Shown piece by piece: positions 1-64,000 of a stretch of 64,000 nt of DNA. Position 1 is the stretch's first letter, and each line of letters begins with the position of its first letter. The position numbers were made by a program, and so were the translations under genes. The notes under the pieces were generated by a model. That model worked only from the letters and a program-made list of their open reading frames with translations. It was not told the origin of the DNA and did not search any database. Source of the stretch: Marinomonas sp. UCMA 3892. Lineage in GTDB: Bacteria; Pseudomonadota; Gammaproteobacteria; Pseudomonadales; Marinomonadaceae. The DNA lies in the NCBI RefSeq assembly GCF_012726345.1, contig NZ_PTXN01000009.1, forward strand, positions 186,001 to 250,000, given 5' to 3'.

Positions 1-109
1 GTGGTTTGATGTGGGCGGCTTCAGCAAGTTCGGCACGGTCTTTAAAAATTTGACCTACTGTGGTCCCAGGAATATGGCCGAAGACACGTCCCGTATTGTT
101 GTTAGCCAT
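1..109 (-). CDS. SRA/YDG-domain protein, N-terminal fragment (cut by window edge)
   Basis: The minus-strand reading frame starts at ATG 109 and runs off the window. The 36 visible residues contain GRVFGHIPGTTVGQIFKDR followed by AELAEAAHIKPH. This resembles the opening of SRA/YDG domains (F-G-x-I-P-G-x-x-V-G, then R-x-E-L-x-x-A). Bacterial SRA proteins are often fused to HNH or other nucleases and recognise modified cytosine (family knowledge); no nuclease domain is visible here. It lies downstream of the integrase on the same strand, so it is probably cargo of the element integrated at tRNA-Leu. The family call rests on this short stretch only. Confidence 0.6.
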   Translation of the reverse strand, partial: MANNNTGRVFGHIPGTTVGQIFKDRAELAEAAHIKP

Positions 110-255
110 AACTTCCCTTGTACTACTGATGTGACATGCTGCGCTTTTCTAGCGTAGTTGCACTGCAATCTGAGTGTGCGATTACTTCATATTGTTTTCA
201 TTTCCTTTACAGTAAATTGTTTTGCCCTTTTGCGCTAGTCGAACCAAACGCCAGG

Positions 256-282
256 CACAAAAAAACCGCCACTTAGGCGGTT
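256..282 (-). terminator. Intrinsic terminator downstream of the integrase
   Basis: A stem AACCGCC/GGCGGTT (264-270 with 276-282) has a 5-nt loop. The A-run on its left becomes a T-run on the minus strand. It lies about 90 nt past the integrase stop codon. Confidence 0.7.
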
Positions 283-370
283 AATTCATTGATGTTAGAT
301 TGACGGTCTAACATCATGTGCGCAATGCACCATTTCACAGATATACTCTAATGGTACGCCTATTTTTAAA

Positions 371-1390
371 TCAACCCAACATCAATGCTATATCACCCAT
401 GTCCGGCGCGTAGTAAACCCGCTGTAGGATTCTTAGGTCTGTATGGCCTGATATCTTGGCTAAGTTGAGCACGTCCACTTTGGTGGCTAGTCGTGTCAGT
501 GCTTCCCGTCTCAGGTCGTGAAAGTGCAGATCGTCTATTAGGCACTTGTTGCGTATCTTTCTGAAATTCACATCAAGCGAATCAGATTTTAGATTAAAGG
601 CTTTTAGCCTGCAGTCATCTAAGGTTTTGAGCTTTTCCAATACTTTCACCGCTGTGGTGGATAACGGCACGGTACGAGGATTACCGTTCTTTGTTTTGGG
701 TAGATGAACGGTGCGTCTTTCTAAATTCACGTCTTCCCAAGTTATGCCACAAATTTCACCAGCACGCATGGCGGTTTCTATGGCAAAGACGATGGCCGCA
801 CCGATACGCTCGCTTTTGGATTCTGGTGGTATGTCTATGTTGCATTGTGTGGCGATCATCAGTTGCTCAAATTCGCCAGGCAACAGCCGTCTTGTTCTCG
901 CTTCTGGCTCTTTGGGACGCTTCAACCTTGTCATTGGGTTTTCTTTCAACCAGCCCCATTCCTTCGCACATTGGCTACAAATAGAAGAAAGCACGGTCCA
1001 TTCACGTAACACAGGGCCAACGGCTACTTTTTGTAGGCGCCTGTCTCGCCATTCGGCAAAGTGTTTTGATTGAAGGTCTTGAAGGGAAATAAAGCAAAGC
1101 GGGTCTGCTGGTTCGTCGACGCTTTTGCCCAACCAACGTTCTATTCTTCGGATTTCAAATTTTTGACCACGCTTGGTCACACTGACCGTATCACGGTAGC
1201 GTTCTAGCGCTTCACTAAAGGGACGATCTGGAATATCAGAAGAGATGCTTTCTTTTGCTTCGCGTTCTAAATCAGACGCCCATGCTTGTGCGTCGCGCTT
1301 TGTAGAGAAGCCACGCTTCGTCTTACGCTTACCTTTCACGCTCACTTGAGCGCGCCATGATCCATCATCGGTTTTAAAAATAGACGCCAC
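371..1390 (-). CDS. int: Tyrosine recombinase / phage-type integrase
   Basis: This 339-residue site-specific recombinase should integrate and excise a mobile element. The N-terminus (about 1-50) looks like a beta-rich arm-binding domain, residues about 55-155 are the SAM-like core-binding domain, and the C-terminal half is catalytic. Visible catalytic residues are R209 (AMRAGEI), H291-x-x-R294 (HDLRRE), H316 (GHTDLR) and Tyr326 or Tyr327 (RVYYAP), so it appears intact. The start is a GTG at 1390 with GGAGAA about 7 nt upstream. The gene reads away from tRNA-Leu, whose 3' end lies 174 nt beyond its start, the usual arrangement for an element inserted at a tRNA 3' end. The distal attachment site must lie left of the window. 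Confidence 0.9.
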   Translation of the reverse strand: MASIFKTDDGSWRAQVSVKGKRKTKRGFSTKRDAQAWASDLEREAKESISSDIPDRPFSEALERYRDTVSVTKRGQKFEIRRIERWLGKSVDEPADPLCFISLQDLQSKHFAEWRDRRLQKVAVGPVLREWTVLSSICSQCAKEWGWLKENPMTRLKRPKEPEARTRRLLPGEFEQLMIATQCNIDIPPESKSERIGAAIVFAIETAMRAGEICGITWEDVNLERRTVHLPKTKNGNPRTVPLSTTAVKVLEKLKTLDDCRLKAFNLKSDSLDVNFRKIRNKCLIDDLHFHDLRREALTRLATKVDVLNLAKISGHTDLRILQRVYYAPDMGDIALMLG

Positions 1391-1544
1391 TGAATATTCT
1401 CCGGTGCAATGTGCGGTGCAGTTTCGGTGCAGAATTTCAGAAAAGATAGCATATAAGCGGAAAAGCTTACAATTTGAAGTAACACTAAGAAAATGCTGAA
1501 GAGTAGATATTTAAAGGGATTGAGCAAGATAAGAAAGTGCAGGC

Positions 1545-1571
1545 AAAAAAAAAGGCACCATAAATGGTGCC
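1545..1571 (-). terminator. Terminator of the tRNA operon, overlapping the tRNA-Leu 3' end
   Basis: On the minus strand, GGCACCA (1565-1571) pairs with TGGTGCC (1554-1560) across a 4-nt loop and is followed by nine T residues. The upstream arm is the last seven bases of tRNA-Leu, including CCA. If the element integrated at this tRNA end, the downstream arm and T-run may come from the element. Confidence 0.75.
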
Positions 1572-1651
1572 CGGGACCGGAATCGAACCGGTACGCTCGT
1601 TAAAGCGCAAGATTTTAAGTCTTGTGTGTCTACCAATTTCACCACCCGGGC
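1565..1651 (-). tRNA. leuZ: tRNA-Leu (anticodon UAA)
   Basis: An 87-nt class II tRNA with a long variable arm, a GCCCGGG acceptor stem, the T-loop GGTTCGATTCC and an encoded CCA. The anticodon loop CTTAAAA gives UAA. It is the last of three tRNAs in the order Gly-Cys-Leu after pgsA, matching glyW-cysT-leuZ of enterics. Its 3' end is the probable attachment site of the adjacent integrase element. Confidence 0.95.
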
Positions 1652-1662
1652 ATATCTGATTT

Positions 1663-1736
1663 TGGAGGCCGGAGTCGGAATCGAACCGGCGTTCACGGAG
1701 TTGCAGTCCGCTGCATGACCACTCTGCCATCCGGCC
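1663..1736 (-). tRNA. cysT: tRNA-Cys (anticodon GCA)
   Basis: A 74-nt tRNA with acceptor GGCCGGA, anticodon loop CTGCAAC (GCA), T-loop GGTTCGATTCC and an encoded CCA. It is separated from tRNA-Leu by only 11 nt, so the two are probably cotranscribed. Confidence 0.95.
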
Positions 1737-1759
1737 TTCTATCAGATACATCTTTTGAT

Positions 1760-1834
1760 TGGAGCGGGAAACGAGGCTCGAACTCGCGACCCCAACCTTG
1801 GCAAGGTTGTGCTCTACCACTGAGCTATTCCCGC
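1760..1834 (-). tRNA. glyW: tRNA-Gly (anticodon GCC)
   Basis: A 75-nt tRNA with acceptor GCGGGAA, D-arm AGCTCAGTGGTAGAGC, anticodon loop containing GCC, T-loop AGTTCGAGCCT and an encoded CCA. It is the first tRNA of the Gly-Cys-Leu cluster downstream of pgsA. Confidence 0.95.
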
Positions 1835-1930
1835 GTCTCAAAAGACGGTGCCTATTCTATGTATTTGAGCTTTCACGTCAAGGGAAAAATCCAAATAAAT
1901 AACTAACTTAGGCACTTTTTTTAAATCTGA

Positions 1931-2491
1931 TTAGTTTTTGTTCGACTCTTTGGACTTTAGATCAGGCCAAGCCGCTTTTAAGTAAATATACATAGACCAA
2001 AGGGTTAGCAAGGCAGCAGCAATGAGTACCATCTCTCCCACATGGGCAACCATGGTATCTGGTCGACTACCTAGCAAGATAAAAATTGCCAGCATTTGCA
2101 TGGTGGTTTTGAGTTTACCAATATAAGAAACCGCCACGCTGGCGCGTTTGCCCATTTCGGCCATCCACTCACGTAATGCCGAAATAACAATCTCACGGCC
2201 GACAATGACGGCGCTAGCTAACGTGAGCAATGGATTAGAGTAGCTAGCCACTAACAAGACTAAGGCAATCGAAACCATAAGCTTGTCAGCTACAGGGTCA
2301 AAAAAAGCTCCAAACGGAGTCGTTTGGTTAAGCTTTCTTGCCAAATAACCATCTAACCAATCAGTAATGGCAGCCAAGGCAAAAATAATCGCGCAGGTGT
2401 AATAGCGCCCTTCCCACGGCAAGTAGTAAATAACCACCAATATAGGGATCATAAAGATCCTTACGGAAGTTAATATATTTGGTATGTTCAT
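1931..2491 (-). CDS. pgsA: CDP-diacylglycerol--glycerol-3-phosphate 3-phosphatidyltransferase
   Basis: PgsA makes phosphatidylglycerolphosphate from CDP-diacylglycerol and sn-glycerol-3-phosphate, the committed step to phosphatidylglycerol and cardiolipin, in the inner membrane. The 186-residue product begins MNIPNILTSVRIF. It carries the CDP-alcohol phosphatidyltransferase signature D-W-x-D-G-x-x-A-R ... G-x-x-x-D-x-x-x-D (TDWLDGYLAR, then PFGAFFDPVADK) and several hydrophobic segments. I chose ATG 2491 over an in-frame start 33 nt upstream because it matches the family N-terminus and has AGGA 7-8 nt before it. It sits 45 nt after uvrC on the same strand, the conserved uvrC-pgsA pair. Confidence 0.95.
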   Translation of the reverse strand: MNIPNILTSVRIFMIPILVVIYYLPWEGRYYTCAIIFALAAITDWLDGYLARKLNQTTPFGAFFDPVADKLMVSIALVLLVASYSNPLLTLASAVIVGREIVISALREWMAEMGKRASVAVSYIGKLKTTMQMLAIFILLGSRPDTMVAHVGEMVLIAAALLTLWSMYIYLKAAWPDLKSKESNKN

Positions 2492-2536
2492 CTTATTCCT
2501 AATTATTACGCCAAGTGAAACCACACTTAGCCAAAC

Positions 2537-4360
2537 TTAACTTTTATGAAGGTAGAGATAAATTTCTTCCGCTTTTTTGGCACTAATCCCTTTCACCTTT
2601 GAAATATCTTCCTGGCTCGCTGATAGTAGCTCTTGGTATCCACCAAAGGCCGTCAGCAACTCTTTACGTCGATTTGGCCCGATACCTGGAATATCTTCCA
2701 ATACCGAGTGCCGACGCTTCTTGTCTCGTCTACGGCGATGGCTCTTGACCGCAAATCTGTGCGCTTCATCGCGAATATGTTGAATCAAGTGTAATGCAGC
2801 CGAATCAGGCGGTAACACAACTTCATCTTCTTTGGAGCCGATATATAAGGTTTCGAGACCCGGCTTACGAGTATCGCCTTTTGCGACCCCTAATAAGAAG
2901 ATATTCACCAACCCTAATTCTTTTAATACCGTTTCAGCTTGAGTTAACTGCCCCTTACCACCATCAATAAGCAACACATCTGGCGCTTCTAGCTCACCAC
3001 TTTTGACGCGCTTATAGCGTCGAGTGAGTGCTTGCTTCATGGCACCGTAATCATCACCCGGTTCGACACCTTCGATGTTAAAGGAGCGATAGCGCTTTTT
3101 ATCCGGCCCATCAGGCCCAAACACCACACAAGAGGCTACCGTAGCTTCGCCACTAGAATGACTAATATCAAAACATTCCATGTGCATTGGCGGTTCAGAG
3201 AAGCCTAACAATTTTTGCAACGCGGTTATACGGCTAAAATGATTACGCTTGTCCGATAATCGAGCCTGTAAACCTTGCTCTGCGTTGAGTTTGGCAAGTT
3301 CCAACCAACGGGCACGCTGACCTCTGACATTGCTTAGCACTTCAATTTTTTTCTGGGTGGTTTCGAAAATACCTTCCACCAGCGCATCACCATCTTCTAG
3401 CTCATGACTAATGATAAGCGTCTTAGGTAACTCTTGAATACCACCTAAGTAAAATTGAGCGATAAAAGATGATAATAATTCGCCTTCTGTGATTTCGATC
3501 GGCATTTTTGGATAATAGCTTTTGCTTCCAACGACTTTGCCTTTACGCACCATCATCACATGAACACATAATCCACCGGGCTGAATTATAGAGGCAATGA
3601 CATCTGCTTCGCCCGTTTGCCCATAAACATGCTGCTGTTCTTGGATGTGCTTGAGCTGAATGATTTGATCACGTAGCTCGGCGGCTCGCTCAAATTCCAT
3701 ATCTGCGGCGGCAGCACTCATTTGCGTGGTAATTTCAGCGGTGAGTTCTTGATCTTTGCCTTGTAAAAACATGCGTGCGTGACGAACATCTAGCTCGTAC
3801 TCTTCATCACTAATCAAGTTCACACAAGGCCCAGAACAACGCTTAATTTGATATTGCAAACAAGGCCGAGATCGATTCGAGTACGTACTGTCTTCGCACT
3901 GGCGCACCTTGAAGACCTTTTGCATGGTATTCAAACTTTCTTTTACGGCGCTGCCACTTGGAAAGGGACCGAACAAGGTACCTTTATCAGCTTTATCACC
4001 GCGACGAAACAGCAAAGCCGGATGAGGGTGATTCGATAACAAAATATAAGGATAAGATTTATCGTCCCGTAGCAAAATATTGTACGGTGGACGATGTTGT
4101 TTAATAAGCGTCTGCTCAAGAAGTAAAGCTTCCGTTTCGCTTTTAGTAACAGCAATTTCAATGGTGTGAATACGACTAACCAAAGCCATGGTTTTAGTCG
4201 TTAATCCGGTCACACGGAAATAGCTCGCGACACGATTTTTTAGATTCTTTGCTTTTCCAACATAAAGCAACTCACCTTTCACGTCGTACATGCGATAAAC
4301 GCCCGGACGTGTGGTTAAATTGCTGACAAAATGCTTCGGATCAAATTCTGAATGGCTCAA
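2537..4360 (-). CDS. uvrC: UvrABC excinuclease subunit C
   Basis: This 607-residue nuclease makes the 3' and 5' incisions in nucleotide excision repair. Residues about 15-95 are the GIY-YIG domain (RPGVYRMYD, LLYVGKAKNLKNRV), about 200-235 the UVR motif that contacts UvrB, about 390-535 the RNase H-like domain (CFDISHSSGE, LLIDGGKGQL), and the last 60 residues a tandem helix-hairpin-helix (IPGIGPNRRKELL). The start is a TTG at 4360, preceded by GAGG and matching the family start M-S-x-x-x-F-D. It follows gacA by 18 nt, as in enteric uvrY-uvrC, so cotranscription is likely. Confidence 0.96.
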   Translation of the reverse strand: MSHSEFDPKHFVSNLTTRPGVYRMYDVKGELLYVGKAKNLKNRVASYFRVTGLTTKTMALVSRIHTIEIAVTKSETEALLLEQTLIKQHRPPYNILLRDDKSYPYILLSNHPHPALLFRRGDKADKGTLFGPFPSGSAVKESLNTMQKVFKVRQCEDSTYSNRSRPCLQYQIKRCSGPCVNLISDEEYELDVRHARMFLQGKDQELTAEITTQMSAAAADMEFERAAELRDQIIQLKHIQEQQHVYGQTGEADVIASIIQPGGLCVHVMMVRKGKVVGSKSYYPKMPIEITEGELLSSFIAQFYLGGIQELPKTLIISHELEDGDALVEGIFETTQKKIEVLSNVRGQRARWLELAKLNAEQGLQARLSDKRNHFSRITALQKLLGFSEPPMHMECFDISHSSGEATVASCVVFGPDGPDKKRYRSFNIEGVEPGDDYGAMKQALTRRYKRVKSGELEAPDVLLIDGGKGQLTQAETVLKELGLVNIFLLGVAKGDTRKPGLETLYIGSKEDEVVLPPDSAALHLIQHIRDEAHRFAVKSHRRRRDKKRRHSVLEDIPGIGPNRRKELLTAFGGYQELLSASQEDISKVKGISAKKAEEIYLYLHKS

Positions 4361-4378
4361 ACAAACCTCGTTTTTCGC

Positions 4379-5020
4379 CTAGCCCATACCAAGCACATTG
4401 TAACGTACCGCCAAGCGAATCAGCTCGACATCGCTTTCAATGTTCAATTTCGTAAAAATACGAGTACGATAAGTGCTCACGGTTTTAGGACTCACACATA
4501 GGTGCTCTGCAATTTCGTTGGATTTTTTGCAATCCACGATCATTTGAGCCACTTGCAATTCTCTGTCTGATAATTGCCCCAATGGCGAACCTTGCCCATC
4601 TATGGAAAACTTAGACAGCGCCATTTTCTGCGCAATGCTTTTAGAAATATAATGCTCGCCTTTAGACACCATTTGAATAGCTTCTAATAGCTCAGACGTA
4701 TTGGTGCCTTTAGTAAGATAACCAGATGCTCCCGCTTCTAATAACTTCACTGGGTATAAATTGTCATCCAATGCAGACAAAGCAATGATCTTGGTTTTCG
4801 GTAAAATGCGCTTTATTTCTTTCGTTGCACCTAAACCGCCAATTCCCGGCATATGCACGTCCATCAAAATAATATCAGGTAATAATATCTTGGACTGAAT
4901 AATGGCCTCTTCACCGCTATGCACTACACCTACTACCTCAACACCTTTTACATCCTGTAATACACGACTAATACCTTGGCTAACCACGTCATGGTCGTCA
5001 ACAATCAACACTTTTAACAT
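4379..5020 (-). CDS. gacA: Response regulator GacA/UvrY (LuxR-type)
   Basis: This 213-residue response regulator is the output of the GacS/BarA sensor kinase, which classically activates CsrB/RsmZ-type small RNAs. The receiver domain (1-120) has D8/D9, phospho-acceptor D54 (LMDVHMPG) and K104. The C-terminal helix-turn-helix (about 145-210) has LSDRELQVAQMI and SPKTVSTYRTRIFTKL. Linkage to uvrC supports GacA/UvrY over other NarL-family members. The ATG at 5020 has GAGG upstream. The cognate kinase is not in the window. Confidence 0.93.
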   Translation of the reverse strand: MLKVLIVDDHDVVSQGISRVLQDVKGVEVVGVVHSGEEAIIQSKILLPDIILMDVHMPGIGGLGATKEIKRILPKTKIIALSALDDNLYPVKLLEAGASGYLTKGTNTSELLEAIQMVSKGEHYISKSIAQKMALSKFSIDGQGSPLGQLSDRELQVAQMIVDCKKSNEIAEHLCVSPKTVSTYRTRIFTKLNIESDVELIRLAVRYNVLGMG

Positions 5021-5140
5021 AACAACCTCACCAAAATTTTCCTACGCCTCGTGTCGATTTCGGCCTTACCTAGCACGAAATCGCCTATAGCATCCTGCTA
5101 ATAAAAAATATGTTATATAACAAATAGAAAAAACGCACCG

Positions 5141-6007
5141 TTATTCAGGTAGCTTTTCTTTATATCCCATTTCTAAGAGCTTTTTTTGACTAATTTCGCG
5201 ATAACGAGCTCGCACGCCAGACCCGTATGTTTTTTGGGTGTAATAAAGTAAAGGCGCAATCTGTTCTTCATCAACCGATAGGTCATTAGCAATCTTACTA
5301 GATAAATCTTTCACGCTTAGTGTTTGCTTATCTTCGATCATAATCACTTTTGGAATCACCAAGCGTTCGCCAGCAATCACTCGATCGACGATTTTCAAAT
5401 AACTCTGCTCAAATAAAGGCCAAGTCACTCGCTCTTCTTCAGACTTTAATTTGTACCAACCTGCCTGAGATCCAGCAAAGAATACCGCACTATGACTCCA
5501 TTTATATTGCAAAGGATCCGTTCGACAAGCACAAGCTTCTAGATACGCGGAGCGTGGATCAGGCAAACCATAAGCTTTATAAGCGGTATTAATCAGTTTC
5601 AAAAAGTCTGCAATAGTTGGCGGCCACGTATGTTCTTCTTTCGTACGCTCTACTGCATATGCCAACAATGGCTCTTGGAAACCTTTCAGTGCAATCGCCC
5701 ACTCACGCTTGGCTAGCTTAACTTCATCGGCCGTACTGTAAGCTGAGGCAAATTTATGGGTATAAATAGCTTTAAAGCGCGCGAACAACATATTAACCAA
5801 AATACGTGTTTGCTGTTCAGCCTCTGTCGGGCCCGATTCACGACTAGTATTACCCGCATTTCCATATCCTGAGTTATTGTACCCTGAATTACTCCCTGGA
5901 TTACCAAAGCCATACTCACCAGTCTGTGTCGTGGATGTTGTTGAGGGCGTCACTAACCTGCTCTCTAGAGGTTTTAGTAAATTTTGTACTGCCTGAGGTT
6001 CCTTCAT
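5141..6007 (-). CDS. Phage lambda P-like replication protein (putative helicase loader)
   Basis: A 288-residue protein. Residues about 1-65 form a low-complexity linker rich in T, S, G and N. Residues about 75-190 contain a segment (LFARFKAIYTHKFASAY ... VKLAKREWAIAL ... TWPPTIADFLKLI) resembling the replication protein P family, whose phage members load DnaB helicase. The C-terminal third is unassigned. The first 92 nt overlap the end of the upstream DnaT-like gene in another frame, so the two are probably translationally coupled. The location beside gacA on the ordinary chromosome, with no other phage genes, suggests a domesticated replication module. Family assignment is by eye; the role in replication restart is inferred. 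Confidence 0.65.
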   Translation of the reverse strand: MKEPQAVQNLLKPLESRLVTPSTTSTTQTGEYGFGNPGSNSGYNNSGYGNAGNTSRESGPTEAEQQTRILVNMLFARFKAIYTHKFASAYSTADEVKLAKREWAIALKGFQEPLLAYAVERTKEEHTWPPTIADFLKLINTAYKAYGLPDPRSAYLEACACRTDPLQYKWSHSAVFFAGSQAGWYKLKSEEERVTWPLFEQSYLKIVDRVIAGERLVIPKVIMIEDKQTLSVKDLSSKIANDLSVDEEQIAPLLYYTQKTYGSGVRARYREISQKKLLEMGYKEKLPE

Positions 6008-6722
6008 ATGAAGACCTATCTGATTGTTTGTATTGCCACTGACGTTTTACGTATTTAAAAAATTCGCTGTTCCAAGTCCTGACGTTTTTCCGCTGCTCTT
6101 TAATTCTCAGCAAAAACTCAGTTTGCAAAGACAAGGCAAAATCACGGGCAATGCCAGCTTGGCCAATTTGCTCTAATGTCGCTTCTTCAGGTTGCCATTG
6201 ATCTGGTTGTCGAGCACGCTCTTTTTGCTCCAAATACAAGTCAAAATCTGTGATGCCTCGACGGTCATTCACCACCGGCGGAGATGGCGCTTGGTATTGT
6301 CGAACGGGCTGCTTCGCAGAATAGCTTTTAGGCTGCGGCGTGAACTCTTCAGTTTTCTCCCGAGACGCTTTGTGCAACCGATCCATTTTGCTCATCAAGG
6401 AATCGTCTTTAGCAGACGTTTCAGCTATTGGCTTAATAGTTTGTGCCGCTTTTTGAGATGACGCTAAATGAATCTCAAGTATTTCTTCTTGGCGCTGAAA
6501 GCTCAACAGTTGGCTAATTTGTAAGTTCCCCAACAATCGCATCAACATAGGCACAGTCCAAAAAGGTAACTGAGCACTAAGTCGACTCATTTCAACTCGT
6601 AAAGCATTGGAGCCAATAAGATAAGCCTGCTGCTTCAAAAAGGTCAATAATACGGTTTCTTCTAACCCGATCTGGGCTGCCATTGAAAATGATATCGGTA
6701 ATGAATAGTCGTTATCCAACAT
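5916..6722 (-). CDS. DnaT-like primosomal protein (DnaT C-terminal ssDNA-binding domain)
   Basis: About 268 residues. The N-terminal 60 residues (MLDNDYSLPISFSMAAQIGLEE...) look like a small alpha-helical domain. A charged linker follows, then a DnaT-type ssDNA-binding segment (WQPEEATLEQIGQAGI ... FLLRIKEQRKNVRTWNSEFFKYVKRQW) at about 165-230. In E. coli, DnaT helps load DnaB/DnaC during PriA-dependent restart (family knowledge). I chose ATG 6722 as start. A TTG at 6779 adds 19 cysteine- and arginine-rich residues and has an excellent GGGGGAGG just upstream, so it cannot be excluded. It overlaps the P-like gene by 92 nt. Confidence 0.7.
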   Translation of the reverse strand: MLDNDYSLPISFSMAAQIGLEETVLLTFLKQQAYLIGSNALRVEMSRLSAQLPFWTVPMLMRLLGNLQISQLLSFQRQEEILEIHLASSQKAAQTIKPIAETSAKDDSLMSKMDRLHKASREKTEEFTPQPKSYSAKQPVRQYQAPSPPVVNDRRGITDFDLYLEQKERARQPDQWQPEEATLEQIGQAGIARDFALSLQTEFLLRIKEQRKNVRTWNSEFFKYVKRQWQYKQSDRSSYEGTSGSTKFTKTSREQVSDALNNIHDTDW

Positions 6723-7074
6723 AAATCTCGCTTCGCGCTTTGCATACCTAACACAATAGTTAGCCTCACAGTCTATCAAAAGCCTCCCCCATTAGCACGA
6801 GAACCTTAAAGTAACCTTGCTATCAATACAGAATGCAGCTTGCCATTTTCCTTGGCTATTAGACTTTAGCAATAGGGGGATTATATTCACTAACAAAACA
6901 ACGGTAAGCAATTTTGACAGCGCCCAGAAACACTCCTATGATCAAGTTAGAGCAATGCTTTTTGACTCTCGCTAAACAGAACAGCAGGTTAAGAACAGAT
7001 TCATAAAAGACAGCATTATAGAGAAAGCATTTGGCGTTGCCGGTTTCACAAACATCACTCAGGAGGAAAGTAGT
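6723..7074. other. Intergenic region between the DnaT-like gene and hpf
   Basis: No convincing gene is present. The region should hold divergent promoters for the minus-strand primosome operon and plus-strand hpf. A strong ribosome-binding site (AGGAGG, about 8 nt before ATG 7075) closes it. I could not identify a confident -35/-10 pair; TTGACT at 6962 is a weak -35 candidate. Confidence 0.4.
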
Positions 7075-7392
7075 ATGCACACTACCAAAATTTCTGGTCA
7101 CCATATCGATGTAACCCCAGCAATCAAAGATCATATCAACGAGAAACTTAGCAAAGTAGCCAAACTGACCGATCAAATTACGTCTGTAAATGTCACCTTA
7201 TTGAAAGACAGTAAAAGCCAAAAAGCGGAAGCAAGAGTACACATTCCAGGCAAAGAAATATTTGCCTCTGCCTCCTCTGAAGACAGGTTGTTTCACGCGA
7301 TAGATGATATGGTCGACAAATTAGCCAAGCAAATAGATAAACATAAAACCAAACAATCTTGTACCAACCACAAAACTATAACCACTCACTAA
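7075..7392 (+). CDS. hpf: Ribosome hibernation promoting factor, short form
   Basis: A 105-residue member of the HPF/YfiA (RaiA) family, which binds the 30S decoding centre and promotes 70S/100S hibernation. It begins with the family pattern KISGHHIDVTPAIKDHINEKLSKVAKL and continues with the beta-strand segment KAEARVHIPGKEIFASASSEDRLFHAIDDMVDKLAKQIDKHK. The length fits the short form, without the long-form dimerisation domain. A near-ideal AGGAGG precedes the ATG, consistent with high expression. It is monocistronic, bounded by a terminator at 7421. In many relatives hpf lies next to rpoN; here it stands alone, so a second paralogue elsewhere is possible. Confidence 0.9.
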   Translation: MHTTKISGHHIDVTPAIKDHINEKLSKVAKLTDQITSVNVTLLKDSKSQKAEARVHIPGKEIFASASSEDRLFHAIDDMVDKLAKQIDKHKTKQSCTNHKTITTH

Positions 7393-7420
7393 TCGTCATT
7401 TCCTTTATGGTTTACCAAGA

Positions 7421-7448
7421 AACACCGCTATTTGGCGGTGTTTTTCTT
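7421..7448 (+). terminator. Intrinsic terminator after hpf
   Basis: The 8-bp stem AACACCGC/GCGGTGTT has a 6-nt loop and is followed by a short T-run. Confidence 0.85.
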
Positions 7449-7544
7449 TATTTCCCTGCTAGATAAACAATCTCACTTGAACTTTGGAACTTTCGCACGC
7501 ATATTAAGTCTATTGATAGTCTTAAACCCTAAAGGAGTTAACTC

Positions 7545-8198
7545 ATGCGTTACACAGAAGCCCTTTCGACACATACGTCACAAGCGGCAAATAAAACGCT
7601 CCGCAATACTTACGGACTGTTGTCGCTTACCCTATTGTTCAGCGCCTTCACTGCGGGCTTGAGCATGGCTTTCAACTTACCCCATCCTGGCCTAATTATT
7701 ACTCTAGTAGGCTTTTATGGTTTACTTTTCCTAACACACAAATTTAAAAACAGCTCTGCTGGTATTCTTTGTGTATTTGCTTTGACTGGTTTCATGGGTC
7801 TTACCCTTGGTCCAATCCTTAGCGCTTACATGAACATGGCAAACGGCGCGAGTTTGATCATGAGCGCTTTAGGCATCACAGGTCTATCGTTCCTAGGCTT
7901 GTCTGCTTATGCATTGGTTTCAAAGAAAGACTTCAGCTTCCTTAACGGATTCATCACTGTTGGCTTCTTTGTTCTACTGTTTGCTGTAATTGCTGGCATC
8001 TTTGTTAAAATGCCTGCTCTACAAATCTTTATCTCTGCAGGTTTTGCTCTGTTCTCTGCTGCAGTTATTTTGCTACAAACCAGTGAAATCGTTCGTGGTG
8101 GTGAAACCAATTACATCATGGCTACAGTGAACTTGTATGTTTCTCTATACAACATGTTCATCAGTGTATTGTCTCTTCTTGGTATGTCTCGCGACTAA
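7545..8198 (+). CDS. yccA: Bax inhibitor-1 / YccA family membrane protein
   Basis: A 217-residue multi-spanning inner-membrane protein with about seven hydrophobic helices after a short cytoplasmic N-terminus. It shows the BI-1 family pattern: NKTLRNTYGLLSLTLLFSAF near the start, and a C-terminal helix ending in NYIMATVNLYVSLYNMFISVLSLLG. E. coli YccA modulates FtsH proteolysis of SecY; other BI-1 proteins are pH-gated Ca2+ leak channels, so the exact role is open. The start ATG has AAGGAGTT upstream. As in Pseudomonas, it immediately precedes the tus sulfur-relay genes, but a terminator at 8221 separates them. Confidence 0.88.
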   Translation: MRYTEALSTHTSQAANKTLRNTYGLLSLTLLFSAFTAGLSMAFNLPHPGLIITLVGFYGLLFLTHKFKNSSAGILCVFALTGFMGLTLGPILSAYMNMANGASLIMSALGITGLSFLGLSAYALVSKKDFSFLNGFITVGFFVLLFAVIAGIFVKMPALQIFISAGFALFSAAVILLQTSEIVRGGETNYIMATVNLYVSLYNMFISVLSLLGMSRD

Positions 8199-8220
8199 TG
8201 GTACGAGTCACCAATATGAA

Positions 8221-8245
8221 AAGGCCGCTGACTGCGGCCTTTTTT
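8221..8245 (+). terminator. Intrinsic terminator after the yccA-like gene
   Basis: The 8-bp stem AAGGCCGC/GCGGCCTT has a TGACT loop and a downstream T-run. Confidence 0.9.
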
Positions 8246-8286
8246 ATGTGTAAAATTTATCGTATCACACACCAAGGTCATTTTTG

Positions 8287-8679
8287 ATGCAATACACTCT
8301 GCTCATCACTGGTTCCCCATATCAAAGCAAGGCTTGCCACACAGCGCTTCGCTTTATCCGTGCAGCTTTAAATAAATATCCTGACAGTATAAAAGGTGTA
8401 TTTTTTTATGAAGACGCCGTGCTTATTGGCAACCAGACAGCACAACCACCACGGGATGAAGTCAATCTCACCAAAGCTTGGCAAGACATAGCAGAACAAC
8501 ACAAAATCCCATTGTATTTATGCATTGCCGCTGCAGTAAGACGCGGCATCATTAACGAAAGTGAAAGTCGTCGCTATGAGTTAGAACAACACACTCTTGC
8601 TGAATACTTTCAGCTGGAAGGTTTGGGGACTCTCGTTGATTTAATGAATACTACAAACAAAATCATTCAGTTTAGGTAA
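8287..8679 (+). CDS. tusD: Sulfurtransferase complex subunit TusD
   Basis: A 130-residue DsrE-fold subunit of the TusBCD heterohexamer. It accepts persulfide sulfur from TusA and passes it to TusE for 2-thiolation of U34 in tRNA-Lys, -Glu and -Gln. The active-site cysteine is C79 (LYLCIAAAVRRG). I chose ATG 8287 because the family begins with a hydrophobic strand (MQYTLLITGSPY); an adjacent TTG lies 3 nt upstream. It is the first gene of tusD-tusC-tusB-tusE, with only 4 nt to tusC. Confidence 0.95.
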   Translation: MQYTLLITGSPYQSKACHTALRFIRAALNKYPDSIKGVFFYEDAVLIGNQTAQPPRDEVNLTKAWQDIAEQHKIPLYLCIAAAVRRGIINESESRRYELEQHTLAEYFQLEGLGTLVDLMNTTNKIIQFR

Positions 8680-8683
8680 TCCC

Positions 8684-9031
8684 ATGAAACACACTCTTAT
8701 TCACCTAAACTCTAGCCCTTACTCAAGCCTAGCTTGTAAAGAAGGCTTGGACTTTGCCTTAGTTCTTGCGACCTTTGAACAGCCCGTTGATCTATGCCTA
8801 TCTGGTGCTGCTCTAGCGATTTTAACTGATAATCAAAATCCAACCGCAGAGCAAGGTAAAAACCTTCATAAGCTGTTAGATGGGCTAGAATTTTATGATA
8901 TTGAAAACATCTTCATAGAGAAGCACCATTCTTGGCTTAGCAACCAGCCAACTTGGCAAGGTATTCAGCTTCTTAATGAAGCCGAATGGCAAACCATGTT
9001 TTCACAATACCAACAAGTTTTTCGGTTTTAA
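8684..9031 (+). CDS. tusC: Sulfurtransferase complex subunit TusC
   Basis: A 115-residue DsrF-like subunit of TusBCD. It begins with the family strand HTLIHLNSSPYSSLACKEGLDFAL and contains GLEFYDIENIFIEKHS-type sequence in the C-terminal half. TusC supports the complex rather than carrying the essential transfer cysteine (family knowledge). It is packed between tusD (4 nt) and tusB (2 nt). Confidence 0.93.
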   Translation: MKHTLIHLNSSPYSSLACKEGLDFALVLATFEQPVDLCLSGAALAILTDNQNPTAEQGKNLHKLLDGLEFYDIENIFIEKHHSWLSNQPTWQGIQLLNEAEWQTMFSQYQQVFRF

Positions 9032-9033
9032 TT

Positions 9034-9321
9034 ATGCGACTTCACCAAATAAACCAACTGGACTACCCTGCCACGCTAGAAGCTACATGGCAAAACAGCC
9101 TTCAAGCTGGCGACCAAATATTGCTGATTGAAGAAGGCTTTTTAAGACTGATTCAGCATACCGACACAATGCAATCTCTGGCCAAAGAAAAGCAAGCTAA
9201 GCTCTATTATTTGCAAAGCGATGCCATAGCTTATGGCCTATCACCACAATTAGGCACGGCTCTATCTGAAGAAGAATGGGTCGATTTAACCTTTGCTGCC
9301 GAAGCAAATATTAGTTGGTAA
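9034..9321 (+). CDS. tusB: Sulfurtransferase complex subunit TusB
   Basis: A 95-residue DsrH-like subunit starting MRLHQINQLDYPATLEATWQ, the usual TusB opening (M-L-H-x-I). I set the start at ATG 9034, just after the tusC stop, rather than a longer in-frame start inside tusC. Its middle region (GDQILLIEEGFLRLI) matches the family. It ends 5 nt before tusE. Confidence 0.92.
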   Translation: MRLHQINQLDYPATLEATWQNSLQAGDQILLIEEGFLRLIQHTDTMQSLAKEKQAKLYYLQSDAIAYGLSPQLGTALSEEEWVDLTFAAEANISW

Positions 9322-9326
9322 TCAAC

Positions 9327-9647
9327 ATGACAGACAACACAGTAGTTCTAGATGAAGAAGGTTACTTGCTCAATCTACAAGATTGGACACCAGAGCTTGC
9401 CAATCAATTGGCGCAAGATGTTGAAGTTGAGCTAACCGATGCGCACTGGGAAATTATTTATTTGTTGCGCGACTTCTACACTGAATTTGAAGTCTCTCCC
9501 GCCATGCGGCCATTGGTAAAAGCGGTATCAAAAAAACTCGGCGCAGAAAAAGGACGAAGCATTTATTTAATGACACTATTTCCCGGCAGCCCGCCTAAGT
9601 TAGCAGCAAAGATTGCTGGCCTTCCCAAACCAGCAAATTGCTTGTAG
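9327..9647 (+). CDS. tusE: Sulfur carrier TusE (DsrC family)
   Basis: A 106-residue DsrC/TusE protein that takes sulfur from TusD and presents it to the MnmA-tRNA complex. It carries the family core LTDAHWEIIYLLRDFY and AEKGRSIYLMTLFPGSPPK, and a penultimate active cysteine (ANCL, C105). I chose ATG 9327 rather than an upstream in-frame start inside tusB. Its partner MnmA is encoded at 24726-25853. Confidence 0.94.
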   Translation: MTDNTVVLDEEGYLLNLQDWTPELANQLAQDVEVELTDAHWEIIYLLRDFYTEFEVSPAMRPLVKAVSKKLGAEKGRSIYLMTLFPGSPPKLAAKIAGLPKPANCL

Positions 9648-9673
9648 ATCAGACAAAAAACCATGTATGTCTG

Positions 9674-9821
9674 CCTTTAGGCCGTTAAAATCCCGATCAC
9701 ACCAAACAAAATCACCTGCAGGTCGGCCTTCAGGCTGTCAAAAGCCGGATCACACTAAACCAAATCACCTGCAGGTCGGCCTTCAGACCGTCAAAAGCCG
9801 GAGCACACCAAACCAAAACCC
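9674..9821. repeat. 53-bp tandem repeat, about 2.8 copies
   Basis: Copies start at 9674, 9727 and 9780 (the last is about 42 bp). The junction between units is CCTGCAGGTCGG then CCTTCAGGC, so each full unit holds the 8-bp palindrome CCTGCAGG. Copies differ at scattered positions. Because 53 is not a multiple of three, the array cannot encode a repeating peptide. It fills the gap between convergent tusE and cobA. Confidence 0.9.
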
Positions 9822-9875
9822 TTGACGCGCTAAAGCACGGCCCACAAAAGCCTATAAAAATGCATCAATCCAATA

Positions 9876-10619
9876 TCAATATTTACCATACCACTCTAAT
9901 TTCTTCTGCAAGTTCACAACCTCACCAATTATCAATAACGCTGGCGATTTCGCTTCATTCACCACGGACACCTCATAGACGTCTTGGATGGTGGACGTAA
10001 AAACACGTTGTTCACTGGTAGTGCCTTTTTCCACAATGGCGACTGGCATAGATGGACTCATACCAAAGCGAATCAACGACTGAGTTATGTCTTTAAGACC
10101 TGTTAAGCCCATATAAATGACCAAGGTTTGCGCTGGATGCACCAACTCTTCCCAAGGCAATTCTGTTGTTCCGTCTTTCAAATGACCTGTTAGGAATCGA
10201 ACCGACTGAGCATAATCCCGATGCGTCAACGGAATCCCTGCATATGCTGCACAACCCGCTGCTGCAGTTACACCTGGAACCACCTCAAAAGGGACCCCCT
10301 CTTCAATCAGCTCTTCAAGTTCTTCACCACCGCGCCCAAATATAAAAGGATCGCCACCTTTTAAACGCACTACCATGTGGCCTTCTTTAGCCTTGGCAGC
10401 AAGCAGGCTGTTAATCTCTTCTTGCGGAAGACTATGCAAAGACTTGGCTTTACCCACGTACATTTTTTCTGCTGACTCAGGAATTAACTCAATAATCTCT
10501 TTGCCAACCAAACGATCGTACAAAACCACATCGGCCATTTTCAATAAACGATATGCTTTTAACGTCAATAACTCAGGGTCACCTGGACCCGCACCAATCA
10601 AATAGACCTTGCCCGTCAT
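9876..10619 (-). CDS. cobA: Uroporphyrinogen-III C-methyltransferase
   Basis: A 247-residue SUMT-type enzyme that uses two SAM to make precorrin-2, the branch point to siroheme and cobalamin. Signatures are [18 protein letters not shown] (SAM-binding loop), [18 protein letters not shown] and [23 protein letters not shown]. It lacks the N-terminal CysG dehydrogenase/ferrochelatase half, so it is a stand-alone methyltransferase. It follows serS on the minus strand, but a terminator at 10643-10670 lies between them. Confidence 0.94.
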
Positions 10620-10642
10620 AACTTTCCACTATCCACTCATAC

Positions 10643-10670
10643 AAAAAAAGCCTCCGTTGAGGCTTTTTTA
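10643..10670 (-). terminator. Intrinsic terminator after serS
   Basis: The stem AAAAAGCCTC/GAGGCTTTTT (10645-10654 with 10659-10668) has a CGTT loop. It is symmetrical in A/T tails and lies 15 nt past the serS stop and upstream of cobA. Confidence 0.85.
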
Positions 10671-10684
10671 TTAGAAAATTCAGC

Positions 10685-12007
<1,323 letters not shown>

Positions 12008-12052
12008 TCAGTGTGTATAAATAAATTAGGTGTCTTCAAACAATAACAGGGA

Positions 12053-12424
12053 TCAAAAAAAACGAGTAACAGCCATACCAGCCGCTAAACCAGCTATTCC
12101 CAAAACACAACTCAATAATAAATAGCTTACCGCACTTAGCCAAGCCTGCATGTTAATAAGAGAGACAATTTCTAAAGAAAAAGTCGAAAAAGTGGTAAAT
12201 GCCCCTAAAAAGCCCACCATTATTAAAGGTCGGTATGGTTCAAGAGACGGCATACGCTCGCTTATCACTACAAACGCCACGCCCATCAACACACAGCCTA
12301 GAACATTAATCGCCATAGTCGCAAAGGGAAAATGGTGATTCCAGTAGGTATTAATCCATTTTGTCATACCATAACGACTTAATGCGCCAAAAGCGCCACC
12401 CACCGCAATCATAAAATACATCAT
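12053..12424 (-). CDS. crcB: Fluoride ion channel CrcB/Fluc
   Basis: A 123-residue inner-membrane protein with four hydrophobic helices. It exports fluoride as a dual-topology dimer. Family markers are [11 protein letters not shown] near the N-terminus, the [11 protein letters not shown] segment and [15 protein letters not shown]. It overlaps rarA by 4 nt (ATGA), implying translational coupling. No fluoride riboswitch can precede it here because it is embedded in the lolA-rarA-crcB operon. Confidence 0.92.
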
Positions 12425-13788
12425 TCTTTATACCCTTGAGACAAGTCATAACGCTGCAATGGACTTTGATCGTCTAAATCAGACAACCAAGCCAGTTTGT
12501 CATTGATTTTTTTCTCTAAACCGCGATCGGTAGGTTGATAATAGCGCATGTTAGCCAGCTCTTCAGGCATATAGTTTTCCCCTGCGGCGTAAGCATGTTG
12601 CTCATTATGAGCGTAGCGATATTCATCTCCGTGCCCCATACTTTTCGCCAAAGAGGTTGGTGCATTACGCAAATGTACAGGCACTTCATAACTAGGTTGC
12701 GCCGCAACATCAGACATTGCCTGATTAAAGGCTTTATAAACTGCGTTGCTCTTGGGTGCGCACGCCATGTATACAGCAGCTTGCGCAATAGCACGATTTC
12801 CTTCACCCGGACCAACTCGCTCAAAGACATCCCAAGCGTTTAAGCCAATTTGCAAAGCTCTAGGATCTGCATTGCCAATATCTTCTGATGCTATTGCCAG
12901 TAAACGACGCGCTATGTATAAAGGATCGCAACCGCCATCCAGCATACGTGCCATCCAATATAAGGCGCCATCAGGCGAGGAGCCACGAACGGATTTATGA
13001 AACGCCGAAATTTGGTCGTAAAACACATCTCCCTTACGATCAAAACGACGAACACTGCCGCCCAATACATCTTCTAACTGCTCTTGAGTCACCTTACTTC
13101 CCGGCTCTACAAGATCAGATAATATCTCTAAAAAGTTGAGGCCTCGACGAATATCACCATCAGCGGCTTGCGCAAGAATAGATAAGAAATAATCGTCTAT
13201 TTGAAATGCATTGCCCTGTGAATCCGCAGCAATTCCCTTGTCGTGATCCTGTAAAGCTCGAACCAACACCTGTTTAACATCTTCAACACTTGGTGTTTTC
13301 AAACGATAAACACGCGCTCTTGATAACAATGCAGAATTAAGTTCAAAGGCAGGATTTTCTGTGGTGGCTCCAATAAATAAGAAGGTACCATCTTCAATAA
13401 ATGGCAGAAAGGCATCCTGCTGTGACTTATTAAAACGGTGCACTTCATCGACAAATAACACCGTTTGTGTGCCGTTCATCGCACGTAACTGCTTCGCTTG
13501 ATCTACCGCAGCACGAATTTCTTTCACACCAGACATGACGGCAGATATTTCAATAAACTGTGCATCCAAGGCATGAGACAGAAGCTGAGCAAAAGTAGTC
13601 TTACCTACGCCCGGAGGCCCCCACAGAATAAAAGAATGGCAATGACCTGTCTCCACCATTCTTCGCAATGGCTTTCCCGGACCAACTAAGTGCGACTGCC
13701 CGATGTAATCATCTAGACTAGCTGGCCGCATTCTGGCTGCTAGCGGCTGATACCCGCCTGTTGGAATGTCCGAAAAAAGATCCTTCAT
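12421..13788 (-). CDS. rarA: Replication-associated recombination protein A (AAA+ ATPase)
   Basis: A 455-residue RarA/MgsA of the clamp-loader-like AAA+ group that acts at stalled replication forks. The N-terminus ([20 protein letters not shown]) and Walker A ([11 protein letters not shown], about 56-66) are clear, as are Walker B ([11 protein letters not shown]), sensor 1 ([12 protein letters not shown]) and the C-terminal tetramerisation half ([23 protein letters not shown]). It starts one base into the lolA stop (TAATG) and overlaps crcB by 4 nt, forming a tight three-gene operon. Confidence 0.95.
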
Positions 13789-14435
13789 TACTGACCTTCT
13801 ACAATCACATCCACGTTTGCAGGCAAGTCTAAGACAAAGTTTTCTTTCGCCACACCTTCATGCGTCTCAACATTTTTAAATTCAATCACCGTTGTTTGTC
13901 CTAGCGCATCTAAAATACTCATCGCGCTAATCACTTTATTGCGAAAAGACAGTGTCAGTGTTTGAAATAAATCCTGGTCTTCTTTCGGCGCTAAACGAAA
14001 CTTTTCATCGCCAAGCTTCGTCACATTGTAGTGTGGAAGCACTTCTGCTGCTGGCTGACCTAATAGCGCAGCCGGAGAATTCCCTACCGCACCAGACAAA
14101 GGCTTCTTCGTCGCTTGCTCTAAATCCACATCCCAAACGGTAATATATTTACCATCAGAAATAATACGCTGGGCAAAAGGCGTCACGCTATCCCAAACAA
14201 ATTGATTAGGCTTTGCCAGAAGAAAAACACCTTCACTTACTTGCAGTTGCTTGCCCTTTTCATCATACGTGACCTGTCGAAACTCACCTTCAATATTACG
14301 ATTCAATTCTAACAAACTTTCTATCGAGCTGGTTGCATCGGCTGCTTGCACCATCGCTGTCTGAAAAACCGTTACGATAGTAAACATAGCCATAGTGACT
14401 AATTTATTTAACAAGTTGTATCTCCATAAAAACAT
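13788..14435 (-). CDS. lolA: Outer-membrane lipoprotein carrier protein
   Basis: A periplasmic chaperone that ferries lipoproteins from LolCDE to LolB. An N-terminal signal peptide ends in the type I site VQA|AD, about 31 residues in. The mature part has the LolA pattern [37 protein letters not shown] 14435 gives 215 residues; an in-frame TTG at 14414 has GGAG 8 nt upstream and would give a more typical signal peptide. It follows ftsK, with a terminator-like hairpin in the gap, and is coupled to rarA. Confidence 0.92.
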
Positions 14436-14468
14436 TAAAAATAAGAGTTCCGAAAAACAAGAACTCTT
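14436..14468 (-). terminator. Terminator or attenuator between ftsK and lolA
   Basis: AAGAGTTC (14443-14450) pairs with GAACTCTT (14461-14468). On the minus strand the hairpin is followed by ATTTTTA running into the lolA start. It may limit readthrough from ftsK. Confidence 0.55.
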
Positions 14469-14481
14469 GAACCATCATTCT

Positions 14482-17247
14482 TTATTCTGGAATCAAAATA
14501 TCACGCTGTCCGTTGGTTCCCATTGGGCCAACTAGACCTGCAGCCTCCATTGATTCAACCAAGTTAGCCGCTCTGTTGTAACCTATTTTTAATCGGCGCT
14601 GAATAGAGGATATCGAAGCTTTACGCGTTTCAATGACAATTTTCACAGCATCATCATAAAGTGCATCTTTATCTTCTCCACCACCGTCAGTCATTAGGTC
14701 TTCGGGGTTCACTACTACATCCTGAATATAGTCTGGCTCGCCTCGTTGCTTCCACTCTTCAACCACTGCATGTACTTCTTCATCAGATACAAAGGCACCA
14801 TGCACACGAATTGGAGTTGGCAAACCAGCAGGTAAATACAACATATCCCCCATACCCAACAGCTGATCTGCACCGCCTTGATCAAGAATCGTTCGTGAGT
14901 CAATTTTCGAAGAAACCTGAAATGCCATACGAGTTGGAATGTTCGCTTTTATTAAGCCGGTAATAACGTCTACAGACGGACGCTGTGTCGCGAGAATTAA
15001 GTGAATACCCGCAGCACGCGCTTTTTGTGCAATACGAGCGATTAGCTCTTCCACTTTTTTACCGACAATCATCATCATATCGGCAAATTCGTCGACTATG
15101 ATTACAATGTAAGGCAAAGGCTCTAAATGTGGCACAGTGCGAGCAACACCATCTTCCGAGAACATAGCCATTTCAGGTTGCCATAATGGATCTTGAATTG
15201 GCTTACCTGCTTCAATAGCATCTCGCACTTTTTTGTTATAACCCGCGATATTTCGCACACCTAATTTTGACATTAGTTTATAGCGACGCTCCATTTCATC
15301 TACCGACCAACGCAAACCATTGGCAGCGTCTTTCATATCCGTAATAACAGGTGTCAATAGATGTGGAATACCTTCATAGATCGATAACTCAAGCATTTTT
15401 GGGTCAACCATGATCATACGCACTTCATCTGGCGTCGATTTTAGCAACATACTTAAAATCATGGCGTTAACACCAACCGACTTACCTGAACCTGTTGTAC
15501 CTGCAACAAGCACATGAGGCATTTTTGCTAAATCGACAACAACAGGCTCACCAGAAATATCATGACCGAGTGACAAAGTAAGCGGCGAAGAAGATCTATC
15601 ATAGGCTTCACAGTTTATAACTTCAGAAAAATACACGGTATCGCGAACTTGATTCGGAATCTCGATCCCGATGGTCGATTTACCAGCAATTACCTCTACG
15701 ACTCGCACACTCATCACACTTAAAGAACGCGCAAGATCTTTTGCTAAGTTGGTAATACGAGATACTTTTACTCCTGGTGCCGGCTGAATTTCAAAACGAG
15801 TAATAACAGGACCAGGATTAACCTCAACCACGTCAGCTTTTACCCCAAAGTCTTGCAAACGCTGCTCTAGCAATTCAGATAATGCCAATAATTCATCTTC
15901 TGAATAGCCTCCTTGCTTTGGCTTTGGCTTGGTAAGAACGGAACGATCAGGCAAAGAGTAAGCTTCAACTTTTTTATTACCTTCGACCTCATCGGCATAA
16001 GGACCGCTAAGAGAATCTAGCTGTTTAGCTTCAGACAGCGTACGAAATGCCGGTTTATGTGCCGGAGGAATCATCGAAGGCTGTTTGTCATCATTAAACA
16101 GCATGGCATCAGCTTGCTCTTTAGAAATACTTGAAGGAACAACTTCTTGCTTATCCTCATCCTCCCATTCAAAAGGCTTCGCTGCTGCTGTTTGTTTAGG
16201 TTGAGCAATCTTGTCTTTCGCTACGTCATCACGTTTTGTTGACCAAGATTCTTCGATATAAAGAGTATCGCCAAAATTAACGTCTTTATCATCAAAGGAT
16301 AGGCCGTCAACAGACAAGTCATCTAAACCTCCAAACGCAGGTTCTTCATGAGTGATTGGCAAATCCGCAGGGGATTCATCTGCTTTAGCCGATTTAAATT
16401 TTGAAAACAGAGAAGGCAAACGAAACCTCGATTTCTTACCTTCCTCTAGATGAGACTCCTCACCTAATGAATCTTCAAACAAAACGTTAGGATTTGACTT
16501 GTCTTTTGAATGATCTTTGATAGCAGGCTCAATAGAAGCTTTTCTTCTCTTTCTAACAATCGCAGGCTCCTCTACTTCATCTGCTATATCAACACTATCA
16601 GCAGCACTGGCTTTTTTACTGGCTTTTGCTTCACGGCTATCAGCCCATTTTTGGCGAATATACATGACGAAGGTGTAAGCCCTTTCCCCCAAACTGTCCA
16701 TCACCCCTAACCAATGAACTTGAGACAATAAAGTAAAAGACAAAATCACCAAAGCCAAACTAACTAAAGTTGCGCCATCATAACCAATAAAGCCATACAG
16801 CAAGACCCCAAGACCACGTCCCAATATCCCACCAGTACCATATTGCAGAGAAGGCTCACCCACCGTATGCAAAAAACACAGCACAGAGCCAAATGATAAA
16901 TATAAGATGCTACCGACAGTGCAAAGCAAAGCGTTATTGAGTGGTAACAGAGAGTGAGGATTACGCCATATAATTATAGCAACCCAGAAAAACAAAGGAG
17001 GCAAAGAATAAAACAAAGAACCAAAAAAGCCAGATGCTAAATCCGCAAGAATGGCACCGATTGGCCCCATAGAATTTTGAGTCGCAGCGCCGCTACCTGA
17101 ATAAAACCAACCAGCATCATCTGGACTGTAGGTATAGGTCGCCAAACCAAAGAAGAATAAAAATAACAAAGCCGCAATAAATGCCGCTTGCTTGGCAAAC
17201 ATATCCCAAATTGGTGATCGTACCGACTCACTCATTTTTTCTGACAA
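14482..17247 (-). CDS. ftsK: DNA translocase FtsK
   Basis: A 921-residue septal DNA pump that coordinates chromosome segregation and XerCD resolution with division. The N-terminal about 190 residues hold four to five transmembrane helices. Residues about 190-430 are a charged, low-complexity linker. The motor (about 440-840) has Walker [13 protein letters not shown] near residue 585, Walker [13 protein letters not shown] and [19 protein letters not shown]. The last about 65 residues are the gamma winged helix that reads KOPS. The start is uncertain: TTG 17247 has AGGAAGG 6 nt upstream, and ATG 17235 is 12 nt downstream. In pseudomonads trxB separates ftsK from aat; here a porin takes that place. 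Confidence 0.95.
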
Positions 17248-17324
17248 AACGCGCCTTCCTATCTTATGCTAATCAAAACAAAACATGCCCCATACAGCTG
17301 AGTCATAAGTTCGCTAAGCTTACC

Positions 17325-17355
17325 ATAAAAAAAGCCAACCCAAAGGGCTGGCTTT
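17325..17355 (-). terminator. Intrinsic terminator after the porin gene
   Basis: AAAGCCA-x-CCC (17331-17341) pairs with GGG-x-TGGCTTT (17345-17355), with one mismatch. It is followed on the minus strand by a run of T. It lies between porin and ftsK. Confidence 0.75.
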
Positions 17356-17410
17356 CGCTTTTACCAGTAAAGATATTCTCTTTTCTAAAGAATACCTTAT
17401 ACAAAAAGTC

Positions 17411-18409
17411 TTAGAAGAAAACTTTTACACCAACAATGTTTTTACCGATATCACTATTTAGCTCAGCATCGCCATTGTAGTTTTTGTAGTAGTAAGTTAG
17501 ATCACCAACAGCATACTCTGCAATGAAGTAAGTCGCATCAACATGGTCAGCCTTACCAGCTTTACCTGAATTTTCTAGATCACGAGCATATTCATAAGTA
17601 AGAGTCAAAGCATCAGTCACGGCCAAAGCAATGTTAATCTGAGCTTGTTCAACATCAGTAGTTGCTGAAGAAGAATCTGTATCAACGTCATCAATAGTCT
17701 TACCAGCACCGTAGTTAGCAGAAATAGTAGCCATACCAACAGTCGTTTGAGCGCCGATGTTATAAGCATTAGTGTCGCCGATAGCACCAGCTGAAACACC
17801 AAGCTTAACTACACCAAAATCTTTAACATAAGACAGTGCTACACCGATTTCAGAATCAATTTTTTCTTGGGACGTAACAGCAGGAGTAACAACTACACCA
17901 CCAGCAGTAACAGCAGCTTTAGATACTCGAACATTACGTGAACCAGATGCCTCTACAGCAACAGTAAACTCTGGAGTTACTTTGTAACGGATACCTGTAT
18001 TATCAGTTTCTTTGTTAACAACGCGGTTATCACGAGTATCAACACCACCGAAGATCTCATCCATCCCCATGAAAGCGCCAGTAGCTACTGACCCATCAAA
18101 ACGGCCAAAAGAAACTGCACCTTGTTTTACGTACAGTTTTTCCATATTGATATCGGTACCTTCGTCTTCACCTGTAGTTTTAAACTCAAGCTCAGCATAA
18201 ACAATACCAGTATCAACATGAAGTTCTAACTCACCAAGATCAGTACCATCTGCTGTATCACCTTTAGTATCTGATGCACTACCATGGTATTGAACATACT
18301 CAACACCAGCTTCACCAGTGATGATAGCATCAGCAGCGAAGGTAGCAGTAGAAACAGCAGCCGCAACAGCAGTTACCGCAAACACAGAAGCAAGTTTAAT
18401 CGCTTTCAT
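17411..18409 (-). CDS. Outer-membrane porin (Gram-negative general porin type)
   Basis: A 332-residue protein with a classical signal peptide (MKAIKLASVFAVTAVAAAVSTATFA|AD). The mature part is rich in alternating beta strands, G, D and T, and ends in phenylalanine (KVFF), the outer-membrane assembly signal. Features such as YVKQGAVSFGRFDGSVATGAF, DNTGIRYKVTPEF and the final strand NIVGVKVFF fit 16-stranded diffusion porins. Substrate specificity cannot be read from sequence. GGGGAA precedes the ATG. A long AT-rich upstream region (18410-18955) and its own terminator suggest an independently and probably strongly regulated gene. Confidence 0.85.
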   Translation of the reverse strand: MKAIKLASVFAVTAVAAAVSTATFAADAIITGEAGVEYVQYHGSASDTKGDTADGTDLGELELHVDTGIVYAELEFKTTGEDEGTDINMEKLYVKQGAVSFGRFDGSVATGAFMGMDEIFGGVDTRDNRVVNKETDNTGIRYKVTPEFTVAVEASGSRNVRVSKAAVTAGGVVVTPAVTSQEKIDSEIGVALSYVKDFGVVKLGVSAGAIGDTNAYNIGAQTTVGMATISANYGAGKTIDDVDTDSSSATTDVEQAQINIALAVTDALTLTYEYARDLENSGKAGKADHVDATYFIAEYAVGDLTYYYKNYNGDAELNSDIGKNIVGVKVFF

Positions 18410-18955
18410 TCAAGATTCCCCTTTATATTATATTATATGGTCTTGTAGACCTATCGATCGATTTTCATCTAACCAAGAAACGTTGTTAAATCAACGATTC
18501 GTGTATCTTAAAACCTATCAGTTTCACTTTCATGACAGTTATCAAAAAAGCAAATATCTTGTAGTTCCGAATACCGTATTCGACTTATCTTTTCGAATTA
18601 CTGTTTAGGACTGCACCGATTAAAACCAAGTTTTCCATTACGGGTCAAGCACTCCTTGCACTTTTTTTCTTTTTTTTTTCATTTTGCACCCTTTTTTGGA
18701 CGAAAAACACCCAACAAGAGCCTTAAATAACATTTTTCTTAAGTTATTCATGCACATTAAAGACAATTAAGAATAACATTGTGTCAATAAGTAGCAAGAA
18801 CAATATCTTTTCTTGCTCAATCTTAATTATCGGTGCACAGCTTTTTTTCTTTAGTTTTTTTAATAAAAAACATACAAAGATAGTTTTTATGATTAAAAAA
18901 ACTATAATCAGTAAATAAAAATGATCCGTAAAAAAACTGGGAACACAATCACCTC
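18410..18955. other. Long AT-rich divergent regulatory region between porin and aat
   Basis: No gene is supported in these 546 bases. The region has homopolymer T/A tracts (for example around 18661-18680 and 18842-18870). It also has nested complementary segments: AATTAAGA (18765-18772) with TCTTAATT (18821-18828) enclosing AGCAAGA (18793-18799) with TCTTGCT (18811-18817). It presumably carries the porin and aat promoters with regulator sites; I could not assign the regulator. Confidence 0.45.
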
Positions 18956-19699
18956 ATGTCAGCTTCCACTAACAGTGAAAAGCACGAACTCATATTACTA
19001 TCAGAGTCACCGTACGACACACCAAACCCAAACAAAGCACTAGACGACCCCGAAGGGTTATCCGCTATTGGTGGAGACCTTTCTTCAACACGATTACTCC
19101 ATCTCTACAGCAAAGGTTTTTTTCCTTGGTTTAGTGATCCCGATCCTATTTTGTGGTGGCATCCTGAACAAAGATGCACACTCAATCCAGATCACTTCCA
19201 TATTTCAAAATCGCTAAAAAAAGCGATAAAAAAAGACCAATGGTTATTTTCTGTCAATCAAGAATTTGAGTCCGTAATCGGCTATTGCTCTGCCCTTCGA
19301 GCCGACAAGGAAGGAACTTGGATATCAACAGACATTAAAAATGCTTACACCAAATTACACAAATTAGGCTATGCACACTCCATTGAAATTTGGCAGAAAA
19401 ATAAACTCGTAGGTGGGTTTTACGGCATAGCAATGGGCAATATGTTTTTTGGTGAATCTATGTTTTCACTTATTCCAAATGCATCAAAAATAGCCCTAAA
19501 AAAATTCTGCGAACTAACCAAGGACTGCGGAATTGAGTTGATAGACTGCCAAGTAGAATCGGATCATTTACTATCTCTAGGCGCAAAAAAAATGCCCAGA
19601 GAGAATTTCTGTGATGCTTTAGAACAACTCATCCCAAACATAAAAAAGAACTCAGTTCTCATAAATATTGGTAAAAAACCTGAAAAACAACCGATTTAG
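18956..19699 (+). CDS. aat: Leucyl/phenylalanyl-tRNA--protein transferase
   Basis: A 247-residue enzyme that adds Leu or Phe to N-terminal Lys/Arg of proteins, creating N-degrons recognised by ClpS-ClpA, which are encoded just downstream. Conserved motifs are GFFPWFSDPDPILWWHPEQR, EGTWISTDIKNAYTKLHKLGYAHS and GGFYGIAMGNMFFGESMFS. The N-terminus is about 15 residues longer than many homologues. No strong ribosome-binding site precedes ATG 18956, so the start is less certain. In pseudomonads ate (bpt) usually lies between aat and infA; no such gene fits in the 228-nt gap here. Confidence 0.93.
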   Translation: MSASTNSEKHELILLSESPYDTPNPNKALDDPEGLSAIGGDLSSTRLLHLYSKGFFPWFSDPDPILWWHPEQRCTLNPDHFHISKSLKKAIKKDQWLFSVNQEFESVIGYCSALRADKEGTWISTDIKNAYTKLHKLGYAHSIEIWQKNKLVGGFYGIAMGNMFFGESMFSLIPNASKIALKKFCELTKDCGIELIDCQVESDHLLSLGAKKMPRENFCDALEQLIPNIKKNSVLINIGKKPEKQPI

Positions 19700-19785
19700 C
19701 TCAAAAATAGACGCCATGAAAACGCAACTAGGTTTGCCTTACGCCGCATTTTTAGGCAAAATACGCTCGATCAAAATTCAGACGT

Positions 19786-19852
19786 CGCTAAATACACAAT
19801 CATGATTAAGCTATTTAGCGCTCAATTGACCAAAGAGGAACATCTTTCCTCT
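19786..19852 (+). promoter_or_regulatory. Two dyads in the infA upstream region
   Basis: CGCTAAATA (19786-19794) pairs with TATTTAGCG (19812-19820), and the loop contains the palindrome AATCATGATT. Next, AGAGGAA (19834-19840) pairs with TTCCTCT (19846-19852). Neither has a T-run, so they look more like an operator or leader structure than terminators. The infA start is 75 nt further on. Confidence 0.4.
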
Positions 19853-19927
19853 TCGTCTGCAGACCTCCTCTTAGGTATGGTCGGCGTCTACTAAATAATA
19901 GTAAGTTAACACCATAGGACACATATT

Positions 19928-20146
19928 GTGGCAAAAGAAGAAGGCTTAGAAATGGAAGGCACTATCATTGATACGTTGCCTAATACCATGTTCCGTGTCG
20001 AACTAGAAAACGGACACGTTGTAATTGCACATATCTCTGGAAAAATGCGTAAAAACTACATCCGCATTTTGACTGGCGATAAGGTTAAAGTTGAATTAAC
20101 ACCTTACGATCTTTCAAAAGGCCGTATCGTTTACCGCGCACGCTAA
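19928..20146 (+). CDS. infA: Translation initiation factor IF-1
   Basis: A 72-residue S1/OB-fold protein that occupies the 30S A-site during initiation. The sequence ([21 protein letters not shown] ... [21 protein letters not shown]) is typical and full length. The start codon is GTG, with AGGA about 9 nt upstream. IF-1 genes usually start with ATG, so the GTG is notable. It is followed by a strong bidirectional terminator facing clpA. Confidence 0.97.
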
Positions 20147-20179
20147 TTTAAGCAACCCAGCATGGGCAGCTTAAATTGA

Positions 20180-20220
20180 TGACATAAAAAAACCGGACCA
20201 AGTCCGGTTTTTTTATGTCA
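20180..20220. terminator. Bidirectional terminator between infA and clpA
   Basis: A perfect 19-bp stem (20180-20198 with 20202-20220) with a CAA loop, core CCGGAC/GTCCGG, and seven A or T on each side. It serves both convergent genes. Confidence 0.93.
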
Positions 20221-20245
20221 TGACAGTTGCATTATTTTATAAAAA

Positions 20246-22501
20246 CTAATGCACAACAGCCTCTTTGATGACTTCAAATTTCAACTCATCACTCTTTTCA
20301 TCCAAAGCCACTTTAACATGACCACCATCATGAAGATCACCAAAGAGGATATGATCCGCTAGCGGCTTCTTCAAATGCTCCTGAATGACACGAGCCATAG
20401 GTCGCGCCCCCATCTGGCGATCGTAACCTTTGTTAGCCAACCAGCCTCTAGCAGTGTCTGAGACCTCTAGCAAGACACCTTTTGGATCAAGTTGGGCTTG
20501 AAGCTCAACCAAGAATTTATCAACGACGTTAAAGATAATTCGCTCATCAAGTTGCTGGAATTGAATTACAGCATCTAAGCGGTTTCTAAACTCAGGGGTG
20601 AAAGTTCGGTTAATCACTTCCATTCCATCTGTTGAGTTATCTTGGCTTGAGAAGCCAATCGAGCGACGAGCAAGTTCTTCAGCACCAGCATTTGATGTCA
20701 TAACCAAAATGACATTGCGGAAATCTGCTTTACGACCATTATTGTCGGTTAAAGTACCATGATCCATAACTTGCAGAAGTAAGTTAAAGACCTCTGGGTG
20801 CGCTTTTTCAATCTCATCCAATAACACTACACTATGAGGATTCTTCGTCACCGCTTCGGTCAATAAACCACCTTGGTCAAAACCTACATAGCCTGGTGGT
20901 GCACCAATCAATCGAGACACCGCATGGCGCTCCATGTATTCAGACATATCAAAGCGAATCAACTCAAGTCCCAATTGCTTGGCAAGCTGCTTGGTCACTT
21001 CCGTTTTACCAACACCTGTTGGACCAGCCATCAAGAAAGAACCAATAGGTTTCTGTTCGGCTTTTAAACCAGCACGAGACAACTTAATCGCAGCAGACAA
21101 GGCATCAATGGCATTATCTTGACCGAAAACCACCATTTTTAGGTTACGTTCAAGATTAGACAGTACTTGTCTATCATCAGAGTTAACAGCTCTCACAGGT
21201 ACTCTGGCGATCTTAGAAACGATATCTTCAATATCTGCAACCGTGATAACCGCTTTACGTTTACCTTCTGGTTGCAAGCGCTGGTAAGCTCCTGCTTCAT
21301 CTATAACATCAATCGCTTTATCAGGCATATGACGATCTGTCACATAACGTTGAGCAAGCTCTGCTGCTGCTAATAAAGCTGGCTCTTCGTACTTCACCTT
21401 ATGATGTTCTTCAAATGCACCAATGATGCCTTTCAAGATTTGATAAGTATCATCAACACTTGGCTCGTTTACATCAATTTTTTGGAAACGACGCGCTAAG
21501 GCATGGTCTTTTTCAAACACGCCACGAAATTCTTGGAATGTTGTAGAGCCAATGCAACGTAAGCCACCAGAACTCAATACTGGCTTAAGCAGATTAGAAG
21601 CATCCATTACCCCACCAGATGCAGCCCCTGCGCCAATGATGGTATGAATCTCATCAATAAAAAGAATCGCATTCGGCAATTTTTTTAATTCACCTAATAA
21701 CTGCTTAAGGCGTTTTTCAAAATCACCGCGGTATTTTGTTCCGGCTAGTAACGCCCCCAAATCTAGGGAATAAACAACACCATCAGCAATAACTTCTGGC
21801 ACTTGCCCATCAACAATGCGACGCGCCAACCCTTCAGCAATGGCCGTTTTACCAACACCTGACTCACCAACCAGCAAAGGATTGTTTTTACGACGACGAG
21901 AAAGTGTTTGTATCACTCGCTCCACTTCGTATTCACGACCGATTAATTTATCGATTTTCCCAGCTTTGGCTTCTTCGTTAAGATTGGTTGCGAATTTTTG
22001 TAACGGCGCAGTCGCTGTATCTTCTGCTTCGTCATCATGATCCATGTCCTGCGAAGACGCTTCACCTGTTTTAGATATACCGTGAGCCACATAATTGACC
22101 ACATCAATTCGAGCCACACCATGACGCTTTAAAAGATAAACGGTTTGAGATTCTTGTTCGCTAAAAATAGCCACCAGCACGTTGGCACCTGTGACTTCGC
22201 GCTTACCAGAAGATTGAACATGAAAAACCGCACGCTGTAATACGCGCTGGAAACCTAAAGTTGGCTGAACTTCACGCTCATCGTCGTCTTCAGGGATTAG
22301 AGGTGTCGTACTGTCAACAAATTCCTCAAGCTCCTTACTTAAGGTATCTAAATTCACACCACATGCTTTGAGGACGCTTGAAGCAGCGCCATTTTCAATA
22401 AGAGCTAATAATAAATGCTCAACCGTCATGAATTCGTGACGCTTGTCACGCGCCGCTTTAAAAGCCGTGTTCAGGGTTTGTTCTAGTTCTTTATCTAACA
22501 T
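20246..22501 (-). CDS. clpA: ATP-dependent Clp protease ATP-binding subunit ClpA
   Basis: A 751-residue Hsp100 unfoldase that feeds substrates to ClpP. The N-domain (about 1-145) binds ClpS. Two AAA+ modules follow, with Walker [15 protein letters not shown] and [15 protein letters not shown], and Walker B segments [15 protein letters not shown] and [14 protein letters not shown]. The IGF tripeptide for ClpP docking is seen in [16 protein letters not shown] precedes ATG 22501. It is 20 nt downstream of clpS, so the adaptor and unfoldase are cotranscribed. clpP is not in the window. Confidence 0.97.
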
Positions 22502-22521
22502 TGCTATTCCCTCACTCTGAA

Positions 22522-22872
22522 TCAGTCAACCTTTTGTAGGTCGCACATTAAGGGGTGCTCATTTTGTTCCACGAACTGTTGTACCATTGCTACTTTGGTT
22601 TCAGCAATATCAAAAGGGTAAATACCGCAAACTCCTTTGCCTTTTTGATGTACTTCTAACATTACCTGATTAGCTTTCTCCCCATCCATAGAAAAAAACC
22701 TCTGTAAAACAAATACGACAAAATCCATTGGCGTATAGTCATCATTAAACAACACCACCTGATACATTGAAGGTGGTTTTAATTCGGTTTCTTCAGGAGC
22801 AATCGCAATACTGGAATGTCCGTGTTGCTCATCATCTTCTGATACTAGTCTAATTTGTTGATCTGTAATCAT
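22522..22872 (-). CDS. clpS: ClpS adaptor for N-end-rule substrates
   Basis: A 116-residue adaptor that binds N-degrons (Leu, Phe, Trp, Tyr) and delivers them to ClpA. A flexible N-terminal extension (1-35) precedes the core, [24 protein letters not shown], with the conserved N-D-D-x-T-P and the acidic/His pocket ([22 protein letters not shown]). The extension is somewhat longer than in E. coli. GAGG precedes ATG 22872. Divergent from cspD. Confidence 0.96.
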
Positions 22873-23191
22873 CCCATGCCTCTGAGGCTACAATTTTTCA
22901 CGTAATTTTGCCAAATATGACTTATTACTACTTAATATACGACTTATTATGAGTAATAGATTACCACTTGGATTTTACAAATACCAAAAGGGCTTCTACG
23001 CTCTTTATTGGGGTGACCAAATGTGCAATCAATGTTTACATATGAAATTCTAGCATTGATTGGTTAAAAACAATTTGCACCTATTTAGCAATCTACGCTA
23101 TCCGAGCTATGTTTTTTAACGCGCTTATCGTCATCACTACTCGTTTTTGATGGCATAAGCAAACATCGACTGAGTGGATAAGGAGTGACTC
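22873..23191. other. clpS-cspD divergent intergenic region
   Basis: There is no gene in these 319 bases. A perfect 9-bp direct repeat GACTTATTA occurs at 22919-22927 and 22941-22949, a spacing of 22 bp (two helical turns), about 50-75 nt upstream of clpS. An inverted pair TATTACT/AGTAATA (22923-22929 with 22952-22958) overlaps it. These could be operator half-sites. The cspD promoter must lie further right. Confidence 0.4.
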
Positions 23192-23455
23192 ATGCATCAC
23201 GGATCAGTGAAGTGGTTTAACAACGCAAAAGGCTATGGCTTTATTGTGTCGGAAGATTTTAATGAAGATTTATTTATTCATTACTCAGCCATCAATATCG
23301 AAGGCTACAAAACGCTAAAAGCAGGCCAAGCGGTAACGTTTAACGTTGAACCTGGCGAAAGAGGCCTGCATGCCATTGAAATAAATCCGACATCACCTAA
23401 AGAAACTAAACAAGAGGACACTCATTCCGACGACAAAAACACTCAGCCGGCATAA
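23192..23455 (+). CDS. cspD: Cold-shock-like protein CspD
   Basis: An 87-residue cold-shock-domain protein. RNP1 (KGYGFIV) and RNP2 (LFIHYSAI) are intact, and a hydrophilic acidic tail (about 66-87) follows. CspD of E. coli is a stationary-phase inhibitor of replication, and the position divergent from clpS-clpA is the same as there. A strong AAGGAGTG precedes ATG 23192. Confidence 0.93.
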   Translation: MHHGSVKWFNNAKGYGFIVSEDFNEDLFIHYSAINIEGYKTLKAGQAVTFNVEPGERGLHAIEINPTSPKETKQEDTHSDDKNTQPA

Positions 23456-23493
23456 AACCACTAGACAATCGCTATCCTAAAGCGGATTTGGTA

Positions 23494-23531
23494 TCTTACT
23501 CCTCACTATGAGGAGTAAGACTAAGCTTTTT
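23494..23531 (+). terminator. Hairpin/terminator after cspD
   Basis: A perfect 12-bp stem TCTTACTCCTCA/TGAGGAGTAAGA (23494-23505 with 23509-23520) has a 3-nt loop. A T-run begins about 5 nt after it, so it is a somewhat imperfect intrinsic terminator. Confidence 0.65.
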
Positions 23532-23580
23532 TACGCTCTTTTTTACTCTTTCCGTTCTTCCCAACCTTTTAATCGAGCTC

Positions 23581-24309
23581 ATGCCTTCAAACTTAATTTT
23601 ATTTAACAAACCTTTCCAAGTACTCTGCCAATTCTCTGCAGAGGGCGATAAGACCACTCTTGCCCAATATATTGAAATACCAGAGTTTTACCCTGCAGGA
23701 AGATTAGATTTTGATTCTGAAGGCCTTTTACTTTTAACCGATCAAGGCGCTTTACAGCACGTCATAGCATCACCTGATTTTAAACTACCCAAAACCTATT
23801 GGGTTCAGGTCGAAGGTGAAATTTCGGACGAAGCTTTGATAAAGCTCAGGCAAGGTATTGAACTAAAAGATGGACTGACTAAGCCAGCTCAAGCTGAACG
23901 TATGGCAGAACCAGATATTTGGGAAAGAGTTCCTCCGGTTCGTCATCGGGAGAACATCCCCACTAGCTGGCTATCACTGCAAATCCGCGAAGGTAAAAAT
24001 CGACAAGTTCGTCGAATGACAGCGGCAGTTGGTTTTCCAACGCTTAGATTAATTCGATATGCCATTGGCCCGTATACTCTCGAAAATACAACGGTTGGCC
24101 AATGGAACTACATAGAACCAACCGACAATTTACTAAAAGAGGTTAATCAGTTTGAAGAGCAAAGAAAGAGGAAGGCTGCCTCACCTAACCGTCGCAGCAC
24201 TGGTCAAAAAAGACAACCCGGATCCAAAGAAAACAAAATATCTCATGGTGAAGGAGTGGCAAGACGGAATACTCGTCCTAAATCAACCAGCCGGTCACAT
24301 CGAAAATAA
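23581..24309 (+). CDS. rluE: 23S rRNA pseudouridine synthase RluE, with C-terminal basic extension
   Basis: A 242-residue RsuA-family pseudouridine synthase, closest in pattern to RluE (U2457 of 23S rRNA). The catalytic motif is GRLDFDSEGLLLLTDQG with D43; GKNRQVRRMTAAVGFPTLRLIRYAIG is also typical. The domain ends near residue 185. The remaining about 52 residues are low complexity and strongly basic (K/R/S/T-rich) and are encoded by the same DNA as the first 52 codons of nudJ in another frame. The tail is probably a derived readthrough into nudJ. There is no strong ribosome-binding site before ATG 23581. Confidence 0.9.
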   Translation: MPSNLILFNKPFQVLCQFSAEGDKTTLAQYIEIPEFYPAGRLDFDSEGLLLLTDQGALQHVIASPDFKLPKTYWVQVEGEISDEALIKLRQGIELKDGLTKPAQAERMAEPDIWERVPPVRHRENIPTSWLSLQIREGKNRQVRRMTAAVGFPTLRLIRYAIGPYTLENTTVGQWNYIEPTDNLLKEVNQFEEQRKRKAASPNRRSTGQKRQPGSKENKISHGEGVARRNTRPKSTSRSHRK

Positions 24310-24649
24310 CGAAAGCACCATAGAGGCGGTGATTCGAGAAACAAGAGAAGAGTCTGGCTGGATAGTTGAGCCTATTGGTTTGCTTGGCATGTATGCTTTT
24401 ACTCCCTATGAAGGCGCAGACACTTATCATCGCCTATGTTTTTTATGTAATCCTGTTAGTGAAACTAACGAACCACTCGACAAAGGCATCACCTCTAGTC
24501 ACTGGTTAACTTACGAAGAAATCATGGCACTACCTCATCGCAGCCCATTAATTAAAGCCTGTATTGAAGATTCGCAAAACAACCCCATTATTTCCTTATC
24601 ATTCTTGTCAGATCAGTACTTGTCGCCTGTGCCGAGAACTCAAAAATGA
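24152..24649 (+). CDS. nudJ: NUDIX hydrolase NudJ
   Basis: A 165-residue NUDIX phosphatase (E. coli NudJ acts on HMP-PP, thiamine-PP and nucleotides). The NUDIX box G48-x5-E-x7-R62-E63-x2-E-E-x-G is intact ([22 protein letters not shown]). The family N-terminus P-H-x-T-V-A begins at residue 10. The only upstream starts in frame are non-ATG: a TTG at 24152 preceded by AGAGG, which places the first 158 nt inside rluE. It lies 76 nt before mnmA, the usual nudJ-mnmA-hflD order. Confidence 0.9.
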
Positions 24650-24725
24650 AGTACAATGCGTAATCCAATTCACTGAGGCAATGCCTCTTCGTTTTACTAA
24701 ATTAACAGTCGAGAAAAAACAGGTC

Positions 24726-25853
24726 ATGAAAGAAAACCACTACCTAACAGCTCAACCAGCCAATCACGACAAAAAAGTCATTGTGGGCATGTCTGGCGGT
24801 GTCGACTCCTCCGTATCAGCACTTATTTTGATGCAGCAGGGTTATCAGGTTGAAGGTCTATTCATGAAGAACTGGGACGAAGACGATGGCACCGAATACT
24901 GCACAGCAAAAGACGACCTTGCGGATGCTCAGGCCGTATCAGATAAACTAGGCATCAAACTGCATACAGCTAACTTTGCCTCAGAATACTGGGACAATGT
25001 CTTCGAACATTTCCTTGCCGAATACAAAGCTGGTCGCACGCCCAATCCAGATATTCTGTGTAATAAAGAAATTAAATTCAAAGCGTTTCTAGAGTACGCT
25101 ATGGCATTGAACGCTGATTATATTGCCACTGGGCATTATGTTCGCCGTGGAGAAAAAAACGGTGAGCCGCTTCTATTAAAAGGTTTAGACGGTAATAAAG
25201 ACCAAAGCTACTTTTTGTATGCAGTTGGCAAAGACGAAATCGCCAAAACACTATTCCCTGTTGGAGAACTTGAAAAACCAGAAGTCCGCCGCCTGGCAGA
25301 AGAATTTGGCCTGATCACTCACAACAAAAAAGACAGCACCGGCATTTGCTTTATCGGCGAACGTCGCTTCAAAGATTTCTTAGAGCAATACCTACCTGCC
25401 CAACCGGGCGACATAGAAACTCTTGAGGGGGATAAAATTGCTCGCCACCATGGCTTGATGTATCACACTATTGGCCAACGCCAAGGTTTAGGCATTGGCG
25501 GTCTAGCCAAATACTCAGACGATCCATGGTATGTAGTTGAGAAAGACCTAGAGCGCAATGTTTTAATCGTAACGCAAGGTGGGCAACACGAATCGTTATT
25601 TAAAACGCATTTAATTGCCGACAACTTCGATTGGGTTGCGAGAGAAAAACCAACCTTCCCGCTAACCTGCAAAGCTAAATGCCGTTATCGCCAATCAGAT
25701 CAAGAGTGTACCATCAATGAATTAGCCGATGGCCGTGTTGAAGTATCCTTTGTAGAACCTCAACGAGCAGTCACTCCAGGCCAGTCCGTGGTGTTTTATG
25801 TGGATGACGTTTGTCTTGGTGGCGGCATAATTAACGTCGCCTTTAACAAGTAA
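24726..25853 (+). CDS. mnmA: tRNA-specific 2-thiouridylase MnmA
   Basis: A 375-residue enzyme that adenylates and thiolates U34 of tRNA-Lys, -Glu and -Gln, using sulfur relayed by TusE. The PP-loop SGGVDSS lies at 23-29. The catalytic cysteines are seen in [12 protein letters not shown] and [10 protein letters not shown], and the C-terminal beta-barrel region ends [15 protein letters not shown] chose ATG 24726 as start because homologues begin shortly before [10 protein letters not shown]; the frame is open further upstream into nudJ but that part is not conserved. It is 17 nt upstream of hflD. Confidence 0.95.
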
Positions 25854-25870
25854 TTATTGAGAGAGAAAGC

Positions 25871-26500
25871 GTGAGTAGCAGAGAAAAAGAGCAAACTATC
25901 GCCTTGTCCGCCATTTTTCAAGCGGCAGAATTGGTGTCGATTTTAGCAAAAACAGGTCAGGTAGATAATGCCAGCTTACAACCATTGCTAGAAAGCCTAT
26001 TAATGGTTAACGCAGCCTCTACTGAAGATATTTATGGTGGCCAATGGGATTACTCAACCAATCTTGCCCTAGGAAGAAAAATCTCTCGACAAGCCTTAGG
26101 CAAAGAACGCAGTAGCGTCAATCCTGACACTCTTAGATATGCGCTTAGCCTAATTCATCTAGAAAACAAATTGTCAAAAACGCCAGAGATGTTGTCCACT
26201 ATTGGGCAAAAAATAGCTCAAATCGAGCAAAAAAAAGCTCACTACGAAAGTGTTCTACACGAAAACATGGTGGCATCAATTTCGGGGATGTATCAAGATA
26301 CCCTGAGCAAGTTATCCTTTCGTATTCAAGTACATGGCGACAGTCGTTTTTTACAGCAACCACAAGTTGCTAACCAAGTTAGAGCCATTCTAATGTCTGG
26401 AATTCGTGCAGCCATGCTATGGCGACAACTAGGCGGTAAACGCTGGCATTTAATTTTTAAACGAAAGGCATTATTGAGTGCTCTAGAATCACGCAATTAA
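25871..26500 (+). CDS. hflD: High-frequency lysogenization protein HflD homolog
   Basis: A 209-residue, mostly alpha-helical protein of the HflD family, always found near mnmA and purB. Motifs include AIFQAAELVSILAKTGQ at the start and FRIQVHGDSRFLQQPQVANQVRAILMSGIRAAMLWRQLGG near the C-terminus. In E. coli it binds lambda CII; its housekeeping role is unclear. The start is GTG 25871, with GAGAGAAAG upstream. It ends in its own terminator, so the usual hflD-purB continuity is broken here by idh and an MCP gene. Confidence 0.93.
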   Translation: MSSREKEQTIALSAIFQAAELVSILAKTGQVDNASLQPLLESLLMVNAASTEDIYGGQWDYSTNLALGRKISRQALGKERSSVNPDTLRYALSLIHLENKLSKTPEMLSTIGQKIAQIEQKKAHYESVLHENMVASISGMYQDTLSKLSFRIQVHGDSRFLQQPQVANQVRAILMSGIRAAMLWRQLGGKRWHLIFKRKALLSALESRN

Positions 26501-26505
26501 TACTT

Positions 26506-26528
26506 AAAAGACCCTGTGGGTCTTTTTT
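26506..26528 (+). terminator. Intrinsic terminator after hflD
   Basis: The stem AAAAGACCC/GGGTCTTTT with a TGT loop is followed by a T-run. Confidence 0.9.
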
Positions 26529-26764
26529 ATGCCTAGATAAATAACCTTAAATAGCCAACTGGCAATCAAAGTGGTTGAGCAAAAATCTCAGTGAATAATT
26601 GAAATCAATTTCCACTATATCTGAGAGCCAATATCTCTACGTTGTTTTTTTATGTAGTATATCGTACAAATTTTTAACCTGTAAGAGCAGTTTAAATTAG
26701 GGAATGGCGGCTAAAAGTCATCTTCGATTCAATAGGCTAATGCCTGAAATGTTAGGGGAATTAC

Positions 26765-28987
26765 ATGTCAACGAAACAAACCATTTACTATACATTTACT
26801 GATGAGGCGCCAGCTCTGGCAACCGCGTCTTTACTTCCTATCTTTGGCGCTTTCGCCAAAGAAGCAGACATCGAACTAAAATTGACAGACATATCTTTGG
26901 CTAGTCGTGTTATCGCTGCGTTTTCTGACCGACTTCCTGCTGACAAACAAGCTGAAGACGGCCTAAAATTCCTAGGTGATTTAACTGCAGACCCTCAAGC
27001 GAATATCGTTAAACTACCTAACATCAGTGCGTCACTACCTCAACTTAATGCGACAATTAAAGAATTAAACGCAGAAGGTTATGGTCTTCCAGAATACCCA
27101 GAAAACCCACAAACTGACGAAGAAAAAGAAGTTCAAGCACGCTACTCTAAAGTTCTTGGTAGTGCGGTAAACCCAGTTCTACGTCAAGGTAACTCTGACC
27201 GTCGCGCACCAGCAGCGGTAAAAGGTTATGCTCGCAAAAATCCTCATTCAATGGGCAAATGGAAAAAAACTTCTATTTCACATGCTGATTACATGCGTGA
27301 TGGTGATTTTTACTCTTCTGAGCAATCTGTCACTATGGATTCGGCGCAAACAGTTCGCCTAGAGTTCGTTGGTACAGATGGCTCCGTTGAGGTGAAAAAG
27401 TCACTTCCTCTACTAGCTGGTGAAATCATCGATAGCATGAACATCAGCACCAAAAAGCTTCGCGCTTTCTTTGAAGCGACAATGCAAGAAGCAAAAGAAG
27501 ACAACATCATGTGGTCTGTGCACCTTAAAGCAACCATGATGAAAGTGTCTCACCCTATCGTATTTGGTCATGCTGTAACTGTTTTCTACAAAGACGTTTT
27601 TGAAAAATACGGTGAGCTTTTCAAAGAAATCGGCGTAAACCCAAACAACGGTTTAGGTAGCGTATACGACAAGATCCAAAGCCTTCCAGAAGCGAAACAA
27701 GAAGAGATCAAACAAGCAATCCAAGACGTTTATAAAACTCGTCCTGAATTAGCTATGGTTGATTCTGATAAAGGCATCACTAACCTACACGTACCAAGTG
27801 ACGTTATCGTTGATGCCTCTATGCCAGCTATGATCCGTAACTCTGGTAAAATGTGGGGCCGTGATGGCAAAGCACACGACGCTAAAGCCGTCATTCCAGA
27901 CAGCACTTACGCTCGTATTTACCAAGAAACGATCAACTTCTGCAAAACCAATGGCGCATTCGACCCAGTGACAATGGGTACTGTGCCAAACGTTGGTCTA
28001 ATGGCTCAAAAAGCAGAAGAATACGGCTCGCATGACAAAACATACGAAATGAAAGCTGACGGTGTTATGCGCGTTGTGGATGCAAACGACAATATCTTGA
28101 TGCAACACAATGTTGAAAAAGGCGATATTTGGCGCGCTTGTCAAACTAAAGATGCGGCGATCCGCGACTGGGTGAAACTAGGTGTTACTCGAGCACGTCA
28201 ATCTGACACTCCAGCTGTATTTTGGCTAGAAGACGAACGCGCACACGATAACGAACTTCGTAAAAAAGTAGAAACTTACCTAAAAGACCACGATACAAGC
28301 GGTCTAGACATTCGCATCATGCCTTACAACGAAGCAATCCGTTTCTCTATGGAACGTATTATTCGTGGTAAAGACACTATTTCAGTAACAGGTAACATTC
28401 TACGTGACTACTTGACTGACTTGTTCCCAATTTTGGAACTAGGCACCTCTGCTAAAATGTTGTCTATCGTACCAATGCTAAATGGCGGTGGTATGTATGA
28501 AACTGGTGCGGGCGGTTCTGCTCCTAAGCACGTTCAACAGCTTATGGAAGAAAACTACCTTCGTTGGGACTCTCTAGGTGAATTCCTTGCTGTAGCCGTT
28601 TCTTTCGAAGAGCTTGGCATCAAGCACAACAACGAAAAAGCGAAAATACTTGCTAAGTGCCTAGATAAAGCAACTGGCAAATTGTTAGATACTAACAAGT
28701 CTCCTTCTCGTAAAGTTGGCGAAATCGACAACCGCGGTAGTCATTTCTACCTAGCACTTTACTGGGCTCAAGAACTTGCAGCGCAAACTGAAGATGCTAA
28801 TTTGGCAGCTAAATTCGCTCCTCTTGCTAAGCAGTTAGCCGATAACGAAGATAAGATCGTTGCTGAACTTGCGGCAGTACAAGGCAAGCCTTCTGGTCTA
28901 TCTGGTTATTACCACATGGACCTGAACGAAGTGGCTAAGATCATGCGTCCTAGCGCAACGTTCAATACCGCTCTAGCGACACTTTAA
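26765..28987 (+). CDS. idh: Isocitrate dehydrogenase, NADP-dependent, monomeric type
   Basis: A 740-residue monomeric IDH that converts isocitrate to 2-oxoglutarate in the TCA cycle. Length and sequence are typical of the family: [17 protein letters not shown] at the start, [41 protein letters not shown], and [25 protein letters not shown] 264-nt leader separates it from hflD. AGGGG lies about 9 nt before ATG 26765. Codon use looks highly biased (few rare codons), suggesting strong expression. The dimeric icd common beside it in pseudomonads is absent from this window. Confidence 0.97.
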
Positions 28988-29020
28988 GTCACTAATTTAA
29001 AGCAAAGTAAATAATACACA

Positions 29021-29053
29021 AAACCCCGAGTAACTAAGTTACTCGGGGTTTTC
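29021..29053. terminator. Bidirectional terminator after idh
   Basis: A perfect 14-bp stem AAACCCCGAGTAAC/GTTACTCGGGGTTT has a TAA loop. It lies between convergent idh and the MCP gene. Confidence 0.92.
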
Positions 29054-29162
29054 TTCATCTATTTCATCTAATTTTCATTCTCTTCTACGATTTATCAGAT
29101 AGCAGATAAATCGCAATATTCCATTACGATCCAATAATCAAGTTTTAACATGAGTTCTAGAA

Positions 29163-30764
29163 CTAGACCTTAAAACTAGAGATAAGATCAGACAAAGCTT
29201 TCGATTGCCCCAAAACTTGCTTAGCAGCCATATTCGACTGTTCTGCATTTTCATTAGTCAGCTCTGCTTCATCACGAATAGAACGAATTCGCCCATCTAT
29301 ATTTTCTGAAGCTGCAGCCTGTTGCTCCATAGCCGATGCAATCTCAATAGCCATGGCAGAAATATTCCCCATAGAAGACGTAATCGTATGAAGGGCTTCT
29401 TTTGCCTTTAATGACTGAGCAACACTCTGCTCTGCCTGCTGCTTACTTTCCCCCATTACAAGTACAGCATCTTGCGAGCCTTTTTGTAATTGAGTAATCA
29501 TTATCTGAATTTGTTCTGTGGAATCTTGAGTGCGCTTAGCAAGCGTTCTAACTTCATCAGCAACAACGGCAAAACCACGTCCCTGCTCACCGGCACGAGC
29601 CGCTTCAATCGCCGCATTTAATGCAAGCAAGTTAGTTTGATCGGCAATACCTCGAATTGAATCTAATATACTACCAACATCAGAGGTTTCTTTTTCCAAG
29701 GCCTGAAGCACTCGTGATGCTTTTTCAACGCCTTCAGATAATTGTTGTATTGATAAAACACTGTTATTCACAACTGTCTCAACTTCTTTTGCGATGCAAT
29801 CTGATTCTTTTGCCGCTGTTGCCGCAGCATCAGCACTGTTAGCAACATGACGCACTGTGGTTTGCATCTCTGCCACAACACCTGCAATACCCGATGTTTC
29901 TTTTTGCAACCCCTGCATACCTATGCGCGTTTTGTTTGAGGCAGCTAGCATTTGCTCGCCAGCCACTGACAATTGAGTTGATTGACCTTGCTGCGTCACA
30001 ACAAGGGAGTGAATTCCCTTAATAAACACATTAAAACTGTGTGCAACAGAGGCCAACTCATCACTGCCTTTGTCATCAAGGCGAACCGTTAAATCGCGAG
30101 CACCAACGGAAATATTATGCAGAGACGATTCAAGGGAATTCAAATCTGGAAGCACGCGGCGACGTAAAATAACTATCACACCAACAATCACAACACCCGA
30201 AATTAAACTGCTGATCAAAGACAAAAATTTAGAATCTTCAAGAGTCTCAATCGAAGCTACAGCACTCTTATCAAGTTGATCTGATAGTTCATTGGCGATT
30301 TTCTCTAACGATTCAGCCAAGCGCGCCGACTCTTGATCTAAACCACCAACACCTTTCATTAAACTATTACCAGCATCAGTGCCATTATTAATATAAGCAG
30401 AGGCCATTTCTCGACCTACTTTGTAAACCTGCTTTAATTGCTTCTCTAATTCATTAACGCGAGAAAGGTAACTCGGCATGATTCGAGCTAGTTCTTGCAA
30501 ATTATTCATTGCCTCAGCCAAACTCTCATCAACTTCAGGCAAGGCTTCATCACTGCGCGTTGCGCCCATATCCGTCAAAAACTGTTGCACTTGCACAACG
30601 TAATAACGAGCATCCTTCATAGCAGATACAGCATCAGAGATAACTACTTGCTGACGAATGGCAGCTTCGTTACGAGTTAAGCCCTGCTTGCTAAGTAAAT
30701 AAAGCGCAGACAAGGCTACCAATACAATAACAATGACCAAATTCATGATACGGCTGATCTTCAT
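29163..30764 (-). CDS. Methyl-accepting chemotaxis protein with four-helix-type sensor
   Basis: A 533-residue receptor. TM1 spans about 7-26. A helical periplasmic domain of about 160 residues follows, resembling a four-helix bundle, then TM2 at about 185-205, HAMP (about 205-260) and a long coiled-coil signalling domain. The conserved tip [32 protein letters not shown] is intact. No C-terminal NWETF-type tether for CheR/CheB is present (ends SDLISSFKV). The start is ATG 30764 rather than a TTG 6 nt upstream. The ligand is unknown. It is monocistronic and sits between idh and purB, where relatives have no receptor. Confidence 0.92.
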
Positions 30765-30987
30765 GTTCAATACTTTCCTAAATAACTTCTAAAAGGGCGT
30801 TAATTTGGCAGCATCATACAAGTGAGAAGAGTTTAAAACACCTTGATTTAACAAAAATATACTCAAAAAAACGAGTAATTAATAAACAGAACAAAAGACC
30901 AACTGTTTATAAGCTCATTAAAACTAAACCGCCTTCTGCAAATATACAGTCTGGCGTAGCGGTAGGCCGCGCTTTTGCCTATAATAG

Positions 30988-32397
<1,410 letters not shown>

Positions 32398-32419
32398 GTC
32401 TTACTTTAACAAGTAAATA

Positions 32420-32445
32420 AAAGAGCCGATTTATCGGCTCTTTTT
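32420..32445 (+). terminator. Intrinsic terminator after purB
   Basis: The stem AAAGAGCCGA/TCGGCTCTTT with a TTTA loop is followed by a T-run. Confidence 0.9.
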
Positions 32446-32510
32446 GCCTTCAAGGCTGCTAATCTTTAGCAATATCACTACTTTCTTTGTTCTTTTTTAT
32501 TGAGCGATTT

Positions 32511-33713
32511 ATGACAGACCTAAATACACCGTTGGCTATTCTTGGTGGCATGACAGCCCAAACCTTTATCGACGAATATTGGCAGAAAAAGCCTTTGTTA
32601 ATTCGCGGTGGTCTTGTCGATTTCGCTGTGCCATTGGAAGCCGATGAGCTTGCAGGCATGGCAATGGAAGAAGAAATTGAATCTCGTATTGTGATCGAGA
32701 ACGGACTAAGACCTTGGGAAATGCGCCAAGGACCTTTTACCGAAGACACTTTTGCTACCTTGCCTGAAAAAGAATGGACGTTATTAGTTCAAGCCGTTGA
32801 CCATTGGGTACCAGAAGTCCAAACACTTAAAGAACGATTTGAGTTTTTACCCAGCTGGCGCTTAGACGACGTCATGGTAAGCTATGCAACAGAAGGCGGT
32901 AGTGTTGGCCCACATTACGACCAATACGATGTGTTCTTAGTACAAGTATCAGGTAAACGTCGCTGGCAGGTATTGTCGCCAGATGAATACCAAGATTCTG
33001 CGATCCCCAACATCAAATTACATATTTTAGACAACTTCCCTGTCAATTCAGAAATGGATTGGGAAGTGGAAGCTGGCGATATTCTATATTTGCCGCCTAA
33101 CTTTGCACACAATGGCCGATCATTAGACGACGAGTGCATGACTTATTCCATCGGTTTTCGTGCGCCAAGTATGCAAGATGTCTTAACAGGTATTCGCGAT
33201 AAACTTTGCGAAGCTGACAATGTTAAAGATCGCTTTGCCGCACCTGAAACAGCAAATCGTCAACACAGTGCGCACATCAGCAAAGACGATATTCAATACC
33301 TACAAACACAACTGGCTCGCCTTATTAATCAGCCCGACCTACTGGCTGAATGGTTAGGGGAAACGATGAGCGAGAGCAAGTATCCTGAATACCTCGTACC
33401 ACTGAATCATGAAGAATTAAACGAAGCATTTAGCAGTGCGACACAAGGTCAAACTTTTATTCGCCCTGGCGATGCGCGTATTTGTTACTATGTTCAACAG
33501 AACACTGAGAACAAAGGTAAGATTAGCGTGTTTTGTAACGGTGAACACTTACTTGTGGATGCAGAACTAACGAGCTTTGTTGAAGCCGTTTGCCATCAAG
33601 TTGAGTTTGATTTTTCTGGGCTAGATTTGAAACAAAATACAGATCTAGAACCTCTTGTGCGCTTTCTCATTCGCCAGCAAGGGCTGATCGAATTGGTTGC
33701 ACCAGAAGAATAA
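32511..33713 (+). CDS. roxA: 50S ribosomal protein L16 arginine 3-hydroxylase (JmjC oxygenase)
   Basis: A 400-residue cupin-fold Fe(II)/2-oxoglutarate oxygenase of the YcfD/RoxA type, which hydroxylates an arginine of ribosomal protein L16. The N-terminal pattern FIDEYWQKKPLLIRGG and the iron ligands H135-x-D137 (GPHYDQYD) and H200 (NFAHNGRS) are visible, followed by a winged-helix-like C-terminal half. I chose ATG 32511; an in-frame start 24 nt upstream adds only hydrophobic residues. Location after purB and before a GNAT gene matches pseudomonads. The symbol follows the E. coli ycfD/roxA literature. Confidence 0.9.
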   Translation: MTDLNTPLAILGGMTAQTFIDEYWQKKPLLIRGGLVDFAVPLEADELAGMAMEEEIESRIVIENGLRPWEMRQGPFTEDTFATLPEKEWTLLVQAVDHWVPEVQTLKERFEFLPSWRLDDVMVSYATEGGSVGPHYDQYDVFLVQVSGKRRWQVLSPDEYQDSAIPNIKLHILDNFPVNSEMDWEVEAGDILYLPPNFAHNGRSLDDECMTYSIGFRAPSMQDVLTGIRDKLCEADNVKDRFAAPETANRQHSAHISKDDIQYLQTQLARLINQPDLLAEWLGETMSESKYPEYLVPLNHEELNEAFSSATQGQTFIRPGDARICYYVQQNTENKGKISVFCNGEHLLVDAELTSFVEAVCHQVEFDFSGLDLKQNTDLEPLVRFLIRQQGLIELVAPEE

Positions 33714-33742
33714 AAGAACGCAATATTAAGTAAGGTATTCAC

Positions 33743-34159
33743 ATGAAGGTTTTAACGTCAGACTGGAACAGCAGCAAAGATCAGCTTACCTTTGTGCGCA
33801 AACAAGTCTTTATCATTGAGCAAGGTATCGACCCAAAAGACGAATGGGACGAGCTAGATGAAGACGCCGTACACTTTGTATCCTTTGGTACGACAGCGGT
33901 TCCTACAGGAACCTGCCGCTTAACAGAAAACGGACAAATTAGTCGACTTGCTGTTTTACCTGCATATCGTCATCAGGGTTATGGTGAAATGCTGTTAAAC
34001 CGAGCAATGAAAGTTGCCAGAGAGATGGGAATTCGCAAAGTCTTTTTGCATGCTCAAGTTGACGTACAGACCTTCTATGAAAAACAAAAGTTTCACGGTG
34101 ATGGTAAAGTCTTTTTAGAAGCTGGAAAAATGCATATTCACATGGAACGAGACATTTAG
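33743..34159 (+). CDS. GNAT family N-acetyltransferase
   Basis: A 138-residue single-domain GNAT. The N-terminus VRKQVFIIEQGIDPKDEWDELDEDAVHFV and motif A ISRLAVLPAYRHQGYGEMLLNRAM (acetyl-CoA binding R-x-x-G-Y-G) match the YjcF/ElaA-like group. The substrate is unknown. It follows roxA by 29 nt on the same strand, so the two are probably cotranscribed, and the pair is conserved in pseudomonads. A terminator follows at 34187. Confidence 0.88.
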   Translation: MKVLTSDWNSSKDQLTFVRKQVFIIEQGIDPKDEWDELDEDAVHFVSFGTTAVPTGTCRLTENGQISRLAVLPAYRHQGYGEMLLNRAMKVAREMGIRKVFLHAQVDVQTFYEKQKFHGDGKVFLEAGKMHIHMERDI

Positions 34160-34186
34160 CTTTATCTTTACCAGCCCATTTAAAAC

Positions 34187-34226
34187 AAAAAAGCGAGTCA
34201 TCCGATATGGGTCGACTCGCTTTTTT
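34187..34226. terminator. Bidirectional terminator between the GNAT gene and fklB
   Basis: A 13-bp stem with core AAGCGAGTC/GACTCGCTT (34191-34199 with 34214-34222), a 14-nt loop, and A and T tails on both sides. It lies between convergent genes. Confidence 0.88.
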
Positions 34227-34277
34227 ATGCATTTCTCTTAATACACTGTTTTTAATGTATTGCTTTAAGCTATTTCA

Positions 34278-34898
34278 TTAAACAACAGCAATTAGCTCAA
34301 CATCGAATTGTAAAACAGAGAAAGGTTGAATCATCGCGCCAGCGCCTTGAGCGCCGTAAGCCAATTCAGCAGGGATAGTAAGACGGTACTTCGCGCCTTC
34401 TTTCATCAACTGAAGACCTTCAGTCCAACCTGCGATAACGCCAGTTAGAGGGAATTCAATTGGCTCGCCACGAGCAATAGAGCTATCGAATACTTGTCCG
34501 TCAATCAAACGGCCTTCGTAATGTACACGAACAGTCGCTTCACGGCTTGGTGTTGCACCCGTACCTTCTTCAAGAACTTCAAACTGCAGACCACTTTCAG
34601 TCGTTTGAACGCCTTCTTTTGTTTTGTTTGTAGCAAGAAAATCTTCGCCCGCTTTCACATTCTCTTCAGACTCTGCACGGCCTTTTTCTTCCATTTTTTG
34701 CTGTAGTTCAGCAAAAGCAGCTTCTAGCTCTGCGCCAGGAACACGCATTTCAGTTCCGTTTAGTGCATCTTCAATCGCAGCAAAAAGATGCGTTAGAGAC
34801 AATTCACCAAGATCGCTACCACGTAGTTGATCACCAATTTGACGACCAATGCCGTATGCGATTTTTGCTTCGTTAGAGTCGAACGACAGTTCTGACAT
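34278..34898 (-). CDS. fklB: FKBP-type peptidyl-prolyl isomerase, FklB type
   Basis: A 206-residue cytoplasmic FKBP22-like isomerase. The N-terminal helical dimerisation domain (about 1-95: KIAYGIGRQIGDQLRG) is followed by an FKBP domain (TVRVHYEGRLIDGQVFDSSIARGEPIEFPL ... GAKYRLTIPAELAYG). No signal peptide is present, which favours FklB over periplasmic FkpA. Monocistronic, ending near a shared terminator. Confidence 0.92.
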   Translation of the reverse strand: MSELSFDSNEAKIAYGIGRQIGDQLRGSDLGELSLTHLFAAIEDALNGTEMRVPGAELEAAFAELQQKMEEKGRAESEENVKAGEDFLATNKTKEGVQTTESGLQFEVLEEGTGATPSREATVRVHYEGRLIDGQVFDSSIARGEPIEFPLTGVIAGWTEGLQLMKEGAKYRLTIPAELAYGAQGAGAMIQPFSVLQFDVELIAVV

Positions 34899-35030
34899 GT
34901 TTACACTCTCTTATTCGTTTACTAAAAAATTGAACGCGTATCATAACATAGGCAAATCTCATGAGCTTGTTTTTCAAACGCCTCGACTTACCAAAACCTA
35001 AGCAGTGAAAATATATTAATCAGCCCTATA

Positions 35031-35067
35031 GATTTATTAAATGATATTCATTATCATTTAATAAATC
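35031..35067 (+). promoter_or_regulatory. 37-bp dyad containing a Fur-box-like core
   Basis: Perfect 16-bp arms (35031-35046 and 35052-35067) flank the spacer TTCAT. Read on the minus strand, the core AATGATAATGAATATC matches about 14 of 16 aligned positions of the E. coli Fur consensus (GATAATGATAATCATTATC). It ends 22 bp before the start of a small membrane protein gene, where a repressor would block transcription. Assignment to Fur is inferred from the match. Confidence 0.6.
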
Positions 35068-35089
35068 TATATTCATTCAGGAGTGCGTT

Positions 35090-35311
35090 ATGAAACATAA
35101 GAGCTTTATCCCGTCTCCAAAGAGATATATAAACGATAAAAAGCCGACCGATTATTGGGGTATGCTGTTTATTAGCTTTATCTTCTTGTCATCAATGAGC
35201 TGTTTTTTATTTGCTAATCATGGCAATCGACAAGCTTCCAATAGCTTATCGCTTACCACTCATCAAATAAGCACAACGATAATTGACACAGATCAGAGCA
35301 GCAAAAGTTAA
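35090..35311 (+). CDS. Small single-pass membrane protein, unknown function
   Basis: A 73-residue product. Residues 1-24 are basic and cytoplasm-like (KHKSFIPSPKRYINDKKPTDYW). Residues about 25-43 form one hydrophobic helix (GMLFISFIFLSSMSCFLFA), and about 44-73 are polar and rich in S and T. Charge distribution favours an N-in, C-out orientation. A good ribosome-binding site (CAGGAG, 8 nt before the ATG) and the Fur-like dyad upstream support a real gene. It lies 39 nt before the universal stress protein gene and may be cotranscribed. I do not recognise the family. Confidence 0.65.
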   Translation: MKHKSFIPSPKRYINDKKPTDYWGMLFISFIFLSSMSCFLFANHGNRQASNSLSLTTHQISTTIIDTDQSSKS

Positions 35312-35350
35312 AAAGATTAAGCTATAGGTACATTAAAAGAGGATCTTGCC

Positions 35351-35833
35351 ATGTTACCTAAAATAAACACCATTGTTTACGCTTGCGATCTAGACGGTAA
35401 AACACAGGCCGCTATGGAGCTAGTACTGAGCTTAGCCAAAACTCATGGGGCAAAAGTCATATTAATGCATGCAATTGAGCCTTTAAATGCTCAAGCATCA
35501 AATATGATAAACAACTATATTACCGAAGAAGTTAGAAATGCAATGCGCAAAGATGCCATCACAGACATCAATACACGCATGGATAAATTGCTAGCTGAAT
35601 TTATGGAAAAGTATTCAGAAGAACTGTGTAGTTTAGAAACAGCTCCTGAAACCTTGATAGTCAATGGCGCTCCAGCTGACTCTATTCAGCGCATTGCAAA
35701 AGAAAAAAATGCTGATTTAATTGTTATGAATAGCCGAACACATGGCCGACTAAGCCAAATGATCATTGGCTCAACGGCAAATAAAGTCATTCACACCAGC
35801 TCAATTCCAGTGCTAGTTGTACCGATAAAGTAA
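35351..35833 (+). CDS. Universal stress protein (UspA family)
   Basis: A 160-residue single Usp domain. It begins with the family strand INTIVYACDLDGKTQAAMELVLSLAKTHGAKVILMHAIEP. The nucleotide-binding loop pattern G-x2-G-x9-G-S/T is seen in THGRLSQMIIGSTANKVIH, ending SSIPVLVVPIK, so it is likely an ATP-binding type. Role in stress survival is known for the family only. Its 3' end is part of a 20-bp tandem triplication. Confidence 0.9.
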   Translation: MLPKINTIVYACDLDGKTQAAMELVLSLAKTHGAKVILMHAIEPLNAQASNMINNYITEEVRNAMRKDAITDINTRMDKLLAEFMEKYSEELCSLETAPETLIVNGAPADSIQRIAKEKNADLIVMNSRTHGRLSQMIIGSTANKVIHTSSIPVLVVPIK

Positions 35834-35876
35834 CGGTTGTACCGATAAAATAGCTGTTGTGCCAATAAAATAACAC
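35817..35876 (+). repeat. 20-bp tandem triplication covering the usp stop codon
   Basis: Three consecutive 20-mers begin TTGTACCGATAAA, TTGTACCGATAAA and TTGTGCCAATAAA (35817, 35837, 35857). The first encodes the last residues and stop of the Usp protein; the other two are non-coding copies with a few substitutions. Confidence 0.85.
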
Positions 35877-35912
35877 GTTACTCTAGTCACACTTCTCTGT
35901 GTCCGATACACT

Positions 35913-35932
35913 TACTGTATATATAAACAGTA
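35913..35932 (+). promoter_or_regulatory. LexA (SOS) box upstream of topB
   Basis: The core CTGTATATATAAACAG, flanked by TA on both sides, differs from the E. coli consensus TACTGTATATATATACAGTA at one base. The inverted repeat extends outward to CACTTACTGT/ACAGTAAGTG. It ends 9 nt before the topB ATG and overlaps a possible -10 (TATAAA), so LexA would directly block transcription. Confidence 0.85.
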
Positions 35933-35941
35933 AGTGTATTT

Positions 35942-37954
35942 ATGATTCTTTATATTGCCGAAAAACCCAGCCTTGCCCGAGCCATTGCCGCCGCCCTTCC
36001 CTCACCACAAAAAAAAGAAGAGGGCTGTATTTGGTTGCCTAATGGTGACTGCGTTAGTTGGTGTATCGGCCACTTGCTCGAACAAGCTGAGCCTCATCAA
36101 TATAATCCAGCTTATAAAAGTTGGAATTTAGACCACTTGCCTATCATTCCGACTGACTGGCAATGGCAAGAAAAAGCCAACACAAAGAAACAACTTGGCA
36201 TTTTAAAAAAATTGATTAAAAAAGCCACTGTTTTAGTTCATGCAGGAGACCCGGATAGAGAAGGCCAATTGCTGGTCGATGAAGTACTTCACTACACCAA
36301 GGTTCCAGCACAGAAACTGAAAAACACTCAACGACTTTTGGTGAATGACTTAACACCTTCTGCGGTAAAGCAAGCACTTAGCAATTTGCGTTCAAATAAT
36401 GAATTTGCGGCGCTATCTCGATCGGCGCTGGGCCGCGCTCGTGCAGACTGGTTGTTCGGCTTAAACCTAACACGTGCTTATACCATCAGGGGCCGTCAAG
36501 CTGGCTACCAAGGTGTTCTATCTATTGGGCGAGTGCAAACGCCAGTACTAGGACTTGTTGCTGCTAGGGACAAAGAAAGAGAAGCCTTTGTTCCAAAAGA
36601 CTTTTATCAAGTATGGGCGAGCATACAAACAACTCAAGATGCCATATTTCAAGCTAAATGGTTGCCTAGTGAAGCTTGCCAACCTTACATGGACGATGAA
36701 AACCGAGTGCTAAGCTTGCCACTTGCGCAAAACGTCGCCAATCGCATTACCAATAAACCAGCGATTGTGATTGAAGCAAATTACAAACAAAAGAAGCAAC
36801 CAGCACCACTACCCTACAGTTTGTCAGCACTTCAAATTGATGCAGCAAAAGCATTTTCTCTTTCCGCCCAGCAAGTGTTAGATACTTGCCAAGCTCTTTA
36901 TGAGCGTCATCAGATAATCACCTACCCTAGATCCGATTGCCGTTATTTACCCACTCAACAGCACAAAGACGCTGCAGCTATTATCGCCGCTCTCACTCGT
37001 TCGGGAGGTGATATACAACAAGGCGCAGAAAACGCCGATGCATCACGAAAAAGTAAAGCGTGGAACGATAAACAAGTCACGGCTCACCACGCTATTATTC
37101 CAACAACTCAAGCTCACAAAGCGGCATCACTTTCCAAAACAGAGGCGCTGGTATTTAACTTGATTGCCCGCCAATATCTTATGCAGTTTTATCCTGAATA
37201 CGATTATTTGGCGTCTTACATCAAATTGGAAATTGAAGGTGGACTCTTTGAAGCGAAAGGTAATACACCGATTGCACTTGGCTGGAAAGCGCTTTTACCC
37301 AATAAAAACAAAAGTAAAGACCCAGAAGATGAAAACCAAAACGAGCTACCAAAGCTAAGTAAGAATGAAGAACTCTGGTGTATACAAGGGCAAGTCCAAG
37401 AGAAAGTCACTACGCCACCGGCGGCTTTCACTGACGCGACATTACTGGCTGCCATGACTGGTATCAGTCGCTTTGTGACTGATAAAGACATTCGAGCAAT
37501 ACTGAAAGAAACCGATGGCTTAGGTACAGAAGCAACGCGAGCGAGCATTATAGAGTTACTTTTTAAACGTGGCTTTTTGATGAGACAAGGTAAACAAATT
37601 CACGCCAGCCAAACAGGGCGCGCCTTTATTGATTGTCTACCTAAGCAACTGGTCACTCCTGATATGACGGCAAAATGGGAGTCAGCTCTTAACAGTATTA
37701 GTCTTGGAGAAGCAAGTTATCAAGAATTCATGACAAATTTAGAAGGCAACTTAAATCAGTTACTAAGTGCTTCCCGAGATATGCCGACATCCGCATTACA
37801 AAACCTACCGCCGCCAACAAAGAGTCCTTTTGCTAAACGAAAAGGCTCAACAAACAAAAGGACGACAGGTACAAGAAAAACAACCGGAACGAAATCTAAC
37901 AGTACAAAAACGACAAGCTCAAATACAAGAAGGCGCTCAAAAGCGCCTTCTTAA
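35942..37954 (+). CDS. topB: DNA topoisomerase III
   Basis: A 670-residue type IA topoisomerase that decatenates replication and recombination intermediates. The TOPRIM part has LYIAEKPSLARAIAAALP and VHAGDPDREGQLLVDEVL. The active-site tyrosine lies in IITYPRSDCRYLP near residue 329. The C-terminal about 50 residues form a basic K/R/T/S tail likely to bind DNA; no zinc ribbons are seen. No ribosome-binding site is recognisable before ATG 35942. Together with the LexA box 9 nt upstream, this suggests a very short or leaderless mRNA. SOS control is an inference from the box. Confidence 0.94.
   Translation: MILYIAEKPSLARAIAAALPSPQKKEEGCIWLPNGDCVSWCIGHLLEQAEPHQYNPAYKSWNLDHLPIIPTDWQWQEKANTKKQLGILKKLIKKATVLVHAGDPDREGQLLVDEVLHYTKVPAQKLKNTQRLLVNDLTPSAVKQALSNLRSNNEFAALSRSALGRARADWLFGLNLTRAYTIRGRQAGYQGVLSIGRVQTPVLGLVAARDKEREAFVPKDFYQVWASIQTTQDAIFQAKWLPSEACQPYMDDENRVLSLPLAQNVANRITNKPAIVIEANYKQKKQPAPLPYSLSALQIDAAKAFSLSAQQVLDTCQALYERHQIITYPRSDCRYLPTQQHKDAAAIIAALTRSGGDIQQGAENADASRKSKAWNDKQVTAHHAIIPTTQAHKAASLSKTEALVFNLIARQYLMQFYPEYDYLASYIKLEIEGGLFEAKGNTPIALGWKALLPNKNKSKDPEDENQNELPKLSKNEELWCIQGQVQEKVTTPPAAFTDATLLAAMTGISRFVTDKDIRAILKETDGLGTEATRASIIELLFKRGFLMRQGKQIHASQTGRAFIDCLPKQLVTPDMTAKWESALNSISLGEASYQEFMTNLEGNLNQLLSASRDMPTSALQNLPPPTKSPFAKRKGSTNKRTTGTRKTTGTKSNSTKTTSSNTRRRSKAPS
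37927..37952. terminator. Hairpin at the topB 3' end, shared with the convergent exporter gene
   Basis: An 11-bp perfect stem AAGAAGGCGCT/AGCGCCTTCTT with a CAAA loop. It covers the last codons of topB and ends in the stop codon. A short A/T tail on each side makes it a plausible bidirectional terminator. Confidence 0.7.
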
Positions 37955-37978
37955 TTGAACTCATTTTCGAACAGTACT

Positions 37979-38599
37979 CTAACCAACAGCTAGCCAGATA
38001 CCCACGCCAATCATTAGCGTTCCTGCAATACGATTCATGATGCGCACATTACCACTTTGCATCAGAATAGATTTCAACGTTCTCCCACCTGCAGCGTAAA
38101 TAAGCAAACAAGTGAGCTCAAGCGTTAAAATAATGGCAATCAATACAATCAATTGACTCGTCAATGGACGGCTTGCATCTAAAAAAGGTGGCAATAAAGC
38201 GACAAAAAACGCCCAGCCCTTAGGATTGGCAATTGCTGTCACAAACCCTTGTGAGATTAAATCTAACCGTGAGGCAGGCTTGGCTCCAGTAGCGTCTGCT
38301 TTAATCGCCATTTTTCCTTTAGACAACCACATCTGAATCCCTACATAGGCGAGGTAAGCACCACCAAGGTATTTCAACACCATAAAAACACTAGGATAAT
38401 TCAATAATAATGCAGCAACACCAATCGCGGATAAGATAGCCACTGTTGCAACACCAACCAACTCTCCCAGCATCATCCAAAGTGCGCGTTTCACTCCAAT
38501 CGTCATACCTAATGTCATGGCTAATGTCATGCACATACCAGGAGTGATAGAGACAAAAAAGAAGGTCGGTATAAAAGCAGAAAGAAGAGCTAAGTTCAC
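37979..38599 (-). CDS. LysE/RhtB family amino-acid exporter
   Basis: A 206-residue inner-membrane exporter with about six hydrophobic helices. The N-terminus LSAFIPTFFFVSITPGMCMTLAMTLGMTIGVKRALWMMLGEL carries the LysE/RhtB signature (P-G-P/M-x ... G-x-x-x-G). Middle and end motifs are YLGGAYLAYVGIQMW, GFVTAIANPKGWAFFVALLP and NRIAGTLMIGVGIWLA. The start is GTG 38599 with AAGGA 7-8 nt upstream. The exported substrate (threonine, homoserine, lysine or other) cannot be told from sequence. Confidence 0.9.
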   Translation of the reverse strand: MNLALLSAFIPTFFFVSITPGMCMTLAMTLGMTIGVKRALWMMLGELVGVATVAILSAIGVAALLLNYPSVFMVLKYLGGAYLAYVGIQMWLSKGKMAIKADATGAKPASRLDLISQGFVTAIANPKGWAFFVALLPPFLDASRPLTSQLIVLIAIILTLELTCLLIYAAGGRTLKSILMQSGNVRIMNRIAGTLMIGVGIWLAVG

Positions 38600-38717
38600 A
38601 AGAGGTCCTTATCTAACATGTAGTAATTTACGGGACAAAATTCTCATGACTTAGCATAAGTAGCAAGTACTAATACCGATAAATGGACTTGGCCTTAAAA
38701 TATAAACAGAAGGGAAA

Positions 38718-39500
38718 CTAAAAATGTTTTTTTGTTTTAAATGTCGAATCCTCAATAAACTTACTCCATTCATCATCCAGCTCGCCCTCATCTTCACTAT
38801 CCATGTTTTTAGTCATCTCTTCTTCTGCTTTTTGCAAAGCAAGATCATCTTCAATTTCTTGCAGCAGTTCTTTAAGTTTAAGAATGGTAGATTGAGCTTC
38901 AACAGACTCTTTGATAGGTGCCAATTGCGCCAAAGCCTCTTTATACATATCTATAGCTGTATCCATTTGACCACTTAAAAATGCTTTACGAGCAAGATAG
39001 GCATGATAATCCGAGTTAACTTTATAGTGATAAAAATTTAATAGTTTACTGTATCGATAGACAACATCTTGATCGATGGTTTTTTCTTTCTGGGATAAAA
39101 TCAAAAAAGATTTGAAGGATTCAAAGAGACGCTTTACTTCTATTATAAGTAATTCATCATTCATCGGCTTAGCACGCCTTTTCTGCGTGCTCGTTTGGAA
39201 CTCTGTCATTTCTTCAGCCAAATGACCGCGACGACGAGTTAATGTTGGATCAGGTTGCAGCTCAATAAGCTGATCGTATATAGCAATCATTCGAGAAAAT
39301 AACCACATTCTCATATCTTTGGGCTGATACTGGGGGGGCATCTCATCAAGGTAGCGACGCACCTGACGCAGTTGGTTATTGAGCGTTGCCACTTTGCGTA
39401 ATTTTTCCAACCGAGCCTGCTCTTTTAACTGTAGAAAAATTGCAAATGCAATAAATCCACCGATAACGAGCAAAAGCACTGTAATGGTAACGGCTGTCAT
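38718..39500 (-). CDS. Membrane-anchored helical-repeat protein, unknown (paralogue B)
   Basis: 260 residues. Residues 1-24 are a transmembrane anchor (TVTITVLLLVIGGFIAFAIFL-like), followed by a charged coiled coil and an all-helical body. Near the C-terminus a TPR-like unit (ARKAFLSGQMDTAIDMYKEALAQL) is followed by a helix ending KELLQEIEDDL and an acidic tail (about 225-255). It shares layout and a similar C-terminal unit with the next gene upstream, so the two appear to be diverged duplicates. They are separated by 89 nt on the same strand. No enzyme motif is visible. I do not recognise the family. Confidence 0.75.
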   Translation of the reverse strand: MTAVTITVLLLVIGGFIAFAIFLQLKEQARLEKLRKVATLNNQLRQVRRYLDEMPPQYQPKDMRMWLFSRMIAIYDQLIELQPDPTLTRRRGHLAEEMTEFQTSTQKRRAKPMNDELLIIEVKRLFESFKSFLILSQKEKTIDQDVVYRYSKLLNFYHYKVNSDYHAYLARKAFLSGQMDTAIDMYKEALAQLAPIKESVEAQSTILKLKELLQEIEDDLALQKAEEEMTKNMDSEDEGELDDEWSKFIEDSTFKTKKHF

Positions 39501-39589
39501 ATGATGAGTAGTTTACCTTAGTAATATTTATAGACGAAACGCCTGCAGGCTTCAAAAAACGAATACGAATAAAATTCGCCAAGTTGCTT

Positions 39590-40285
39590 TTATTTGAGCT
39601 CCACTTTACTATTCTTTGAGAATAAAACCTTTTCAACTTCCTGTATCATGCTTTGTAGACGTGCCATCTCTCTTTTCGAGCTACTCACAGAACTATTTTT
39701 TTCCATAACAGATAAAGCAATTCGATATTTTTCTAGCGCTCTATTTTTCTTATCATTATCTAAATCAAGTCTAGCCTGCCGCACTAAAAGATCACGATAA
39801 GCCAAAGCATGTGCATAACGAATCAAAACAATATGATGCCTTATTATTACTCTACTCGCACCATAACTTTCACCCATGCCTCTCAACTCTCTGAGCATAA
39901 ATTGAAGTGCATTTTGGATTTTATCTAACTGTTCTTGACTAGCGACACGATCCTTTACTGTTACCTGACGCCCTAACTTCAACTCTGTCAACAGTCTTAG
40001 CAGGTAAGCCTGCTTCGAAACAAACTCCGACTTATAATTCGATGCCACAAGCTGAGTTGTAATAGAAAGTAAATATTCTATGAGAAAAATTTTGGTATCT
40101 CTCGCCATATAGCGATCCGAAACCATTTCTAATGAATAAAGTAAGCGATCACTTCGATTCGATAAACGAGAAAGTAGCTTCTTTTTTAACTCCCTTTGCT
40201 GTCTTCTCCAACGAAAAAAAGCAGGTAACAAGCAAAGAGCAACCAAAAAGATAACGACAGCTAAAATCAACATACCTAATTTCAT
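39590..40285 (-). CDS. Membrane-anchored helical-repeat protein, unknown (paralogue A)
   Basis: 231 residues. An N-terminal transmembrane helix (MLILAVVIFLVALCLLPAFF) is followed by a basic coiled coil (RWRRQQRELKKKLLSRL). The body is helical, with a TPR-like unit near the C-terminus (ARLDLDNDKKNRALEKYRIALSVME) and a closing helix RLQSMIQEVEKVL. These last two elements align with those of the downstream neighbour. The N-in topology implied by charges would put the body in the cytoplasm. It may act as a scaffold, but that is speculation. It lies downstream of the pit gene, separated by a terminator. Confidence 0.75.
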   Translation of the reverse strand: MKLGMLILAVVIFLVALCLLPAFFRWRRQQRELKKKLLSRLSNRSDRLLYSLEMVSDRYMARDTKIFLIEYLLSITTQLVASNYKSEFVSKQAYLLRLLTELKLGRQVTVKDRVASQEQLDKIQNALQFMLRELRGMGESYGASRVIIRHHIVLIRYAHALAYRDLLVRQARLDLDNDKKNRALEKYRIALSVMEKNSSVSSSKREMARLQSMIQEVEKVLFSKNSKVELK

Positions 40286-40370
40286 TACTTAATAGTTACC
40301 TAAGTTGCGACTTTATATAGAAATAAAAAAGTAACTTACTTTTATATAACACAGACGGCGGGATGAAAAC

Positions 40371-40401
40371 AAAAAAAGATCAGAGAAGCTGATCTTTTTT
40401 T
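40371..40401 (-). terminator. Intrinsic terminator after pit
   Basis: The stem AAAAAAAGATCAG/CTGATCTTTTTTT with an AGAAG loop lies 19 nt past the pit stop. Confidence 0.9.
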
Positions 40402-40419
40402 GTTTATCTTGAAAGGGAC

Positions 40420-41994
40420 TTATCGAGAAACAGAAAAGCCCAATAACGTATAGAAAATTATAGCAGAAAGTACAGCTGAGGCAGGAACAGTAATTACCCA
40501 TGCTGCAGCAATACGTAACAAAGCAGAACGTTTCACTAATTCTTTCTTCGTTGCTTTCTTCAAGCCTTTACGCTCTTCAGATGAGATAGGAGATGAAGCT
40601 TGTGCGGCTTTCAACTCTTTCAAAATTGCACGCTTTTCTTCAACATCTGCCAATTTGAAACGCTTCACAAACTCTTGTGTTTGTTGGCCGTTGTGACCAG
40701 CAGACTCAGAGTGAGCAATAATCGACGCCAGTTTTTTCTCATAAGATTGCTTCAAATATTCACGTAAGAAGCCAACCCCAAAAATACCGCCCACAGCAAT
40801 GTGAGTAGAACTAACAGGTAAACCAAACTGAGATGCAACAATGACCGTAATCGCAGCAGCCATGGCAACACAAAAAGCCCGTGTTTTATCCAATTCAGTG
40901 ATTTCAGAACCTACAGTCTTTATCAGTTTTGGCCCAAACAAAGCAAGACCAACAGCAATACCAATACCACCAACCATCATAATCCATAAAGGAATAGAGG
41001 CTTTACTAGAAACAGCACCAGTTAATAATGCATCATTAATAGCTGCTAGAGGCCCTATGGCGTTCGCAACATCATTCGCGCCATGGGCGAAGCTAAGCAA
41101 AGCAGCGGATACAATAAGAGGAAGAGTAAATAAACTATTCACAGCATCTTTATCATTTTTCAATGCAGTTGCCGCTTTATCAATCATAGGGCGAATGAGG
41201 AAATAAACGGTTAATGCAATTGCAAAAGCAATCATTGCCGCCGTAATAAAATCTAGCTTCCAAAGATGTTTAAGACCTTTAAGAATAAGATATGTTGAGA
41301 ACGCCCAAACCATTAAACCAACTAATAAAGGGACAACCTTTTTAGCCGCATCAATCATGTCACTCTTATAGGTAATTGAACGTTTGATATACATTAAGAA
41401 TAATGCAGCGATCACGCCACCCATCACTGGTGAAATGATCCAGCTAGCAACAATTGCAATCAACTTATCCCAATTCGCAATATCCCAACCGCCAGCCGCG
41501 ATACCAGCACCAAGCACACCACCAACGATAGAATGAGTTGTCGAAACAGGAGCACCAAGATAGGTTGCTAAGTTAAGCCAAATTGCACCAGCTAATAAGG
41601 CAGCCATCATCACCCAAATAAAGGTTCCAGCGTCGCCAATCGAATTAGGATTAATTATGCCATTTTTAATAGTACCAACAACTGTACCACCAGCAATCAA
41701 AGCACCGGCAGCTTCAAAAATAGCAGCTATTAAAATGGCGCCCGTCATTGATAAGGCTTTAGATCCTACCGCTGGCCCAACATTGTTGGCCACATCATTA
41801 GCGCCAATATTTACGGCCATGTAGGCGCCAATTGCCGCGGCGATAGCTAATATAGATAAATTAGAAACCCCTACACCATTAGCTGAAGCATAAAAACCTG
41901 ATGCCAAAACAAAGGCTAAGGCAATCAATACTCGGACAAACTCATGACCACTCAATAACGTGGATTCTTCTTTCGGGTTATTTGTAAGATCCAT
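40420..41994 (-). CDS. pit: Inorganic phosphate transporter, Pit family
   Basis: A 524-residue low-affinity phosphate (metal-phosphate):H+ symporter. The two inverted PiT signatures are present: NIGANDVANNVGPAVGSKAL in the N-terminal half and FAHGANDVANAIGPLAAIND in the C-terminal half, each with repeated hydrophobic helices. A cytoplasmic charged loop (about 410-490, rich in K, E and A) lies before the last helices. No pit-accessory PhoU-like (DUF47) gene adjoins it. AGAAGAG precedes ATG 41994. Confidence 0.94.
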   Translation of the reverse strand: MDLTNNPKEESTLLSGHEFVRVLIALAFVLASGFYASANGVGVSNLSILAIAAAIGAYMAVNIGANDVANNVGPAVGSKALSMTGAILIAAIFEAAGALIAGGTVVGTIKNGIINPNSIGDAGTFIWVMMAALLAGAIWLNLATYLGAPVSTTHSIVGGVLGAGIAAGGWDIANWDKLIAIVASWIISPVMGGVIAALFLMYIKRSITYKSDMIDAAKKVVPLLVGLMVWAFSTYLILKGLKHLWKLDFITAAMIAFAIALTVYFLIRPMIDKAATALKNDKDAVNSLFTLPLIVSAALLSFAHGANDVANAIGPLAAINDALLTGAVSSKASIPLWIMMVGGIGIAVGLALFGPKLIKTVGSEITELDKTRAFCVAMAAAITVIVASQFGLPVSSTHIAVGGIFGVGFLREYLKQSYEKKLASIIAHSESAGHNGQQTQEFVKRFKLADVEEKRAILKELKAAQASSPISSEERKGLKKATKKELVKRSALLRIAAAWVITVPASAVLSAIIFYTLLGFSVSR

Positions 41995-42294
41995 ACGGGC
42001 TCTTCTTTCTATAATTAATCTATGCCAAACCGTTGATAGTTCAAACTACGCTTAAACTACCTACGACATGCTTATCCTAGCATCCCAAATAAATTTGGCT
42101 CTCAATTCATCCCGTCACATTTTTGCAAAATGTAAATTCGGCGCCATTCTACACTGGGAGTCTTCAGATAAAAACCCCTAAACATGTTGTTAGCAGCAAC
42201 TCGAAAAGGACAAAAAAAAGTGCCTTCAAAAGGCACTAGATAGAAAGATACTACAAAAATATGACTATTTTGTTACAAACATGACACAATCGAT
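41995..42294. other. Intergenic region upstream of pit and downstream of sdaA
   Basis: It holds the pit promoter region and, near its right end, the sdaA terminator (42212-42237). No gene is seen. Confidence 0.5.
42212..42237 (-). terminator. Intrinsic terminator after sdaA
   Basis: On the minus strand, AGTGCCTT pairs with AAGGCACT (42230-42237 with 42219-42226) across a 3-nt loop and is followed by eight T residues. Confidence 0.88.
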
Positions 42295-43677
42295 TTAGCA
42301 CTCAATAACATTGACAGCCAATCCACCTCGCGACGTTTCTTTGTACTTATCATTCATATCTCTACCAGTATCTCGCATGGTACGGATTACTTTATCTAAA
42401 GAAACGTAATGTGTCCCATCTCCTCGAAGTGCCATACTTGCAGAGTTAATGGCTTTAATTGAGGCCATAGCATTGCGTTCAATACAAGGCACTTGAACCA
42501 GACCACCTATTGGGTCACACGTAAGACCTAGGTTATGCTCCATGCCTATTTCTGCTGCGTTTTCTATTTGCTCAGGAGTGCCTCCCGTCGCTGCCGCTAA
42601 TCCTGCCGCTGCCATAGCACAAGCCGATCCAACCTCCCCCTGACAACCTACTTCCGCTCCAGAGATTGATGCATTCTCTTTAAACAAAAAGCCAATCGCT
42701 GCAGCAGTAAGGAAGAAGGTGATCACGCCCTCTTCACTCGAACGAGGACAAAATTCCCAGTAATAATGTAGTACTGCAGGGATAATACCAGCCGCGCCAT
42801 TGGTTGGTGCCGTTACAACACGCCCCCCTCCAGCATTTTCTTCATTAACTGCTAAGGCATAAAGATTGACCCAATCCATAGCCCCAAGTGAAGGCGTAAT
42901 CATGTCCATGCGCGTCTTACTAGTTAAATCTCTATGTAAACTAGCAGCTCTTCGCTTAACTTTTAATCCACCAGGTAAAATACCTTCGTTGCGAATTCCT
43001 TGCTGTACGCAGTTTCTCATAACGGCCCAAATAGAAAGAATACCTTGTCTAATCTCTTCTTCAGTTCGCCAATGAGTTTCGTTTTCCATCATAATCTGCG
43101 CAATACTTTTGTCTTGCTCATGACAAAGTCGAATAAGCTCTTCTGCGCTATGGAAAACATGAGGAAGTTCTGTTGCATCCTCAACCAACGCCACATTTCC
43201 ATGCTCATCTTCTTGTACAATGAAACCACCACCTACAGAGTAGAAAGTCGCTTGATGTATAACTTGACCTTCCACATCAAAAGCGACCAGTACCATGCCA
43301 TTTGCATGAAAGTCTAAACGATCAACACGGTGATAAATGAGGTCTGTAGCGACATCAATAGAAATAGGCTGTTTTGACAATAAATTCAGCTGCGAAGAAA
43401 ACTCTATTTGATCCACTCGTTCGTTTACACGACTAGGATCAATCACATCAGGCAGCTCTCCTTCTAGCCCCATTAACACCGCAGTACCTGTGCCATGGCC
43501 TTTACCAGTAGCGCCAAGTGAGCCATATAAATCAATTTTTAAGCGACCAACTTTTGATAATAGATGTCGATCTTCTAATTGATGAGCAAATTGATTTGCA
43601 GCCACCATAGGGCCAACGGTATGCGAACTGGAAGGACCTATTCCTACTTTAAAAAGGTCAAATAAACTGATTGCCAT
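42295..43677 (-). CDS. sdaA: L-serine dehydratase (deaminase)
   Basis: A 460-residue iron-sulfur L-serine dehydratase converting serine to pyruvate and ammonia. The N-terminal beta domain starts [22 protein letters not shown]. The catalytic alpha domain has [23 protein letters not shown] and [20 protein letters not shown], including likely cluster cysteines. I set the start at ATG 43677, with GGGAAAGG upstream; the frame stays open 69 nt further but that part is not conserved. SdaA and SdaB cannot be separated by sequence here. Confidence 0.93.
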
Positions 43678-43891
43678 AGCCTTTCCCCCTGCCGACAGAT
43701 AGGTTCTGCACGACGATAAAAATACAAAACACAAGTTCAATAGCAAAAGAAATTATCACTTATGAGATAAAGTTTCCAATTGGAAACAGTGTTTTTTGGC
43801 TATATAAATTACAAGCTCAGCAAAGAGTCAATTTATTGACGTTTAAAGACAATTGCACTAGTACTAAAACGAACACAGATAGATAAAAAGA

Positions 43892-43921
43892 AAAACCAAA
43901 AGGCCGGGGCCTTTTGGTTTT
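43892..43921 (-). terminator. Intrinsic terminator after the aldehyde dehydrogenase gene
   Basis: A 14-bp stem AAAACCAAAAGGCC/GGCCTTTTGGTTTT lies 40 nt past the dehydrogenase stop. The tails are symmetrical. Confidence 0.9.
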
Positions 43922-43961
43922 CATTATAAATCAAGTAAATTGGTAAGCTATTTTAGCTCAA

Positions 43962-45479
43962 TTAGAAGAAACCAAGCGGATTCACATCATAGCTTATCAG
44001 CATGTTTTTAGTTTGTTGGTAGTGCTCCAGAGCGATTTTATGAGTCTCACGACCAACACCAGATTTTTTATAACCACCAAAAGCAGAGTGAGCTGGATAC
44101 TGGTGATAACAGTTCATCCAAACGCGACCGGCTTCTAGGTTACGCCCCATACGATACGCAAGGTTGGTATCACGTGTCCAAACCCCAGCACCTAAACCAA
44201 ATTCACTGTCATTGGCGATAGCAAGTGCTTCAGCCTCGTCTTTAAACGTCGTCACACTGACAACTGGACCAAAGATTTCTTCTTGGAAGATACGCATGCT
44301 ATTAGAGCCTTTGAACAAGGTTGGCTGTACATAGAAACCTTTATCCAAACCATCTACCGATTCGATGCCACCACCAATTAATAGTTCTGCCCCCTCTTCT
44401 TTACCGATATCAATGTAACTCAATATTTTATCAAACTGCTGCTTAGATGCCTGAGCACCAACTTGCACGTCAGTATCCAATGGGTTGCCGCGTTTAATAG
44501 TTTTAGTACGTTCAATAACCAAGGCCATGAAGTCATCATAAATAGACTCATGGATCAAGGCACGAGATGGACAAGTACAAACTTCACCTTGGTTAAAGAA
44601 AGCCAACACCAAACCTTCAACACATTTGCTGATAAAAGCTTCTTCATGTTGCATGACGTCTGCAAAGTAGATATTCGGCGACTTACCACCTAACTCAACC
44701 GTAGAAGGAATGATATTCTCTGCCGCACATTTCAAAATATGCGAACCAACTGGCGTCGACCCAGTAAAGGCAATTTTGGCAATACGTTTACTGGTCGCTA
44801 GCGCTTCACCCGCTTCTTTACCATAACCGTTGACGATATTAAGCACACCTGGTGGTAGAAGATCCTGAATCACTTTGACCAATTCTAGTATAGAGGCTGG
44901 TGTTTGCTCTGCTGGTTTTAGAACCACACAGTTACCAGCGGCAAGCGCTGGAGCAAGTTTCCATGCAGCCATCAAGATCGGAAAGTTCCAAGGAATAATT
45001 TGACCAACAACACCTAATGGCTCGTGAAAATGATACGCCACAGTATGTTCGTCTAACTCAGCCGTGCTGCCTTCTTGCGCACGTAAACAGCCAGCGAAAT
45101 AACGAAAGTGATCTGCTGCTAAAGGAATATCTGCGTTCAAGGTTTCGCGAACTGCTTTACCATTGTCCCATGTTTCGGCTACAGCAAGTGCTTCTAGGTT
45201 TTGCTCGATGCGATCAGCAATTTTCAACAATATGTTGGAACGATTAGTAACGGATGTTTTACCCCAAGACGCGCGTGCAGCGTGAGCAGCATCTAGGGCT
45301 AGATTGATGTCTTCTTCAGTAGAACGAGGAATTCGACAAAATACTTCGCCATTAACAGGGCTAATATTATCAAAGTATTGACCTTTCACCGGTGCGACCC
45401 ATTCACCGCCGATAAAATTGCCATACTCAGCTTCAAATGTAATAAGGCTACCGTTAGTACCAGGTTGTGCGTAGATCAT
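43962..45479 (-). CDS. NAD(P)-dependent aldehyde dehydrogenase (AldB/ExaC-like)
   Basis: A 505-residue class 3-type aldehyde dehydrogenase. The N-terminus [26 protein letters not shown] and the segment [36 protein letters not shown] are typical. The catalytic glutamate is in [14 protein letters not shown] and the nucleophilic cysteine in [18 protein letters not shown]. The sequence style matches AldB/ExaC enzymes acting on acetaldehyde or other short aldehydes; exact substrate not proven. GGAGAA precedes ATG 45479. A divergent AraC regulator lies 294 nt upstream, likely its regulator. Confidence 0.92.
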
Positions 45480-45773
45480 AAATATTCTCCATTCTTGTTG
45501 TTTTTATTTAAAGAGTACTTTGACGCCTGCTGCGCTCGCAACTTCATACAAAAGCCTCTTCAGGTTTTTAATCTTTGTTTTTAACCTTGATAGTAAGAGT
45601 AGGAAGAAAACGAAAAGAAAACTTGCCTGTGAGTCCATGAAACTTGTCTAGCGATCCATTTCTGCTGCGCTTTAGTATTGACCCACGAGCAAGCAAGAGT
45701 GATGATGAGTAAAAGATAATTCGCCACGCCGTACAATTAAAATAAAAAACATTGAGACAAAAGAGGTGTGTAA
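45480..45773. promoter_or_regulatory. Divergent promoter region, aldehyde dehydrogenase / AraC regulator
   Basis: A 294-nt region between two divergent genes, expected to hold both promoters and AraC-type operators. I did not find a convincing repeated operator by eye. Confidence 0.4.
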
Positions 45774-46697
45774 ATGAGTCGCTCAATCTCTACAGAGAAA
45801 ATATTACTGCAACATAAACGCGCGCCAGTACAGTTGGTCGAAAATCGTGTGTGTTTTGCTGGGCCACATTCCGAGCTAAGCATCTACGATACTTATGAGC
45901 AAGCACAAAAAGTCAGCTTAAAAGCCGACTCTTTACTTTATTGCGGAATGGTTACAGGAGCAAAAGTCATGCATACCAAAGAGCATGACAACATTCCCTT
46001 CTTGCCCCATGAATCTTTTATATTGGCACCAAAAGAAGAAGTCTTTATTGATTTCCCCGAAGCTCAATTTCATCGCCCAACGACATGCCTCACCATTGCA
46101 ATTTCTCAAGAACGAGTAGCACAAATTTGTGATCGTATGAATGACATTATGGTGGAGTCTTTCCCCTCTGGCGTCGCACTAGATCCAAACCAACACCTTC
46201 ACACCTTACACACTCAAGCAACGCAGCAGGTCATCGATAGACTTACCAGTGACTTTCTTCGCAATGATCCAGACAGAGATTTACTCGTCGATTTTGGTGT
46301 TAGTGAATTGGTCACTCGAATAATACGACATCATGGTCGAGATGCTCTATTACGCTTCACCCAACATTCACCGGATGCAAACGGTCTCACTTGTGTTATC
46401 CAATGGATCGAACAAAACCTAGCACAACCTTTAGATATAAATCAGCTAGCTAAAATGGCCTGCATGAGCCGTAGTCGCTTCTACGAAAGCTTTAAACGTC
46501 AACTAGGCTGCACGCCACTTGAATATCAACACCAACGCAGAATGAGCCGCGCTTACCAGCGCCTACAGGAAAAATGTTCGGTAACAGAAGTAAGTTATGA
46601 GTTAGGTTACTTAAGTTTGAGTCACTTTAGTCGACGTTTCCATCAGCACTTTGGTATGTCACCTCGTCAAGCGACACAAACTCAGCTCAACTCATAA
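45774..46697 (+). CDS. AraC family transcriptional regulator
   Basis: A 307-residue regulator. The N-terminal about 190 residues form a cupin-like sensing domain with no strong family match by eye. The C-terminal AraC domain (about 200-303) has two helix-turn-helix units (LDINQLAKMACMSRSRFYESFKRQLGCTPLEYQ and VTEVSYELGYLSLSHFSRRFHQHFGMSPRQ). AGAGG lies 8 nt before ATG 45774. Its divergence from the aldehyde dehydrogenase gene suggests it activates that gene in response to an alcohol or aldehyde. Confidence 0.9.
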   Translation: MSRSISTEKILLQHKRAPVQLVENRVCFAGPHSELSIYDTYEQAQKVSLKADSLLYCGMVTGAKVMHTKEHDNIPFLPHESFILAPKEEVFIDFPEAQFHRPTTCLTIAISQERVAQICDRMNDIMVESFPSGVALDPNQHLHTLHTQATQQVIDRLTSDFLRNDPDRDLLVDFGVSELVTRIIRHHGRDALLRFTQHSPDANGLTCVIQWIEQNLAQPLDINQLAKMACMSRSRFYESFKRQLGCTPLEYQHQRRMSRAYQRLQEKCSVTEVSYELGYLSLSHFSRRFHQHFGMSPRQATQTQLNS

Positions 46698-46708
46698 CAA
46701 ATATAAGA

Positions 46709-47926
46709 CTAAAAAATCTGCCTTAATTTCGACTTACAATATATAAAGACACCCAGCATAAAGATTAAACTGAACATCAAAGCAAAAAATGGCACTAACT
46801 GCCCTAATTGATACAAAGAAGCCAGAGTGACGGGCCCTAATGCTGCCCCCAAGCCCTGCATAGAAGCATTCATGCTTGCTAAACGACTCTGTTGCTCATC
46901 TTTTACCAACAAAGTTTGCGCGGTTACTATTCCCGGAAACAAGAAACCAAAGCCTGCACCGAACAATCCCATGGCAAACAAAACACCAACGTAAGAATCT
47001 AAAAAGATAAACGCCAGTTGAGCCAGAACTCCGACGCCAACCCCAGAAAAAATCAAAGTCACAACACCAAGCTGAAATCGTGGTACCAATATCATTTGCA
47101 CTAAAATACTAAAGCAAGACATGGTCATCATGGCAAATCCCAACTGATGTGTTGTCTGAGCAACATCAAGCTGAAACCTATCCTGAATCAAAAAGCTCAT
47201 AATTTGCTGAACACCTGTCATCGACAAAATAGACAAAGAAGACATACACAAAAATGGCATAACTGGCTGAGCAAACCAATTGATCTTAGGTGGTTTCACA
47301 AATTGACGTACATGCTTAGTATCTTTAACAAAAAACGCTACCAGTAAAACGATACTCCCCGCCAAAAAAGCAATGATATAGAAAGGCGCAGTCAACCCTA
47401 AGCTACTCAATAAAGAAGCAAAAGCTGGACCTAAAATCATCCCTATACTAAAAGATGCGCCAATCATAGCAATGGTAGAACTACGATGTTTAATGTCAGT
47501 ATGAGCAATTAAATAAGTCTGAACAGAAGGTAAAACACCAGCAATTCCAAGGGAAAAAATAATACGTAAACCAAACACCAAGTAATAAGTTTCCTCCGCA
47601 GATAAATTCTTAGCCAAGGCTTCTTGCAGCACAAACCCAGTCAGGGTAATGGTCACTGCGTAGCTACTCATACCGATAATCACCGAACGCACACGACCAA
47701 TTCGATTAATGATGCCACCCCATAAAAATGCAGCAACAACAAAAGTTGCGGCACCAGCGGTAATAAGCGTACTGATTCGAACATCAGCCAAGCCAATTTC
47801 ACGACCAATTGGTGGTAAAGACGTAAATATAAAAGACTGCCCAATCCCTACTATCATCAAACAAGATAATAATAACCAACGGGACAAACGCTCATGAAGA
47901 GAGGAATAGGTTTCGGAATTAATCAA
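46709..47926 (-). CDS. MFS transporter
   Basis: A 405-residue major-facilitator protein with about 12 hydrophobic helices. The loop 2-3 motif appears as GGIINRIGRVRSVIIGM. The N-terminal SLPPIGREIGLADVRISTLITAGAATFVVAAFLWG is typical of drug:H+ antiporter-1 type exporters. The substrate is unknown. The best start is TTG 47926 with AAGGAT 6 nt upstream; no ATG is available before residue 24. It converges with the AraC gene, with only 11 nt between the stops. Confidence 0.88.
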   Translation of the reverse strand: MINSETYSSLHERLSRWLLLSCLMIVGIGQSFIFTSLPPIGREIGLADVRISTLITAGAATFVVAAFLWGGIINRIGRVRSVIIGMSSYAVTITLTGFVLQEALAKNLSAEETYYLVFGLRIIFSLGIAGVLPSVQTYLIAHTDIKHRSSTIAMIGASFSIGMILGPAFASLLSSLGLTAPFYIIAFLAGSIVLLVAFFVKDTKHVRQFVKPPKINWFAQPVMPFLCMSSLSILSMTGVQQIMSFLIQDRFQLDVAQTTHQLGFAMMTMSCFSILVQMILVPRFQLGVVTLIFSGVGVGVLAQLAFIFLDSYVGVLFAMGLFGAGFGFLFPGIVTAQTLLVKDEQQSRLASMNASMQGLGAALGPVTLASLYQLGQLVPFFALMFSLIFMLGVFIYCKSKLRQIF

Positions 47927-48305
47927 TGCATATCCTTGATATCAAACTAGCAGTTCAGTCCGCCAGCAAAGCAGATCCATTTAAACAAACTTACCGAGGC
48001 AAGCTTGCGTTTAAAAGGGGCTATTTATCATCCAGATAAACTTGCCAATAAATTATCATATTTTGGGGCTTTTTTCTGGCCGTTGTGAGCCAAACCAAGG
48101 ATTTAAAATGGAAATAACGACTATCAAGAAATAATCAGAAAAGCTTAGGTTTTATTTTTGCACCAGTGATAGAAAAATGCGTAAAATCCTTTTTTGTAAT
48201 AAACGTATCTTCTCGCTCACTCCCGTTAAAAAATGGCCGAACTCCAGAGATTATCTGCTTAACGAGTGCGCTAATGACTGTTCAGCAATAAAAAGAAGGG
48301 AAATT
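47927..48305. other. Divergent intergenic region between two MFS genes
   Basis: No gene is supported; the frame open to the left of 48306 has no conserved content. It should contain both MFS promoters. An AT-rich block at 48030-48075 is the most promoter-like part. No clear operator is seen. Confidence 0.35.
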
Positions 48306-49517
48306 ATGCCGCCGCTTTTTAAACACCCAAACTTTGTCCATTACTGGATTGGGCAAATTGCCTCCTCATTTGCGTTTCAGATGCTAAGCGTTGGAATAGG
48401 CTGGCAAATGTACGACCTCACTAACAGTCCTATGGCTCTCGGTTTGGTCGGGCTTTGTCAATTCCTACCACAACTATTATTAACCTTAGTCGTCGGCCAT
48501 GTGGCTGATCATTACAACCGTCGATTGATCTGTGTTTGTACTCGTTTATCAATGGCTATGACAGTCGGAATATTAGCCTATGGCAATATGTCATCGACAA
48601 TTTCTGCCGAAATGATTTATCTCTGCGCGGCATTATTAGGCACGGCAAGAGCCTTTGAAATGCCAGCAAACCAAGCAATTTTACCAAACCTTATTCCTAA
48701 CGAATTACTTTCTCGGGCAGTCAGTGCCATAGCCTCAGCACGCGAAATATCGGTCATTGCAGGTCCAGCTCTTGGTGGTCTCATTTATCTATTAGGTCCT
48801 ACCACTCTATATCTTTCTAGCATGACCTTCTTTTTCATTTCATGCATTATCATGTTCTTTTTACATTACAATTTTACGGTAAAAAGTAAATCGCCTATCA
48901 GTATGACCCACCTGCTTGGCGGCATAACCTTCATCCGCGGCAATAAGGTCATCTTAGGCTCAGTTTCCTTAGATATGTTTGCTGTTTTATTGGGTGGAGC
49001 AACCGCTCTATTACCTATTGTCGCCAAAGACATTCTCCATACAGGCCCTTGGGGGTTGGGGTTATTACGTTGCTCTCCTGCACTTGGCGCGCTGCTTATG
49101 TCTATCTACTTAGCCCGTCGACCTATCAAGCATAGTGTAGGTAAAATCATGTTCGCAGCAGTGGCTATTTTTGGTGCTGCAACCATTCTATTCGGTTTGT
49201 CTGAAAACCTTATTTTGTCGATGATTGCTTTAGTTCTCCTAGGCTTGTCTGACATGATCAGCGTTGTTATCCGCTCCACGCTTGTACAATTAGAAACCCC
49301 AGACGAAATGCGCGGTCGAGTCAGTGCCGCCAACTCAGTCTTTATTGGCAGTTCCAATCAATTGGGAGAATTTGAATCTGGCGTAACTGCGGCATGGTTT
49401 GGTGTAGTTCCCGCGATTGTTATCGGTGGTGTTGGCACGATTGCCGTTGTGGGTCTTTGGATGTATTTATTTCCAACTTTGTTGAAACGTGACACCTTAG
49501 ACAAAGAAAACGATTAA
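48306..49517 (+). CDS. MFS transporter (EntS/MFS_3-like)
   Basis: A 403-residue exporter starting PPLFKHPNFVHYWIGQIASSFAFQMLSVGIGWQMYDLT, the opening of the EntS-type group. The loop motif GHVADHYNRRLICVCTR and ALLGTARAFEMPANQAILPNLIPNELLSRAVS are characteristic. EntS of E. coli exports enterobactin, but no siderophore genes are nearby and the substrate is unknown. The start is ATG 48306 with AAGGG upstream; a longer in-frame start 129 nt upstream is not conserved. Confidence 0.88.
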   Translation: MPPLFKHPNFVHYWIGQIASSFAFQMLSVGIGWQMYDLTNSPMALGLVGLCQFLPQLLLTLVVGHVADHYNRRLICVCTRLSMAMTVGILAYGNMSSTISAEMIYLCAALLGTARAFEMPANQAILPNLIPNELLSRAVSAIASAREISVIAGPALGGLIYLLGPTTLYLSSMTFFFISCIIMFFLHYNFTVKSKSPISMTHLLGGITFIRGNKVILGSVSLDMFAVLLGGATALLPIVAKDILHTGPWGLGLLRCSPALGALLMSIYLARRPIKHSVGKIMFAAVAIFGAATILFGLSENLILSMIALVLLGLSDMISVVIRSTLVQLETPDEMRGRVSAANSVFIGSSNQLGEFESGVTAAWFGVVPAIVIGGVGTIAVVGLWMYLFPTLLKRDTLDKEND

Positions 49518-49529
49518 CAAAGATGCACG

Positions 49530-49556
49530 ATCAGCTTGACACAAAGTCAGGCTGAT
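49530..49556 (+). terminator. Hairpin after the second MFS gene
   Basis: An 11-bp stem with one G-T pair (ATCAGCTTGAC with GTCAGGCTGAT) and an ACAAA loop, 12 nt past the stop. There is no clear T-run, so the terminator call is tentative. Confidence 0.4.
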
Positions 49557-49674
49557 AGCCTTAAAACGATGGATAATGAACTAACAATTACTCAGTCCAG
49601 TACATAAAATACCACTGTCAAAAATAAAGACTATTTGCCCTGATTCAATGGCTAAATAAAATCGTACCAATCAT

Positions 49675-49950
49675 TTAACGCCACTTACGCTTATCTTTTT
49701 CAATAGTCTTCCATTTCCAGTTTGGCGCTTCACCTTTCCAGTAATAACAAGCAATCAAAATAAGCGTGCTAATAACCATAGACACAGCCCATTTAAGCAG
49801 CTCAGCTTTTGGATCATTCACGATGCTAATAACGACGACAGTCAACAGGTATAAGGCTAAAACAGTCCATCCCTGCCAAGTATTTGGCCTCCCCCACCCC
49901 CAGCCATTTTTTTTTGCTGGAAACCAAACTGCCTTCTTTTTATCCGTCAT
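49675..49950 (-). CDS. Small membrane protein, tryptophan-rich, unknown
   Basis: A 91-residue protein. The cytoplasmic N-terminus AVWFPAKKNGWGWGRPNTWQGW is followed by two hydrophobic helices (about 25-42 and 50-68) and a basic, tryptophan-rich tail (YYWKGEAPNWKWKTIEKDKRKW). Proteins with a W-F-P-A-K-x-x-G-W-G-W-G motif recur in proteobacteria as unnamed small membrane proteins (recollection, not verified). I chose ATG 49950 over a start 45 nt upstream. It follows folE on the same strand past a terminator. Confidence 0.7.
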   Translation of the reverse strand: MTDKKKAVWFPAKKNGWGWGRPNTWQGWTVLALYLLTVVVISIVNDPKAELLKWAVSMVISTLILIACYYWKGEAPNWKWKTIEKDKRKWR

Positions 49951-50015
49951 ATCTAAAACCTCAGAGCTGCTTAAAAATGCTATATGCTGAAACACTTTGC
50001 CCTAATTCAACTCAT

Positions 50016-50045
50016 AAAAAAAGAGCCTATATGTTTAGGCTCTTT
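50016..50045 (-). terminator. Intrinsic terminator after folE
   Basis: The stem AAAGAGCCTA/TAGGCTCTTT with a 6-nt loop has a T-run on the minus strand. It lies about 75 nt past the folE stop. Confidence 0.82.
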
Positions 50046-50122
50046 AATTGAGAGAATACTTTGTATTTTAGCTTAGCGATTATCTAGATTGTTCATATCT
50101 TACAGCCCCTTATCTAGGACTC

Positions 50123-50806
50123 TTATCTTGCGAGGAATTCACCGCGCGTTTTGTCGCTGCGTTTAAAAAGTCCGCCTAGAGCAGTTGTTTGAGTCGAAGA
50201 GCTGGCATCCATAACGCCTCGTGCTTTTACACAATAATGCACAGCACTAATGCTTACCGCAACATTGTCTGTTTCAAGTAAAGCTTGCAAGGTGACTAAA
50301 ATCTGCTGAGTAAGACGTTCTTGTACCTGAGGGCGCTGAGCAAAGAAGCGCACTATACGGTTGATTTTGGACAAACCGATAATCTTCGTTTTAGGTAAAT
50401 AAGCAACTTTTGCTAAACCGTCAATAGTCACAAAATGATGTTCACAAGTACTAGTGAAGCTGATGTCGCTGACTTTCACCATCTCATCTACTTGCATCTT
50501 ATTTTCGATCACTGTGATTTTTGGAAACTGTGCGTAATCCAAACCAGAAAAGATTTCTTTTACGTACATTTTAGCTATACGGTGTGGTGTTTCTGCCAAG
50601 CTATCGTCGGTCAAATCTAGACCAAGAGTTGTAACCACATCCTCAAAGGCACTTTTAATACGCTGGTATTTTTCTTCGCTTGTCAGGCCGTTATCAATCA
50701 TCGGAGTTTCAAGGCCGCTGTTAATAAGAGCATCGCGTACTTTTATAGCCGCATCAGACAATGCAGGCAGGTTTAAATTCGTTTGTTCAGCTGTGTTAGC
50801 TTTCAT
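50123..50806 (-). CDS. folE: GTP cyclohydrolase I
   Basis: A 227-residue FolE1 that converts GTP to dihydroneopterin triphosphate, the first step of folate and pterin synthesis. Zinc ligands are visible in [22 protein letters not shown] and [24 protein letters not shown]. Residues 1-40 are a variable extension. AGGACA precedes ATG 50806. It lies 73 nt downstream of folM on the same strand. Pairing with folM suggests a role in tetrahydromonapterin supply besides, or rather than, folate. Confidence 0.94.
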
Positions 50807-50879
50807 ATGTTTGTCCTAAGTTGCTTAACCCTGTCTCATGACATGAAGGCGTTCAAAAAAAGAAGTCCCATTCAGTGAG

Positions 50880-51602
50880 TTAGACCAAATGTCGGCCTCC
50901 ATCAAGTGACAAGGTTCGACCTGTCATATAACGACTGTCTAATATGTACTGTATTGCGAGCACACCTTCTTGCTCCCCTGGCTCCTTGCGCAGCAAGGAT
51001 TTATTCAATGCTTTGTTCCGATATTCTGTATCATCGCCACTGTTAAACATTAAAAGTGATGGTGCGATCGCATTAACCTTAATTAGAGGTGCAAATCGTT
51101 TAGCAAATGAGCAAGTTAAGTTCGCTAAGCCCGCTTTACTTGCAGCATAAGCAATGTGTTTATCACTGCCTTTTTCAGCGACATAATCCGTCATATGAAT
51201 AATGTCTGCTTGCCCATCTTGCTCAGAACCTGCACATAATAATGCTTCGAAGGCTAGATTTATACGATAAGGCGCAAATACGTGGACTTGCCACATTTTT
51301 TCCATTAATAACGCCGTATCCGAACAATCTTCTTCAGACTCCCACTCAGAAGCATTATGAATAATTCCACCAAGTGCTGAATACCGACCTTGTATTGTAG
51401 CAATAAATTCATCCACACCAGAGATAGATGAAAAGTCAGCCTGTATACAAGAAATTCCTTGTCCTTCTAATATAGTAATGTCTTCTCGTTCTCTACGATA
51501 AGTAATAATTACCTCATATCCTTGAGCAACTAACGCTTTAGCACAGGCAAGACCTAGGCGCTGTCCTCCGCCGGTAATAATAATTGGCATTTTACGCGTC
51601 AT
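50880..51602 (-). CDS. folM: Dihydromonapterin reductase FolM (SDR)
   Basis: A 240-residue short-chain dehydrogenase. The Rossmann motif is IIITGGGQRLGLACAKAL, with a T-G-G-G-x-R-x-G pattern seen in FolM and pteridine reductases. The catalytic Tyr-x3-Lys is YAASKAG, with IIHNAS in place of the usual NNAG. The end shows MTGRTLSLDGGRHL. FolM reduces dihydromonapterin to tetrahydromonapterin, cofactor of phenylalanine hydroxylase in pseudomonads (family knowledge). Linkage to folE supports this over a generic SDR. Confidence 0.85.
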   Translation of the reverse strand: MTRKMPIIITGGGQRLGLACAKALVAQGYEVIITYRREREDITILEGQGISCIQADFSSISGVDEFIATIQGRYSALGGIIHNASEWESEEDCSDTALLMEKMWQVHVFAPYRINLAFEALLCAGSEQDGQADIIHMTDYVAEKGSDKHIAYAASKAGLANLTCSFAKRFAPLIKVNAIAPSLLMFNSGDDTEYRNKALNKSLLRKEPGEQEGVLAIQYILDSRYMTGRTLSLDGGRHLV

Positions 51603-51850
51603 TAGTATCCGTTCCTACTGAGTTATCATCATTAACCACATAAAAAAATACTATCAATTCAACATCTGTATTTTGTTGCAGCCAACGTTTAATTCTTCGG
51701 CTAACCTTAAATACGTTCACTTTTAAAAAAGAGATCAATCGATATCATCTAAAACACTTTTTTCTTCGTATCCATTGAACCACTTTTTATTAATAATTTC
51801 TAAAAAATGCGCTATTGAATGTCACCATCCAACTAAAAGAGGAAATTGCG

Positions 51851-52774
51851 ATGACCTTACTGACAGAAAGATCGACTGATACATCGTTAACAAGCGGCAG
51901 TATTCCTCAGGAAGCCTTCGATTGGTACGACGAATACGCTCATGGCGACATAGATCGCCGAACTTTTTTATCTCGCCTTGGCACACTTAGCGTAACAGGA
52001 GTGACTCTTTCTATCGTGGCAGGTGCGCTAACACCCAACTATGCACTGGCAGAGCAAGTATCATTTAACGACCCAGATATTACAGCTAGTTATGTAGTGT
52101 ACGATTCACCCAATGGGCATGGCAAAGCTCGCGGCTATTTAGTCATTCCCAAAAACGTCAATGCAGAAAACAAAGCCCCAGCCGTGCTGGTTGCTCACGA
52201 AAACCGTGGTCTTAACCCATATATAGAAGATGTGGCAAGACGCTTAGCAAAAGTGGGATTCATTGCCTTTGCCCCTGATGCTCTTTTCTCTTTGGGTGGC
52301 TATCCTGGCAATGACGATAAAGGCCGAGAAATGCAAAAAACACTGGATGGAAACAAGATTGAAGGTGATTTCATGGATGCGGCAACTTTATTGAAACAAC
52401 ATGAATTGAGTACTGGGAAAGTCGGCATGGTCGGATTTTGTTATGGTGGCTATTTAACAAATGCTTTGGCTGCTTCAATGCCAGATACTATCCATGGTGG
52501 CGTACCCTATTACGGCACACCAGCTAAGTCCAACATAGATAAAATAAAAGCACCATTGCAGCTGCATTTTGCCGGACTGGATAAACGAGTGAATAATACT
52601 TGGCAAGATTACGAAGCAGCACTAAAGGCTAATAAAGTTGATTACACCGCCTATATGTATGCTCAGGCAAATCATGGTTTCCACAATGATTCCACTGCTC
52701 GTTACCAAGAGAAAAACGCCGAGCTTGCATGGGAACGCACTATTAGCTTTTTCAAAAAAACATTAACCGCTTAG
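51851..52774 (+). CDS. yghX: Tat-exported dienelactone hydrolase family protein (YghX-like)
   Basis: A 307-residue alpha/beta hydrolase. An N-terminal helix (QEAFDWYDEYAHGDIDRRTFLSRLG) carries the twin-arginine motif, and a hydrophobic stretch ends near NYALA, consistent with Tat export. The hydrolase domain has VAHENRGLNPYIEDVARRLA, the nucleophile elbow GFCYGGY (catalytic Cys) and ANHGFHNDST (catalytic His). It closely follows the E. coli YghX pattern. The physiological substrate is unknown. I chose ATG 51851, with AGAGGA upstream, over a start 36 nt earlier. Confidence 0.88.
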   Translation: MTLLTERSTDTSLTSGSIPQEAFDWYDEYAHGDIDRRTFLSRLGTLSVTGVTLSIVAGALTPNYALAEQVSFNDPDITASYVVYDSPNGHGKARGYLVIPKNVNAENKAPAVLVAHENRGLNPYIEDVARRLAKVGFIAFAPDALFSLGGYPGNDDKGREMQKTLDGNKIEGDFMDAATLLKQHELSTGKVGMVGFCYGGYLTNALAASMPDTIHGGVPYYGTPAKSNIDKIKAPLQLHFAGLDKRVNNTWQDYEAALKANKVDYTAYMYAQANHGFHNDSTARYQEKNAELAWERTISFFKKTLTA

Positions 52775-52782
52775 TCTATGTG

Positions 52783-52816
52783 GGCGTTACGGCCGGCTAG
52801 CTTAGGCCGTAACGCC
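52783..52816. terminator. Hairpin between yghX and the convergent glycosyltransferase
   Basis: A perfect 12-bp stem GGCGTTACGGCC/GGCCGTAACGCC with a 10-nt loop. It lies just past yghX and covers the last codons and stop of the minus-strand gene. T-runs are weak on both sides. Confidence 0.65.
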
Positions 52817-53902
52817 TTTAACATTCTTCACATTAATGGAAGACGATGCCTTATCGTATTTAAAATCAATACCGCGAACATTCGGAGTTTGTCGCCACAA
52901 GGACTCACATAAATCAGATACACTAATGTCATTACTAGATTGCAGCCAAGCAACAACTGCACGAGCAACGTTCGGATACGATATCTGAACTACTCGACTA
53001 GTTTCTAACCATTCTTGAATCACTTGCGAATTTAAAATATCACAGGTTTTAGCTATGCCTAAAAACTCTAACGCAATGGCATTGGAATGCTGTTCAATTT
53101 GACCCTTTAATGGTTTTGCTAGAATACGACGGCCAAGCTGCAAGGCCTCAGAATTTAATTCAAACCCAGCATTACAGAGTACAGATTCGCATTCAGCTAA
53201 GTTCTTTTGAAATACTTCTCGACCAAAAGGGAACACTTCTACATTGCCATACACACCAGGCTCAATGTCTTTGCAATGAAGGCGAAAGCGATAATTCGGC
53301 ACACCATCCAGCCAATCTAACACAGCCTCACTGTTTTCAAAGGGTAGATAAACCAGAACTTGTTCAGGATCTGCCATGTTTTTCATTTGCTGCGCATTAA
53401 TCAGTGGCGGCAAAATAGGATGGCCAAAATGATGCCAATGAGCACCTAGTTGGGTCGCTGCTGGCGCAAAATTTGACATTATCCACTGGGCAATAAAATT
53501 CTTCTTATAGCGAGGAATATCATATTTAAATGCATACTGATGACCAAACCCTACGCAGGGCACGCCTTGACGTTTGGCCGCCCAAGCAACGATAGGCTCA
53601 AAATCCGTAATCACCAAATCGTAACCATGAGTATCTATCGAGCGAATGTCTCGGTACAGCTTATAAAGATTAGCACTCTTACAAGTTGCGTACAGATCTA
53701 GCCGACCATTTCGTGCCACAAAGCTCAAACCTTGGAAGGTTCGATAGTTACCAAATACTGCCATATCAAAATAATCTTCTGGTAAACGACCAGAAAAAAC
53801 AAAATCAACTTCCACACCAGCTGCATGCATTTCTGCAGCCATAGCTCTTGCTCGAGTAATATGTCCATTACCAGTTCCTTGAACACCGTACAATATTTTC
53901 AT
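52802..53902 (-). CDS. Glycosyltransferase family protein (MJ1255/VC2487-like)
   Basis: A 366-residue GT-B-like protein starting MKILYGVQGTGNGHITRARAMAAEMHAAG, the N-terminal glycine loop of the MJ1255/VC2487 family. Other features are YDLVITDFEPIVAWAAKRQGVPCVGFGHQ and, in the C-terminal half, SVLCNAGFELNSEALQLGRRILAKPLKGQIEQHSNA, which looks like a nucleotide-sugar site. Acceptor and sugar are unknown. The start at 53902 overlaps the PAP2 stop by 4 nt (ATGA), so the two are translationally coupled and probably act on the same lipid-linked or envelope glycan. Confidence 0.85.
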   Translation of the reverse strand: MKILYGVQGTGNGHITRARAMAAEMHAAGVEVDFVFSGRLPEDYFDMAVFGNYRTFQGLSFVARNGRLDLYATCKSANLYKLYRDIRSIDTHGYDLVITDFEPIVAWAAKRQGVPCVGFGHQYAFKYDIPRYKKNFIAQWIMSNFAPAATQLGAHWHHFGHPILPPLINAQQMKNMADPEQVLVYLPFENSEAVLDWLDGVPNYRFRLHCKDIEPGVYGNVEVFPFGREVFQKNLAECESVLCNAGFELNSEALQLGRRILAKPLKGQIEQHSNAIALEFLGIAKTCDILNSQVIQEWLETSRVVQISYPNVARAVVAWLQSSNDISVSDLCESLWRQTPNVRGIDFKYDKASSSINVKNVKGVTA

Positions 53903-54414
53903 ACTAATATCCCTATTGCTAACGCAGCACAAACCGTGCCTAATAAAGCACCAATTACGGTGTCCGTGGGGAAATGGACGCCAAGAAAAATGCGCGATAA
54001 GCCCACATTCGCCGCCCAGAAATACAACATCAGATTCATGCTTGGAAACCACTCAGATAAACAAAAGGCCATAAAAAATGCCCCTGAGGTATGTCCTGAT
54101 GGAAAAGAAAATTGATCAGAAGGAATAATAAAACTGCTAAAATTATCAAGCGCATCAGCCGGACGATTACGCTTAAAACCGCGCTTTAAAACAAAATATA
54201 GAACACGCTCGACAGTAAAGCCCAACAGCAAAACAAGCGTCAAAGAGAGCTCTCCAGCGAACCAAAATAAAAGCGCTAGAAAAGCATAAATCGGACCATC
54301 CGCTGAAAATGAAATCGCGCGTCCAATACGAGTCAGCGTCGCGCGGTGCTTTCTAGCCATACACCAAGAAAAAGTCTGTACATCTACTGCGTGGATATTC
54401 TGAAGTATGTTCAT
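53899..54414 (-). CDS. PAP2-family membrane lipid phosphatase
   Basis: A 171-residue membrane phosphatase with all three PAP2 motifs: K-x6-R-P (KRGFKRNRP), PSGH (SFPSGHTSGAFF) and S-R-x5-H-x3-D (LSRIFLGVHFPTD), spread over four or five hydrophobic helices. Such enzymes dephosphorylate undecaprenyl-PP or phosphatidic acid/phosphatidylglycerolphosphate. I chose ATG 54414 because GAGGTG lies 6-7 nt upstream; a GTG 9 nt earlier is possible. It is coupled to the glycosyltransferase. Confidence 0.88.
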   Translation of the reverse strand: MNILQNIHAVDVQTFSWCMARKHRATLTRIGRAISFSADGPIYAFLALLFWFAGELSLTLVLLLGFTVERVLYFVLKRGFKRNRPADALDNFSSFIIPSDQFSFPSGHTSGAFFMAFCLSEWFPSMNLMLYFWAANVGLSRIFLGVHFPTDTVIGALLGTVCAALAIGILV

Positions 54415-54524
54415 ACTTATCACCTCACTGGTTTTGTCTTACTTTCAACATAAACCAGTAAAATGTCCGTTCTGTGGCATTACTATGACAACTTAGTGAC
54501 AGACAGTAATCACAACTTTCAGGC

Positions 54525-54549
54525 AAAAAAATACCTCGTCATAACGAGG
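54525..54549 (-). terminator. Intrinsic terminator after pldA
   Basis: The stem CCTCGT/ACGAGG (54534-54539 with 54544-54549) with a 4-nt loop is followed by seven T on the minus strand. It lies 46 nt past the pldA stop. Confidence 0.8.
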
Positions 54550-54595
54550 CACTTCAAAGCTTAAAATATCAGATTATTTAAAGCCTATGATCAAG

Positions 54596-55591
54596 CTATA
54601 GCCAGTTAGTAAGCATTATCCCAATACCAAGCGACTGAGTCTGATGATTATAATCCAATAAGGATTGCCCATAACCATTAAAGTACTGAATATAACCACG
54701 GCTTTTACCCCACAAAGGAAAAGTAAAACCGACCTGGATAGCCCCTCTGTTATCGGATGATTTAAGGTTATTTCTCAACATTACGTCAATCGTATAATCA
54801 TCAATAACGTGTATTATATTGAACTCGCCATAGCCGTAATAATTTTCAATATTCGGGTTATCATCAACCTTTGAACTTTCAGGAATCCGATACCAAGGCT
54901 TGATAGAAAAAGCAGTATCGCCATGCTCAAACAAGAAATCCACGTAAAATCGATTCCACGAGCGAGACAGTTCATTTGACTGGCCATTGGACTGATGAAC
55001 AAAGCCGTAAGACACATAATCAGGGTTAATACCTAGAAAACCATGCTTTGGCTTGGTAACAATAAAGGCTTCAGGCTCATGGTTAGTATCACGAAAAGGT
55101 GCCGAGATACTACTGTTATACGCCTGCCAATAAGCTTGCTGCGTGTAAGCAAACCACAAACTACTGTTTCTACCCACAACATCATAAGCAACGGGAAACT
55201 TAAGACTAAATTGAAACTTAAACTCCACGCTTTGTAGACTTTCAGAATCGCTCGCATCACCTAAAAAAGCACGATCGTTAGGATTAGACGTATAAGCAAT
55301 AGGTAAAAAATAATTCGGTTTATGAGGTGTTAAAACAAACGGATTATTTACTGTTGCCGTTTCTCTATTCTCTCTTTGTTGCAATAACCCGTTGTCTTCT
55401 TTAGCCCGCTTGGCAGTAGATTCTGGTACTTGGGGCTCTTCTGGAGAATAAGCCTCCTCACCACCTTCAACAACCGTCGCTGTATCAGAGGTATTAAAAG
55501 AACTACTGCCTGACTTATCTAACGAGGTCGATTCCACTTCAGCCCATAGCAAACTTGGAAGAAGCATTATTGAGCATACAATGGCTTTCAT
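54596..55591 (-). CDS. pldA: Outer-membrane phospholipase A1
   Basis: A 331-residue OMPLA. The signal peptide is MKAIVCSIMLLPSLLWA|EV. An unusually long acidic/polar linker (about 20-90) precedes the barrel. The barrel start is NPFVLTPHKPNYFLPIAYTSNPN. Catalytic His and Ser are in YGFVHQSNGQS and the Asn in ELSRSWNRFYVD. The protein ends GIGIMLTNWL. OMPLA is activated by dimerisation and Ca2+ when lipid asymmetry is lost (family knowledge). AAGGG precedes ATG 55591. Confidence 0.92.
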   Translation of the reverse strand: MKAIVCSIMLLPSLLWAEVESTSLDKSGSSSFNTSDTATVVEGGEEAYSPEEPQVPESTAKRAKEDNGLLQQRENRETATVNNPFVLTPHKPNYFLPIAYTSNPNDRAFLGDASDSESLQSVEFKFQFSLKFPVAYDVVGRNSSLWFAYTQQAYWQAYNSSISAPFRDTNHEPEAFIVTKPKHGFLGINPDYVSYGFVHQSNGQSNELSRSWNRFYVDFLFEHGDTAFSIKPWYRIPESSKVDDNPNIENYYGYGEFNIIHVIDDYTIDVMLRNNLKSSDNRGAIQVGFTFPLWGKSRGYIQYFNGYGQSLLDYNHQTQSLGIGIMLTNWL

Positions 55592-55621
55592 TACTAAAAC
55601 CCTTAAGTGAAAAACACTATT

Positions 55622-55972
55622 TCATTGGGACAGAACAACCTTTTTAGCGTAGGTATCTCGCTCCATCTCACACACTTCAACCGAAAAACTAACATCCTTT
55701 AATGCAAATTGTGTTAGAGCTTCTAGAACCAAATAAGAAAGATGTTTTCTTTGCTCTATTGTGCGACCCGAAAGCATACGCAGAATAACATGAACAAATG
55801 CATCTTCTTTTCCTGCTGTTAAAAAACTCTTATACGGAAAACTGCGTAATTTGATGTCTTCTTCAATAAATAGAGCCGAGGCAATACAGGCTCCTTTGAC
55901 GGCTTCAAGAAGATCAACCGGTGGCACTTCTTGCTCTAAATTTTGGCTATACTCAACAATGCAATGTGGCAT
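55622..55972 (-). CDS. 5-carboxymethyl-2-hydroxymuconate isomerase-like tautomerase
   Basis: A 116-residue tautomerase-superfamily protein. It begins MPHCIVEYSQNLE, so the catalytic proline would become residue 1 after Met removal. LRSFPYKSFLTAGKEDAFVHVILRMLSGRTIEQRKHLS follows the CHMI (HpaF) pattern. HpaF acts in homoprotocatechuate degradation, but no other hpa genes are near, so the substrate here is uncertain. GGAGT precedes the ATG. It lies 37 nt after ghrA on the same strand, suggesting an operon VOC-ghrA-this gene. Confidence 0.82.
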   Translation of the reverse strand: MPHCIVEYSQNLEQEVPPVDLLEAVKGACIASALFIEEDIKLRSFPYKSFLTAGKEDAFVHVILRMLSGRTIEQRKHLSYLVLEALTQFALKDVSFSVEVCEMERDTYAKKVVLSQ

Positions 55973-56009
55973 TTAAGACTCCATTTTTAGATTTATTAGA
56001 CGTATTTCA

Positions 56010-56945
56010 CTAATAACCACGAAGCAAATCAACTGAAGGCGGTATACTGCCAGTTAATCGATACTGCTTAATGTTTTTAGCAACAATTTCACTCGCACTA
56101 ACCGGGTGTGTCGGCGCAGAAATATGTGGTAACACTGTGATAGATTCATGCAACCAAAACGAGTGATTTTCTGGTAAAGGCTCATTCACAAAAACATCTA
56201 ACACAGCATGAGATAAATCCCCTCGCTCAAGTTTTACTAACAGAGCTTCATCATCAATAATGAGACCTCGAGCAAAATTAATCAGGCTTGCTCCAACAGG
56301 CAAACAAGACAAATTTTGATGGTTAAGCAATCCCCTAGTCTCTATCGTCAAGGGCAAAAGGCAGACGAGTATATCACTTTGGCTCAACAATGGGATGAGA
56401 CCTTCTTCACCGTGAAAACACTCAACGCCTTCAACTTGTTTTGGATTACGACTCCACCCAGCAACAGAAAAACCATTAGCAACTAAACGCTGCGCACTAA
56501 CACGTCCTAATTCACCCAACCCAAGCACGCCAATTCGGCGATCTTTAGCAGCCACCATAGGCAGCTGAACCCAAGACTGTTTAGCCTGTTGTTTGGCATA
56601 TATTGGCATATCTCTATGAAGGAAAAGTGTCCAAGCTAAAACCGCTTCTGACATAGTTTCAGCTAAATTTGAGTCAACTAATCGAACAATCGAAAAAGAG
56701 GGCGACAATAATTCATTGATCATCCGCTCTACACCAGCCCACACACTATGAACCCACTTCAATGAAGGAAGAGACAGTAAATCTTGAGGATCAGGATTGG
56801 CCACAATGGCTATATCACATTGCTGTTTTTGTTCTGCTGTCAAATCGACAAAAGGGACAATCACTTCGTTGGGCATCGCTGATGATAAATGCTTAATCCA
56901 AATTTTTTGCTCTGCTAAATCTGCACGACTAACAAAAGGAATCAT
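56010..56945 (-). CDS. ghrA: D-2-hydroxyacid dehydrogenase, GhrA-like (glyoxylate/hydroxypyruvate reductase)
   Basis: A 311-residue NAD(P)-dependent dehydrogenase. The nucleotide loop is GVLGLGELGRVSAQRL, and the catalytic Arg, Glu and His are in INFARGLIID, DVFVNEPLPENH and LPHISAPTHP. The variant catalytic order and length match GhrA, which reduces glyoxylate and hydroxypyruvate. The start overlaps the VOC stop by 4 nt, so the two are coupled. The physiological substrate is inferred from family only. Confidence 0.85.
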   Translation of the reverse strand: MIPFVSRADLAEQKIWIKHLSSAMPNEVIVPFVDLTAEQKQQCDIAIVANPDPQDLLSLPSLKWVHSVWAGVERMINELLSPSFSIVRLVDSNLAETMSEAVLAWTLFLHRDMPIYAKQQAKQSWVQLPMVAAKDRRIGVLGLGELGRVSAQRLVANGFSVAGWSRNPKQVEGVECFHGEEGLIPLLSQSDILVCLLPLTIETRGLLNHQNLSCLPVGASLINFARGLIIDDEALLVKLERGDLSHAVLDVFVNEPLPENHSFWLHESITVLPHISAPTHPVSASEIVAKNIKQYRLTGSIPPSVDLLRGY

Positions 56946-57355
56946 TTCTCATACACCTGAGATAAGTCTTTAAAGCCTTTTAATTCAATAGCATTACCAC
57001 TTGGATCTTTAAAGAACATCGTCCATTGTTCACCTGGCATACCTTCAAAGCGAACACTCGGTGCAAGATCGAACGCAACATTGGCTTCCGTTAAGCGCTT
57101 AGCGACTTTTTGCCATTCATCAAGTGGCAAAATCAAACCAAAGTGAGGCATAGGAACAAGATGCTCACCCACTCGCCCAGTATTTGTCGTCGGGCTTGGC
57201 GTACCTAAATGTAAAGACAATTGATGACCATAAAAATCGAAGTCTATCCAGGTCTCGGTACTACGGCCTTCAATACAGCCTAAAACCTGAGTATAAAAAA
57301 GTCGTGTTTCATCTAGGGAAGTGACATGGAAAGCATAGTGAAATAAAGCAGACAT
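56942..57355 (-). CDS. VOC (glyoxalase/bleomycin-resistance) family protein
   Basis: A 137-residue single VOC module pair. The first beta-alpha-beta repeat starts FHYAFHVTSLDETRLFYTQVLGC, and the second ends MFFKDPSGNAIELKGFKD. Metal-ligand-like residues are the His in YAFHV and the Glu in AIELKG. Function is unknown; linkage to ghrA suggests a dehydrogenase-associated oxygenase, isomerase or lyase. AGGGG lies about 7 nt before ATG 57355. Confidence 0.87.
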   Translation of the reverse strand: MSALFHYAFHVTSLDETRLFYTQVLGCIEGRSTETWIDFDFYGHQLSLHLGTPSPTTNTGRVGEHLVPMPHFGLILPLDEWQKVAKRLTEANVAFDLAPSVRFEGMPGEQWTMFFKDPSGNAIELKGFKDLSQVYEK

Positions 57356-57807
57356 AAGAACCCCTAACAACAATAGATTAGGTTAGAAAATACAGCACAC
57401 AGAATAAAAGTAAACACGTATCAGTTACGCGGCAACACATAGTAAGCATTGCATAAATAAATACCTAAAACCTCCAAAAGGCCTGCGGAATACAGCAATT
57501 ACTACTTAGCTTAACCACCTCTTTCTTATTCTCAAAAATTCACATTTTAACCCTCTCACAATTACATCACACCAATCCACGACATTATTTTTGTCTATTA
57601 ATAGCATTCTCAATATGTTTTTTTGTATCAATGCTTTGTCACGTTTCATGGTGTTTTGTATCAATTTGAAAAGAGGCATATACAAGAAAATCATTATTAA
57701 TATACTGATGAAAATAGCTTATTAAATTTATTAGTCATTTTTAAAAATATTCTATTTTATTGACTACACTTACTTTGTTGAATAGTACAAACTGCTTAAG
57801 GATAAAC
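57356..57807. other. Divergent intergenic region upstream of the chemosensory cluster
   Basis: 452 bases, strongly AT-rich at the right (57660-57770). An open minus-strand frame at 57506-57694 has no ribosome-binding site and no conserved look, so I do not call it. The region should hold the promoter of the chemosensory operon. Confidence 0.45.
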
Positions 57808-58962
57808 ATGTTGCGACTTCTTCTTTGTCATTGTTTTGCGTTAGTTTTAGCTGGGATTCTAATTTATGAATCTTTAATGTGGGAAGCTATTGCGGTTCTT
57901 GCATTTTTTGGTTTTATTCCAACTTTCTTATCTCGCCCCCAGAAAAACAAACTTAAGTCTACTGACTCTTCTGGAGATCAGCCAACTATACAGCCACATC
58001 AAGCTGATCATGTATCTATTCCTGAAGCACTTTTCAGCAGAGATTTAGTGCCTTTATTAAACGTCTGTTCAGATGACCTTGGTAACGTACTTGCCACACA
58101 AAAAAGTGCCGTCGAGCTACTGAATAATGCATTTATAGATACAAATTCACTAATCGACCAACAAGCTAATTGCATTCATCGCTTAGTTGAAACAGAAAGT
58201 GATGACAGTAAATATTACAGTGAAGTCATGCGTGACTTTGCAGCACAAACAGCAACCACGCTAGATAAATTCATAGAAAGTACAATTGAAATGTCTGCGT
58301 CATCTATGGAACTGCTTTCAAAAGTAAATGAAATTCATGACGAAATGCCTGAAATAGCAAAAGCCTTAAAAGACATTGATGATATTGCAGATCAAACTAA
58401 CCTTTTAGCGCTTAATGCAGCTATTGAGGCGGCTAGAGCTGGTGAAGCCGGACGAGGATTTGCGGTTGTTGCGGATGAAGTTCGCTCCCTGTCAAATAGA
58501 TCTTCAGGCTTCAGTATTGCCATCCAATCTCGCCTTAAAAAAATTCAAGATCAAGTATCTAACTTAACAAAAGCAATGGAACGATTAGCTGCCCATGATG
58601 TGACCTATATTATGGAATCTAAAAAAACCATGAATAGCGCCCTACAACACATTGTCAACAAAGCTGAAGCCGATGCTAACATCACGTTGGAGCTAGAAAC
58701 TCTTGCGAAGTCACTAGAGTCAGCCATATATGATGCGACTAGAGCACTACAATTTGACGATATTAATAGTCAAAACCTTACCTACACCATCGAAGTATTA
58801 GATTTTATGGGCGAGCAGTTGAGTACCGTTAACGATGATTCATCAGACAATATTGAACATGTGTTAAGGGATAAATTAGAAATAATCAAACAACGTAGCC
58901 AGCAAAAACATAACCCTGTTTCTCAACAAAACATTGAAAGCGGCGACATTGATTTATTTTAA
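57808..58962 (+). CDS. Short chemoreceptor-like protein without periplasmic sensor
   Basis: A 384-residue protein. Two closely spaced hydrophobic helices (about 1-42, [21 protein letters not shown] then a second) anchor it with no room for a periplasmic ligand domain. A polar linker leads to a shortened signalling region with the receptor tip [37 protein letters not shown] intact. No HAMP domain or C-terminal tether is seen. I chose ATG 57808, with AAGGA 6 nt upstream; the frame is open 48 nt further. It resembles the receptor beside the STAS and phosphatase genes in vibrio cluster III (recollection). It is probably the first gene of the operon, 22 nt before the STAS gene. Confidence 0.85.
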
Positions 58963-58984
58963 ATAAGAACGAGGAGAAGTTCGA

Positions 58985-59263
58985 ATGTCTGATTGCATTG
59001 CGATTAATATGCCTGAAAGGTTTGATTTTAGTACACACAGCTGGTTCACAAAAACTTATGAAGAAGCGTTAACAAAGACAAAAACAATCATATTAGATTT
59101 TTCTCGTGTTTCCTATGTGGACTCTTCCGCTTTAGGGATGATGGTTCTTTTGCATCGACAATTAAATAAAGTTTCTGGCCATTGCACTATTCGAAATGCG
59201 AATGGTACTGCTAAAGACATTTTAGACATGGCTAATTTTGAGAAGCTATTTAGCTATGAATAG
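58985..59263 (+). CDS. STAS-domain anti-sigma-factor antagonist-like protein
   Basis: A 92-residue STAS protein of the RsbV/SpoIIAA type. The phosphorylation loop is VSYVDSSALGMMVLLHRQL, with S48 as the likely phospho-acceptor. In partner switches, an RsbW-like kinase phosphorylates this serine and a PP2C phosphatase reverses it (family knowledge). Both activities appear to be encoded in the next gene, which overlaps this one by 8 nt. GAGGAG precedes the ATG. Confidence 0.9.
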   Translation: MSDCIAINMPERFDFSTHSWFTKTYEEALTKTKTIILDFSRVSYVDSSALGMMVLLHRQLNKVSGHCTIRNANGTAKDILDMANFEKLFSYE

Positions 59264-60908
59264 CATAAGTAAAGTTCTTTTATTAGAGGATAATGCTTCA
59301 ACTCGCTTGATTGTGTCTAAGGCACTTCAAATAAAAGGGATTGAGGTGATATTGACATCAACGCTTGAAGAAGCTCGTCAATGTTTTGGTGATAACTCTA
59401 TAAAACTTTTCTTGCTCGATGTTCATCTACCAGATGGAATGTCAGACGAATTAATTCCACAGATTCGTCGACTCTACCCAATGGCTCCTATTCTAATGAT
59501 AACTGCGGAATATGACAGCTCGCACATGGCACGTTTGTTTGATGCGGGAGTAAAAGATTTTATTCAAAAACCCATTTTACCATTACTCTTATCAAACAAA
59601 GTACAAAGTTTTCTTGATTGGTCAGAAGTGGAATTGGCTCTATTTAGAGCTAATGAAAACTACCTCAGTATCATGCAAGAAAAAGAGCAAGAAGAAGCGC
59701 TAGCATTTTTTGTCTACGATCATATATTACATACCCACTCTTGCTCTATTGAAGGTGTTGATGTAGCCACACTCTCTAGCGGAAGGTTTTGCGGTGATAT
59801 TCTAATATCGGCAATGTCGCCGAATGGCAATTTAATTATTATGTTGGGGGACGCAACTGGCCATGGTATGGCAGCAGCTATTACTATTTACCCTATGGTT
59901 GTCACCTTTAATGCCATGGTAAAAAAAGGCCTATCAACGGGAGCAATTTTACGGGAACTTAGTGACAAACACTCTGAAACTGTCCCCAGCAATCGTTTTT
60001 TCGCCTGTATTTTAATTGAAATATCCTTAGCAAAAAACACCATTAGCATCTGGAATGGAGGAATGCCACATGTGCTTATTTTCGATAAAGAACAACAATT
60101 AATCGATAAAATTCCTGCAAAAAACATGGCTATTGGTATTTTGCTGACCAACGAAATCAGTACTAAATTCGAAACCTTTCCACTTGATAGCATTGAATAT
60201 CTTTCGTTTTTTAGTGATGGCTTAATTGAAAATAAACGTCACAAAGAAACAATGCTTACCTTTAATGATGTCTACTCCATTATTGCTGAATACCCTAGCG
60301 ATCCAGAGCACTCAATTACACGCATGCATGCCATGGAAGCAGATTTAAACAGCCACGATGACATGACCTTATGCAGCTTAAATTTAGGGACATTAAGACA
60401 AGAGCTCTCAGATACTCCTGTAGAAAAACAAAGTCCAAAAGGGAACTTTTCATTTAGTTTTGAGCTATTTGGAGACTCACTGTTGAATGATCATTTTACT
60501 TTAAAACTAGTAGAACTCATTGAAAGCTATGGCTTTTCTCAGTCATTTTGCCAGCGAGTATTCACGGTACTTACTGAATTACTCGTTAACTCTGTAGACC
60601 ATGGCATTTTAAACATCCAGTCTAACCTGAAAAAAACAGATTTTATCGCTTACCTAGACGATAGAAATGAGGCTATTCAAACCCTAAGCAATAACCAAAA
60701 GGTTGCTGTATCCGTTAATTGGGACGCCAACCAAAAAACACTGAGATTAACAGTCTCAGACTCAGGCAATGGCTATCAAGTTAAGAAAGAAATACCTATT
60801 TCAAGTGATCAAAGTTATGGCAGAGGCTTAAGCATAGTGAGTAGTTTATGTAGTGACTTTGCCTATGATCAAAATATCAACACAACACGTACGACCTTAC
60901 GTTACTAG
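59256..60908 (+). CDS. Response regulator fused to PP2C phosphatase and HATPase kinase domains
   Basis: A 550-residue three-domain protein. A receiver domain (about 1-125) has acidic E11/D12 and phospho-acceptor D55 (LLDVHLPDG). A SpoIIE/RsbU-type PP2C domain (about 165-375) has GDATGHGMAAA, WNGGMPHVLIF, FFSDGLIE and the closing H-D-D-M-T-L. An RsbW-like HATPase (about 410-550) has LTELLVNSVDHG and VSDSGNGYQV. Phosphorylation of D55 by CheA could therefore control the phosphorylation state of the STAS protein. I chose ATG 59256, which overlaps the STAS stop by 8 nt. It is followed 8 nt later by cheY. Confidence 0.9.
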   Translation: MNSISKVLLLEDNASTRLIVSKALQIKGIEVILTSTLEEARQCFGDNSIKLFLLDVHLPDGMSDELIPQIRRLYPMAPILMITAEYDSSHMARLFDAGVKDFIQKPILPLLLSNKVQSFLDWSEVELALFRANENYLSIMQEKEQEEALAFFVYDHILHTHSCSIEGVDVATLSSGRFCGDILISAMSPNGNLIIMLGDATGHGMAAAITIYPMVVTFNAMVKKGLSTGAILRELSDKHSETVPSNRFFACILIEISLAKNTISIWNGGMPHVLIFDKEQQLIDKIPAKNMAIGILLTNEISTKFETFPLDSIEYLSFFSDGLIENKRHKETMLTFNDVYSIIAEYPSDPEHSITRMHAMEADLNSHDDMTLCSLNLGTLRQELSDTPVEKQSPKGNFSFSFELFGDSLLNDHFTLKLVELIESYGFSQSFCQRVFTVLTELLVNSVDHGILNIQSNLKKTDFIAYLDDRNEAIQTLSNNQKVAVSVNWDANQKTLRLTVSDSGNGYQVKKEIPISSDQSYGRGLSIVSSLCSDFAYDQNINTTRTTLRY

Positions 60909-60916
60909 GATGAATT

Positions 60917-61282
60917 ATGAGTAAAAAACTGCTTATCGTAGATGACTCCCCTTCTGTTCGCCAGATGGTGGAAATGACCTTAAAAGGGGCTGGTTACGCT
61001 GTTAAAACAGCAAGTGATGGCCAAGCCGCACTAAACCTTTGTAAAACCGAAATGTTTGATTTTGTTCTAACCGATCAGAATATGCCTAACATGGATGGCA
61101 TAACCTTAATTAAATCGTTGCGAGCGATGCCAAGTTATGCCCGAGTCCCACTCATTGTATTAACCACTGAGGCAGGGGAAAACATGAAGCAAAAGGGTAA
61201 AGCTGCAGGAGCAACTGGGTGGATGGTGAAACCATTTGACCCTAAAAAATTGCTTGAAGTTGTTGCGAAAGTCCTTCGCTAA
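60917..61282 (+). CDS. cheY: Chemotaxis response regulator CheY-like
   Basis: A 121-residue stand-alone receiver. It has D9/D10 (LLIVDDSPSVRQMVEMTL), phospho-acceptor D53 (VLTDQNMPNMDG), T83 or T84 in VLTTEAG and K105 (MVKPFDPKKL). The sequence is that of cluster-type CheY proteins. Its output may be flagellar or non-flagellar; the cluster has no flagellar genes in view. It lies between the REC-PP2C gene and cheA, with AGGATG upstream. Confidence 0.93.
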   Translation: MSKKLLIVDDSPSVRQMVEMTLKGAGYAVKTASDGQAALNLCKTEMFDFVLTDQNMPNMDGITLIKSLRAMPSYARVPLIVLTTEAGENMKQKGKAAGATGWMVKPFDPKKLLEVVAKVLR

Positions 61283-61315
61283 ACGTCTCATTTTGCAAAT
61301 TCATTGAGAGACAGT

Positions 61316-63325
61316 ATGGATAATTTAAGTCAATACAATGAGGTTTTTTTCGAGGAGGCGCAAGAACACCTCGAAACCATGGAAACATTATTGCTCGCCT
61401 ATAATATCGATTCACCCGATATGGAAGAGCTTAATAGTGTGTTCCGTGCCGCGCACTCAATAAAAGGTGGTAGCGACATTTTTGGCTTCAAAGCTTTGAC
61501 AGGGTTAACTCATGTTATGGAAAACATGTTGGACTCTGCAAGAAACAATGAACTCACTTTAACCACTGATCTCATTACTGTTTTATTAGAAACCACCGAT
61601 GTTCTAAAAAATATTCTTAGTTGCTATCGAGAAGAAGCAGAGATCGATTGGGACATTATCGAAGCCAGTAAGGCTCGATTAAGCGCTACTCTTCAAGAAG
61701 TGACTGGCTCAAATAATCAAGTCCACTCTCCTTTAGATGAGGAAGAAGATCTCGGCTATGGTTTTTTTGATGACGATGATGCTGACACAGAAGAGGAGCA
61801 AGGTTTTGGTTTCTTTGAGGAAGACGAAAATGACTCAGAAAAAGACCAAGGTTTTGGTTTCTTTGATGAGGATGACAAAGAGCAAGAGCAAGATCAAGAT
61901 AGCAAAGCCATTGATGAAGAAAGCCTTGGGTATGGCTTTTTTGAAGAAAACAATGAGATGGCTAAAGAGGCCGAAAGTCTAACTACAGAACCTCAACCGG
62001 ATGCTAATACTGAGCATACAGAAAACATTGGTTATGGCTTCTTTAATGAAGAATTTAATAGCCCTCAAAAAGATGCAGTAACAGCACAACCTGCAGGCCT
62101 AACCTCTTCTACCGTTGCTAAACCAACACCTTCATCCAAAGCATCCGAAACGAAGGCTGAAGCAACTAGCATACGAGTCGAAACCAACAAAATTGACAAA
62201 CTCGTTAACCTAGTGGGTGAACTTGTTATTACTCAATCCATGCTGAATTTAATTGGCAGTGAAGTACCTGAAAGCATCGCCGATAAAATGCAATCAGCAC
62301 TAATTGAACTTGAGCGAAACACTCGTGAAATTCAAGAAGCCGTTATGTCGGTTCGCATGCTCCCTATTTCTTTTGTATTCAACCGTTTCCCCAGACTGGT
62401 CCGTGATTTATCAACTAAATTAGAGAAGAAAATCAACCTAGTCATCGAAGGCGGAAACACAGAAATAGACAAAAATTTAGTGGAGAAAATTTCTGATCCT
62501 CTACTACATCTAATTAGAAACAGTGTGGATCATGGCATTGAGCTGCCAGCAAAGCGACTAGAAGCCAATAAATCTGAAACTGGTATCGTGATGCTTTCAG
62601 CAGCACAAAAAGGCGGCGAAATCGTTATCACTATTACGGATGATGGTGCCGGTCTAAATCGTGAGCGAATCATAGCCAAAGCCGTTGAAAAAGGTATCTC
62701 GTTACCTGAACCGCTATCAGATAGTGCAGTCTGGCAACTTATTTTTGAAGCGGGATTTTCTACCGCCGCTGAAGTGACCGATGTTTCTGGTCGTGGCGTT
62801 GGAATGGACGTGGTAAGACGAAATATTGAATCTCTAGGTGGCCGTATTGATATCAGTTCAACCGCTGGCATGGGAACTGTATTCACCATCAATTTACCAC
62901 TGACATTAGCAATATTAGATGGCATGACAGTAGAGGCTTCTGACCAAGTATTCATTATCCCTCTTGTCAATATTGTTGAGAGTATTCAGCCCGTTGCCGA
63001 ACAAATCAAGCATATTAAAGGTAAGAAATTACTCTGGGTTCGTGATGAATACTGGCCACTAATTGATATTGGAAAAACGTTAGGAGGAAGCCCAAATGAA
63101 ACCAATATGGAAACTGGCATTGTTGTTCTAGTTGAAACATCTAAACAACGATTTGGGTTAATCATTGATTCTTTATTAGGCCAGCAACAGGTCGTGATTA
63201 AGAACTTAGAACGACATTATCGAAGAGTAGAAGGCATTGCTGGCGCAACCATAATGGGAGATGGCAGCGTGGCGTTAATTTTAGATGTCGATTCAATAAC
63301 GCAATTCATCAAATCGGACTTATAG
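61316..63325 (+). CDS. cheA: Chemotaxis histidine kinase CheA with acidic GYGFF repeats
   Basis: A 669-residue kinase. P1 (about 1-115) carries H47 (RAAHSIKGGSDIFGF). Instead of a canonical P2 domain, residues about 140-250 are an acidic linker with five copies of G-Y/F-G-F-F followed by D/E-rich sequence. P3 dimerisation (about 285-345) begins SIRVETNKIDKLVNLVGELV. P4 has HLIRNSVDHGIELPAKR, DDGAGLN and GRGVGMDVVRRNIESLGG, and P5 is CheW-like. I chose ATG 61316; a TTG 12 nt upstream is possible. It lies 12 nt before cheW. A CheA with acidic repeats occurs in Che2/cluster III-type systems (recollection). Confidence 0.94.
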   Translation: MDNLSQYNEVFFEEAQEHLETMETLLLAYNIDSPDMEELNSVFRAAHSIKGGSDIFGFKALTGLTHVMENMLDSARNNELTLTTDLITVLLETTDVLKNILSCYREEAEIDWDIIEASKARLSATLQEVTGSNNQVHSPLDEEEDLGYGFFDDDDADTEEEQGFGFFEEDENDSEKDQGFGFFDEDDKEQEQDQDSKAIDEESLGYGFFEENNEMAKEAESLTTEPQPDANTEHTENIGYGFFNEEFNSPQKDAVTAQPAGLTSSTVAKPTPSSKASETKAEATSIRVETNKIDKLVNLVGELVITQSMLNLIGSEVPESIADKMQSALIELERNTREIQEAVMSVRMLPISFVFNRFPRLVRDLSTKLEKKINLVIEGGNTEIDKNLVEKISDPLLHLIRNSVDHGIELPAKRLEANKSETGIVMLSAAQKGGEIVITITDDGAGLNRERIIAKAVEKGISLPEPLSDSAVWQLIFEAGFSTAAEVTDVSGRGVGMDVVRRNIESLGGRIDISSTAGMGTVFTINLPLTLAILDGMTVEASDQVFIIPLVNIVESIQPVAEQIKHIKGKKLLWVRDEYWPLIDIGKTLGGSPNETNMETGIVVLVETSKQRFGLIIDSLLGQQQVVIKNLERHYRRVEGIAGATIMGDGSVALILDVDSITQFIKSDL

Positions 63326-63337
63326 GGGGCATTCATT

Positions 63338-63820
63338 ATGGCAATACTTCAGCAGGGGAATACGTCTTCAATGCCTGCAAAAGAGTTCTTAACCTTTGTT
63401 CTTGGCGATGAAGCCTACGCACTCGATATTATGACGGTGAAAGAAATACGGGGATATGAACCAGCAACAAAAATAGCGAATGCGCCAAGTTACATTAAAG
63501 GAGTTATCAACCTCCGTGGCGATATTGTTCCGATTGTCGACTTACGAATTAAATTCAATATAGGTGAAGCCACTTATAACGAATGGACCATAGTGATTAT
63601 GCTAAATGTACGCGATCGCGTGGTTGGAATTGTGGTTGATGGTGTATCAGATGTAATGAACTTAGAAGCCGAAGATATTAAACCAGCACCTGAATTTGGT
63701 GTGGCTTTCGATAGCCGTTACCTACATGGGCTTGCCGCATTGGAGGACCAAATGGTGATTATCGTGGACATTGAAGAACTCATATCCAGCGATGAGATCG
63801 GTGTTTTCGAGAGTGTATAA
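63338..63820 (+). CDS. cheW: Chemotaxis coupling protein CheW
   Basis: A 160-residue CheW that links receptors to CheA. The fold markers are KEFLTFVLGDEAYALDIMTVKEIRGYEPATKIANAPSYIKGVINLRGDIVPIVDLRIKF-type sequence, with the conserved N-L-R-G, and VVGIVVDGVSDVMNL. A glycine-rich ribosome-binding site AGGGGG lies about 10 nt before ATG 63338. It follows cheA directly. Confidence 0.95.
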   Translation: MAILQQGNTSSMPAKEFLTFVLGDEAYALDIMTVKEIRGYEPATKIANAPSYIKGVINLRGDIVPIVDLRIKFNIGEATYNEWTIVIMLNVRDRVVGIVVDGVSDVMNLEAEDIKPAPEFGVAFDSRYLHGLAALEDQMVIIVDIEELISSDEIGVFESV

Positions 63821-63890
63821 GAATAAACAATATTCACAGTTAGCCTTCAAGGCTTCACAGTAAATAAGATTCACAGGAAGGGTTAATGCC

Positions 63891-64000
63891 ATGTTAAAAA
63901 GCCTATTTTCAAAGCGATTAGATGATAATCAAATGATTATCGACAAAGATGTCTGGGTAAACGCTCAAGGTCAATTAAATGCTTTAACGCGATCTCAAGC
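63891..64000 (+). CDS. Start of another gene, probably a chemoreceptor (cut by window edge)
   Basis: An open frame begins at ATG 63891 with AGGAAGGG about 8 nt upstream and runs off the window (37 codons visible: MLKSLFSKRLDDNQMIIDKD...). In Che2/cluster III-type loci the gene after cheW encodes a soluble or PAS-containing receptor, so a receptor is likely, but the visible residues are not diagnostic. Confidence 0.5.
   Translation, partial: MLKSLFSKRLDDNQMIIDKDVWVNAQGQLNALTRSQ

Follow-up and report, generated by a model that had tools for sequence, protein, structure and literature searches.

A chemosensory operon that carries its own partner switch raises the question of what the array could control through that switch, and by which route its signal would arrive there. 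Such an operon was found at the end of a 64,000-nucleotide stretch of DNA from Marinomonas sp. UCMA 3892 (hereafter the window). The reading favoured here, which we consider somewhat probable, is that it represents the Marinomonas counterpart of the F7-class Che1/CrsR-CrsA system, in which the array would gate the general stress response via CheA, CrsR, CrsA and RpoS.

Gene content and domain architecture

The operon runs in the order mcpA-like, STAS (crsA), REC-PP2C-HATPase (crsR), cheY, cheA, cheW, double-PAS receptor, cheR, cheD and cheB, and extends on the contig beyond the window end, where the rest of the double-PAS receptor gene, cheR, cheD and cheB are located. The features within the window are as follows:

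57802..58962, + strand: McpA-like receptor gene; N-terminal hydrophobic stretch and short MCP signalling domain (Pfam MCPsignal, 1.3e-30)
58985..59263, + strand: crsA, STAS anti-sigma-factor antagonist (Pfam STAS, E 1.2e-12) with the motif D46-S47-S48-A-L-G
59256..60908, + strand: crsR, encoding a 550-aa protein with receiver, helix 109-161, PP2C and HATPase
60917..61282, + strand: cheY, single-domain receiver (Response_reg, 7.2e-29)
61319..63325, + strand: cheA; Pfam Hpt, H-kinase_dim, HATPase_c and CheW, no P2 model
61754..62044, + strand: cheA repeat region, five acidic G[FY]GFF copies in the linker that joins Hpt to the dimerisation domain
63338..63820, + strand: cheW (Pfam CheW, 1e-39)
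63891..64000, + strand: first part of the double-PAS receptor gene, truncated at the window end; the protein has GWEEF as its C-terminal end

The McpA-like and cheA ORFs have alternative starts at 57760 and 61304, respectively. A promoter scan of 57300-58000 on both strands returned five sigma-70-like sites, compared with 2.7 on average in shuffled sequence, and was uninformative.

The crsA and crsR ORFs share 8 bp (58985-59263 vs 59256-60908), in agreement with the overlap between a STAS gene and a fusion gene described in an earlier, sequence-only reading of this DNA, and Pfam domains and ORFs likewise agree with its placement of receiver, PP2C and HATPase in one gene directly before cheY, cheA and cheW. 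The Pfam matches of CrsR were Response_reg (1.6e-15), SpoIIE/PP2C (1.3e-29) and HATPase_c_2 (7.9e-8). D55, the residue named in that reading, is the receiver aspartate; D181, D199, D321, D368 and D369 are present in the PP2C domain, and E441, N445, D502, G504, G506, G522 and G524 in the N-box, G1 and G2 of the HATPase domain. The loss of PP2C metal ligands or of the HATPase N-box had been named as one outcome that would speak against this reading; judged by its residues, the window CrsR keeps every catalytic position checked, and the interpretation of a STAS protein paired with a PP2C/HATPase fusion stands. In the predicted fold, a long helix (109-161) joins the receiver to the PP2C domain, and the best solved matches were P. 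aeruginosa RssB and then the RsbU-RsbW of Rv1364c, with low whole-chain TM-scores (0.30-0.43 by query length). This predicted helix would fit the linker mechanism given in the available passages of PMC12143880. Among the 25 of 64 NCBIfam families listed, none was above cut-off for CrsR.

The serine S48 of CrsA, cited earlier as the switch site, does lie in the motif D46-S47-S48, but the serine mutated in P. aeruginosa HsbA is S56 according to passages of PMC6482189. Among 52 STAS ORFs from loci L069-L127, most of them Pseudomonas, 30 have the Asp of this motif at residue 55, the other 22 having other possible start codons or a different length; if HsbA is numbered like those 30, its S56 would correspond to S47 of CrsA, not S48.

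Conserved gene order and relation to known systems

The proposed survey of gene order was carried out on 21 'front' loci, defined by CrsR directly before CheY and CheA (window included; L009, L135 and L137 among them), and on ten further Shewanella stretches, and a common order was revealed. Matches to McpA, CrsA, CrsR, CheY, CheA and CheW followed one another in all 21 'front' loci, with cheR-cheD-cheB downstream in 20 (L060 is truncated); 19 of them have a receptor match in the interval from cheW to cheR (none in L054), and all ten genes were matched in the same order in 10/10 Shewanella stretches. The same operon is thus kept across Marinomonas, Shewanella and Cellvibrio, and since its gene order recurs in such distant genera, the arrangement is not due to chance. 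The sensory part of the double-PAS receptor varies between loci, with 24% identity over 155 aa between the window and S. oncorhynchi. A class-wide search for Shewanella-type CrsR gave 0/274 genomes at 1e-90 and was uninformative, as its result named no positive genome, and one viral scan with CheA found no relative.

The arrangement is already known from Shewanella oneidensis as the F7-class Che1/CrsR-CrsA locus (so_2117-so_2126), which in the published passages on the system has the same ten genes, a three-domain CrsR and a STAS partner. According to passages of PMC9855816, PMC6482189 and PMC7666153, CrsR of S. oneidensis binds RpoS through its HATPase domain, with CrsA as its substrate, and in two-hybrid assays CrsR and P. 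aeruginosa HsbR each bind RpoS. HsbR-HsbA likewise combines a REC-PP2C-HATPase protein with a STAS partner; its input comes from HptB and hybrid kinases in the available part of PMC6482189, whereas the window has cheA in the same operon. The presence of two antagonistic enzymes in one regulator, previously regarded as striking, is therefore familiar from CrsR and HsbR.

In Bacillus, the phosphatase and kinase of RsbU/RsbV/RsbW are separate proteins, whereas both activities would reside in one 550-aa protein here. SypE of the Vibrio fischeri SypE-SypA pair is likewise a response regulator that unites a kinase, a receiver and a phosphatase and acts on a STAS protein, although its domain order differs from that of CrsR and its input is a hybrid kinase pathway. 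The suggested resemblance to Vibrio cluster III (F7) was borne out, as F7-like che genes occur there together with STAS and CrsR-like genes; in the Vibrio sp. locus L185, tblastn placed McpA-like, STAS and CrsR-like genes at the end of an F7-like cluster. In these 'back' clusters, however, the partner-switch genes follow cheB, whereas in the window they precede cheY, and in the CrsR tree, which covered the 11 non-Vibrio 'back' loci of this kind, their CrsR fell on the HsbR side.

CrsR phylogeny and a probable link to RpoS

In the CrsR tree, the window and Shewanella proteins lie on one side of a fork with 100/99 support and Pseudomonas HsbR-like proteins on the other, with S. oncorhynchi and S. 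hafniensis standing in for S. oneidensis CrsR and other Pseudomonas for P. aeruginosa HsbR; the inner forks joining Marinomonas and Shewanella CrsR are weaker (84/89 and 84/34). Shewanella and window CrsR share 30-31% identity. The window genome also encodes two separate pairs, one HsbRA-like and one RssBC-like. Orthology of the window CrsR with HsbR was rejected, given its position outside the Pseudomonas clade and the separate HsbRA-like pair.

The target of the STAS switch had been called open (sigma factor, cyclase or biofilm regulator). Given the published RpoS binding by the homologous CrsR and an rpoS gene in the window genome (441.5 bits vs a family cut-off of 378.7), a wholly unknown target was rejected in favour of RpoS. 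Because RpoS-binding CrsR and HsbR, by way of their stand-ins, flank the 100/99 fork, RpoS binding would be the simplest state for the window CrsR.

Receiver aspartate and CheA linker

Among the 21 'front' loci, the receiver Asp was kept in 19 (all but two Shewanella), Lys in 21/21 and Thr/Ser in 20/21 (one gap). In Shewanella, Asn replaces the phospho-Asp in 7/12 CrsR, four of which have further receiver changes, and Asp is kept in 5/12. In one Shewanella clade (fork 100/99), Asn stands at this site although the genes keep their order, CrsR its PP2C and HATPase residues, and CheA both the Hpt motif and the repeats. Whatever holds the operon together in the Asn-type Shewanella thus works without the phosphate step. 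One Asn-type protein is presumably that of S. oneidensis MR-1; the receiver site is intact in Marinomonas, with its D55, and appears to be missing from the relative used for work on the switch. The listing of a literature search on CrsR and the available passages of PMC6482189, PMC9855816 and PMC12632262 make no mention of this Asn, which may be in print in the two primary CrsR papers.

For the CheA of the window clade, no P2 docking domain was detected and 2-6 GFGFF-type repeats were found in the 'front' loci; repeats of this type also occur in the ten Shewanella stretches. In 12/12 'back' loci of the Vibrio-like kind, Vibrio included, a custom profile recovered a P2-like domain, and CheA lacked the repeats. 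This comparison left out 15 loci, one being the second CheA of the window genome. Pfam detected P2 in 0/10 CheA, even where the custom profile finds the P2-like domain, and in Foldseek that domain matched solved P2 structures (1ffg, 1ffs, 1u0s and 1a0o) weakly (E 0.012-0.043, none at 0.001). In the CheA tree, the window CheA grouped with Shewanella CheA. Among the papers searched, none had both 'CheA' and 'GFGFF', and the main text of the CheA survey PMC10782961 contains neither 'motif' nor 'repeat'. The receiver Asn, a CheA with repeats and no detected P2 and the variable receptor sensory part go beyond the published passages on the system.

Proposed mechanism and rival explanations

Direct computation showed the genes and their order, the integrity of the domains and catalytic residues, the clade to which CrsR belongs and the presence of rpoS; every biochemical step in Marinomonas we infer. 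Receptor input sets CheA autophosphorylation, as is general for CheA. The phosphate would pass to CheY and presumably to D55 of CrsR, and phosphorylated D55 may order the crossing helical linker and pair the PP2C domains, by analogy to RsbU and RssB. Paired PP2C would dephosphorylate CrsA, and unphosphorylated CrsA, following the model in the published passages for S. oneidensis, would occupy the HATPase domain and free RpoS; at low input, the HATPase domain would phosphorylate CrsA and RpoS would be held. In this way the array would control the general stress response at a post-translational level. Against this reading, CheA could be contested between CrsR and CheY, and the real output may be CheY.

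Decay into a pseudo-enzyme fusion without switching function is scarcely credible: of its three domains CrsR matches HATPase least well, and a close relative is absent in 10/12 other sampled genomes of the genus, which counts against the favoured reading too, but all checked catalytic positions are present, on which ground this explanation was rejected, and Marinomonas, Shewanella and Cellvibrio all retain the operon. It is rather improbable that the STAS protein reports elsewhere than RpoS, for example to a diguanylate cyclase or a flagellar anti-sigma factor. P. aeruginosa HsbA, a homologue, also binds the cyclase HsbD and FlgM in published passages, which likewise weighs against the favoured reading, a GGDEF-EAL-like protein (by eye) is encoded two genes past cheB on the opposite strand (L009:12980-15400), and the separate HsbRA-like and RssBC-like pairs imply that roles may be divided; however, the window CrsR groups with Shewanella CrsR rather than HsbR, and none of the ten operon genes encodes a cyclase.

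The route to CrsR is a further matter, as the available sources propose Che1 as its driver ('could be involved', 'probably') and report no CheA to CrsR phosphotransfer. CrsR might instead dock on CheA/CheY, possibly via the CheA repeats, with the receiver as a protein-binding domain and D55 phosphorylation absent or secondary. The intact operon of the Asn-type Shewanella clade and the 'front' CheA linkers, with repeats and undetected P2, are consistent with this, and the residues in 7/12 Shewanella CrsR would argue against receiver phosphorylation there; this route nevertheless seems unlikely, given the receiver Asp, Lys and Thr/Ser retained across most 'front' loci and the Asp in 5/12 Shewanella. 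Under the favoured phosphate-driven gating of RpoS, the Marinomonas locus adds a member to the known Che1/CrsR-CrsA kind and is a useful test case, since array control of the general stress response is so far a proposal in the published passages. Phosphotransfer can be tested directly on its D55-bearing CrsR, while the Shewanella CrsR of the Asn type is unable to accept phosphate there, and the residue survey tells which organisms can answer the question. The repeats are a candidate means for a P2-less CheA to find its response regulators. It is conceivable, though doubtful, that a folded P2 was replaced by a flexible GFGFF chain that brings CrsR, alone or together with CheY, to the array, Marinomonas signalling via the D55 phosphate and one Shewanella lineage lacking the phospho-Asp by docking alone; if true, a two-component link would have been caught turning phosphate-free.

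Operon structure and published counterparts

The sequence-only reading had described a chemosensory operon in which a STAS protein and a receiver-PP2C-HATPase fusion precede cheY, cheA and cheW, and both the gene order and the Pfam domains bear this out. From position 57802 of the window, the operon encodes an McpA-like receptor, the STAS protein (CrsA, 58985-59263), the REC-PP2C-HATPase protein (CrsR, 59256-60908, 550 aa), CheY, CheA and CheW, all in the same direction and with short intergenic gaps or overlaps, including one of 8 bp between the STAS and fusion genes. Beyond the window end follow a double-PAS receptor with a C-terminal GWEEF and then CheR, CheD and CheB, the last three named by eye. 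Two genes beyond cheB, and on the opposite strand, lies a GGDEF-EAL-looking protein, also by eye (L009:12980-15400, - strand).

The gene set is identical to that of the Shewanella oneidensis Che1 locus, CrsR and CrsA included, which PMC9855816 assigns to the F7 class and says "could be involved" in controlling RpoS after translation. Binding of CrsR and of HsbR (its Pseudomonas aeruginosa counterpart) to RpoS is reported with a switch model in PMC6482189, and the introduction of PMC7666153 gives the Che1-CrsR/RpoS link as fact, citing a 2016 paper. Since the gene set, the RpoS binding and the switch model are already in print, the chemosensory partner-switch idea is known in outline; the earlier interpretation was right in kind but already published in that form, and the STAS output target that it called unknown is named as RpoS in these papers. 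Two points go beyond the published outline, both as judged from sequence: in one Shewanella clade the receiver has lost its Asp, and CheA carries repeats.

Conservation of CrsR and CrsA residues

CrsR was aligned with CrsR-like proteins of at least 440 aa, 100 in all: 21 encoded just before cheY-cheA ("front"), 19 behind cheB ("back") and 60 other, with two genes doubled (L011 with L183, L067 with L146). All 100 have the PP2C aspartates (D181, D199, D321, D368 and D369 in the window protein), 99 the HATPase N-box residues E441 and N445, 98 D502 and 97 G522. Every PP2C and HATPase residue examined is present in the window CrsR, so the loss of metal ligands or N-box that would have counted against the reading did not occur, and its receiver set is E11, D12, D55, T83 and K105. 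The phospho-Asp position held D in 95 of the 100 proteins, N, H and A in one each and a gap in two. The predicted structure of the window CrsR (mean pLDDT 85.7, pTM 0.55) links receiver to phosphatase by a 53-residue helix (109-161); among solved structures it best matches P. aeruginosa RssB and the RsbU-RsbW portion of Rv1364c.

A sample of 97 genomes from the S. oncorhynchi genus contained 12 with a match at 1e-60, and the phospho-Asp position in these Shewanella proteins was Asn in seven (for L064, taken from DNA upstream of a frameshift) and Asp in five. Six of the seven Asn-type proteins were placed in a tree and form a single clade at 100/99, so one loss of the Asp suffices. The second acidic receiver residue is missing in three Asn-type proteins, the one at locus L199 among them, and the Thr/Ser position is Asn in four; the Asn-type loci retain the PP2C and HATPase residues, the CheA phosphotransfer (Hpt) motif and the CheA repeats. 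L199 has the che1 gene order. If it is S. oneidensis MR-1, the usual receiver phosphate would be impossible in the organism where CrsR was studied, and Marinomonas or another Asp-bearing species would be the right place for a CheA-to-CrsR transfer test.

In STAS proteins of five loci (L062, L065, L071, L111 and L185; motifs DSAALG, DSAGIG or DSAGLG) the first Ser is kept and the second is missing, which suggests that the phosphorylated residue is the first Ser (window S47). Both Cellvibrio loci have two consecutive STAS genes.

Distribution and phylogeny of CrsR

Among the matches listed, the named species with the nearest CrsR relatives were Marinomonas polaris, at 89%, and M. lutimaris, at 79%, which places the source in Marinomonas; seven named species of the genus had a close relative. 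Two of 12 other Marinomonas genomes sampled had a close relative (52%), the remaining 10 only distant ones. A genome scan with the CrsR alignment, from which the best 80 of 529 confirmed loci were taken, was supplemented with 40 of 65 other places listed for the cluster's CheB and with own-genome stretches. The resulting 102 CrsR-like genes, counting both doubles, fall by position into 21 before cheY-cheA, 19 behind cheB, one before a cheD and 61 elsewhere, mostly in Pseudomonas. The front arrangement recurs in several genera, with sources including Marinomonas, Shewanella, Alteromonadaceae, Reinekea, Cellvibrio and MAGs.

The unrooted CrsR tree (62 rows, with every third protein, 20 of 58, from the "other" class, plus the own-genome pair) has several long branches and a fork at 100/99. 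One side holds the whole front class (21 proteins), together with one odd row and five back rows of Nitrincola and Marinospirillum type, two of which are identical; the opposite side holds HsbR-like proteins, the 14 remaining back proteins and both own-genome paralogues. On this topology, association of a partner switch with che clusters of this kind appears to have arisen in two or more lineages, or the switch was exchanged. The Vibrio locus L185, which lies outside the tree rows, has the back layout. In the Nitrincola and Marinospirillum clusters (L061, L067, L071, L111, L146), a second cheD directly follows crsR and is nearer to the window CheD than is the cheR-adjacent cheD.

Receptor input

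The double-PAS part of the receptor between cheW and cheR bears little resemblance to its counterparts in S. oncorhynchi (24% across 155 aa) and M. spartinae (L053), but shares 59% identity across 244 aa with the Alteromonadaceae one (L059). Receptors in this slot of the compared front loci end in WEEF, WESF or WEQF, an end absent from the extra receptors of L050 and L051. By these comparisons, the sensor is swapped, even inside one genus, while the output half stays constant.

Other partner switches in the genome

The 5.03-Mb source genome (G000, in which the window spans C15:186001-250000) encodes RpoS and two more STAS-linked PP2C regulators, one HsbRA-like and one RssBC-like:

L183:5847-7565 and 7572-7874 (G000:C29), HsbRA-like pair in a flagellar region, with genes that by eye resemble fliK, fliM and fliI
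L184:9483-9785 and 9794-10945 (G000:C7), STAS and REC-PP2C pair resembling P. aeruginosa RssC-RssB

Pfam reported no HATPase domain in the L183 HsbR-like protein, although it is full-length, and the L184 STAS motif is DSAALG. All three switches may act on a single sigma factor.

Repeats and P2 in the CheA linker

Between Hpt and the dimerisation domain, the CheA linker carries repeats in an acidic setting, counted as [GAS][FY][GSA][FL]F and most often G[FY]GFF with D or E as the next residue; 15 loci were omitted as cut or unusual. At least two repeats occurred in 21/21 front CheA (83 in total vs 0.14 expected from composition shuffles), 2/14 back CheA and 1/17 CheA without CrsR in the fetched stretch, a group in which the L132 CheA has a single copy. 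Ten further Shewanella CheA had two or three apiece. The two back CheA with repeats are L111 and L146, whose CrsR lie on the front side of the tree. At L134 (genome G094), the che cluster has no CrsR within the fetched stretch, and its CheA has two repeats.

A profile built from the P2-like segment (P2 being the CheA docking domain for response regulators) of 12 back CheA recovered 12/12 of its sources, leave-one-out included, and 5/17 CheA without CrsR in the fetched stretch, and found the segment in 0/21 front and 0/10 further Shewanella CheA. Its matches to L146 (0.0012) and L111 (0.0087) were weak; in the predicted L146 linker the elements run beta-alpha-beta-beta-alpha-beta, as in P2 (pLDDT roughly 80-89), and this part matches solved P2 domains weakly and precedes a repeat region of low confidence without secondary structure. 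From the profile matches and this prediction, CheA with P2 alone, with P2 and repeats, and with repeats alone all seem to occur; P2 loss is described as frequent among CheA in general in PMC10782961.

The association of repeats with CrsR could reflect contact between the two proteins, but the correlation would also be expected, with no contact, if CheA and CrsR simply share their descent. That the repeats are retained even at loci whose CrsR lacks the receiver Asp speaks against their serving only in phosphate transfer to CrsR.

The other CheA of G000 (L182:9810-12059, - strand, G000:C29) has linker repeats of its own, of the form DEFExLLDxLxG by eye, apparently like the CheA segment to which ParP/ParC bind in Vibrio.
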